36,293 bases of DNA, from assembly GCA_022795805.1 (NCBI GenBank), contig JAAWHK010000018.1, positions 1-36,293 of the forward strand, given 5' to 3'. This document shows, piece after piece, positions 1-36,293 of the stretch (position 1 is its first letter; every line of letters starts with the position of its first letter). The translations under genes and the position numbers were made by a program. This DNA is from Hungatella sp. (lineage in GTDB: Bacteria; Bacillota; Clostridia; Lachnospirales; Lachnospiraceae). The notes beneath the pieces were generated by a model. It saw only the letters and a list, made by a program, of their open reading frames with translations. It was not told the DNA's origin and ran no database searches.

Positions 1-1
1 G

Positions 2-349
2 GCTTACATGGGCCTTCCAAGGGATCTGGAGGAGGCTGCGCGCCTTGACGGCTGCAACATCGGGCAGACCTTCCTGTTCATCATGGCGCCTCTTACCAGA
101 TCCTCCATGGTGGCTCTGGGAATCTTCACCGCGGTGTTCGCGTACAAGGATCTGATGTGGCCCCTGATCTGTAACAGGGATGTGATGCCTCTGTCCGCGG
201 CTCTTGCCAAGATGCAGGGTCAGTACAGCAACAATTATCCTCAGCTGATGGCGGCTTCCCTGCTGGCCTGTATTCCCATGATTATACTGTATCTGGTCTT
301 CCAGAAGCAGTTCATCGAAGGTATCGCCACTTCCGGCGGCAAGCTGTAA
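2..349 (+). CDS. Carbohydrate ABC transporter permease, MalG family (C-terminal part)
   Basis: This is the inner-membrane permease subunit of a sugar ABC importer. The reading frame is open from the left edge, so the N-terminal half lies outside the window. About 115 residues remain. They contain the EAA loop (LEEAARLDG followed by the usual I-x-L-x-P-like stretch) that docks onto the ATPase, then two or three hydrophobic segments and the short hydrophilic C-terminus ending near GGKL that is typical of MalG-type subunits (CUT1 family). The following genes, YesL and an alpha-galactosidase, suggest the substrate is an alpha-galactoside such as raffinose or melibiose. That is an inference from context, because permease sequence alone does not fix the sugar. 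Confidence 0.9.
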   Translation, partial: AYMGLPRDLEEAARLDGCNIGQTFLFIMAPLTRSSMVALGIFTAVFAYKDLMWPLICNRDVMPLSAALAKMQGQYSNNYPQLMAASLLACIPMIILYLVFQKQFIEGIATSGGKL

Positions 350-431
350 GGAGAAAGCATTTAAACGGTGTGGGAACGGCATGGCAAACGGACGGTGATA
401 CGGAAAGATACTATGAGAGAGAGGGAGAGGC

Positions 432-1118
432 ATGAACTTATTTAACGAGGACAGTTTTCTTCACAGTTTTTTCCTTTCCGCGGGAGGCTTTATCGGGCTG
501 AACCTGCTGTGGATTATAACCAGCGTTCCCGTGATTACGGCGGGGGCGTCCACGACGGCGCTGTATTACTGCACGCTGAAGCTTCACAAGGATAAAGACA
601 TCAGCATATGGAAATGTTACTGGAAAAGCTTTCGGGAGAATTTTTTCCAGGCTACGGCCGTATGGCTGGGACTGGCCGGAGCCGGAGCGTGTATCTGGCT
701 GGAAGAGCGGGCAGTCAGGACCATGCCGGCCCCCATGTGCAATGTGTTTGTCTATGTGATATGGGGGATGGCCTTCGGCCTTCTGATCACGGCGCTGTAT
801 ATCTTTCCGGTCATAGCGTCCTTTGAGAACAAGATCAGGCGTCTGGTTCCTTACACCCTGTATTTTGCGGCCAGAAAGCCGGGCTATGCCCTGTGCATGG
901 CGGCCGTCACCTGCCTTCCCATGTATTTTACGCTGGTGGACGTGAAATTGTTTCCCGTCTACCTGCTGATATGGCTTATGTGCGGGTTTTCGCTGACAGC
1001 CTACTGCAATTCCTGGTTTCTGTGGAAACTGTTCAAACCGTATTTTCCGGAAAACGGGGGAGAGGGGGAACGGGCGGGCGCAGAACCTGAATCGGATCAT
1101 ATTCTATGGAGGACATAA
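432..1118 (+). CDS. YesL family (DUF624) membrane protein
   Basis: A 228-residue integral membrane protein with about five hydrophobic segments. The N-terminus (NLFNEDSFLHSFF, then a long hydrophobic helix ending in SVPVITAGAS) is the recognisable start of the YesL/DUF624 family. Members sit next to CUT1 sugar ABC transporters in Firmicutes, as here, and their biochemical role is not established. The start is supported by a purine-rich ribosome site (GGGAGAGG) immediately upstream. The 3' end overlaps the first possible start of the alpha-galactosidase gene by 13 bases, so the two genes are probably translationally coupled. Confidence 0.85.
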   Translation: MNLFNEDSFLHSFFLSAGGFIGLNLLWIITSVPVITAGASTTALYYCTLKLHKDKDISIWKCYWKSFRENFFQATAVWLGLAGAGACIWLEERAVRTMPAPMCNVFVYVIWGMAFGLLITALYIFPVIASFENKIRRLVPYTLYFAARKPGYALCMAAVTCLPMYFTLVDVKLFPVYLLIWLMCGFSLTAYCNSWFLWKLFKPYFPENGGEGERAGAEPESDHILWRT

Positions 1119-3328
1119 AGCTGCGTATGAGGTATATTTCTTTTCGTGAAGATACGAAGGTATTTACACTGCACACCAAAACCAGTATGTATCAGATGCA
1201 GGTGGGACAGTACGGAACGCTTCTGCATCTGTATTACGGAGCCGATCTGGGGGATGCCTGGGTGAACCGGAGCATCGTAAATCTGGATCGGGGATTTTCC
1301 GGCAACCCCTATGAGGCCGACAGGGACAGGACTTTTTCCCTGGATGTGCTTCCTCAGGAGTATACGGCGGAGGGCAACGGGGATTACCGGATTCAGGGGA
1401 TCGAGGCGGAACACGGGGACGGAAGCCGGATTCTGCAGCTGAGATACGATTCCTATGAGATGAAGAGAGGGAAATATGCTTTGGCAGGGATGCCTGCCAT
1501 GTTTGCAGGGGAGGACGAGGCGGAGACGCTGAAGATCGTGCTGAGAGACGAGCCCAGCGGCGTCTGTGTGAATCTGCTTTACGGTGTTTTGTGGGACTGC
1601 GATATTATCACCAGAACCGTGGAAGTGGTAAATAACGGAACGTCGGATGTGACCTTAAGGCGGGTCATGTCCGCGGAGCTGGATTTTTACAGACGGCCCA
1701 TGGACATGATTCACTTCTACGGAAGGCATTCTATGGAAAGGCTTACGGAGCGCCAGCCTCTTCTTCACGGGATTCAGTCTGTGGAGAGCAAGAGGGGGAT
1801 CTCCAGCCATCACCACAACCCGGCGGTAATCTTCTGTGACAAGAGCGCCACGGAGGATTACGGGGAGTGCTTCGGCATGGCTTTTGTCTACAGCGGCAAT
1901 TTCCTGTGTCAGGCGGAACTTGACCAGGTGGAGCAGACACGGGTGGTTATGGGGATCCATCCATACCAGTTTGCGTGGAAGCTTAAGCCGGGGGAGGTTT
2001 TTGCGGCTCCGGAAGCAGCCATGTCCTATTCGGGGACGGGGCTGGAGACTCTGTCCCACCATTTCCACGACGGGTTTAGGGAGCATCTGATCCGCAGCAG
2101 CTTTGTAAAAAAGCCCCGGCCCATTCTGGTGAACAACTGGGAAGCCACCTATTTTGAGTTTGACGAGCAGAAGCTTTACGGCATCGCAAAGGCGGCCAGG
2201 GATGTGGGCATTGAGATGTTCGTGCTGGACGACGGCTGGTTCGGAAAGCGGGACAGCGACTACACAGGCCTGGGCGACTGGTACGTCAATGAGGAGAAGA
2301 TCCACGGAGGCCTTCCAAAGCTGGTGAAGAAGATACGGAATCTGGGGCTTAAGTTCGGTATCTGGCTGGAGCCGGAGATGGTATCTGAGGACAGCGATCT
2401 GTACCGGAAGCACCCGGACTGGTGTCTCAAAGTGCCGGGACGGCTGCCGGTGAGAAGCCGTTCCCAGTTAAACCTGGATGTGACGAAAAAGGAAGTCCGG
2501 GACTACATTATGGAGCAGATCTTCAAGGTCATCGACAGCTGTCAGGCGGACTACATCAAGTGGGACGTAAACCGGGCTCTCGGCAATGTGTTCTCTCAGG
2601 GAGTGGCGGCGGAAAGACAGGGGGAAGTCTTCCACCGCCATATGCTGGGGGTGTATGACATGATGGAGCGGCTCATAAAGCGCTATCCCAATCTGCTGTT
2701 TGAGACGTGCGCAGGCGGCGGGGGCCGCTACGACGCGGGGATGCTTTACTACTCTCCACAGATTTGGTGCAGCGACAACACGGACGCTGCGGACCGGCTG
2801 GAGATCCACTACGGGACATCGTTTTTCTACCCCATCAGCACCTTCGGGGCCCATGTGAGCGTTTGTCCCAACCACCAGACGGGAAGGACCACCTCCCTCA
2901 GGACCAGGGGTATCGTGGCCGGGTCCGGTACCTTCGGGTATGAGCTGGATCTGGAGCACATGGACGAGGAGGAGAAAAAGGCGGCCGCAAAGCAGATTGA
3001 GCAGTTTAAGGACACGGAGACACTGGTGCAGTCCGGTGATTACTACCGGCTGTCTGCACCTGGAGACGGAAATAATTCCGTGTTCTGGGAGTTTGTTTCA
3101 AAGGATAAAAAGGATGTGCTGGCGTCGGGCGTGGTGCTTAAAAGCCAGGTAAACCCGCCGGTGACCCTTTTGAAGTTCAGAGGGCTTGAGCCTGACAGGC
3201 TTTACCGGGATATGGAGAGCGGGGAGACTTTCTTAGGGATTGTGCTGATGAAGGCGGGCCTGGCCGTGCCGGTGACGTCGGAGGATTACGAATCGGTGGT
3301 GTACCGGTTTACGGCAGCGGAAACGTAA
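1106..3328 (+). CDS. Alpha-galactosidase, glycoside hydrolase family 36
   Basis: Hydrolyses terminal alpha-1,6-linked galactose from raffinose-family sugars and melibiose. It has no signal peptide, so it should act in the cytosol on imported sugar. The 740 residues match full-length GH36 bacterial enzymes: an N-terminal beta-sandwich, a central TIM barrel (about residues 320-640, with VLDDGWFGKR and GIWLEPEMV) and a C-terminal beta domain. The expected nucleophile is Asp487 in the motif YIKWDVNR. The acid/base is Asp557 in WCSDNTDA. Start choice is uncertain. ATG at 1106 has no ribosome site, whereas the in-frame ATG at 1127 lies 8 bases after the YesL stop with GGAGGA at 1108-1113, 13 bases upstream. 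The protein could therefore be 733 residues. Confidence 0.95.
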   Translation: MEDIKLRMRYISFREDTKVFTLHTKTSMYQMQVGQYGTLLHLYYGADLGDAWVNRSIVNLDRGFSGNPYEADRDRTFSLDVLPQEYTAEGNGDYRIQGIEAEHGDGSRILQLRYDSYEMKRGKYALAGMPAMFAGEDEAETLKIVLRDEPSGVCVNLLYGVLWDCDIITRTVEVVNNGTSDVTLRRVMSAELDFYRRPMDMIHFYGRHSMERLTERQPLLHGIQSVESKRGISSHHHNPAVIFCDKSATEDYGECFGMAFVYSGNFLCQAELDQVEQTRVVMGIHPYQFAWKLKPGEVFAAPEAAMSYSGTGLETLSHHFHDGFREHLIRSSFVKKPRPILVNNWEATYFEFDEQKLYGIAKAARDVGIEMFVLDDGWFGKRDSDYTGLGDWYVNEEKIHGGLPKLVKKIRNLGLKFGIWLEPEMVSEDSDLYRKHPDWCLKVPGRLPVRSRSQLNLDVTKKEVRDYIMEQIFKVIDSCQADYIKWDVNRALGNVFSQGVAAERQGEVFHRHMLGVYDMMERLIKRYPNLLFETCAGGGGRYDAGMLYYSPQIWCSDNTDAADRLEIHYGTSFFYPISTFGAHVSVCPNHQTGRTTSLRTRGIVAGSGTFGYELDLEHMDEEEKKAAAKQIEQFKDTETLVQSGDYYRLSAPGDGNNSVFWEFVSKDKKDVLASGVVLKSQVNPPVTLLKFRGLEPDRLYRDMESGETFLGIVLMKAGLAVPVTSEDYESVVYRFTAAET

Positions 3329-3362
3329 AAAAGATTTTGAAAAAGGATTTGATAGGGAAAGG

Positions 3363-3395
3363 GAAGAAGGCTTCGGGGGAGGCTTTCTTCTTTTT
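3363..3395 (+). terminator. Rho-independent terminator after the alpha-galactosidase gene
   Basis: A ten-pair stem (GAAGAAGGCT at 3363-3372 with GGCTTTCTTC at 3381-3390, including two G-U pairs) encloses an eight-base loop and is followed directly by TTTTT. It separates the sugar operon from the ABC transporter promoter that begins eight bases later. Confidence 0.75.
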
Positions 3396-3402
3396 CACTC
3401 CC

Positions 3403-3431
3403 TTGACAATCCGTATCCAATCTGTTAAAAT
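3403..3431 (+). promoter_or_regulatory. Sigma-A-type promoter for the metal ABC transporter operon
   Basis: A perfect -35 box TTGACA (3403-3408), a 17-base spacer and a near-consensus -10 box TAAAAT (3426-3431). Transcription should begin near 3438, giving a leader of roughly 170 bases before the lipoprotein start at 3611. This is the clearest promoter in the window. Confidence 0.8.
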
Positions 3432-3437
3432 AACACC

Positions 3438-3560
3438 AGTGAAATCTGCAGGAAGCAGACCGGGAAAACCGAAGTTTTCCGTTTTGTCTCAGGATACCCT
3501 CTATGATGTGTGCTATGAAAGCATGCGCCTCCCAGAAGGAGAGCCTCATGCTTTTTTTGT
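3438..3560 (+). promoter_or_regulatory. Structured leader with attenuator terminator; possible riboswitch
   Basis: The leader folds into several hairpins by eye: TCTGC/GCAGA (3445-3459); a perfect seven-pair stem GGAAAAC/GTTTTCC with a CGAA loop (3463-3480); and a final hairpin 3521-3551 (GCATG with CATGC, then CTCC with GGAG) followed by seven T residues, which is an intrinsic terminator. GTGTGC at 3508-3513 can instead pair with GCATGC at 3521-3526, which would break the terminator. This terminator/antiterminator arrangement upstream of a transporter with an FmdE partner suggests a ligand-sensing leader. The Moco/Tuco RNA class is my first guess, from the context and a vaguely remembered GCCTCCC...GGAGAGCC core; I could not run a covariance search. 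Confidence 0.55.
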
Positions 3561-3610
3561 GTGTTTCGGAGGACCCGTTTTACATTGAACGACAGAGAGG
3601 AATGACAACT

Positions 3611-4852
3611 ATGAAGAACAGAATTTTCGCGGCGCTTCTGGCCCTGACTATGACAATTTCTCTGGCAGCCTGCCAAAACAAAGATTCTTCTGAACCAGGG
3701 AGGGCCGTAACCGCAGACAGTGCGGCCGAAAGCCCCCAGGAGGGCCGAGGGGAATCGGAGGGAGAGGAGCCGGTTTCACCGGCCGTCCGCACGGTGACGG
3801 ATGTCTGGAACCGGCAGGTGGAGATCCCTTATGAGGTAAAATCCATCATCTGCCTGGGCTCCATGGCTCCCAGGCTGGGGGCTTACCTGGGCGTGACGGA
3901 CATGATGATCGCGGCGGAGGACACGGACATCGCAGCCATGTCGGTGCGTTATGACTACAGCCCCGTGTATCACGATGTGCTGAAACGTCTTCCCAGCGCG
4001 GGGCCGGGAGGCGGGAGCGGGGAGAATAACGGGTATGCGGAGAAGATTATCGAGCTGCAGCCGGATGTGATCCTGGCCGGATTCGATGAGGACGGGGCTG
4101 AGGAGCTGCAGCGCCAGACCGGTATCCCCGTAGTCAGCGTCCGCTACCGAACCCAGGGGTTTATCGACGACGGATTTCATCGGGCCATGAGGGTCTTTGC
4201 CGAGACGGTGGGGGCAAAGGAAAGGTGTGAAGAAGTGCTTAATTATGTGGAGGGCTGCAGGGAGGATCTTAAAGAGAGGACGAAGAATGTGCCGGATGAG
4301 GAGAAACCCAGGGCCTACACAGGTGCCGTCACGTTTAACGGCCGCCATGGGTTCGCCTTTACATACGTGAATTTCCCGGCATTTACGGCTGTGGACGCCG
4401 TAAATGTTGCGGATGCCTTTCTGGAGAGCCGGACAAAGGAGGCCGCGGATACGGCTGCCAGGACGGGGACGGCCTACATAGGCAGCGACGGTTTTGAGGC
4501 GGACTTGGAGCAGATTATCCGGTGGGATCCGGATATAGTCTTTCTGGACCCGGGCAACATGGACCTGGTTAATGACGAGTATCGGAATAATCCCGGATTT
4601 TTTGATTCCCTGCGGGCCGTTCAGGAGGGGCAGGTCTATACCATGCCCTCAACCAACTCCGCGGGACCTAATATTACGTATCTTTTAATCAACGCCTACT
4701 ATGCCGGGATTGTGATGTACCCGGAGCAGTTTCGTGACATTGATCTGAGAGAAAAGGCGGGGGAGATCATGGAGCAGATGCTGGGAGAGGACTTTTTTGA
4801 TGAGATGGAGGAGGGCGGTCTGTACTATGGGACCATCACCATTGGCGAGTAA
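3611..4852 (+). CDS. ABC transporter substrate-binding lipoprotein, FecB/MolA type
   Basis: An extracellular binding protein anchored by lipid, 413 residues from the chosen start. The frame is open from 3503, but ATG at 3611 is preferred. It has GAGAGG ten bases upstream and begins a lipoprotein signal: a basic start (MKNR), a hydrophobic core and lipobox LAAC with Cys21. The mature part has the two-lobed class III fold of iron-siderophore, cobalamin and MolA-like proteins (TDVWNRQVEIP, then ELQPDVILAG in lobe one). The next two genes encode the matching permease and ATPase, and the permease start overlaps this gene. Siderophore, cobalamin and molybdate/tungstate proteins share this fold. The downstream FmdE gene favours an oxyanion ligand, which is inference. 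Confidence 0.85.
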   Translation: MKNRIFAALLALTMTISLAACQNKDSSEPGRAVTADSAAESPQEGRGESEGEEPVSPAVRTVTDVWNRQVEIPYEVKSIICLGSMAPRLGAYLGVTDMMIAAEDTDIAAMSVRYDYSPVYHDVLKRLPSAGPGGGSGENNGYAEKIIELQPDVILAGFDEDGAEELQRQTGIPVVSVRYRTQGFIDDGFHRAMRVFAETVGAKERCEEVLNYVEGCREDLKERTKNVPDEEKPRAYTGAVTFNGRHGFAFTYVNFPAFTAVDAVNVADAFLESRTKEAADTAARTGTAYIGSDGFEADLEQIIRWDPDIVFLDPGNMDLVNDEYRNNPGFFDSLRAVQEGQVYTMPSTNSAGPNITYLLINAYYAGIVMYPEQFRDIDLREKAGEIMEQMLGEDFFDEMEEGGLYYGTITIGE

Positions 4853-5915
4853 AAAGGCAGAGACAGATTACAGCCGGCATATCCGGCGCAAACGGCTGAT
4901 TCTGTGGGGCATGGCGCTTCTGACCGGGGCGGCGGCCCTGGCCTCCCTGATGGCCGGGTCCTCCGGCCTGACCATCGGGGAGGTGGCCCTGGCCCTGGCG
5001 GGAAGGGGCACGAAACAGACGGAGACCATCGTGTGGAATGTGAGGATGCCCAGGGTGACCGCGGCGCTGGCGGCGGGCACTGCACTGGCCATGTGCGGAT
5101 GCATCATGCAGAACGTGCTGAGAAATCCTCTGGCATCGGCATCCACCCTGGGCGTTTCCCAGGGGGCTTCCTTCGGAGCGGCGGCCGCCATCGTCTGTAT
5201 GGGGGCGGGCAACCAGGTAAACCCAGGGAGCGGAACGACGGCGTCTCTGACCATCACAAACCCCTGGACGGTAACGGTCTGCGCTTTTTTGGGCGGCATC
5301 GCCACCACGGTTCTCATTCTGGCGCTGTCCCGGATGAAGGGGATCACCCCGTCCGCCATGGTGCTGGCGGGAGTGGCTATAAGCTCCATGTTCACCGGGG
5401 GGACCACGCTGGTCCAGTACTTTGCCGACGATATTATGGTGGCCTCCGTGGTGTACTGGACCTTCGGAAACCTGGGGCGGGCGGGGTGGAGTGAGATTGG
5501 CCTCATGGGCGGCCTGTGCCTTGGGGCGTTCTTATTCTTCCTCTTTCAACGGTGGAATTACAATGCCGTGGAGAGCGGTTTGGACACGGCAAGGAGCCTG
5601 GGGGTGCCCGTGGGATTTCTGATTCCCGTCAGTATGGCCGTGTGCGCACTGATCGCTTCCGTGTCGGTGGCATTTGTGGGTTGTATTCAGTTCATCGGAC
5701 TCATCGCCTCCCATATGATGCGGCGGCTGGTGGGCAATGATTTCCGCTTTCTCATCCCCTGTACGGCGCTGTGCGGGGCGGTTCTTCTCCTGGCGTCGGA
5801 TGTGGCCTGCCGGGTGCTGGTTCCGCCTGCGGTACTGCCTGTGGGGGCTCTGACCTCGTTTCTGGGGGCGCCTCTGTTTCTGTACCTGATTATGCGAAGG
5901 GGGAGTGTGGGATGA
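4827..5915 (+). CDS. FecCD-family ABC transporter permease
   Basis: The membrane subunit of a BtuCD/MolBC-type importer, with about ten hydrophobic helices. The early motif VRMPRVTAALAAGTALA followed by MQNVLRNPLASASTLGVSQGA is diagnostic of the FecCD family. The first frame-matching ATG is 4797, but ATG at 4827 has a strong GGAGGAGGG site 11 bases upstream and gives the usual short cytoplasmic N-terminus, for 362 residues. The gene overlaps the binding-protein gene by 26 bases and shares an ATGA with the ATPase gene, so all three are translationally coupled. Substrate cannot be told from this subunit. Confidence 0.93.
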   Translation: MGPSPLASKKAETDYSRHIRRKRLILWGMALLTGAAALASLMAGSSGLTIGEVALALAGRGTKQTETIVWNVRMPRVTAALAAGTALAMCGCIMQNVLRNPLASASTLGVSQGASFGAAAAIVCMGAGNQVNPGSGTTASLTITNPWTVTVCAFLGGIATTVLILALSRMKGITPSAMVLAGVAISSMFTGGTTLVQYFADDIMVASVVYWTFGNLGRAGWSEIGLMGGLCLGAFLFFLFQRWNYNAVESGLDTARSLGVPVGFLIPVSMAVCALIASVSVAFVGCIQFIGLIASHMMRRLVGNDFRFLIPCTALCGAVLLLASDVACRVLVPPAVLPVGALTSFLGAPLFLYLIMRRGSVG

Positions 5916-6661
5916 TTGCGGTAAAGGACCTCTGTTTTTCCTACGGAAAGCGTCGGATTCTCTCCAATGTGTCCTTTCAGGCGGAGGACGGGGAGTGCGT
6001 GGCCGTCCTGGGCAACAACGGCGCCGGAAAGAGTACCCTTATTACCTGTGTAAACCGAATCCGGAAACCGGACAGCGGAGAAGTGCGGATCGACGGAAGG
6101 AACGTGGGGAATATGGGAAGAAGGGAGCTGGCCAGAAACATGGCCTATGTGGCCCAGAAAAACGAGATGAGCCGGAGCACGGTGTTTGACTGTGTGCTTT
6201 TGGGACGCAGACCCTACATGGGATGGGGGGCGTCAAAAGAGGACGTGGACAAATCCTTGAGCGTCCTTAAGCAGGTGGGAATGGAGGAATTTCAGCTGCG
6301 AAATCTGGATGAGATGTCCGGCGGGGAACTGCAGAAGGTGATGCTGGCCAGGGCCCTGGTGCAGGAGCCCAGGGTGCTTTTGCTGGATGAGCCTACCAGC
6401 AGCCTGGACCCAAAAAACCAGTATGAGATGATGGCACTGGTCCGGCAGGCGGCAAAGGAGCGAAAGATTACGGTGCTGGTGGTCCTGCACGATCTCAACC
6501 TTGCCCTGCGCTGCTGCGACAGGTTCTTTTTTATGAAGGAGGGAAGAGGGTACTGCTACGGCGACAGTGGGACTGTGACCGGGGATGTGGTGGAGGCGGT
6601 GTACGGAATACGGGGGGAGACGGTCCAGGTGGGCCAAAAGAAGATCGTGGTTATAGGATAA
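5912..6661 (+). CDS. ABC transporter ATP-binding protein (FecE/MolC/BtuD type)
   Basis: The ATPase that powers the preceding FecCD permease; 249 residues, normal for this family. Visible motifs are Walker A GNNGAGKST (residues 34-42), signature MSGGE, Walker B VLLLDEP and the switch histidine in VLHD. The frame is open further upstream, but ATG at 5912 overlaps the permease stop as ATGA, and the protein then begins MIAVKDLCFSYG as expected. The C-terminus carries the short extension (VYGIRGE) seen in siderophore-type ATPases. No key residue is missing. Confidence 0.93.
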   Translation: MIAVKDLCFSYGKRRILSNVSFQAEDGECVAVLGNNGAGKSTLITCVNRIRKPDSGEVRIDGRNVGNMGRRELARNMAYVAQKNEMSRSTVFDCVLLGRRPYMGWGASKEDVDKSLSVLKQVGMEEFQLRNLDEMSGGELQKVMLARALVQEPRVLLLDEPTSSLDPKNQYEMMALVRQAAKERKITVLVVLHDLNLALRCCDRFFFMKEGRGYCYGDSGTVTGDVVEAVYGIRGETVQVGQKKIVVIG

Positions 6662-6682
6662 GAGGAAGGAGACACGGATAAA

Positions 6683-7243
6683 ATGGATACTTGTACGGAT
6701 TGCCTGGAGGGCAGATATAAGGAATACTGGGAGAGGGCCGCGGCCTTTCACGGACACGTCTGCGGCGGCCTTGCCATCGGGTTTAAGGCGGCCGTGTACG
6801 CCATAGAGCTGCTGGAGGTGACATTTTCTCAGGACGAGGAGGTGGTGTGCATCGCGGAGAACGACGCCTGCGGGGTGGATGCCATTCAGTCTGTTTTGGG
6901 ATGCAGCATAGGAAAGGGCAACCTGCTGTTTCATATGACAGGGAAGCAGGCGTTTTCGTTTTATAACAGGAAGACCGGGAAGGCGGTGCGGCTGTATTTG
7001 AAAGCCAGAGCGCCACAGGGGCTGAAACGGGAGGATTCCTGCCGGTTTTATCTGACATGCGGTTTTGAGGATATGTATGCGGTTTCAGAGCCCAAAACAG
7101 CCGTTCCGGAGAGGGCGCGGCTTTTTAAGTCAGTACCCTGCGCCCGGTGCGGGGAGATTACGGCGGAGAGCATGGTGCGTGTGGAGGACGGGGAGATGGT
7201 CTGTCCGGACTGCTTCGGCAGATATGACAGGTTTGCGGTGTAA
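6683..7243 (+). CDS. FmdE-family protein (formylmethanofuran dehydrogenase subunit E-like)
   Basis: A 186-residue protein. The N-terminal part has the FmdE hallmarks: FHGHVCGGLAIGF near residues 23-35 and ENDACGVDAIQ followed by GCSIGKGN. The C-terminus is a small zinc ribbon with CARCGE and CPDC pairs. FmdE was named from a molybdenum enzyme operon in methanogens. In bacteria that make no methane, its relatives are found beside molybdenum or tungsten genes and FecB/FecCD-type transporters, and the exact biochemical role is unknown. It lies 21 bases after the ATPase gene and is almost certainly in the same operon. No terminator was seen after it. Confidence 0.88.
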   Translation: MDTCTDCLEGRYKEYWERAAAFHGHVCGGLAIGFKAAVYAIELLEVTFSQDEEVVCIAENDACGVDAIQSVLGCSIGKGNLLFHMTGKQAFSFYNRKTGKAVRLYLKARAPQGLKREDSCRFYLTCGFEDMYAVSEPKTAVPERARLFKSVPCARCGEITAESMVRVEDGEMVCPDCFGRYDRFAV

Positions 7244-7298
7244 TTGAAACTTTCACACCGGCTACCCCCACAAAACAGTGGCTCTCCGTTATAAATCG

Positions 7299-7307
7299 TG
7301 ATATGAT
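7299..7307 (+). promoter_or_regulatory. Extended -10 promoter candidate for the SWIM/MoxR/VWA operon
   Basis: TGATATGAT at 7299-7307 is an extended -10 element (TGn plus TATGAT). The matching -35 position (TGGCTC around 7279) is poor, which fits an extended -10 promoter. The site is 55 bases before the SWIM gene start and sits in the only sizeable gap upstream of the operon. Confidence 0.5.
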
Positions 7308-7361
7308 AAAAACAGGATTATCCGTCGGTTTACGGGCGGAAAGGAAAGGAGAGGGAGAGAT

Positions 7362-8816
7362 ATGAGAGCGGTGAAGGAGCAGGAGATCACCATGGCGGCC
7401 CCCAACTTAAATGCTGTGGCCAATGCCAGAAAGATCTCCTCCACAGGGGGATTTGTGGTCCGGAAACGATCCGCGGACGACACGTTCTACATGGGAGAGT
7501 GCAAGGGGAGCGGAAAGAATAATTACGTGGTGTCGGCGGATTACATAGACGATGCGTCCCCCGTGTTCAGGTGCAGCTGCCCCAGCAGGCAGTTTCCCTG
7601 CAAGCACAGTCTGGCCCTGCTTTTTGAGATGGCGGCCGAAAAAGAGTTTGAGATCTGTGAGATCCCCCGGGATATCCTGGACAAGAGGGAGAAGAAGGAG
7701 GCCAGGGAGGCGAAGAAGCAGGCGGGAGACGTAAAAAAGCCGGCTTCGGAGAGAAGCGCGAAAGCGGCCAAAGCGGCCAAGGCCAAGAAGATCCGAAAGC
7801 AGCTGGAGGGGCTGGCGCTGTTAAAGCAGCTGACGGACCAGCTGATGAACTGGGGCCTGGCGTCCATGGGAGGCGGGTCTCTTTTGAATTACCGGAATCT
7901 GGCAAAGCAGCTGGGCGACTACTACCTGCCCGGGCCTCTGGTGTATTTAAACCGGCTGATCCTGGAGATGGAGAAATACCAGAAAGACCAGAACCCGGCT
8001 CATTACAGCCGGTGCGTGGAGATCTTAAAGAAACTGCGGGCCCTGGAGAAGAAGGCGGTTGTATATCTGAATGACAAGCTTGAGACGGACAGCCCGGAAG
8101 CGGACGACGATGAGCTGTATGAGGAGCTGGGGGGCATCTGGAAGCTGGAACAGCTAAACGGGCTGGGACTAAAAAAGGAGAACGCCAGGCTTTTGCAGCT
8201 GTCCTTCCAGGTGGACTACGACCAGGCCAGGAAGGAGTATATGGATCTGGCCTATTGGGTGGAGCTGGACACGGGAGAGATCTGCCATACATGCAATTAC
8301 CGGCCGGTGAAAGCCCTGAAATACGTCCGGCAGGAGGATTCCTGCTTTGGCGTGATGACAGTGCCGGTGCTGAACTACTACCCGGGTCATGGTGACCGGA
8401 GAGTCAGGTGGAGCGGCGGGACCCTTAATGATGCCGGGGAGGATGTGTACCGGGAAGTCATGAAAAAGGCATTTCCCGATCTTCTGTCGGCCTCCAAGGA
8501 GGTGAAAAACCACATTAAAAATATTCTGGCAGACGATTTCTGCCCGGTGCTGGTCAGCTTTAAAGAGATCGGAACCGTGACGGGAAAAGCAGGGGCCTGC
8601 CTTGCGGTCATGGACCGGGCGGGCAGCCGGATGGAGATGAGAAGCCGGGAGCCGTGGCAGGATACGGCCTCCATGGTGCCGCTTCTGCCGGATTCCTCAT
8701 GGCTGCAGGGAGGCGTCCTGTTTGGACTCATGTACTATGACCCGGATAAGAGGCAGATGTGCATCCATCCCTGCAGCATCGTCACGGGGCAGGGGATCAT
8801 AAGACTGATGTACTAG
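7362..8816 (+). CDS. SWIM zinc-finger protein (first gene of MoxR/DUF5682/VWA operon)
   Basis: A 484-residue protein with a SWIM zinc-binding motif: Cys71-x-Cys73, six residues, Cys80-x-His82. SWIM domains bind nucleic acid or protein in other families. A lysine- and alanine-rich linker (about residues 107-150) follows, and then a long mostly alpha-helical region ending in a beta-rich C-terminus. ATG at 7362 is preceded by GGAGAGGGAGAG; a second in-frame ATG lies at 7392. It begins a tight run with a helical-repeat protein, MoxR ATPase, DUF5682 and VWA genes. SWIM proteins with these partners occur together in other bacteria to my knowledge, without an assigned function. Confidence 0.85.
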   Translation: MRAVKEQEITMAAPNLNAVANARKISSTGGFVVRKRSADDTFYMGECKGSGKNNYVVSADYIDDASPVFRCSCPSRQFPCKHSLALLFEMAAEKEFEICEIPRDILDKREKKEAREAKKQAGDVKKPASERSAKAAKAAKAKKIRKQLEGLALLKQLTDQLMNWGLASMGGGSLLNYRNLAKQLGDYYLPGPLVYLNRLILEMEKYQKDQNPAHYSRCVEILKKLRALEKKAVVYLNDKLETDSPEADDDELYEELGGIWKLEQLNGLGLKKENARLLQLSFQVDYDQARKEYMDLAYWVELDTGEICHTCNYRPVKALKYVRQEDSCFGVMTVPVLNYYPGHGDRRVRWSGGTLNDAGEDVYREVMKKAFPDLLSASKEVKNHIKNILADDFCPVLVSFKEIGTVTGKAGACLAVMDRAGSRMEMRSREPWQDTASMVPLLPDSSWLQGGVLFGLMYYDPDKRQMCIHPCSIVTGQGIIRLMY

Positions 8817-8828
8817 GAGGGGGAGACT

Positions 8829-10727
8829 ATGGATCTTAGCGTACTGTATGGACTGAGGGACAGGCTGGAGGCGGCAGCCGTGGCCGGTGTGGGCCTGATC
8901 GGGGAAGATTTCCGGTTGAAGAGGGCGGTTGAGCAGATGGAGCCCCTGGCCAAGGCCTCCCCGGTGTTTAAGAAAATCTGGCAGATGGGGTGTGGGATGC
9001 TGTCTGCGGACTGTGAGGACAGAGGCGGCGCTCTGCTGGATACGTTAGGGCTGGTGGACGCGGTTTTGTGCACCCAGGGCGGATTATTAAAGGAGGGGGA
9101 GTGGGAGCCTCTTCAGAGCGGACGGGGGACGGGGATTGCAGGCGGCCAGATTCCTTACAGCCGGATGGCGCCGGTGCTGGAAGCGTTTCGGGGGACCGGA
9201 GGCGGAAGATACGGGGTGCTCCGTGACGCCCGCAAGGCGGATCCACAGCTGTTTTCGGACTACCGCATCAAAGGTCTTATGGTGAGGGCTCTGGGAGACA
9301 GTTACGGCGAGCTGGCGGACATGGCGGCGGAGTGGCTGAAAGAGGAGGGGCGGGAGATCGTCCCGCTCCTGAAGCAGGACTTTGACCCTGAGGGAAAGCA
9401 GGAGATGGCCCGGCGCATCCAGGTCATGGAGGCTGTCATGGGCAGCGCGGAGAACGGATTCTATGTGGAAGTGCTGAAAAAGGCGAAAAAGCCGGTGCGG
9501 GAAGCAGCGATCCGTGCCCTCAGACATGACCAGAGCAATGAAAAGCTGCTTCTTGACCTGGTAAAGTCGGAGAAGGGCAATGCCAGGGAGGCCGCTTATT
9601 TCTCCCTGGCATCCATGGAGGGCGAGGAGGCCGCCGGGTACTTCAGAAAGCAGATGGACAAGAATCCGGGCAAATGGGGGGCGTATCTGGCAAATTCACC
9701 GGTCATGTGGGCCTCCGACCTGATCGCGGACCATATAAGCCGGTGGCTGGACACCTATGACGTGTCGGACATTCTGTGGAAGGATTTAAAGAAGGAGGAT
9801 CAGACAACCCTGCTGGATCTGCTGAACCGGGCGGAGGGAAAAGGTTCTCCCAGCATGTGCGCCTGCTATGAGCGGCTGTACCAGGTGGTGCCCTGGAAGG
9901 TGGCTGAGGTGTTAAAAAACTCCCTCATGAGGCAGGATGATCCTGTTTCCCCTGAACTTCGCCAGGTGGCTGAGGACATGTACGGGGCTCACGGGGATGC
10001 GTTTCTGGGCTGTGTGTTCTGGGCTGCGCTGATGGATGATAAGCCGGAACCGCTTTTTCAGCGGTTCGGCGGTTATGTAAAGCCGGAGGGGAGTGCGGAA
10101 AGCGCAGGGAAGAAAGGGGATCCCAGGGAGATCCTTGAGATCTTCTCCCATATCAAATATGAAGAGAGTCTGGGCAAATACGTGGTGTACCGGTCCGCGG
10201 CCAACGGATACACGGGCTATACGGATCCGGCCAAAATCCTGGACCACGGGCTGGATCTTCGGTGGTACGAATTTTTGCTGGGGAACAAGAACCGCTTTAA
10301 CATTCAGTGGAAGAAGGCTTACAGTTATTACGGAGGCCACTCCAACGGATTTGACGCCATGCTGGAGGGGCTGTTCAGGCCGGATATAGAGACCGTTAAG
10401 GAGGCGTACGGAAGGTATTTTTATTGGAGCGCCAGGTACCGGGGAACAGAGGCCGCGGACATCCGGATGCTGAGGCGGTGCGGCTGGACCGATTATAAGG
10501 GGCTTTTGGCCCATGTGGGCAGGAAGGATAAGAGCCAGATCATCTACAAGGTGCGCCAGGTTTTGGAGCAGCTGCCCATGACCAATGAGGAGATGGCAGC
10601 CGAGCTGGAAGGGCTTGTGGGGGAGCTGGGAAAGAAGGCAGTCAACGGGATCGGAATTCTGGAGAGATGGGTGGATGAGCTGAAGCGCGGTGCCGCGGTG
10701 GATGAACTGAAACAGAATTACCGGTGA
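8829..10727 (+). CDS. Large alpha-helical, HEAT-like repeat protein of unknown function
   Basis: A 632-residue soluble protein with no signal peptide or membrane segment. It is strongly helical. The stretch around residues 215-270 (VREAAIRALRHD, then AREAAYFSLASM) has the spacing of HEAT/armadillo-like repeats, suggesting a curved scaffold that binds a partner. The C-terminal third is aromatic-rich (YEFLLGNKNRFNIQWKKAY) and I do not recognise it. The gene is 12 bases after the SWIM gene with GGAGGGGGAGA as ribosome site, and its stop overlaps a possible GTG start of the MoxR gene. Its position suggests it is the scaffold subunit of the five-gene system, which is inference. Confidence 0.75.
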   Translation: MDLSVLYGLRDRLEAAAVAGVGLIGEDFRLKRAVEQMEPLAKASPVFKKIWQMGCGMLSADCEDRGGALLDTLGLVDAVLCTQGGLLKEGEWEPLQSGRGTGIAGGQIPYSRMAPVLEAFRGTGGGRYGVLRDARKADPQLFSDYRIKGLMVRALGDSYGELADMAAEWLKEEGREIVPLLKQDFDPEGKQEMARRIQVMEAVMGSAENGFYVEVLKKAKKPVREAAIRALRHDQSNEKLLLDLVKSEKGNAREAAYFSLASMEGEEAAGYFRKQMDKNPGKWGAYLANSPVMWASDLIADHISRWLDTYDVSDILWKDLKKEDQTTLLDLLNRAEGKGSPSMCACYERLYQVVPWKVAEVLKNSLMRQDDPVSPELRQVAEDMYGAHGDAFLGCVFWAALMDDKPEPLFQRFGGYVKPEGSAESAGKKGDPREILEIFSHIKYEESLGKYVVYRSAANGYTGYTDPAKILDHGLDLRWYEFLLGNKNRFNIQWKKAYSYYGGHSNGFDAMLEGLFRPDIETVKEAYGRYFYWSARYRGTEAADIRMLRRCGWTDYKGLLAHVGRKDKSQIIYKVRQVLEQLPMTNEEMAAELEGLVGELGKKAVNGIGILERWVDELKRGAAVDELKQNYR

Positions 10728-10744
10728 ATGGGAGGAAGAACAAG

Positions 10745-11833
10745 ATGAATGACAATCATGTGCAGAGACTGCCTGCGGAGCAGTTGTTTCAGGAAGAGAT
10801 TGATGCTCTGATTGCGGCAGAAAAGAACCCTGTCCCCCAAGGCTGGAGGATGTCCCCAAAATCGGTGTTAACCTACATCTGCGGCGGCAGATGCGGGGAC
10901 AGGGATATTACCCCCAAGTATATTGGCAGCAGGCGGCTGGTGGAGATCGCCATCTCCACCCTGGTGACCGACCGGGCGCTTCTTTTGATCGGGGAGCCGG
11001 GAACGGCCAAGTCCTGGCTGTCGGAGCACCTGGCGGCGGCCGTCAACGGCAATTCCACCAGGGTGATACAGGGAACGGCAGGGACCACGGAGGAGCAGAT
11101 CAAGTATTCCTGGAACTACGCCATGCTGATCGCGTCCGGGCCCTCCAGGGAGGCCATGATTCCCAGCCCGGTGTACAGGGCCATGGAGCAGGGGGCCATT
11201 GCGCGGGTGGAGGAGATCTCCCGGTGCGCTTCGGAGGTTCAGGACGCGCTGATCTCCATTTTGTCCGAGAAGAGAATCTCCGTGCCGGAGCTGGGGATTG
11301 AGGTTCCCGCAAAGAAGGGGTTCTCCGTGATCGCGACGGCCAACACCAGGGATAAGGGCGTCAATGAAATGTCGGCGGCTTTAAAGAGGAGATTTAATAT
11401 CGTGGTTCTTCCGGCTCCTGAAAGCCTGGAAGCGGAGATGGAGATCGTCAAATCCCGGATCACCCAGCTGTCCGGAAACCTGGATCTCAACGCCAAACTT
11501 CCTGAGGCGGAGGTGGTGGAAAAGGTGTGCACCATTTTCCGGGAACTGCGAAAAGGGGCGACACTGGACGGAAAACAGAAACTGAAAACCACGTCGGGGG
11601 TGCTGTCCACGGCGGAGGCTATCTCCCTTTTAGCCAACAGCATGGCTCTGGCGGGAAGTTTCGGCGACGGGGTCATCACGGATTACGACCTGGCGGCAGG
11701 ACTTCAGGGGGCCGTGGTGAAGGAGGATTCCAAAGACCGGAACGTATGGGAAGAATATCTGGAGAATATTATGAAAAAGCGAGGATCCAGGTGGCTATCC
11801 CTGTATGAAGAGTGTAAGGAGCTGAATCGCTGA
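10745..11833 (+). CDS. MoxR-family AAA+ ATPase
   Basis: A 362-residue AAA+ chaperone-like ATPase. Visible parts are Walker A GEPGTAKS (residues 83-90, the form typical of MoxR proteins), a Walker B region with acidic residues in ARVEEIS, sensor 1 in ATANTRD, and an arginine-finger-like KRRF in the sequence ALKRRFNIVVLP. MoxR ATPases usually pair with VWA proteins to remodel or insert a metal into a client. A GTG at 10724 is in frame, but ATG at 10745 has GGGAGG nine bases upstream and is preferred. The gene overlaps the DUF5682 start by one base. Confidence 0.9.
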   Translation: MNDNHVQRLPAEQLFQEEIDALIAAEKNPVPQGWRMSPKSVLTYICGGRCGDRDITPKYIGSRRLVEIAISTLVTDRALLLIGEPGTAKSWLSEHLAAAVNGNSTRVIQGTAGTTEEQIKYSWNYAMLIASGPSREAMIPSPVYRAMEQGAIARVEEISRCASEVQDALISILSEKRISVPELGIEVPAKKGFSVIATANTRDKGVNEMSAALKRRFNIVVLPAPESLEAEMEIVKSRITQLSGNLDLNAKLPEAEVVEKVCTIFRELRKGATLDGKQKLKTTSGVLSTAEAISLLANSMALAGSFGDGVITDYDLAAGLQGAVVKEDSKDRNVWEEYLENIMKKRGSRWLSLYEECKELNR

Positions 11834-14187
11834 TGGAGAGACAGCCTTTTGTATTTGGAATCCGCCATCTCTCCCCGGCGGGAGCTTACTACGTCAGGGA
11901 GTTTCTGGATGAGGTGAAACCGGAGATGGTGCTCATCGAAGGGCCGTCGGATTTCACGGATCTTATGGGGGAGCTGGCGGGGGAGGATGTGAAACCGCCT
12001 GTGGCAGTGATGGCCTACACCAGACAGCTGCCTGTGAGGACCATCCTCTATCCTTTCGCGGAGTATTCTCCGGAATATCAGGCGCTTTTGTGGGCAAAGG
12101 AGCACGGATGCCCCTGCAGGTTCTGCGATCTGCCGTCGGATGTTTTTCTGGGGATTCGGGCACGGCAGGAGGAAAAACGGCAGGAGGACGGTGACGGCAG
12201 CGGCAGTCAGAGCGATGAAGCAGAGGGACAGGGCGGTGACGGCTCAGGTGCGAAGGACAGCGGGGATGACCACGGCGCTGCCCGCCGCCCCTTTGACGTC
12301 TATGAAGCCCTGGATCGACAGTCTGAGGACGGGGACCATGAAACTTTCTGGGAGCGGACCATCGAGCAGTGCGCAGACAGCAGGGGATATCGGACGGGGG
12401 CCTGGGAGTTCGGCCGTGCCTTGAGGGAGCTGAGCCGGAAAGACAGGGACGAGGACGCCGAAAATCTTACGCGGGAGGCCTATATGCGCCGTGTCATAGG
12501 GCAGGTCCTTTGTGAAGGGATACAGGCAGACCGGATTGCGGTGATTGCGGGAGCCTATCACGGTGAGGGAATCCTGGGAGGCGGCCGGGCCATGAGCGAC
12601 GAGGAATTTGCGGCGCTGCCCCGTCTTGAATCCCTCAGGACTCTGATGCCCTATTCCTATTACCGCCTGTCCCAGCGCTCCGGCTACGGAGCAGGCAACC
12701 GTGCGCCGGCTTACTATGAGTATCTGTGGCAGGGACTTAAAAGGAAAGAGGCAGATTACGGGGCGCGCAGGTATTTAAGCGGACTGGGAGCATATCAGAG
12801 GGCAAACGGCGGTGTGGCATCCGCCGCGCAGGTTATGGAAGCGGCCCGTCTGGCCAGGGCTCTGGCACAGCTTCACGGAAGCAGGATTCCCACACTGAAA
12901 GATCTGCGGGACGGGGCGGTGACCTGTATGGGACAGGGAGCGTTTTCGGAGCTGGCTCTGGCGGTTGCGGACACGGAGATCGGGACGAAGATCGGAAGCC
13001 TTCCCCAGGGAGTCAGCCAGACCTCCATTCAGGCGGATTTTTATGAGAATTTGAGAGAGCTTAGGCTGGAGAAGTACAAGTCCGTGAAAGCCATGGAGCT
13101 GGATCTGGATCTTCGGGAGAATCTCAGGGTCAAGTCAAAGAAAGCGGCGTTTTTGGATCTGGAGCGGTCCTTTTTCCTTCACAGGCTCCGGGTCCTGGAC
13201 ATCCGTTTTGCCGCCGCGCAGGCCGTGAAGCAGGACAATGCCACCTGGGCAGAGAGGTGGGTTCTCCAGTGGACGCCCGAGGCGGAGATTCAGATCGTGG
13301 AGGCCGTGCTGAAAGGGGATACGGTGAGGCAGGCTGCGGCATTCCAGCTGAAGGCCAAGACTGACGCGGGCACTGGCATCAGCGAGCTGGCAAAGGTGGT
13401 GTCGGAGGCGTTTTACTGCGGCATGCCTCTTGCCCTTCACTCCGCTTTGGAAGCTTTGCAGGAGCTGGCGGTGGATGCGGTATCTGTTGTCCAGCTTGCG
13501 GACACGGCAGAAGAACTGTCCGTGGTGATCCGGTACGGAGATATCCGGAAGCTGGATCGGACCCCGCTGATTCCCATCGTGTCCCAGCTGTTTTTGCGGG
13601 CGTGCCTGATTCTGCCCGGGGAGTGCGCCTGCGACGATCAGGCGGCCACGGCTATGATTCCGGCCATAGGCAAGCTTTGCCAGGTAGGGACGGCCCATGA
13701 TTTTGTGGATTATCAGCGATTTTTGACAGTGCTTACGGAGATTGCCTCCAGGGATGACTTAAATACCCGTCTTTCGGGAGCCGCGGCGGCCATTCTTCTG
13801 GAGCAGGGCAGTATGGACAGCACGGAGCTGGGCCGGGAGGTGGAGAGACGGCTGTCAAAGGGCATTCCCGCGGAACTGGGAGCCGGATGGTTTGCGGGGC
13901 TTTCCTCCAGGAATCATTACGGGCTGATAGCCAGGCTGACGCTGTGGGAGAAGTTAAGCGATTATCTGGATACCCTGGACGGGGAGGAGTTTAAGAGGGC
14001 GCTTCTGTTTCTCAGGAGGGCGTTTGCGGACTTTACCTCCGGGGAGAAGGACCAGATTGCGGAGAATCTGGGGGAGATATGGCAGGTGAACCCGGCACAG
14101 GTCAGCGAGATACTCAACGACAGCCTGACAGAGGATGCCATGGAGTTTCTGGAGGGACTGGAAGAGTTTGATTTCGGGGATATATAG
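11833..14187 (+). CDS. DUF5682 family protein with TraB/ChaN-like N-terminal domain
   Basis: A 784-residue protein. The first 105 residues have the signature of the TraB/PrgY/ChaN/erythromycin-esterase-like fold: FGIRHLSPAGA with His12, then VLIEGP with Glu36, then a YPFAEYSPE segment. VIAGAYHGEGI with His243 closes the domain. These His and Glu residues are candidate metal or catalytic ligands by analogy. Between them lies an acidic, glycine- and serine-rich insert at about residues 112-153, probably disordered. The remaining 500 residues are helical and unfamiliar. ATG at 11833 overlaps the MoxR stop (TGATG), so translation is coupled. DUF5682 is my family call from the MoxR/VWA context and these motifs. 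Activity is unproven. Confidence 0.82.
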   Translation: MERQPFVFGIRHLSPAGAYYVREFLDEVKPEMVLIEGPSDFTDLMGELAGEDVKPPVAVMAYTRQLPVRTILYPFAEYSPEYQALLWAKEHGCPCRFCDLPSDVFLGIRARQEEKRQEDGDGSGSQSDEAEGQGGDGSGAKDSGDDHGAARRPFDVYEALDRQSEDGDHETFWERTIEQCADSRGYRTGAWEFGRALRELSRKDRDEDAENLTREAYMRRVIGQVLCEGIQADRIAVIAGAYHGEGILGGGRAMSDEEFAALPRLESLRTLMPYSYYRLSQRSGYGAGNRAPAYYEYLWQGLKRKEADYGARRYLSGLGAYQRANGGVASAAQVMEAARLARALAQLHGSRIPTLKDLRDGAVTCMGQGAFSELALAVADTEIGTKIGSLPQGVSQTSIQADFYENLRELRLEKYKSVKAMELDLDLRENLRVKSKKAAFLDLERSFFLHRLRVLDIRFAAAQAVKQDNATWAERWVLQWTPEAEIQIVEAVLKGDTVRQAAAFQLKAKTDAGTGISELAKVVSEAFYCGMPLALHSALEALQELAVDAVSVVQLADTAEELSVVIRYGDIRKLDRTPLIPIVSQLFLRACLILPGECACDDQAATAMIPAIGKLCQVGTAHDFVDYQRFLTVLTEIASRDDLNTRLSGAAAAILLEQGSMDSTELGREVERRLSKGIPAELGAGWFAGLSSRNHYGLIARLTLWEKLSDYLDTLDGEEFKRALLFLRRAFADFTSGEKDQIAENLGEIWQVNPAQVSEILNDSLTEDAMEFLEGLEEFDFGDI

Positions 14188-14228
14188 CGCCTCATTTGCA
14201 AATACATCATATGGAAGGATCGACAGCT

Positions 14229-15407
14229 ATGGATATGAGAGAGAGGATGACCCGGTGGCGTCTGATTCTGGGTCAGGAAAGTCATGATGAGTTTGAGAAA
14301 CTGGGCGGCGAAACGCTGGAACTCTCCGCCGATCAGTGGATGATGGACCAGGCTCTGGCGGCTATCTACAACAGCGCCGCAAACGGCGGCTTCGGCGGAC
14401 AGGGCGCCGGGCGGGGGCCCTCCAATCCTCAGGTTACCAGGTGGCTGGGAGACGTGAGGACTCTGTTTGACAAGGACCTGGTTAAGATCGTCCAGGCCGA
14501 CGCCATGGAGCGGTGCGGGTTAAAGCAGCTGATCTTTGAACCGGAACTTCTGGAGAATCTCGAGCCGGATGTGAACCTGGCCGCCACTATCCTTCTTTTG
14601 AAGGATCAGGTGCCCAAAAGGAGCAAGGAAAGCGTCCGGGAGTTTATGAAGAAAATCGTGGAGGAGATCAATAAACTGCTGGAGAGCGATATCAGACGGG
14701 CGGTAACGGCGGCGGTGAACCGGAAGCGCCATTCCCCCATCCCCTCTGCGTCCGCCCTGGATTTTCAGACCACCATCCGGAGGGGAATTAAAAATTACAG
14801 GCCGGAGTTGAAGAAGATCATTCCGGAACACTACTATTTCTTTGACAGGACCTCCACCACGGCGGCCAACAAGTACACCATCATCCTGGATGTGGACCAG
14901 AGCGGTTCCATGGGGGAGTCGGTGATCTATTCCTCCATTATGAGCTGTATCCTGGCCAGCATGGCTGCGGTGAAGACCCGGATCGTGGCCTTTGACACGG
15001 AGGTGGTGGATCTGACGGAGAAATGTGAAGATCCGGTGGATCTCCTGTTCGGCTTCCAGCTGGGAGGCGGCACGGACATCAACAAGTCGGTGGCCTACTG
15101 CAGCCAGTTTATAGAGAACCCTAAGAAGACGCTGTTCTTTCTGGTCAGCGATCTGATGGAAGGCGGAAACCGGGCCGCGCTTACCAGAAGGCTGTCCCGG
15201 TTAAAGGAGGACGGAGTCACGGCAGTGTGCCTTCTGGCCATTGCCGACGGCGGAAAGCCTTACTATGACGCCCAGATGGCGGGAAAGATTGCGGCCATGG
15301 GGATTCCCTGCTTTGCCTGCAGCCCCCAGAAACTTCCGGAACTTCTGGAGAGAGCTTTTAAGGGGCAGGATCTTTCGGCGCTGGCAGGGGAGGAGATCAT
15401 GCAGTGA
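14229..15407 (+). CDS. VWA domain protein with intact MIDAS
   Basis: A 392-residue protein, last gene of the five-gene operon. The N-terminal half is helical and begins MRERMTRWRLILGQES. The C-terminal half is a von Willebrand A domain. Its metal-ion-dependent adhesion site is complete: Asp223-x-Ser225-x-Ser227 (DQSGSMGES), the threonine in GGGTDIN and the aspartate in VSDLMEGG. VWA proteins partner MoxR ATPases and bind clients through the metal. The frame is open from TTG 14196, with other ATGs at 14211 and 14235. ATG at 14229 is chosen because GGAAGGA lies nine bases upstream. No clear terminator follows, only GC-rich hairpins at 15434-15460. Confidence 0.92.
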   Translation: MDMRERMTRWRLILGQESHDEFEKLGGETLELSADQWMMDQALAAIYNSAANGGFGGQGAGRGPSNPQVTRWLGDVRTLFDKDLVKIVQADAMERCGLKQLIFEPELLENLEPDVNLAATILLLKDQVPKRSKESVREFMKKIVEEINKLLESDIRRAVTAAVNRKRHSPIPSASALDFQTTIRRGIKNYRPELKKIIPEHYYFFDRTSTTAANKYTIILDVDQSGSMGESVIYSSIMSCILASMAAVKTRIVAFDTEVVDLTEKCEDPVDLLFGFQLGGGTDINKSVAYCSQFIENPKKTLFFLVSDLMEGGNRAALTRRLSRLKEDGVTAVCLLAIADGGKPYYDAQMAGKIAAMGIPCFACSPQKLPELLERAFKGQDLSALAGEEIMQ

Positions 15408-15433
15408 TCCTCCCTGGAAACATCTGTTTGCTT

Positions 15434-15460
15434 TCGGGCCGGACATACGGGAGGGCCCGA
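15434..15460 (+). repeat. GC-rich inverted repeat after the VWA gene
   Basis: TCGGGCC (15434-15440) can pair with GGCCCGA (15454-15460) around a 13-base loop. A second GC-rich pairing (GCCCCTG with CAGGGGGC) follows within about 50 bases. No T-run comes after either one, so they are not classical intrinsic terminators, although they may slow transcription at the end of the operon. Confidence 0.4.
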
Positions 15461-15539
15461 GAGATGCGCCCCTGGGCAGCGAAGCAGCCCTTGCGGCAGG
15501 GGGCAGGTTATGGGTTACATTGGCTGTGGATGGCTGCGG

Positions 15540-15944
15540 CATAAAAAGTCTGACAAAAATATCAAGGAAGTCTATACAATTGTCCTTATAATGGACCATA
15601 CGCTGCCTGTCGTTTCACCACAGGAGGAGGGAGCGTGTTGGGAGGGGCCGGCCGGTAAACTGGAGGCGTGGCTCACCTTTATCTCGTCTGACAGATCGGG
15701 GGATATTCTGAGGGTCTTTAACACATATCCTGAATTTCGGGAGTTATATAAGGAAGTGTTCGAGTTTCGGTATCAAAAGAAGGAGTTGATCAGTATGTAT
15801 TCAGAGGCTTTGAGGATTCTGGACACCAATACCATTGAGTATATGGCAGAGCAGCAGAGGAAACAGATTCGGAGATTAAATAAAAAGCTGGAGCAGGAAG
15901 TGCGGCGTCTCACTGCGCTGCTGAACGAAAAGCAAGACGCGTGA
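15540..15944 (+). pseudogene. Remnant of PD-(D/E)XK nuclease family transposase (Rpn-like)
   Basis: The open frame 15510-15944 encodes 144 residues. The last 95 residues match the C-terminal region of the abundant clostridial PD-(D/E)XK transposase-nucleases: LEAWLTFIS, then YPEFRELYKEVFEFRYQKKEL and SEALRILDTNTIEYM, ending in a charged coiled coil. Upstream, KNIKEVYTIVLI looks like the family's core beta-strand. The roughly 50-60 residues normally between these two blocks, and the whole catalytic N-terminus, are absent. I read this as an internally deleted, inactive copy. No good ribosome site precedes the first ATG (15510); one at 15591 is possible. It could alternatively be a small expressed protein, but loss of the nuclease core argues against activity. 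Confidence 0.65.
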
Positions 15945-16006
15945 CAGCCCGCCGGATTTCGCCTGATGCGGGGAAAGGGAAAACGTGAACGTACGGATTT
16001 CCCTGC

Positions 16007-16729
16007 TCAGGCTGCGGTAAATGCCGTCCAGACCACGGAAACCATCAGCGTGGGAAGCATGTTGGCCACCTTGATTTTTTTGCCCCAGATCAGGTTGACG
16101 CCGACACAGAAGATCAGCATGGAACCGGTAAGGGATAAATTGTCGAGGGCAGAGGCAGTCATAAGCGGCGCGATCACCCTGGCCAACAGTGTGATGCTGC
16201 CCTGAAACACGGCCACGGGGATGGCGGAAAAAAGGCAGCCTTTTCCCATGGAAGCGGTCATAACCAGAATGATGATGAAGTCCAGCACCGCTTTGGCCGC
16301 GAGAATGGAGAAGTCGCCCTGAATGCCGTCCCGGATCGCGCCCACCACAGCCATGGCGCCGATGCAGACGGTCAGGGAAGCGTTGACAAAGCCCTCCACG
16401 AACATCAGATCACCGCTGCTTCCTGTCTTCGCTTTCAGCCAGTTTCCGAAAGACTCCAGATGGTATTCAATATTGAGAAGCTCTCCCAACAGGGATCCAA
16501 GAGTGAAACTGCCGATTACTATCATGGTGTGGCCGCTGATCAGGCCGCTTTCGGTGACAGACATCATCTTCTCCAGGGTTCCGGCGATGCCGATGAAGAT
16601 AACGCAGAGACCGCAGGCTGAGTTCAGAGTGTCCTGATAGCGGGAAGTCATAAATTTTCCGAACACCAGGCCGGCCAGTCCTCCGGCCGCGATAGCGGCG
16701 GTATTTATAAGCGTTCCAAGTCCTGTCAT
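16007..16729 (-). CDS. DUF554 family membrane protein
   Basis: A 240-residue hydrophobic protein with six or seven membrane helices, the only gene on the minus strand. The start (GLGTLINTAAIAAGGLAGLVFGK) and the later GDLMFVEGFVNASLTVCIGAMAVVGAI are typical of the DUF554 (YdfK-like) family. Its role is unknown, although a transport or channel function is often assumed. GGGGAA lies upstream of ATG at 16729. It is divergent from the glycosylase gene and convergent with the transposase remnant, so it forms its own transcription unit. Confidence 0.88.
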   Translation of the reverse strand: MTGLGTLINTAAIAAGGLAGLVFGKFMTSRYQDTLNSACGLCVIFIGIAGTLEKMMSVTESGLISGHTMIVIGSFTLGSLLGELLNIEYHLESFGNWLKAKTGSSGDLMFVEGFVNASLTVCIGAMAVVGAIRDGIQGDFSILAAKAVLDFIIILVMTASMGKGCLFSAIPVAVFQGSITLLARVIAPLMTASALDNLSLTGSMLIFCVGVNLIWGKKIKVANMLPTLMVSVVWTAFTAA

Positions 16730-16780
16730 GATTCGTTCCCCTTTTTATTGTAAATCAAATGATAGAAAAAACCAGAAATG

Positions 16781-16809
16781 ATTATAGCACTTTATTTCTT
16801 ATTTTTAAA
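16781..16809 (-). promoter_or_regulatory. Promoter candidate for the DUF554 gene
   Basis: Read on the minus strand, TTTAAA (16804-16809) is followed after 17 bases by a perfect TATAAT (16781-16786). The start codon is about 50 bases downstream at 16729. The site lies in the AT-rich gap shared with the divergent glycosylase gene and overlaps where that gene's own promoter should be. Confidence 0.6.
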
Positions 16810-16842
16810 GACATAAAATTTGAGAACAGGAGAGAAACAGCC

Positions 16843-17424
16843 ATGGAATGGGCAGACGGAAAAATAAGATGCAGATGGGCAAACCCAAAAAATGAAACGT
16901 ATATTGATTACCACGACAGGGAGTGGGGGATTCCCGTATACGATGACCAAAAACTGTTCGAGATGCTGGTACTGGAATCCTTTCAGGCCGGCCTGTCTTG
17001 GGAGTGTGTGCTCAATAAAAGAGAATCATTCAGGAAGGCATTTGACGGGTTTGATGTGGAGAAGGTTAGGAGGTATGATGAAAAGCAGGTAAACCGGCTG
17101 CGGGATAATCCGGATATTATCCGCAACAGGCTGAAAATACGGGCGGCAGTCACCAACGCGGACGTATTTTGTCAGATTCAGAAAGAATGGGGAAGCTTTT
17201 CCGATTATCTGTGGCACTGGACAGAGGGGAAGGTGATTTTTGAGCAAGGTCTGGCCAGTTCAGACCTGTCCGACCGGATGTCGTCGGACCTTAAAAAACG
17301 GGGAATGAAGTTTGTGGGTACCACTATTATCTATGCCTACATGCAGGCGGTAGGGGTAATCTGCTCCCATGAGGAAGGGTGTTTTCTGGAACACAGAAAG
17401 GAAACCGGTGCCGTGAAAGTCTGA
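16843..17424 (+). CDS. tag: DNA-3-methyladenine glycosylase I
   Basis: Removes 3-methyladenine from alkylated DNA and starts base-excision repair in the cytosol. From ATG at 16843 (AGGAGAG upstream) it has 193 residues, close to the usual length. The frame continues upstream to 16759, but that extension is low-complexity and lacks family similarity. The zinc site is complete: Cys10 near the start (RCRWA), His24 in YHDREWG, and His176 with Cys180 in CSHEEGC. The base-pocket segment FEMLVLESFQAGLSWECVL is also typical. It stands alone between the DUF554 and GH13 genes. Confidence 0.95.
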   Translation: MEWADGKIRCRWANPKNETYIDYHDREWGIPVYDDQKLFEMLVLESFQAGLSWECVLNKRESFRKAFDGFDVEKVRRYDEKQVNRLRDNPDIIRNRLKIRAAVTNADVFCQIQKEWGSFSDYLWHWTEGKVIFEQGLASSDLSDRMSSDLKKRGMKFVGTTIIYAYMQAVGVICSHEEGCFLEHRKETGAVKV

Positions 17425-17454
17425 TTGCGGTTACCCTCTGCCTTGTGGTATAAT
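17425..17454 (+). promoter_or_regulatory. Promoter of the GH13 gene
   Basis: TTGCGG (17425-17430), an 18-base spacer and a perfect TATAAT (17449-17454), with TG at 17446-17447 giving an extended -10 box. The -35 begins right after the glycosylase stop codon region, so the GH13 gene has its own promoter. A leader of about 70 bases precedes the start at 17532. Confidence 0.75.
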
Positions 17455-17531
17455 AGGAAAAAATGTATTTCACCGGGGACATGGCAGAAACGGGCTGCGG
17501 TGAAAAATATGTATTTGGGAGGGAAAGACAT

Positions 17532-19388
17532 ATGGCATGGTATGATGAGGCTGTATTCTATCACATGTATCCTTTGGGGCTTACAGGGGCGCCGAAAACC
17601 AATTCCTACGGGGAGCCGGAACACAGGCTGAATACGCTGCTGCCGTGGATAACTCACATAAGGGAGATTGGCTGCAACGCGCTCTATATCGGGCCGCTGT
17701 TTGAATCGGTGGGCCATGGGTATGAGACTACGGACTATAAAAAGCTGGACAGCCGCCTTGGGACCAACGAAGATCTGTCGGGTTTTGTGGAGGCGTGTCA
17801 CAGGCAGGGAATCCGGGTTATACTGGACGGTGTGTTCAACCACACGGGAAGAGATTTCTTCGCGTTCCAGGATATTAAGAAAAACCGGGAGAATTCCCCC
17901 TACAGAGATTGGTACTGCAATGTGAATTTCTGGGGAAACAACGAATACAACGACGGATTTTCCTACGAAAACTGGGGCGGGTACGATCTTCTGGCAAAAT
18001 TAAACCAGAATAATCCTGCGGTAAGAGAGTATATCTGTGACGTGATCCGGTTCTGGGCCAGGGAATTTAAGATCGACGGTATCCGCCTGGACGCGGCAGA
18101 TGTTCTGGATTTTGGGTATATGCAGGCGTTAAGGCAGACGGCCAGGGACATCGGGCCGGAATTCTGGCTTATGGGGGAGGTGATCCACGGCGATTACTCC
18201 AGGTGGGTCAACGAAGGAACCCTTCATTCCGTTACCAATTACCACCTGCACAAGGCTCTGTATTCAGGGCACAATGACCATAATTACTTTGAGATTGCCC
18301 ATACGGTCAGGCGGCTTTACGGGATGGGAGGCAGCCAGCCTGACGGGCTGAAGCTTTACAATTTTGTGGACAACCACGATGTGGAGCGGATCTACACAAA
18401 GCTGAGCAACAAGGCACATTTTGTTCCCGTCCATATTCTTTTGTACACCCTGCCGGGAGTGCCGTCGGTGTACTACGGATCCGAGTTCGGAATCGAGGGG
18501 AAAAAGGATCGGTATTCCGACGATTCCCTGCGTCCGGCCCTTTCCCTGGAGGATTACAGGGATGCGCTAACAAACAACGACTGCACCCGGCTTATTGCGG
18601 CCCTGGGAAAGGCGCGCCAGAAGGTGAAGGCGCTTTCCTACGGGGATTATAAAGAGCTGGTCCTGACAAACCGGCAGTACGGATTTGCCCGCAGCTATGA
18701 CGGAAAGACCGTTGTCGTCGCGGTAAACAATGACGATTGTGATGCGCACATGAACCTGCCCGCAGGCAACGCACAGATCTACAAAGACGTCCTGACGGGG
18801 GAGACGGCCCAAGTCTGCGGCGGACATATCGGCATAACCGTGCCTGCCAACAGCGGCGGCATCTGGATTCCCGTTTTCGGAGAAAGCTGCGGTGAGGAGG
18901 AGCCTATATCGTGTGCGCCCCAAACCGTCCTGACGGAAGACGGATCAGGGAGGCAGCCGGCCAAGGAGAAAGAGGAGACCCGCAAGTCCAAAGAGATATG
19001 GGAACAGCCGGAGACATCCGGGGGTCAGGAAAGGGTTCACGGAGGGCATGCGGGGGAGACAGCCGCGGATGTGACAAAGGATAGGGAAGAGGAACCTGCG
19101 GCCCCCAAAAAGGAGAGATCCGCAGCAGAACCGGCGGAACGTGACGAGGAACAGCCGGACTCCGGACACAAGGCATGTGCCGATGAGGAACAGCCGGACA
19201 CGGAGGCGAAAAAGACGGATGGGGGAAGCAGGAAGAAAGCCTACGAGGAGATGACCATCGAGGAGCTTCAGCAGGCGATCCTGGACAGAATGGCCATGAA
19301 CGGTCCCATAACCGACAGGATGCGCCGGGATGTTATGGAGAACGTGTATCACAACTCCCTGCTCAACTGGATCAGGAGTTTTCATTAA
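17532..19388 (+). CDS. Alpha-amylase family (GH13) glycosidase with charged C-terminal tail
   Basis: A cytosolic alpha-glucan or maltodextrin-acting enzyme, 618 residues. ATG at 17532 is chosen because GGGAGGG precedes it by seven bases and the protein then starts MAWYDEAVFYHMYPLG, as in related GH13 enzymes; the frame is open from 17463. The catalytic triad is complete: Asp187 in GIRLDAAD, Glu216 in LMGEV and Asp283 in FVDNHD. The barrel ends near residue 380, followed by a beta domain to about 450. Residues 455-575 are an unusual Glu/Lys/Pro-rich, probably disordered linker with a repeated DEEQPD. It leads to a conserved-looking helical end (EELQQAILDRMAMNG ... NSLLNWIRSF). Exact substrate is not determinable. 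Confidence 0.88.
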   Translation: MAWYDEAVFYHMYPLGLTGAPKTNSYGEPEHRLNTLLPWITHIREIGCNALYIGPLFESVGHGYETTDYKKLDSRLGTNEDLSGFVEACHRQGIRVILDGVFNHTGRDFFAFQDIKKNRENSPYRDWYCNVNFWGNNEYNDGFSYENWGGYDLLAKLNQNNPAVREYICDVIRFWAREFKIDGIRLDAADVLDFGYMQALRQTARDIGPEFWLMGEVIHGDYSRWVNEGTLHSVTNYHLHKALYSGHNDHNYFEIAHTVRRLYGMGGSQPDGLKLYNFVDNHDVERIYTKLSNKAHFVPVHILLYTLPGVPSVYYGSEFGIEGKKDRYSDDSLRPALSLEDYRDALTNNDCTRLIAALGKARQKVKALSYGDYKELVLTNRQYGFARSYDGKTVVVAVNNDDCDAHMNLPAGNAQIYKDVLTGETAQVCGGHIGITVPANSGGIWIPVFGESCGEEEPISCAPQTVLTEDGSGRQPAKEKEETRKSKEIWEQPETSGGQERVHGGHAGETAADVTKDREEEPAAPKKERSAAEPAERDEEQPDSGHKACADEEQPDTEAKKTDGGSRKKAYEEMTIEELQQAILDRMAMNGPITDRMRRDVMENVYHNSLLNWIRSFH

Positions 19389-19413
19389 GAGCACAAAAGC
19401 AGAGCCTATACAA

Positions 19414-19440
19414 AAGCGCTGTCCGGTCCGGGCAGCGCTT
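19414..19440 (+). repeat. Inverted repeat between GH13 and DUF1848 genes
   Basis: AAGCGCTG (19414-19421) pairs with CAGCGCTT (19433-19440), extended by CC/GG inside. The next bases are GCGGTTTA rather than a T-run, so it may be a weak terminator, an RNA-stabilising hairpin or a processing site. Confidence 0.4.
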
Positions 19441-19502
19441 GCGGTTTACGGGACTGCACACAAAATCTCGGAATCAGTATTACCCGAATATGGAGGAGGC
19501 AG

Positions 19503-20444
19503 ATGATGATCTTAAATACAGGAAGCAGAACCGACATCCCGGCATATTACAGCTCATGGTTTTACAACCGCATACGGGAGGGATACGTGCTGGTCCGGAA
19601 CCCCTACAATCCGCCGCAGGTTACCAGATACAGGTTAAGCCCGAAAGTTATCGACATTCTGGTGTTCTGTACCAAAAATCCGCAGCCTATGTTTGACAAC
19701 CTGGACATGCTGAAGCCCTACATCTGTCTGTGGTACGTCACCATAACGCCCTACGGGCCGGATATAGAGCCCGATGTACCCCCGAAGGAGGCTGTGATGG
19801 AGAGTCTGAAAAGGTTATCGGAAAGACTGGGGAGTAAACGGGTTATCTGGAGATACGATCCTGTGGTGATCACGGAGAAATACTCCGTAAAATACCACAT
19901 AAGGGAATTTGAACAAATGGCCCGTTCCCTGTCCGGGTACACCGGTCAGTGCGTCGTAAGTTTTATCGATCTGTATGAGAAAACAAAACGGAATTTTGGG
20001 GCGGCAGAGCAGGTATCCCCAAGGGATCAGAGGCGGCTTGTGGAGGCCTTCTCCGGGGCGGCAGGGGAAAATCACATGGAGATCCATCTGTGCTGTGAGG
20101 ACGAGTCTCTGGTCACGGACCACGTGGACGCCAAAGGATGCATGTCAAAAGAGGTTCTAGAGAACGCGGCGGGATACAGAATGACAATGCCGAATAAAAG
20201 ATACAGGCGCCGGGGATGCAGCTGTGTTCTGGGGGCGGATATCGGCGCCTACAATACATGCGGCCACGGGTGCCTGTACTGCTATGCCAACTACGACCGA
20301 AAAACGGTCGTCCGCAATATGGCCTGCCACGACGAAAATTCCCCGTTTCTTATCGGACACGGTCTGGAAGGCGACGTGATCCGGGAGGCGAAACAGGAGC
20401 TGTGGAGGGACAATCAGATAAGCCTGTTTTATAAGCCTGTGTGA
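19503..20444 (+). CDS. DUF1848 family protein with radical-SAM-like cysteine cluster
   Basis: A 313-residue cytosolic protein. The N-terminal two-thirds (SRTDIPAYYSSWFYNRI, VFCTKNPQPM, RVIWRYDPVVI) match the DUF1848 family, whose function is unknown. The C-terminus carries Cys239-x-Cys241, then Cys253-GHG-Cys257-LY-Cys260-YA. The last three follow the CX3CX2C pattern of radical SAM iron-sulfur sites, though at the wrong end for a standard radical SAM enzyme. GGAGGAGG at 19492-19499 lies close to ATG 19503; the next codon is also ATG (19506) and is better spaced. No operon partner is evident, since 89 bases and a promoter separate it from plsX. Confidence 0.88.
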   Translation: MMILNTGSRTDIPAYYSSWFYNRIREGYVLVRNPYNPPQVTRYRLSPKVIDILVFCTKNPQPMFDNLDMLKPYICLWYVTITPYGPDIEPDVPPKEAVMESLKRLSERLGSKRVIWRYDPVVITEKYSVKYHIREFEQMARSLSGYTGQCVVSFIDLYEKTKRNFGAAEQVSPRDQRRLVEAFSGAAGENHMEIHLCCEDESLVTDHVDAKGCMSKEVLENAAGYRMTMPNKRYRRRGCSCVLGADIGAYNTCGHGCLYCYANYDRKTVVRNMACHDENSPFLIGHGLEGDVIREAKQELWRDNQISLFYKPV

Positions 20445-20458
20445 TATTTAAAAAAGTG

Positions 20459-20487
20459 TTGATTTATAAAACAATATCGAGTATATT
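20459..20487 (+). promoter_or_regulatory. Promoter candidate for plsX
   Basis: TTGATT (20459-20464), a 17-base spacer and TATATT (20482-20487) lie about 45 bases before the plsX start, in the AT-rich gap after the DUF1848 gene. I did not recognise a FapR-type operator around it. Confidence 0.6.
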
Positions 20488-20533
20488 ATGTAATAGGTTA
20501 TCCAGGGCCCAGGGCCGGAAGGAGAGATCATTC

Positions 20534-21556
20534 ATGATAAAGATAGCTGTAGACGCCATGGGAGGCGATTACGCCCCCGGGGAGATGGTCAAGGGGGCTG
20601 TAGAGGCACTTAAGAAAAAAGAGCAGGTTCATGTGATCCTGGTAGGTCAGCAGGACAGGATTGAGAAAGAGCTGAAAGGGTACGCCTATCCCGCGGACAG
20701 ACTTTCCGTTGTCCATGCGTCTGAGGTCATCGAGACCGGGGAAGGACCGGTTAACGCTGTCAGGAAGAAGAAGGACTCCTCCATCGTGGTCGGTATGAAT
20801 CTGGTAAAAAAGCAGGAGGCGGATGCTTTCGTGTCTGCGGGAAGCTCAGGCGCCATTCTGGTGGGCGGCCAGATCATTGTGGGAAGGATACGGGGAGTGG
20901 AGCGGCCGCCGCTGGCCCCTCTGATTCCCACACAGAAGGGCGTGTCCCTGCTTATTGACTGCGGGGCCAATGTGGATGCCAGAGCCTCTCACCTGGTACA
21001 GTTTGCCAGAATGGGTTCTATTTATATGGAACATGTCATAGGCATTAAGCATCCCAGGGTTGCCATTGTGAACATCGGCGCGGAGGAGGAGAAGGGCAAT
21101 GCCCTGGTGAAGGAGACATTTCCTCTTCTGAAAGCATGTGAGGACATTCACTTTATCGGCAGCATAGAGGCCAGGGAGATCCCGCGGGGGGAGGCGGACG
21201 TCATTGTCAGCGAGGCATTTGTGGGCAATGTGATCCTGAAACTGTACGAGGGCGTAGGCGCCACCATGCTGAGTATGATAAAGAGCGGCCTTATGTCCGG
21301 CTTTAAGAGCAAGATCGGAGCCCTGCTGGTGAAGCCGGCTTTAAAGGAGACCTTGAAGGCATTTGATGCCAGCCAGTACGGCGGAGCGCCCCTTCTGGGC
21401 CTGAAAGGCCTGGTGGTCAAGGCCCACGGCAACTCAAAATCCGTGGAGGTGTGCAACTCCATTCTTCAGTGCGTCACCTTCAAGGAACAGCAGATTAACG
21501 AAAAAATTAAGGAGTGCCTGCAGCCAAATAAAGAGCAGGAGCAAAAAGAACAGTAA
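20534..21556 (+). CDS. plsX: Phosphate acyltransferase PlsX
   Basis: Converts acyl-ACP and phosphate to acyl-phosphate, the acyl donor for PlsY in the first step of phospholipid synthesis; a peripheral membrane enzyme. The chosen ATG at 20534 gives 340 residues starting [15 protein letters not shown], the PlsX signature, with GGAAGGAGAG just upstream. [13 protein letters not shown] and [10 protein letters not shown] are further family motifs. The last residues are a Lys/Glu/Gln-rich tail (KEQEQKEQ). The acyl carrier protein gene follows after 43 bases, a common pairing. The rpmF gene that often precedes plsX in Gram-positive bacteria is absent. Confidence 0.96.
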
Positions 21557-21599
21557 AAGCAAAAAGCAGCAAATTAAAAAGAGAGGAAGGTTTATTAGT

Positions 21600-21830
21600 A
21601 TGGAATTTGAAAAATTACAGGGGATTATTGCAGAGGTGCTGAATGTCAGTGAAGACGAGATCACTACATCCACCACATTCGTAGACGATTTAGGCGCTGA
21701 CTCCCTGGATATTTTCGAGATTATCGCTGCCATTGAGGAGCAGTTCGATATCGAGATTCCACAGGAGGACGCAGAGAAGATCGTAACCGTAGGAGATGCC
21801 GTGGAGCAGATCCGGAACGTGCTGAACTAA
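21600..21830 (+). CDS. acpP: Acyl carrier protein
   Basis: Carries growing acyl chains on a phosphopantetheine arm. At 76 residues it is acidic and of normal length. The attachment site is Ser35 in the motif DLGADSLD. The start at 21600 follows GAGAGGAAGG by about ten bases. It is co-oriented with plsX, which uses acyl-ACP as substrate, and an intrinsic terminator follows immediately. Confidence 0.97.
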
Positions 21831-21844
21831 GACACTGATAGACG

Positions 21845-21870
21845 AAAAAGCCCTAGGATTAGGGCTTTTT
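21845..21870 (+). terminator. Intrinsic terminator after acpP
   Basis: A perfect 11-pair stem, AAAAAGCCCTA (21845-21855) with TAGGGCTTTTT (21860-21870), around a GGAT loop and ending in a T-run. It ends the plsX-acpP message, or partly attenuates readthrough into rnc, which begins 22 bases later without an obvious promoter. Confidence 0.85.
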
Positions 21871-21892
21871 CCCTCTATATGAGGAGGCGTAC

Positions 21893-22615
21893 ATGAACCG
21901 AAAACTGATAGAACTGGAGCAGAGGATCGGATATCGTTTTGAGGACAGAGGACTTCTGTTCAAGGCCATGACCCACAGCTCCTATGCCAACGAACACCGC
22001 ATAGACAAGGCGGACTGCAACGAGCGTCTGGAGTTTCTGGGGGACGCGGTGCTGGAGGTGGTGTCCAGCGATTATCTCTACCACAGATACCCGGAGCTTC
22101 CGGAGGGAGAACTGAGCAAGATGCGGGCCAGCATTGTGTGCGAGCCCACGCTGGCGCTGTGCGCCGGGGATATTGAGCTGGGCGGATACCTGCTTTTAGG
22201 CAAGGGTGAGGAGGCTACAGGCGGGCGGGGGAGAAACTCCGTGGTGTCCGATGCCATGGAGGCCCTCATAGGGGCCATTTACCTGGATGGTGGTTTTGCT
22301 AGTGTAAAAGAGTTTATACATGGATTTGTGTTAAACGATATTGAGCATAAACAGCTCTTTTTTGATAGCAAGACTATTTTACAGGAGATGGTGCAGGCTT
22401 CGGGGAGCGAGCCCCTGAGCTACGAACTGATCCGGGAGGAAGGGCCCGACCACAACAAGACCTTTGAGGCCAGGGCGCTGGTAGGTCTCAGGGAGATCGG
22501 GCGGGGAACCGGGAGAACCAAGAAGGCAGCGGAGAGTATGGCTGCTTATCGGGGAATCTTGTGGCTGAAAGGGACAGACTATGTATCTGAAGAGTATAGA
22601 AGTACAGGGGTTTAA
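21893..22615 (+). CDS. rnc: Ribonuclease III
   Basis: Cuts double-stranded RNA, including rRNA precursors. 240 residues, with GAGGAGG eight bases before ATG 21893. The catalytic signature NERLEFLGDAVLEVV is near residues 42-56, the second acidic site (VSDAMEALIGAIYLDGG) is near 118-134, and a double-stranded RNA binding domain fills the C-terminal third, with FEARALVG and the final KKAAESMAAY helix. The gene overlaps the smc start by 35 bases. Expression probably depends on readthrough of the acpP terminator or an unseen promoter. Confidence 0.97.
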   Translation: MNRKLIELEQRIGYRFEDRGLLFKAMTHSSYANEHRIDKADCNERLEFLGDAVLEVVSSDYLYHRYPELPEGELSKMRASIVCEPTLALCAGDIELGGYLLLGKGEEATGGRGRNSVVSDAMEALIGAIYLDGGFASVKEFIHGFVLNDIEHKQLFFDSKTILQEMVQASGSEPLSYELIREEGPDHNKTFEARALVGLREIGRGTGRTKKAAESMAAYRGILWLKGTDYVSEEYRSTGV

Positions 22616-25600
22616 ATCATTTGCCAATAAGATCGTGTTCGAGTTTCACAACGGGATCACCGGGATCGTGGGCCCCAACGGAAGCGGCAAGAGCAACGTG
22701 GCGGACGCGGTGCGGTGGGTGCTGGGGGAGCAGCGGATCAAGCAGCTGCGGGGCTCCAGCATGCAGGACGTGATCTTTTCGGGGACGGAGACCAGGAAGC
22801 CCCAGGGCTTTGCCTATGTGGCGATCACCCTGGACAATTCGGACCACCAGCTGGCCATCGACTACGATCAGGTGACCGTGGCCAGGAGAATCTACCGCTC
22901 CGGTGAGAGCGAGTATCTGATCAACGGCAGCGCCTGCCGCTTAAAGGACATCAATGAGCTGTTTTACGATACGGGTATCGGAAAAGAGGGATACTCCATA
23001 ATCGGACAGGGACAGATCGACAAGATCCTAAGCGGCAAGCCGGAGGAGCGGCGGGAGCTGTTCGACGAGGCGGCGGGAATCGTAAAATTTAAGCGCCGCA
23101 AGGCCATCGCCCAGAAGAAGCTGGAGGATGAGAAGCAGAACCTGGTGCGTGTCAGCGACATCCTTTCGGAGCTGGAAAAGCAGGTGGGGCCTTTGGCCAG
23201 GCAGTCGGAGGCAGCCAGGGAGTACCTGCGGCTGAAGGAGGAGCTTAGAGCCTATGAGGTCAACATATTCCTCAACGAGAGCGCGGAGATCAGGGTTCAG
23301 CTGAAGGCCGCAGAGGACAGCGCCGCCGTGGTGTCCGGGGATTTGGACGAGACAAAGGCAGCCGCAGACCAAATCCGCGGGACGTACGAGGAGCTTTCAG
23401 AGACATTAAAGGAGCTGGAGGAGAAGATCGAGAACCGCCGCAGTGCAGCCGCCAGGGCGGGCATGGAGAAGGGCAGCCTGGAGGGCCGCATCAATGTGCT
23501 TCTGGAGCAGATCAACACGGAGCGCATGAACGAGGAACACATCAATGCCAGAAAAGGCGCCATCCGGCGGGAGATAGAGGAGAGGCAGCAGCAGACAGAG
23601 GACTACAAAACGAAGCACGTACAGCTTAAGGATCAGGTGCGGCAGGGGCGGGAAAAACAGGAGCAGGCCCAGGAGCGCCTGAGACAGGCCGACGAGGATA
23701 TTATGCTGCTGGATCAGAACATTGAGGCCGGAAAAAGCCGGATCATCCTGAATATGAACGAGAAAGCCTCCGCGTCGGCCAGACAGCAGCGGTTTGAGGC
23801 TATGATGGAGCAGGTCCAGGTGCGCCGGGCCGAAGTGGCCCAAAAGCTTTTAAAGTCCAAGAGCGACGAGTCGGTCCAGGAGGAGCACAAGAAGGCGGAG
23901 GAAGGCAGGCTTCGCCAGGTGGAGGAGCGCATCCAGGAGCTGACCTTAAGCCAGGGAAGCGGTGAGGAGCACATCGGACAGCTGGAGAGAGAGGTAAAAC
24001 GGCTGAACCGCAGCCTCAACGACAAACAGCAGGAGTACCACAAGGATTCCACGAAGCTGGAATCCCTCCGGAATCTGGCGGAGCGGTACGACGGATACGG
24101 CAACAGCATACGCCGGGTCATGGAGCTGAAATCCCGGGTTCCCGGCATCCACGGCGTGGTGGCGGACATTATCACCACCCAGAAGTCCTATGAGACGGCC
24201 ATTGAGACGGCTCTGGGGGGAAGTATCCAGAACATCGTGACGGATTCGGAGACCACGGCCAAACAGCTTATAGAGTACTTAAAGAAAAACAAATACGGCA
24301 GGGCCACGTTCCTCCCGCTGACCAGCGTTGGGTCCAAGGGGGGATTCCCCCAGGAGAAGGCGTTGGGAGAGCCAGGGGTTCTGGGTCTGGCCAGTGAACT
24401 GGTGCATGCGGATAAGAAGTACGAGGGGCTTGTGGGGTATCTGCTGGGCCGAGTGGTGGTGGCGGACAACATTGACAACGCCATCGCGCTGTCCAGAAAA
24501 TACCGGTATTCCCTGAGGATCGTCACACTGGACGGGGAACTTTTAAGCGCCGGCGGATCCATGACGGGAGGAGCCTTCAAGAATACCAGCAATCTGCTGG
24601 GACGAAAGAGGGAGATCGAGGAGCTGGAGCGGCGGTGTGAGAAGGCGCTGAAGGCCGCCGATCTGATCCAGCAGGAGCTGGCCATGAACGAAGAGCAGCT
24701 GAAACAGCAGCGGGAAGACGTGGAGCACGTAAGGCAGCAGAAACAGGATGCCTTTCTGGAACAGAATACCATAAAGATGAATCTGGCCCAGATGGACGAC
24801 AAGATCCTGGAGATCGCGGAGTCCTCCAGGGATATGGTCCTGGAAAACAGCCACCTGGAGGAGCAGATCAGAGAGATTGAGAGAAACTTAAAGGAGCTGG
24901 CCGTCCAGGCGGCGGAGCTGGAATCCAGAAGCGGCGACGAGGAAAAGCAGATCGAAGCTCTGACCCGGCAGCTGGAGAAAGCCAGGGAGGGCCGTGAGCA
25001 GATGTCCGGGGAGCTGTCCGTGGCTCAGCTGGAAAGCGCCAACCTGCAGCAGAAATACGAATTCCTTCTGGAGAACGACCGCCGTGTGCGGGGTGAGACG
25101 GACAAGCTTAGGGAGGAGCTGGCCCGGCTGGACGAAAGCAGCGGGGAGAGCAGCGATGCCATTGAACAAAAAAACCGGGAGATCCAGGATCTGGAGGAGA
25201 AGATCGAGACCGCAGTCAGGGAGGCGGAAAAGCTCACCCGGGAGGGTGAGTCCTATGTGCAGGCCAGAGATGTGAAGACCGGGGAACAGAAGCAGCTGTT
25301 TGACAGGCGGGAGGAGCTGGCGGGCCGCATGAGCCGCCTGGATAAGGAGCTGTTCCGCCTTCAGAGCCAGAAGGAGAAGCTGGAGGAGCGGCTGGAGCGC
25401 CATGTGGAGTACATGTGGAGCGAGTACGAACTGACCAAGACCGCGGCCGAAGAATACCGCAATCCCCAGTGGAGTTCCCTGCCGGATATGAAGCGCCAGG
25501 CCGGCGCGCTGAGGGATTCCGTCAAAGCCCTGGGCAATGTCAACGTCAACGCGATCGAGGACTACAAGGAGATCTCTGAGCGGTATGAGTTTATGAGGAC

Positions 25601-26150
25601 CCAGCACGAGGATCTGGTGAAGGCGGAGGAGACCCTCTTAAAGATCATCGACGAGCTGGATACAGGGATGCGTAGGCAGTTTGAGGAGAAATTTAAGGAG
25701 ATACGGCGGGAGTTTGATCAGGTGTTCCGGGAGCTGTTCGGCGGCGGCCACGGCAATCTGGAGCTGGTGGAGGGGGAGGATATTCTGGAGGCAGGAATTC
25801 AGATCATTTCTCAGCCGCCGGGCAAGAAGCTTCAGAACATGATGCAGCTGTCCGGCGGGGAGAAGGCGCTGACAGCCATCGCCCTTCTGTTTGCCATACA
25901 GAATCTGAAACCGTCGCCCTTCTGCCTTCTGGACGAGATCGAGGCGGCTCTGGACGATTCCAATGTGGATCGGTTTGCAGGGTATCTCCACAAGCTGACC
26001 AGGAATACCCAGTTTATCGTCATCACCCACAGGAGGGGCACCATGGTGTCAGCGGACAGGCTTTACGGCATCACCATGCAGGAGAAGGGCGTTTCCACGC
26101 TGGTTTCCGTGAACCTGATCGAGGACAGCCTGGAGGAGAAAGCCGTGTAG
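22581..26150 (+). CDS. smc: Chromosome segregation protein SMC
   Basis: The condensin ATPase that organises and segregates the chromosome. It has 1189 residues, the normal full length. Domains in order: N-terminal head with Walker A GPNGSGKSN (residues 32-40), first coiled coil (about 165-500), hinge (about 510-670, containing GIHGVVAD at 522), second coiled coil (about 680-1020), and the C-terminal head with signature LSGGEK at 1090 and Walker B FCLLDEIEAALD. All key residues are intact. The start lies inside rnc, a 35-base overlap. The usual partners scpA and scpB are not in the window. Confidence 0.97.
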   Translation: MYLKSIEVQGFKSFANKIVFEFHNGITGIVGPNGSGKSNVADAVRWVLGEQRIKQLRGSSMQDVIFSGTETRKPQGFAYVAITLDNSDHQLAIDYDQVTVARRIYRSGESEYLINGSACRLKDINELFYDTGIGKEGYSIIGQGQIDKILSGKPEERRELFDEAAGIVKFKRRKAIAQKKLEDEKQNLVRVSDILSELEKQVGPLARQSEAAREYLRLKEELRAYEVNIFLNESAEIRVQLKAAEDSAAVVSGDLDETKAAADQIRGTYEELSETLKELEEKIENRRSAAARAGMEKGSLEGRINVLLEQINTERMNEEHINARKGAIRREIEERQQQTEDYKTKHVQLKDQVRQGREKQEQAQERLRQADEDIMLLDQNIEAGKSRIILNMNEKASASARQQRFEAMMEQVQVRRAEVAQKLLKSKSDESVQEEHKKAEEGRLRQVEERIQELTLSQGSGEEHIGQLEREVKRLNRSLNDKQQEYHKDSTKLESLRNLAERYDGYGNSIRRVMELKSRVPGIHGVVADIITTQKSYETAIETALGGSIQNIVTDSETTAKQLIEYLKKNKYGRATFLPLTSVGSKGGFPQEKALGEPGVLGLASELVHADKKYEGLVGYLLGRVVVADNIDNAIALSRKYRYSLRIVTLDGELLSAGGSMTGGAFKNTSNLLGRKREIEELERRCEKALKAADLIQQELAMNEEQLKQQREDVEHVRQQKQDAFLEQNTIKMNLAQMDDKILEIAESSRDMVLENSHLEEQIREIERNLKELAVQAAELESRSGDEEKQIEALTRQLEKAREGREQMSGELSVAQLESANLQQKYEFLLENDRRVRGETDKLREELARLDESSGESSDAIEQKNREIQDLEEKIETAVREAEKLTREGESYVQARDVKTGEQKQLFDRREELAGRMSRLDKELFRLQSQKEKLEERLERHVEYMWSEYELTKTAAEEYRNPQWSSLPDMKRQAGALRDSVKALGNVNVNAIEDYKEISERYEFMRTQHEDLVKAEETLLKIIDELDTGMRRQFEEKFKEIRREFDQVFRELFGGGHGNLELVEGEDILEAGIQIISQPPGKKLQNMMQLSGGEKALTAIALLFAIQNLKPSPFCLLDEIEAALDDSNVDRFAGYLHKLTRNTQFIVITHRRGTMVSADRLYGITMQEKGVSTLVSVNLIEDSLEEKAV

Positions 26151-26239
26151 CGCCTGGTTTCGGCAGGGGTTTGGACTGCAAATGGAATATGGCAGTTGAA
26201 AAAATGATACAGAAAGAAGACAAAACAGGAGGGATTCAG

Positions 26240-27184
26240 GTGGCAGAGGGAAAAAAGGGATTTTTCGGGCGCCTTGTGGAGGGGCTGGCCAAGACCAGGG
26301 CCAATATCGTGTCTGGCATGGACTCGATCTTCAGCGGATTTTCGGCGATTGACGACGATTTTTACGAGGAGATCGAGGAGATTCTGATCATGGGCGATCT
26401 GGGCATCCAGACCACCATGTCCATTGTGGAGAGCTTAAAGGCCAGGGTGAAGGAGCAGCACATAAAGGAGCCGGCGGAGTGTAAGGAGATCCTTATGGAG
26501 ACCATGAAGCAGCAGATGGATCTGGGGGAGAACGCCTATGAGTTCGAACACAGGAAATCCGTGGTGCTGGTAATCGGCGTCAACGGCGTGGGCAAGACCA
26601 CATCCGTGGGGAAGCTGGCCGGGCAGCTGAAAGATGACGGCAGGAAGGTGATTCTGGCAGCGGCGGACACGTTCCGGGCGGCTGCCATCGAACAGCTGAC
26701 GGAGTGGTCCCACAGGGCCGGAGTGGAGCTGATCGCCCAGCAGGAGGGCTCCGACCCGGCGGCGGTGATCTACGACGCCATCGCGGCAGCCAAATCCAGA
26801 AATGCGGACGTGCTGATCTGCGACACGGCAGGCCGGCTTCACAACAAAAAAAATCTGATGGAAGAGCTGAAGAAGATCAACCGGATCATTGACAAGGAGT
26901 ACCCGGACGCCTACAGGGAGACCCTGGTGGTTCTGGACGGCACCACGGGGCAGAACGCCCTGTCCCAGGCCAGGCAGTTTATGGAGGTGGCGGATGTGAC
27001 CGGCATCATCCTCACAAAACTGGACGGCACGGCCAAGGGCGGCGTGGCGGTGGCCATCCAGTCGGAGCTGGGGCTGCCGGTAAAATACATCGGCATAGGG
27101 GAGAAAATCGACGATCTGCAGAAATTTGACGCGGAGGAGTTTATCAACGCGCTGTTTGACATAAAAGGAAGGGAAGAGGACTGA
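26240..27184 (+). CDS. ftsY: Signal recognition particle receptor FtsY
   Basis: The membrane-associated GTPase that docks signal recognition particle and nascent chains at the translocon. 314 residues from GTG at 26240, which has a perfect AGGAGG seven bases upstream (26227-26232) and gives the usual short N-terminus [12 protein letters not shown]. In-frame ATG codons at 26189 and 26204 and the TTG at 26171 lack such a site. The long acidic A domain of proteobacterial FtsY is absent, as in many Firmicutes. The G domain shows GVNGVGKTT (from residue 113), DTAGR (195-199) and TKLDG. It follows smc by 89 bases. Confidence 0.95.
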
Positions 27185-27189
27185 AGATT

Positions 27190-28413
27190 ATGATGACATT
27201 GGAAAGTTTTGAGGAAGCATCGGAGGCAGTGGGCCGGGTCGCTCAGGAGACGAAGCTGGTGTACAGCGAGTATTTTTCGGAGCAGACCGGCAACAAGGTA
27301 TATTTTAAGCCTGAAAATATGCAGTATACGGGGGCTTACAAGCTGAGGGGCGCTTACTACAAGATCAGCACCCTGTCGGCACAGGAGAAGGAGCGGGGAC
27401 TTATTACGGCGTCCGCGGGAAATCATGCCCAGGGCGTGGCCTACGCGGCCAAGCTGGCTGGCATCCCGGCTACGGTGGTGATGCCCACCACCACACCTCT
27501 CATTAAGGTGAACCGCACCAGAAACTACGGGGCCGAGGTGGTTCTGGAGGGAAATGATTTTGACGAGAGCTGTGCCCACGCCTACAAGCTGGCCGAGGAG
27601 AAGGGACTGACATTCGTCCACCCCTTCAACGACCTGGCTGTGGCTACGGGACAGGGGACCATCGCCATGGAGATCATCAAAGAGCTTCCTACGGTGGACT
27701 ACATTCTGGTTCCCGTAGGGGGAGGCGGCCTGTGCGCGGGAATCTCCACCCTGGCCAAGCTTCTGAATCCCAAGATCAAAGTCATCGGCGTGGAACCGGC
27801 GGGGGCCAACTGTATGCAGGAGTCTCTGCGGGCAGGCCATGTGGTGGAGTTAAAGAGCGCCGACACCATCGCCGACGGCACGGCGGTGCGGTGCCCCGGC
27901 GACCTGATTTTCCCCTATATCCAGGAGAATGTGGATGACATCATCACGGTGGAGGACAGCGAATTGATCGTCACCTTCCTGGACATGGTGGAGAACCACA
28001 AGATGATCGTGGAGAACTCAGGCCTTCTCACCGTGGCGGCTCTGAAACACCTGAATGTGCAGAAAAAGAAGATCGTGTCCGTCTTAAGCGGCGGCAACAT
28101 GGATGTGATCACCATGGCATCCGTGGTTCAGCACGGGCTGGTTCAGAGGGACCGTGTGTTCACGGTTTCCGTGCTGCTTCCCGACAAGCCGGGAGAGCTG
28201 GCCAAGGTTTCTGCCCTTCTGGCGGAGCAGAAGGGCAATGTCATCAAGCTGGAGCACAACCAGTTTGTCAGCATCAACCGCAATGCGGCCGTGGAGCTTA
28301 AGATCACCATCGAGGCCTTCGGCACGGAGCACAAGAATGCCATCGTCAGCGCGCTCAACGGGGAGGGGTACCGTCCCAAAGTGGTGAAGGCGTCAGGCAC
28401 CTACACGGAGTAG
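27190..28413 (+). CDS. ilvA: Threonine ammonia-lyase (threonine dehydratase) with ACT-like domain
   Basis: A PLP enzyme that deaminates threonine to 2-oxobutanoate, for isoleucine synthesis or threonine catabolism. 407 residues. Lys51 in TGAYKLRGA is the expected PLP lysine, and GGGGL near residue 178 binds the cofactor phosphate. The C-terminal 80 residues (VFTVSVLLPDKPGELAKVSALL) form one ACT domain, as in short IlvA/TdcB-like enzymes. It begins five bases after the ftsY stop, so the two are cotranscribed. A second ATG follows directly. Biosynthetic and catabolic forms cannot be separated from sequence alone, so the symbol is tentative. Confidence 0.9.
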   Translation: MMTLESFEEASEAVGRVAQETKLVYSEYFSEQTGNKVYFKPENMQYTGAYKLRGAYYKISTLSAQEKERGLITASAGNHAQGVAYAAKLAGIPATVVMPTTTPLIKVNRTRNYGAEVVLEGNDFDESCAHAYKLAEEKGLTFVHPFNDLAVATGQGTIAMEIIKELPTVDYILVPVGGGGLCAGISTLAKLLNPKIKVIGVEPAGANCMQESLRAGHVVELKSADTIADGTAVRCPGDLIFPYIQENVDDIITVEDSELIVTFLDMVENHKMIVENSGLLTVAALKHLNVQKKKIVSVLSGGNMDVITMASVVQHGLVQRDRVFTVSVLLPDKPGELAKVSALLAEQKGNVIKLEHNQFVSINRNAAVELKITIEAFGTEHKNAIVSALNGEGYRPKVVKASGTYTE

Positions 28414-28454
28414 AGGACATCTGCCGACAGAAGCGAATATCTGGGAGAAAGAAA

Positions 28455-29708
28455 ATGGAAAAGTTCAGGATAAAAACGCCTTTTGGGGCTCAGGTGAATT
28501 ATTTTGTAAAATGGGGACTGATTTCCTGCGCGGTGGGGAGTCTGGGCGGCGTGGTGGGCGGTGTGTTCGGCCACGGGATCCGCCTGGCTGCCCTGTGTTT
28601 CCGAAATTACGGCTGGCTTTTGTACCTGCTTCCCGTGTCGGGAGTTCTGATTGTGTGGCTGTACCAGACATTTCATCAGTCGAAAAATCAGGGGACCAAC
28701 ATGATCCTGGCAGCGGTCTCCTCCGACCAGCAGATCGCGCTGTCCACAGGACCGCTGATCCTTGTCAGCACGGTTCTGACCCATCTGACCGGAGGCTCCG
28801 CAGGCAGGGAGGGCGCCGCTCTGCAGATCGGAGGCAGCATGGGGACCTGGGTGGGGAAGGTGCTTAAACTGGATGAGAAGGACACCAAGGTGGCGGTGAT
28901 GTGCGGCATGAGCGCCTGTTTCGGAGCCCTGTTCGGGACACCGCTGGCGGCGGGAATATTCTCCCTGGAGGTTATCAGCATCGGGATCATGTACTATGCA
29001 GCCCTGGTGCCGTGCTTGTTCGCCTCCTTTGTCGGGGCTGGGGTGTCAGGGCTTTTGGGCCTGTCCGGCGAACATTTTGAGATCCTGGAGATCCCCAAAT
29101 TCGGTCCGGGGCCGGCGGCGCTTATCGTGTGCCTGGGGATTCTGTGCGCCGTTGTCAGCATCTTTTTCTGTCTGATTCTTCACGGGGCCGAGCATCTCTG
29201 CAAAAAGCATCTCCACAATCCATATGCGCGGATCCTGGCCGGCGGGGCGATTCTCATCTGCCTGACCGTTCTGGTGGGCACCCGGGACTACAACGGAAGC
29301 AGCATGGGGCTTATCGAGGAGGCCATGGAAGGCCATGTGCGATACGAGGCGCTTTTTCTGAAGATCCTGTTTACGGCGGTGACTCTGGGCGCCGGATACA
29401 AGGGCGGCGAGATCGTGCCCACGCTGTGCGTGGGTGCCGTCCTGGGGTGCATCTTCGGGACCTTGTTCGGTTTTTCTCCGTCTTTATGCGCCGCCTGCGG
29501 CATGGCCGCCCTGTTTGTGGGGGTGACCAACTGTCCCATATCCAGCATGCTCATCGCTTTTGAGATGTGCGGATTTGAGGCCATGCCCTATTTTGCCCTG
29601 GCCATCGCGGTCAGCTTTACTTTGTCCGGGTATTACGGGCTGTACGGAACCCAGAAATTTGTGTATTCCAAGATAAAGACAGAGTTTATTAACCGGAAGG
29701 CCAACTGA
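28455..29708 (+). CDS. CLC-family chloride/fluoride channel or antiporter
   Basis: A 417-residue membrane protein with roughly ten or more helices and a CLC core. The gating-glutamate motif is GGSAGREGAALQIGG (canonical GREGP has become GREGA). The first anion-binding loop reads NQGTNMIL rather than the GSGIP of chloride CLCs. Loss of that serine and the GREG(T/A) form resemble the fluoride-exporting CLC-F group. Fluoride specificity is therefore possible but unproven, and no fluoride riboswitch is visible in the 41-base gap upstream. No cytoplasmic CBS domains are present. A strong terminator closes the unit. Confidence 0.87.
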   Translation: MEKFRIKTPFGAQVNYFVKWGLISCAVGSLGGVVGGVFGHGIRLAALCFRNYGWLLYLLPVSGVLIVWLYQTFHQSKNQGTNMILAAVSSDQQIALSTGPLILVSTVLTHLTGGSAGREGAALQIGGSMGTWVGKVLKLDEKDTKVAVMCGMSACFGALFGTPLAAGIFSLEVISIGIMYYAALVPCLFASFVGAGVSGLLGLSGEHFEILEIPKFGPGPAALIVCLGILCAVVSIFFCLILHGAEHLCKKHLHNPYARILAGGAILICLTVLVGTRDYNGSSMGLIEEAMEGHVRYEALFLKILFTAVTLGAGYKGGEIVPTLCVGAVLGCIFGTLFGFSPSLCAACGMAALFVGVTNCPISSMLIAFEMCGFEAMPYFALAIAVSFTLSGYYGLYGTQKFVYSKIKTEFINRKAN

Positions 29709-29753
29709 GCACATGGCCGGGAAAAAGGCAGTTTTAAATCAGTGTGAAAATAA

Positions 29754-29804
29754 GTGGCAGTCAGCGGCTTGCGGAGCCTGCTGGCTGCCACTATATTTTT
29801 ATTT
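29754..29804 (+). terminator. Strong intrinsic terminator after the CLC gene
   Basis: GTGGCAG (29754-29760) pairs with CTGCCAC (29785-29791), continued inward by TCAGC/GCTGG and GGC/GCC with one bulged base. ATATTTTTATTT follows. This ends the long housekeeping run that starts at plsX. Confidence 0.85.
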
Positions 29805-29953
29805 CATAGGAAATTGCGCCCTGTGAAATGAACCCCTTCGGGAGATATACCGGAACTTTCCGGAATGTAAAAAATGTTTGATAGAAGGAAGATTTTAGAG
29901 AAATGGTTGTAAAAAATACAGAATTCAGCCATTTTGGCAGCTTGTCGATTGTG

Positions 29954-30002
29954 AAAAGTGTTAAAAATACAGCCTGAAGTGTTAATTCTTTTTAACACTT
30001 TT
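29954..30002 (+). promoter_or_regulatory. Competing inverted repeats upstream of the HAD/MATE/PTS gene set
   Basis: A perfect 14-base inverted repeat, AAAAGTGTTAAAAA (29954-29967) with TTTTTAACACTTTT (29989-30002), encloses a further copy of the left arm, AAGTGTTAA (29977-29985). That copy can pair with TTAACACTT (29992-30000), the same right arm. The shorter hairpin is followed by TTCTTTTAT and looks like a weak terminator. Two left arms competing for one right arm suggest attenuation, or paired operator half-sites. The rest of the 349-base gap 29709-30057 holds the CLC terminator and AT-rich sequence with no promoter I can place confidently. Confidence 0.5.
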
Positions 30003-30019
30003 CTTTTATATGATTTTTT

Positions 30020-30037
30020 CTGGTACGCTTATGCCAG
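30020..30037 (+). promoter_or_regulatory. Small palindrome before the HAD gene, possible operator
   Basis: CTGGTA and TGCCAG flank six bases, an imperfect palindrome 20 bases before the HAD start codon. It could be an operator. It also loosely resembles a -24/-12 sigma-54 element, but the GG-to-GC spacing is one base short. Confidence 0.3.
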
Positions 30038-30057
30038 TAAAGAGACGGAGGGAATTT

Positions 30058-30714
30058 ATGAGACCGAAGTTAGTGATATTTGATGTGGACGGACTGCTGC
30101 TGGACACGGAGGCTTTGTATCAGAAGGCGTGGGTCATGGCGGAGGAGAAATACAAAATCTCCGGTCTAAGCAGCGGTATCTTTTTAAAATGTGTGGGAAG
30201 AAGCGGGAAGGACGCGGAGGACGTGGTCACGGGGGAACTGGGACAGGAGCTTGGAATGAAGATCCTGGGCGAGGTCCGAAAGACGGGAAAACATCTTCTT
30301 GAGGGAACGATACCGGTGAAGCCGGGAGCGGCCGCGATTCTTGACAGAGTAAGGGAACTTAAAATCCCCCGGGCGGTGGCCACGGCCACATCCCGGGACC
30401 TGACCCTTAAACGGCTGAGAGATGCCGGGCTTATAGACAAGCTTGACTATATTCTGTGCGGGGATCAGATCACAAGGAGGAAGCCGGATCCGGAGATTTA
30501 CTGTAAGGTTCTGGAACATTTTTCCGTGGAACCCTCCCGCGCCCTGGTGCTGGAGGACTCCGCGGTGGGAGTGGAGGCGGCCTACAGGGCCCATATTCCC
30601 TGTATCATGATCCCGGATCTGGTTCCCAGATCCCCGAAGCAGGAGAAAGAAACCATCGCAATTCTGCCATCGCTTCTGGACGCTGCGGCGCTGATAGAGG
30701 GGTGGCAGTCCTGA
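30058..30714 (+). CDS. HAD-superfamily hydrolase, beta-phosphoglucomutase-like
   Basis: A 218-residue cytosolic phosphatase or phosphomutase. Motif I is IFDVDGLLLDTE, with Asp9 as nucleophile and Asp11 as acid/base. Motif II is in ATATS, the conserved lysine is in RRKPDPE, and motif IV is LEDSAVGVEAA. The helical cap after motif I fits the beta-phosphoglucomutase/GS1 group. ATG at 30058 has GGAGGG upstream; the frame is open from 30010. It is 24 bases upstream of the MATE gene. Its substrate may be a sugar phosphate from the PTS genes further down, which is inference from position. Confidence 0.88.
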   Translation: MRPKLVIFDVDGLLLDTEALYQKAWVMAEEKYKISGLSSGIFLKCVGRSGKDAEDVVTGELGQELGMKILGEVRKTGKHLLEGTIPVKPGAAAILDRVRELKIPRAVATATSRDLTLKRLRDAGLIDKLDYILCGDQITRRKPDPEIYCKVLEHFSVEPSRALVLEDSAVGVEAAYRAHIPCIMIPDLVPRSPKQEKETIAILPSLLDAAALIEGWQS

Positions 30715-30738
30715 TAGATTTGGCGGCAGGTGAGATAT

Positions 30739-32112
30739 ATGACAAATGTTAGAAAACGCTATGTAGGTCCCAGATCCTTTTATCTGGAAACCATCCGGAT
30801 GGCTGTTCCTTCAGGACTGCAGCAGCTGATCTCCAGCTGTATGGGCATTATCGACTCCCTGATGATCTCCTGGATCGGTCAGGTCACCGCGGTGGGAACG
30901 GCGGTTCAGGTGGAGACACTGTGCACGGAGGTGGCGTGGGCCTGCGCCGCGGGGATCGGCGTGTTCTCCGTCCAGTTTTTCGGGGCGGGCAACAGAGAAA
31001 ATTTAAAGAAATCCTTTGGCCTTGGAATCGCCATGGGACTTCTGTGCGGCTGTTTCTGGTTTGCCATGGCTTCCTTTTTCGGGAGGGGGATTTTAGGGTT
31101 CTACATAAAAGATCCCCAGGTTATCGCCAACAGCTGGCTATACTTAAAAATCGCCAGATTTTCCTACATCCCCCTGGCCTTAAGCTTTGTGTTCAACACC
31201 ATATACCGAAGCATCAACAAGCCCCACATCCCCCTCATAACCGGGCTGGCGGCCGTGGTTATCAATGTGGCAGCCAACTACGTATTTATCTTCGGATTCT
31301 CCGTGATTCCGGCCATGGGCATTGAGGGGGCGGCCCTGGGAACCTGTATCGCCCAGGTGTCGGCGCTGCTTATTAACGTGATTTACGCCGTCAGGACCAG
31401 GCAGCCCTTTATAGGCGCCTTAAAGGACATGTTTACCTTCTCCTTAAGCTTTACGGCGCCGATTTTGAAAAAAACCGTGCCGGTGATCTTAAACGAGCTG
31501 CTGTTCGGTTTCGGCTCCACGCTGTTTGTAAAAGCCTTCGGCAATCTGGGTACAGATTCCATGGACGCCTACTACGTGGGGGCCAAGCTGTCGGATATTT
31601 TCTACGCCTTTGCCGTGGGATTCTCCAACGCCATGGGAGTCATGCTGGGAATCTCTCTCGGCATCGGCAGGGCCGAGGAGGCCAAAAAGCAGGGGGATTA
31701 CTTTATCACCATGGCCGCGGTTCTGTCCGCCTCCTGCGCCAGCGTCATCTATTTCGGCGCCGGCGGCCTGGTGTCCCTTTTCGGTCTGTCCAGCCGGTCG
31801 GTGGTTCTGGCCGCCATAGGGATTGTCAGGGTCTTCGCCCTTAGAATCGCCCTCAGGTTCTTTATTGTTATCGTGTTTTCGGCGCTCAGGGCGGGAGGGG
31901 ACTCCAGGATGCTTATGGCTCTGGATGCCGGGATCATGTGGGGGATCGGCATACCCCTGGCCTTTATAAGCGTACACTGGCTTCACATAGAGAGCATTGC
32001 CATGGTATTTCTCATCTGTCAGGCAGAGCAGGCCGTCAGGCTGTTTTTCGGCATGAAGCGTTACCGCAGAGGGAAATGGGCGGTGAATCTGACAGCCCTT
32101 GTGGGAAAATAA
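30739..32112 (+). CDS. MATE-family efflux transporter
   Basis: A 457-residue, twelve-helix exporter that uses an ion gradient to extrude drugs or metabolites. The start region (LETIRMAVPSGLQQLISSCMGIIDSLMISWIG) and the matching repeat in the second half are typical of the MATE family. A GTG at 30730 is in frame, but ATG at 30739 follows AGGTGA at the right distance. The gene sits between the HAD and PRD regulator genes with short gaps, so it is probably expressed with them, though a drug exporter has no obvious link to a PTS. The exported compound is unknown. Confidence 0.9.
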   Translation: MTNVRKRYVGPRSFYLETIRMAVPSGLQQLISSCMGIIDSLMISWIGQVTAVGTAVQVETLCTEVAWACAAGIGVFSVQFFGAGNRENLKKSFGLGIAMGLLCGCFWFAMASFFGRGILGFYIKDPQVIANSWLYLKIARFSYIPLALSFVFNTIYRSINKPHIPLITGLAAVVINVAANYVFIFGFSVIPAMGIEGAALGTCIAQVSALLINVIYAVRTRQPFIGALKDMFTFSLSFTAPILKKTVPVILNELLFGFGSTLFVKAFGNLGTDSMDAYYVGAKLSDIFYAFAVGFSNAMGVMLGISLGIGRAEEAKKQGDYFITMAAVLSASCASVIYFGAGGLVSLFGLSSRSVVLAAIGIVRVFALRIALRFFIVIVFSALRAGGDSRMLMALDAGIMWGIGIPLAFISVHWLHIESIAMVFLICQAEQAVRLFFGMKRYRRGKWAVNLTALVGK

Positions 32113-32134
32113 CAGAAAAAAAGGAGGTGAATCC

Positions 32135-34831
32135 GTGGCCAACAACACAAAAACCGTTATTCTGGACTATCTGCAGGACCTGACAAGGCGCTTTGACTTT
32201 GGGGAGGCCGGACAGTTTACGGCCCACCATATCGGAGGCCAGCTGCATATCAGCAGAAGCCTGGCCAGTCTCTACCTCAATGAGCTGGTGAAAGAAAATC
32301 AGATCATGAAGGTCAACTCCCGGCCCGTGTACTTCCTTCACAGGAAGGCTATGGAGGAGCTGTATCAGATCGAGTTCCAGGAAGACGATTTCTACGACCT
32401 GGAGGAGATGCGGCGGTATATTCTGAACTACTCCCCGGACAACGGCGACTACTCCGGGCTGGTGGGAGGAGACCGGTCTTTAAACCCCTATATCCGGCAG
32501 ATAAGGGAGAGCTTTGAGTATCCTCCCAGCGGCCTGCCGGTTATCGTCCACGGGGAGAAAGGGGTGGGGAAAAAGCTTTTGTGCTCCACCATCTACGACA
32601 ACTGCGTGAAAAAGGGGATTCTGGAGGAGGGCACCCAGCTTGTGAAACTGGAGTTCTCCCCCCACAACAGCCAGGCTCTGGGACAGAAGCTGTTTGGGAC
32701 CAGGGAAAAGCAGGGGATTATCGACCGGCACAGCCGGCTGGTGCTGATGCTTTGCGGTTCCCAGCATATGAGCGTGGAATTCCAGGAACGGCTGTGCAGC
32801 CTGATGGAGACTGCCAGAGATATATCCGGCGGCGCGGGGAAGCATCAGGAAAAGCAGATCCGGTATTTTATCCTGTGCGACACGGAACCGGAGCAGGCCC
32901 TGGGGGAAAGGCTCATCAAACACATACCGGTGACGGTGCGCATCCCCAACTTTAAGGAGAGGAGCCTGGAGGAAAAAGAGGAGCTGGTCATTCACTTCAT
33001 CCGCAGGGAAGGAGAGCGGCTGGAGGCTTCCATAAAAATCAGCAGCGTGGTGCTGCGGGCCCTGGTAAGCGGCGACTACAGCCAGAACATGGATGATCTG
33101 AAAGGGGTGATCCAGCTGATATGCGCCGGAGCCCTGAAGGCCAGCGTCAATAAGAAGGAGATCGTGATTCACTCCTACAGCCTTCCCGAACACATTTTAG
33201 AGACCATGCCCATTGCCACAGACGAGGACATTGCCTACATCAACACGGCGTCCTACAAGAGAAGCGACCAGTTTGCCTTTATCTCCAACTACCTGGCCAG
33301 AATCTTCAAGCCCTTCCACCAGAAGAAGGATTTTAAGGGGAGCTTTCAGGAGAGCAAGCACAGCTTCGATCTGCTGGTGGAGTATCTGTCCTTCAAACAG
33401 AGGGTGCCCCCTGAGAAGATACAGGGCATGGAAACCTTTCTGGCCAACCTGTTTGAGGTTATTGTGAAGAAAAAGTTCGTGAACCTTCCCAGCGGCTTCT
33501 GCTTCAACCTGGCCAAGGTCATGTACATCGGCAGCCTCTACAGGTCCTCCTTTGACAAATGGATCCAGAAACACAAGACCATGATCGACGGGGCCCTGTC
33601 CTCCATGAGGGCCAACTGTGTCAGGGAGGCTCTGATTGTGGACGAGATGGTCCGCCTGATACGGACCAATCTGGAGGTGGAGGCAGACGAGATTCTCACC
33701 ATGATGATGATTGTCTACCTGTACCACTACAACATCCACGTCCGTCAGTGCCGGATCCTGGGGCTCATCGTGTGCCACGGATACTCCACGGCCACCTCCA
33801 TCGCCGACGCGGTCAACGCCCTCCTTGGGACGTATGTCTTCGACGCCATGGACATGCCCCTGGATACTTCCGCAGACCAGGTGAAGAAATTCATCATCCA
33901 GCGGCTGGAACGGATGCAGCACCAGACCGACGTCATTGTCATGGTTGACACCGGGTCCCTGGAACAGCTGGGAGACTGCCTCAGCGCGGAGGTCAACTGC
34001 AACATGGGCATCATCAACAACGTGTCCACAAGACTGGCTTTGGACGTGGGAAGCCACATTATCCGAAAGCCGGACACCCAGCTCCAGACCATCCTGGAGA
34101 AAGTAAGCGCAAACTCCCGGACCAGCTTCCGGATCATCAGCCGCCGAAAAAACAGCGCCATCCTCTTCACCAGCGAGAGCGGGTTTCACATGGCGTCCCG
34201 CATGCGGGATCTCTTTGAGAGCAGCTTTACGGACCGGCTGCCGGTGGAGCTGGAGGTGTGCGATTTCAACCAGCTGGTATCCTGCGGCCCTGAACTGGAC
34301 TGCTTTAAGAACCGGGATGTGCTCTTTATCACCGGAACCACCAACCCCCATGTCAAAGGCTATGCCTTCGTGGCGCTGGAGGATATCATATCCGGCAACA
34401 ACATCCGCCTGATCATGAACCGGCTATCCAGGTTTCTGGACATGGATCAGTTAAACGAAGCCCTGGATCTTCTGCGGAAAAACTTTACCCTGCAGAATGT
34501 GGTGGGGTATCTGACCATACTGAACCCGAAGATTCTTCTGGACAGTGTAAGCCAGGCCGTGGGCACCCTGCAGGATTACTTAAACCGGCGCTTCGGGGGA
34601 AAGATCCTTATCGGCATCTACATCCACGTGTGCTGCCTGGTGGAGCGCCTTGTGACCAAATCGGCCATCAGCGAGTTTGAGCGGCTGGAGGACTTTGAGC
34701 GGGAGCACGGGGAGTTTATCCAGTATGTGAACCAGTCGTTTCAGGAGTTATCAAAAAGCTACAACGTCACCATCCCGGTCAGCGAGATTGCCTATCTCTA
34801 CGACTTTATTGTGGAGGACGGACAGCTGTGA
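32135..34831 (+). CDS. LevR-like PRD transcriptional regulator with degenerate AAA+ domain
   Basis: A PTS-controlled regulator of 898 residues. GTG at 32135 is the start, with AGGAGGTGA ending four bases before it. Domains: winged helix (about 10-80), AAA+ sigma-54-activator-like domain (about 115-340), PRD1 (about 360-500), EIIA-Man-like domain (540-670) and PRD2 (about 770-890). His548 (VCHGYS) and His831 (YIHVCCLVERL) match LevR sites His585 and His869, phosphorylated by EIIB and HPr. The AAA+ domain looks inactive: Walker A is GEKGVGKK (Lys147 replaces Ser/Thr), the GAFTGA loop is missing after LFGT, and Walker B DE is absent (VLMLCGSQH). Sigma-54 activation is therefore unlikely. It probably controls the following PTS genes. 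Confidence 0.85.
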   Translation: MANNTKTVILDYLQDLTRRFDFGEAGQFTAHHIGGQLHISRSLASLYLNELVKENQIMKVNSRPVYFLHRKAMEELYQIEFQEDDFYDLEEMRRYILNYSPDNGDYSGLVGGDRSLNPYIRQIRESFEYPPSGLPVIVHGEKGVGKKLLCSTIYDNCVKKGILEEGTQLVKLEFSPHNSQALGQKLFGTREKQGIIDRHSRLVLMLCGSQHMSVEFQERLCSLMETARDISGGAGKHQEKQIRYFILCDTEPEQALGERLIKHIPVTVRIPNFKERSLEEKEELVIHFIRREGERLEASIKISSVVLRALVSGDYSQNMDDLKGVIQLICAGALKASVNKKEIVIHSYSLPEHILETMPIATDEDIAYINTASYKRSDQFAFISNYLARIFKPFHQKKDFKGSFQESKHSFDLLVEYLSFKQRVPPEKIQGMETFLANLFEVIVKKKFVNLPSGFCFNLAKVMYIGSLYRSSFDKWIQKHKTMIDGALSSMRANCVREALIVDEMVRLIRTNLEVEADEILTMMMIVYLYHYNIHVRQCRILGLIVCHGYSTATSIADAVNALLGTYVFDAMDMPLDTSADQVKKFIIQRLERMQHQTDVIVMVDTGSLEQLGDCLSAEVNCNMGIINNVSTRLALDVGSHIIRKPDTQLQTILEKVSANSRTSFRIISRRKNSAILFTSESGFHMASRMRDLFESSFTDRLPVELEVCDFNQLVSCGPELDCFKNRDVLFITGTTNPHVKGYAFVALEDIISGNNIRLIMNRLSRFLDMDQLNEALDLLRKNFTLQNVVGYLTILNPKILLDSVSQAVGTLQDYLNRRFGGKILIGIYIHVCCLVERLVTKSAISEFERLEDFEREHGEFIQYVNQSFQELSKSYNVTIPVSEIAYLYDFIVEDGQL

Positions 34832-34867
34832 GCCATGAGATGAAAGAGAGAAAAAAGGAGAGGTAAA

Positions 34868-35293
34868 ATGGGAAAAAAAATCAAAGTGATTATGGCCACC
34901 CACGGGTATCTGGCCGACGGATTTGCCGGGGTTATAAAGATGATCGTGGGGGAAATGGAGAATCTGACGACTCTGTGCTGCTACACAAACCCGGATTTTG
35001 ATCTGGATGAAACCATACAAAACGTCATGGAGCACCACGATTTTGAGGACGCCGACCTGGTAGTGTGCACGGATATTATGGGGGGAAGCGTCAACAACGG
35101 GTTCGTAAAGTGGATGGAAAAATACCCCTTCCATCTGGTGACCAACACAAACCTGGCGTTTCTGATCGATCTCCTTCTCACGGGGGAGAACCTGGATTCG
35201 GACGCTTTGAAAGAAAAGATACAGGACCCGCAGGCAGCAGTCAGTTACGTCAACGACCATATTCCGGCCGGCGACGATCTTGATATTTTGTGA
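34868..35293 (+). CDS. PTS mannose/fructose/sorbose-family EIIA component
   Basis: The cytosolic phosphocarrier that receives phosphate from HPr and passes it to EIIB. 141 residues, the normal size for a separate EIIA-Man domain. His12 in IMATHGYLADG is the phosphorylation site. VCTDIMGGSVNN is also typical. It starts after AAGGAGAGG, 36 bases behind the regulator gene, and is 17 bases ahead of EIIB. The sugar cannot be told from this subunit. Confidence 0.92.
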   Translation: MGKKIKVIMATHGYLADGFAGVIKMIVGEMENLTTLCCYTNPDFDLDETIQNVMEHHDFEDADLVVCTDIMGGSVNNGFVKWMEKYPFHLVTNTNLAFLIDLLLTGENLDSDALKEKIQDPQAAVSYVNDHIPAGDDLDIL

Positions 35294-35310
35294 GAGAGGA
35301 GGTGAAAGAG

Positions 35311-35775
35311 ATGGTAAAAGGAGTGAGAGTTGACCACAGGCTGGTTCACGGGCAGGTAGCCTTTACATGGACCCACTTTTACGCGGCTACGAGAATCATC
35401 GTAATCGACGACAAGGCGGCCGGCGACGAGTTTCAGAAAATGGCTCTGAAGATGGCCAAGCCGGCGGGATGCAAGCTGAACATATTCACGGTGGAGCAGG
35501 CCCTCTCCAAGATGGCAAAGGTGGAGGAGCTGAAGGATTCCATATTCATCGTGTTCGGATGCACCCGGGATGCGGCCAGATTTCTGGAAGGATACCCGAA
35601 ATTTAAGGAGTTAAACTACGGAGGAATCGCCAAAAAAGAGGGCTCAAAAGCCTTCGGCGAGGTGGTGTACCTTAACAGCCAGGAGATAGCGGACACACAG
35701 CGGATCCTGGATCTGGGAATAAGCATCTACATGCAGCAGCTGCCTACTACGAAAAAAGTACTTTTAAAACTATAA
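35311..35775 (+). CDS. PTS mannose/fructose/sorbose-family EIIB component
   Basis: Transfers phosphate from EIIA to the sugar during uptake through EIIC/EIID. 154 residues from ATG at 35311, which has AGGAGGTGA five bases upstream; an in-frame GTG at 35290 is less likely. The active His13 is in the motif DHRLVHGQVAFTW. In LevR systems the EIIB protein also phosphorylates the regulator's EIIA-like domain (His548 here) when sugar is absent, so this protein is a likely negative input to the upstream regulator. Confidence 0.93.
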   Translation: MVKGVRVDHRLVHGQVAFTWTHFYAATRIIVIDDKAAGDEFQKMALKMAKPAGCKLNIFTVEQALSKMAKVEELKDSIFIVFGCTRDAARFLEGYPKFKELNYGGIAKKEGSKAFGEVVYLNSQEIADTQRILDLGISIYMQQLPTTKKVLLKL

Positions 35776-35787
35776 GGAGTCGAAATT

Positions 35788-36293
35788 ATGTTAGTCAAAT
35801 CCATTATCATCGGCTTAATTGCCGTATTTGCAAGGCTGGATTCACGTATTTTAGGCCGCCTTAACTTTGAGAGGCCGCTGATAACCTGTACCCTGGTGGG
35901 ACTGTTTCTGGGAGATGTAAAGACCGGGCTGGCCGTGGGAGCCCAGATGGAGCTGGTAAGCCTGGGATTCATGTCCATCGGCGCCTCCGGCTATGATATG
36001 AACATGGGCTCCATCGCAGGCTGTGCCCTTGTGATCCTGACTGACGCCAACATCGAGACGGCCCTGGCCATCGCCACGCCCATGACGCTTCTCATCACGC
36101 TGATTGAGACGCTGGCCAGCATCCTTCGGATCAACATGGCCCACATGTGTGACAATTACGTGGCAAAAGGCCAGTTTCAAAAGGCCAAGCAGGTTCATGT
36201 CATCTACGGCCCCCTGCTGTATTCGGTGTGCAGCTTTGTACCCGTATTCCTGGCCGTCTACGCCGGTGCGGACGTCATCAACATGATCATCCG
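35788..36293 (+). CDS. PTS mannose/fructose/sorbose-family EIIC component (cut by right edge)
   Basis: The sugar-translocating membrane subunit. ATG at 35788 is preceded by AAGGAG, 12 bases after the EIIB stop, and the frame stays open to the window end (168 full codons). Translation gives family hallmarks: SRILGRLNFERPLI, then LVGLFLGDVKTGLAVGAQMELVSLG and a run of membrane helices. The rest of EIIC and probably an EIID gene lie beyond the window. The protein is not a pseudogene; it is simply truncated by the sequence limit. Confidence 0.93.
   Translation, partial: MLVKSIIIGLIAVFARLDSRILGRLNFERPLITCTLVGLFLGDVKTGLAVGAQMELVSLGFMSIGASGYDMNMGSIAGCALVILTDANIETALAIATPMTLLITLIETLASILRINMAHMCDNYVAKGQFQKAKQVHVIYGPLLYSVCSFVPVFLAVYAGADVINMII

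What the first reader, a model, noticed from the sequence alone, without database searches (positions are those of the whole stretch)
7299..15407. Five-gene SWIM / helical-repeat / MoxR / DUF5682 / VWA operon: uncharacterised ATP-driven system
The genes follow each other with overlaps or gaps of 42 bases or less, all on one strand, behind an extended -10 promoter. Seen: a SWIM CxC...CxH motif, HEAT-like repeats, an intact MoxR Walker A, a TraB/ChaN-like N-terminus and an intact VWA MIDAS. Known: MoxR and VWA proteins form chaperone pairs that remodel or metallate a client. Inference: the SWIM protein recognises nucleic acid or protein, the HEAT protein scaffolds, MoxR and VWA remodel, and DUF5682 is the enzymatic effector. 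This could be a conflict or defence system, a stress-quality-control machine or a maturation factor. No effector toxin is obvious.
Basis: partly seen in the sequence, partly recalled or inferred. Interest (0 to 1): 0.8.

Follow-up and report, generated by a model that had tools for sequence, protein, structure and literature searches.

The report
Conserved five-gene motor-and-hydrolase operon
This is a five-gene bacterial operon, related to the unstudied yehLMPQ genes of laboratory E. coli, that seems to join an ATP-driven protein-remodelling pair to a probable hydrolase and a predicted nucleic-acid-binding protein; what it does is unproven but can be tested in E. coli.

Summary
Five tightly packed + strand genes (7362-15407) encode a SWIM protein, a HEAT-repeat protein, a MoxR AAA+ ATPase, DUF5682 and a CoxE-type VWA protein, with intact motifs. 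Of 97 loci examined, 70 hold all five and 61 hold exactly these five in this order. MoxR, DUF5682 and VWA are homologous to E. coli YehL, YehM and YehP (40, 26, 32% identity), so this is a YehL-subfamily MoxR system. My paper searches found no function.

New anatomy: DUF5682's N-terminus matches the TraB/TIKI superfamily (hhalign 9e-6, far above decoys). The SWIM protein's model matches tandem OB folds (HIN-200, RPA). HEAT evolves fastest and is sometimes duplicated.

A lead: in 7 loci, six of them shown to fall in one Lachnospiraceae clade, ClpS and ClpA directly follow VWA, then Aat in six. One genome per genus, DUF5682 co-occurs with ClpS (p=0.0015) and weakly with Aat (p=0.04), uncorrected.

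Best reading (0.35): a nucleic-acid-associated MoxR-VWA machine that remodels protein clients for, or activates, a TraB/TIKI-like hydrolase, probably a peptidase. A defence role gained no support.

The parts
7362..8816 (+). SWIM protein (484 aa): N-terminal SWIM zinc module, helical middle, C-terminal part predicted as tandem OB fold
7572..7607 (+). SWIM motif CSCPSRQFPCKH (C71-H82)
   Evidence: C71, C73, C80, H82 in 64 of 64
8154..8813 (+). predicted tandem OB region, about residues 265-484 (limits placed by me from the strand pattern; Foldseek gave no query range)
8829..10727 (+). HEAT-repeat protein (632 aa), fastest-evolving component
10724..11833 (+). MoxR AAA+ ATPase of YehL type (369 aa)
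10991..11014 (+). Walker A GEPGTAKS
11210..11215 (+). Walker B pair, Glu-Glu
   Evidence: 79 of 79 (role of these residues by position, recalled)
11833..14187 (+). DUF5682 protein (784 aa): TraB/TIKI-like N-domain and helical solenoid
11833..12732 (+). TraB/TIKI-like domain, residues 1-300; H12, E36, R214, H243 invariant
14196..15407 (+). VWA_CoxE protein (403 aa from TTG; ATG at 14229 likelier by homologues)

Best explanation
A cytosolic, nucleic-acid-associated protein-remodelling machine. Shown: the five genes form a conserved module; MoxR and VWA keep the motif residues that I checked; DUF5682 has a TraB/TIKI-like N-domain with invariant His and Glu residues on a helical solenoid; the SWIM protein couples a zinc module to a predicted tandem OB fold; the HEAT protein is fast-evolving and sometimes present in two or three copies. 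Inferred: the SWIM-OB protein binds single-stranded or otherwise unusual nucleic acid, HEAT protein(s) select or dock clients, the MoxR ring with its VWA partner uses ATP to remodel that client or to activate DUF5682, and DUF5682 hydrolyses it, most likely as a metal-dependent peptidase. Fragments would then be cleared by cellular proteases, in one clade by ClpS-ClpA, with Aat, encoded directly downstream.
For: All five in 70 of 97 loci, 61 exact; SWIM-DUF5691-AAA-DUF5682 order in Rhizobium, Deinococcus and Methylosinus plasmids, with VWA next in the first two. Homology to YehL, YehP, YehM. DUF5682 N-domain vs TraB: hhalign score 47.9, E 8.9e-6; 54 control comparisons score at most 19.6. SWIM protein: AlphaFold2 pLDDT 92.4; all 31 PDB matches at E<=0.001 are HIN-200-type DNA-sensor structures (some by recall, not title) or, once, RPA; several of the best viral-library matches are LEF-3. 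R347, R349, K379 invariant and W350 nearly so in 64. HEAT median identity to the window 32%, MoxR 78%. ClpS-ClpA directly downstream in 7 of 97 loci. One genome per genus without the window genome: ClpS in 7 of 27 genomes with DUF5682 and 15 of 271 without, p=0.0015.
Against: No experiment. Foldseek with the whole DUF5682 model gave nothing at E<=0.001, so the TIKI assignment rests on profile, motifs and strand order. The TraB rows were picked partly by requiring a G[ST]xH motif, which may help that motif align. The superfamily also holds esterases and a haem binder (the last recalled), so peptidase is a guess. Low TM-scores for the OB match (0.17-0.45); the OB feature could not be extended by sequence to Rhizobium or E. 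coli SWIM proteins. Six of the seven ClpS-ClpA-linked loci were placed on a tree and one origin suffices; 90 of 97 loci show no such linkage, some because the contig ends. Aat was found in 23 of 80 named-locus genomes. Genome size was not controlled.
Confidence: 0.35

Rival explanations
1. A maturation chaperone of the CoxD-CoxE or NorQ-NorD kind: MoxR and VWA open a client enzyme for metal or cofactor insertion. DUF5682's TIKI-like domain binds metal or haem (as ChaN does, recalled) rather than cutting, and SWIM and HEAT recognise the client.
For: VWA_CoxE 1.1e-42; MoxR-VWA pairs are tied to metal insertion and target remodelling (PMC13036017 and PMC9976466, start of abstract in listing; PMC7159879, passage); an FmdE-domain gene lies just upstream in the window.
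Against: No constant client gene beside the module: flank clusters are shared by few loci. The predicted OB fold of the SWIM protein is not expected. FmdE is upstream of SWIM in the window and L023 only.
Confidence: 0.25
2. A nucleic-acid damage or stress response module: SWIM-OB (or WGR-DUF4132 in the E. coli type) senses broken or single-stranded nucleic acid and the MoxR-VWA-DUF5682 part removes or remodels proteins bound there.
For: Predicted tandem OB; WGR and DUF4132 genes upstream of the E. coli module; in Deinococcus radiodurans a DUF4132 gene and a WGR gene rise on DdrO depletion, and MolR is said to belong to the LexA regulon (PMC8533742, passage). RtcB within one operon (L080).
Against: Those Deinococcus genes were not shown to lie in this module; WGR and DUF4132 are absent from the window's operon; RtcB inside the operon was seen in one locus.
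Confidence: 0.2
3. An anti-phage or other conflict system, akin to the vWA-MoxR ternary systems.
For: MoxR-VWA core; patchy distribution (16 of 99 relatives; 28 of 299 in the family); the bpMoxR model of the ternary systems passes its cut-off on the window MoxR (28.9 against 27 bits), but over 55 residues only; plasmid copies.
Against: No VMAP, iSTAND or effector domain; PADLOC empty but for mad8 at E 0.0054; no near-versus-far PADLOC excess, although single near-flank matches to Wadjet, AbiLi and others exist; none in viral contigs with a single-protein query.
Confidence: 0.1

Closest known systems
E. coli K-12 yehL-yehM-yehP-yehQ (YehL subfamily of MoxR ATPases)
   Same: MoxR 40%, VWA 32%, DUF5682 26% identity; a SWIM gene in the same operon; N-terminal SWIM module shared with an alignment that includes YehQ (hhalign 9.7e-16)
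   Different: SWIM gene last, not first; WGR and DUF4132 genes upstream instead of a HEAT gene; HEAT protein not detectably related to YehI; full-length SWIM proteins not alike by BLAST. No function found
SWIM-DUF5691-AAA-DUF5682-VWA loci of Rhizobium and Deinococcus, and Methylosinus without an annotated VWA
   Same: Same order, DUF5691 in the HEAT position
   Different: DUF5691 not detectably homologous to the HEAT protein (hhalign E 0.12); C-terminal half of the SWIM protein not alike
NorQ-NorD, CoxD-CoxE, RavA-ViaA MoxR-VWA pairs
   Same: AAA+ and VWA MIDAS pair encoded together; VWA_CoxE family
   Different: Here DUF5682 was found in all 97 loci, SWIM in 80 and HEAT in 83; Walker B is Glu-Glu
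vWA-MoxR ternary conflict systems
   Same: MoxR and vWA in one operon with further components (PMC7159879, passages); partial bpMoxR match
   Different: None of their third components or effectors seen in the five proteins
TraB/TIKI/Ere/ChaN superfamily
   Same: GxxH, Glu, RxxxM-type and GxxH motifs in register with TraB/YbaP
   Different: Fused to a long helical solenoid and set in an AAA+ operon; Arg-His where the Ere-type motif has Glu-x-His (motif from PMC6254334, passages)

Membership tests
MoxR AAA+ ATPase, YehL subfamily | AAA_5 domain with Walker A, sensor Asn and Arg finger | tested here: met
   AAA_5 3.2e-40; G90, G93, K96, S97, N207, R222, R223 in 79 of 79; the roles of N207 and R222/R223 are recalled
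MoxR AAA+ ATPase, YehL subfamily | Full-length similarity to YehL | tested here: met
   40% identity over 358 columns
AAA+ ATPases in general | Asp-Glu Walker B | tested here: not met
   Glu-Glu in 79 of 79 and in YehL: a deviation shared with the subfamily, not a reason to leave it
CoxE-type VWA protein | VWA_CoxE domain with full MIDAS | tested here: met
   1.1e-42; five MIDAS residues in 70 of 70
TraB/TIKI superfamily | Profile similarity above controls | tested here: met
   hhalign 47.9 vs at most 19.6 in 54 control comparisons
TraB/TIKI superfamily | Conserved His and Glu residues | tested here: met
   H12, E36, H243 in 72 of 72 and in 7 of 7 of A1 with YehM
TraB/TIKI superfamily | Fold match to a solved member | tested here: inconclusive
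   full-length Foldseek: 0 matches at E<=0.001, top list mostly repeat proteins; a domain-only model was not made
TraB/TIKI superfamily | Hydrolase activity | not testable with these tools
   needs biochemistry
SWIM zinc finger proteins | CxCx(n)CxH | tested here: met
   Pfam; 64 of 64
Tandem OB (HIN-200/RPA-like) fold | Structural match to solved members | tested here: met
   Foldseek E 6.2e-5, probability 1.00, TM-scores low; a fold statement, no homology claimed
vWA-MoxR ternary conflict systems | VMAP, iSTAND or other named third component and effector | tested here: not met
   no such Pfam domain in the five proteins; bpMoxR passes its cut-off over 55 residues only
Known anti-phage systems (PADLOC) | Convincing match to a PADLOC model | tested here: not met
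   only mad8 at E 0.0054
MADS defence (MadB ATPase) | NCBIfam cut-off of 475 bits | tested here: not met
   48.7 bits

The most novel reading that the evidence does not exclude
DUF5682/YehM is an ATP-gated endopeptidase that makes new N-termini: nucleic-acid-bound clients chosen by the SWIM-OB and HEAT proteins are cut, and the fragments become N-degron substrates for ClpS-ClpA, with Aat adding Leu or Phe where needed. It would then be one source of the many E. coli proteins that bear N-degrons.
Probability: 0.1. Interest if true: 0.9.

Novelty: new variant of a known kind. Interest (0 to 1): 0.6.

Why it matters
One of seven named MoxR subfamilies (YehL; PMC3893208, passage) has no function that my searches could find, although its genes are in E. 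coli K-12. The anatomy found here (TraB/TIKI-like domain, predicted tandem OB fold, duplicating HEAT adaptor, occasional coupling to ClpS-ClpA-Aat) turns that into specific, cheap tests in a laboratory strain. If DUF5682 is a motor-driven peptidase, it would be an AAA+ proteolytic system outside the Clp, Lon, FtsH and HslUV set (recalled), and a candidate source of bacterial N-degrons, which are said to form by endoproteolytic processing or by transferase (PMC8138137, passage).

Tried and rejected
Defence-island hypothesis: set aside for lack of support. The single phage-record match is an unverified faecal clone; fetched, not annotated.

HEAT protein as homologue of DUF5691 or of YehI/DUF4132: tested, not supported.

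Tandem OB in E. coli or Rhizobium-type SWIM proteins: no sequence support.

Co-occurrence among 99 relatives (Aat in 11 of 16 genomes with DUF5682 and 3 of 83 without, p about 1e-8; ClpS 13 of 16 and 12 of 83, p about 3e-7) is not used as statistics, because the rpoB tree puts the nine DUF5682+Aat genomes of the window's genus that are on it in one clade (G017 gave no rpoB match, and G002 and G041 are poorly placed). The sample of 299 genomes, almost one per genus, is used instead: without the window genome Aat 3 of 27 and 6 of 271 (p=0.039), ClpS 7 of 27 and 15 of 271 (p=0.0015); two tests, uncorrected; split DUF5682 matches counted as presence.

Genomes of the 80 named loci: Aat in 16 of 40 and 7 of 40, so most lack it; their completeness is not told, and three of them repeat relatives.

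Fold search with full-length DUF5682: uninformative. PDB sequence profile of DUF5682: only designed repeat proteins. SWIM protein by sequence: best PDB E-value 0.45. VWA: none at 0.01.

Papers: PMC7159879, PMC10910872, PMC8533742, PMC3893208, PMC6254334, PMC8138137 and PMC12258705 were seen as passages only; PMC13036017 and PMC9976466 as starts of abstracts in a listing; the 2013 N-degradome paper only as a reference in two of these (not held).
Full report
OBSERVATION. Five + strand genes lie head to tail: SWIM 7362-8816 (484 aa), HEAT 8829-10727 (632), MoxR 10724-11833 (369), DUF5682 11833-14187 (784), VWA 14196-15407 (403). Pfam gives SWIM, HEAT_2 (just under its cut-off), AAA_5, DUF5682 and VWA_CoxE. 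A family profile of the HEAT protein matches alpha-Rep HEAT structures at about 1e-17. The promoter part of the claim is weak.

CONSERVATION. With 15 stretches of unnamed relatives, E. coli K-12 and the window, 97 loci were annotated with iterated profiles: 70 of 97 hold all five families and 61 of 97 hold exactly SWIM-HEAT-MoxR-DUF5682-VWA in order; 60 of the 80 named loci hold all five. The loci are not independent (at least L019, L021 and L022 repeat L034, L033 and L035), and several lack genes because the contig ends. By record title they come from Lachnospiraceae, Oscillospiraceae, Paenibacillus, Treponema, Verrucomicrobiia, Rhodopirellula and others. In the two Rhodopirellula loci and in E. 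coli no SWIM or HEAT of this type was found. HEAT is present in two or more copies in L053, L066, L071, L075, L076, L086 and L088 (7 of 97; L045 has only a split match). Median identity to the window falls MoxR 78, VWA 70, DUF5682 55, SWIM 47, HEAT 32% (78, 69, 71, 63 and 76 sequences). Distribution is patchy: DUF5682 in 16 of 99 relatives, 28 of 299 genomes of the family, and over the cut-off in 5 of 299 in the phylum.

TWO ARCHITECTURES. Rhizobium, Deinococcus and Methylosinus plasmids carry SWIM-DUF5691-AAA-DUF5682, with VWA next in the first two; Hymenobacter has DUF5691-AAA-DUF5682-VWA with one small gene inserted. E. coli K-12, an E. coli plasmid and Iodobacter have DUF4132 genes, then MoxR-DUF5682-VWA-SWIM, with a WGR gene in E. 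coli. Streptomyces has a DUF4132 gene and another gene before AAA-DUF5682. The window's MoxR, VWA and DUF5682 are homologous to YehL, YehP and YehM, and the SWIM N-module is shared. The window system therefore belongs to the YehL subfamily, one of seven MoxR subfamilies (PMC3893208, passage).

DUF5682 IS TRAB/TIKI-LIKE. R11, H12, E36, D99, R214, E215, M218, G240, H243 and Y274 are invariant (72 of 72; 7 of 7 in A1 with YehM). A profile of residues 1-300 was aligned by hhalign to a TraB alignment: YbaP plus 25 Bacillota proteins, taken from 30 fetched loci by requiring an ORF across the locus centre with a G[ST]xH motif, which 25 had. E 8.9e-6, score 47.9; GIRH/GSIH, IEGP/VEAD, REAYM/RNLAW and GAYH/GALH are in register. 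Fifty-four controls (four other families and 22 flank-gene clusters, each also reversed, plus two reversed profiles) score at most 19.6. The AlphaFold2 model (pLDDT 86.8) alternates strands and helices in the N-domain, then is helical. Foldseek with the full model gave no match at E<=0.001. TIKI-superfamily enzymes are said to use conserved His and Glu residues (PMC6254334, passages). Peptidase, esterase or binder is not shown.

THE SWIM PROTEIN HAS A PREDICTED TANDEM OB FOLD. The model is confident (pLDDT 92.4, pTM 0.73). Of 31 PDB matches at E<=0.001, 30 are HIN-200 or cytosolic-DNA-sensor structures (for those whose titles do not say HIN, by recall) and one is RPA. In the viral library one unnamed match has E<=0.001, and several just above it are LEF-3, a single-stranded DNA-binding protein by recall. 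TM-scores are low and the query range is not printed; I place the fold in residues about 265-484 from the strand pattern. By sequence it could not be extended to the E. coli or Rhizobium SWIM proteins.

LINK TO THE N-DEGRON PATHWAY. In 7 of 97 loci (L051, L053, L056, L057, L058, L066, L071) the genes straight after VWA, same strand, gaps of at most 61 nt, encode ClpS and a Clp ATPase, and in six Aat follows (the L056 contig ends in the Clp gene). Examples: ClpS and Leu_Phe_trans by Pfam; Aat over its NCBIfam cut-off; the Clp ATPases fit ClpA best, at 966-983 bits, just under its 993-bit cut-off; ClpS fits its models under their cut-offs. On the DUF5682 tree six of these loci (L066 was not included) form a clade with the unlinked L059 and L069, so one origin suffices. 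The window genome has ClpS-ClpA and Aat on other contigs. Co-occurrence among relatives is strong but pseudo-replicated. In the sample of almost one genome per genus, without the window genome, ClpS is in 7 of 27 genomes with DUF5682 and 15 of 271 without (p=0.0015), Aat in 3 of 27 and 6 of 271 (p=0.039). Aat is in 23 of the 80 named-locus genomes. I treat this as a lead, not proof.

NOT A DEFENCE ISLAND. No convincing PADLOC match. Of 281 near-flank and 199 far-flank ORFs, 100 each were sampled: 23 and 21 PADLOC families were hit. Near-flank matches include single Wadjet, AbiLi and DolB models; far-flank ones include Wadjet, Zorya and Gabija models. A single-protein query found no DUF5682 relative in viral contigs.

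MECHANISM. Inference at the stated confidence: SWIM-OB holds nucleic acid, HEAT docks clients, MoxR-VWA remodels, DUF5682 cuts. Fast evolution and duplication of HEAT suit a client adaptor. Rivals (maturation chaperone, damage response, defence) are listed with their tests. MoxR's Walker B is Glu-Glu in 79 of 79; slow or switch-like ATP use is possible (inference).

NOVELTY. The families and E. coli genes are named already; no function turned up (open-licence PubMed Central only). I know of no earlier report of the domain assignments, the two-architecture comparison or the ClpS-ClpA-Aat linkage, but did not search for each separately.

Noticed in passing
L080:3499-9491: Between DUF5682 and VWA lie an RtcB RNA ligase (Pfam 1.5e-62), an ankyrin-like protein (by eye) and an unknown protein, with a paralogue of the last after VWA.
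   Followed up: partly
L142:6971-8188 (window genome, contig C117): An RtcB-family gene (NCBIfam, under the cut-offs) lies about 4.7 kb from Aat in the window's own genome.
   Followed up: partly
L076, L082, L085, L089, L093, L110, L111: The gap between DUF5682 and VWA (between MoxR and DUF5682 in L093) is a recurrent insertion site: SUKH domain in L110; by eye PIN plus antitoxin-like (L089), PEBP-like (L076, L085), type I restriction N-terminus-like (L082), GNAT-like (L111).
   Followed up: partly
window 10724-11833: Walker B reads Glu-Glu instead of Asp-Glu, invariant in 79 of 79 sequences.
   Followed up: partly
window 15510-15944: A 144-aa ORF is related to a 449-aa protein in L026 with a PDDEXK_2 transposase-type nuclease domain: probably a transposon remnant.
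   Followed up: partly
window 6683-7243: An FmdE-domain gene with a possible zinc-ribbon tail sits just upstream; the same cluster is upstream of SWIM in L023.
   Followed up: no
L130 (MT835988.1): A GenBank 'Bacteriophage sp.' faecal clone encodes a DUF5682 protein 53% identical to the window's; it may be bacterial DNA filed as phage.
   Followed up: no
L127 (NZ_CP084075.1): A 2.1-Mb Fusobacterium record filed as plasmid, probably a chromosome, carries DUF5682 at 54% identity.
   Followed up: no
L022, L025, L035: A 566-aa protein that looks like a mobile-type AAA-ATPase (by eye) lies between HEAT and MoxR.
   Followed up: no
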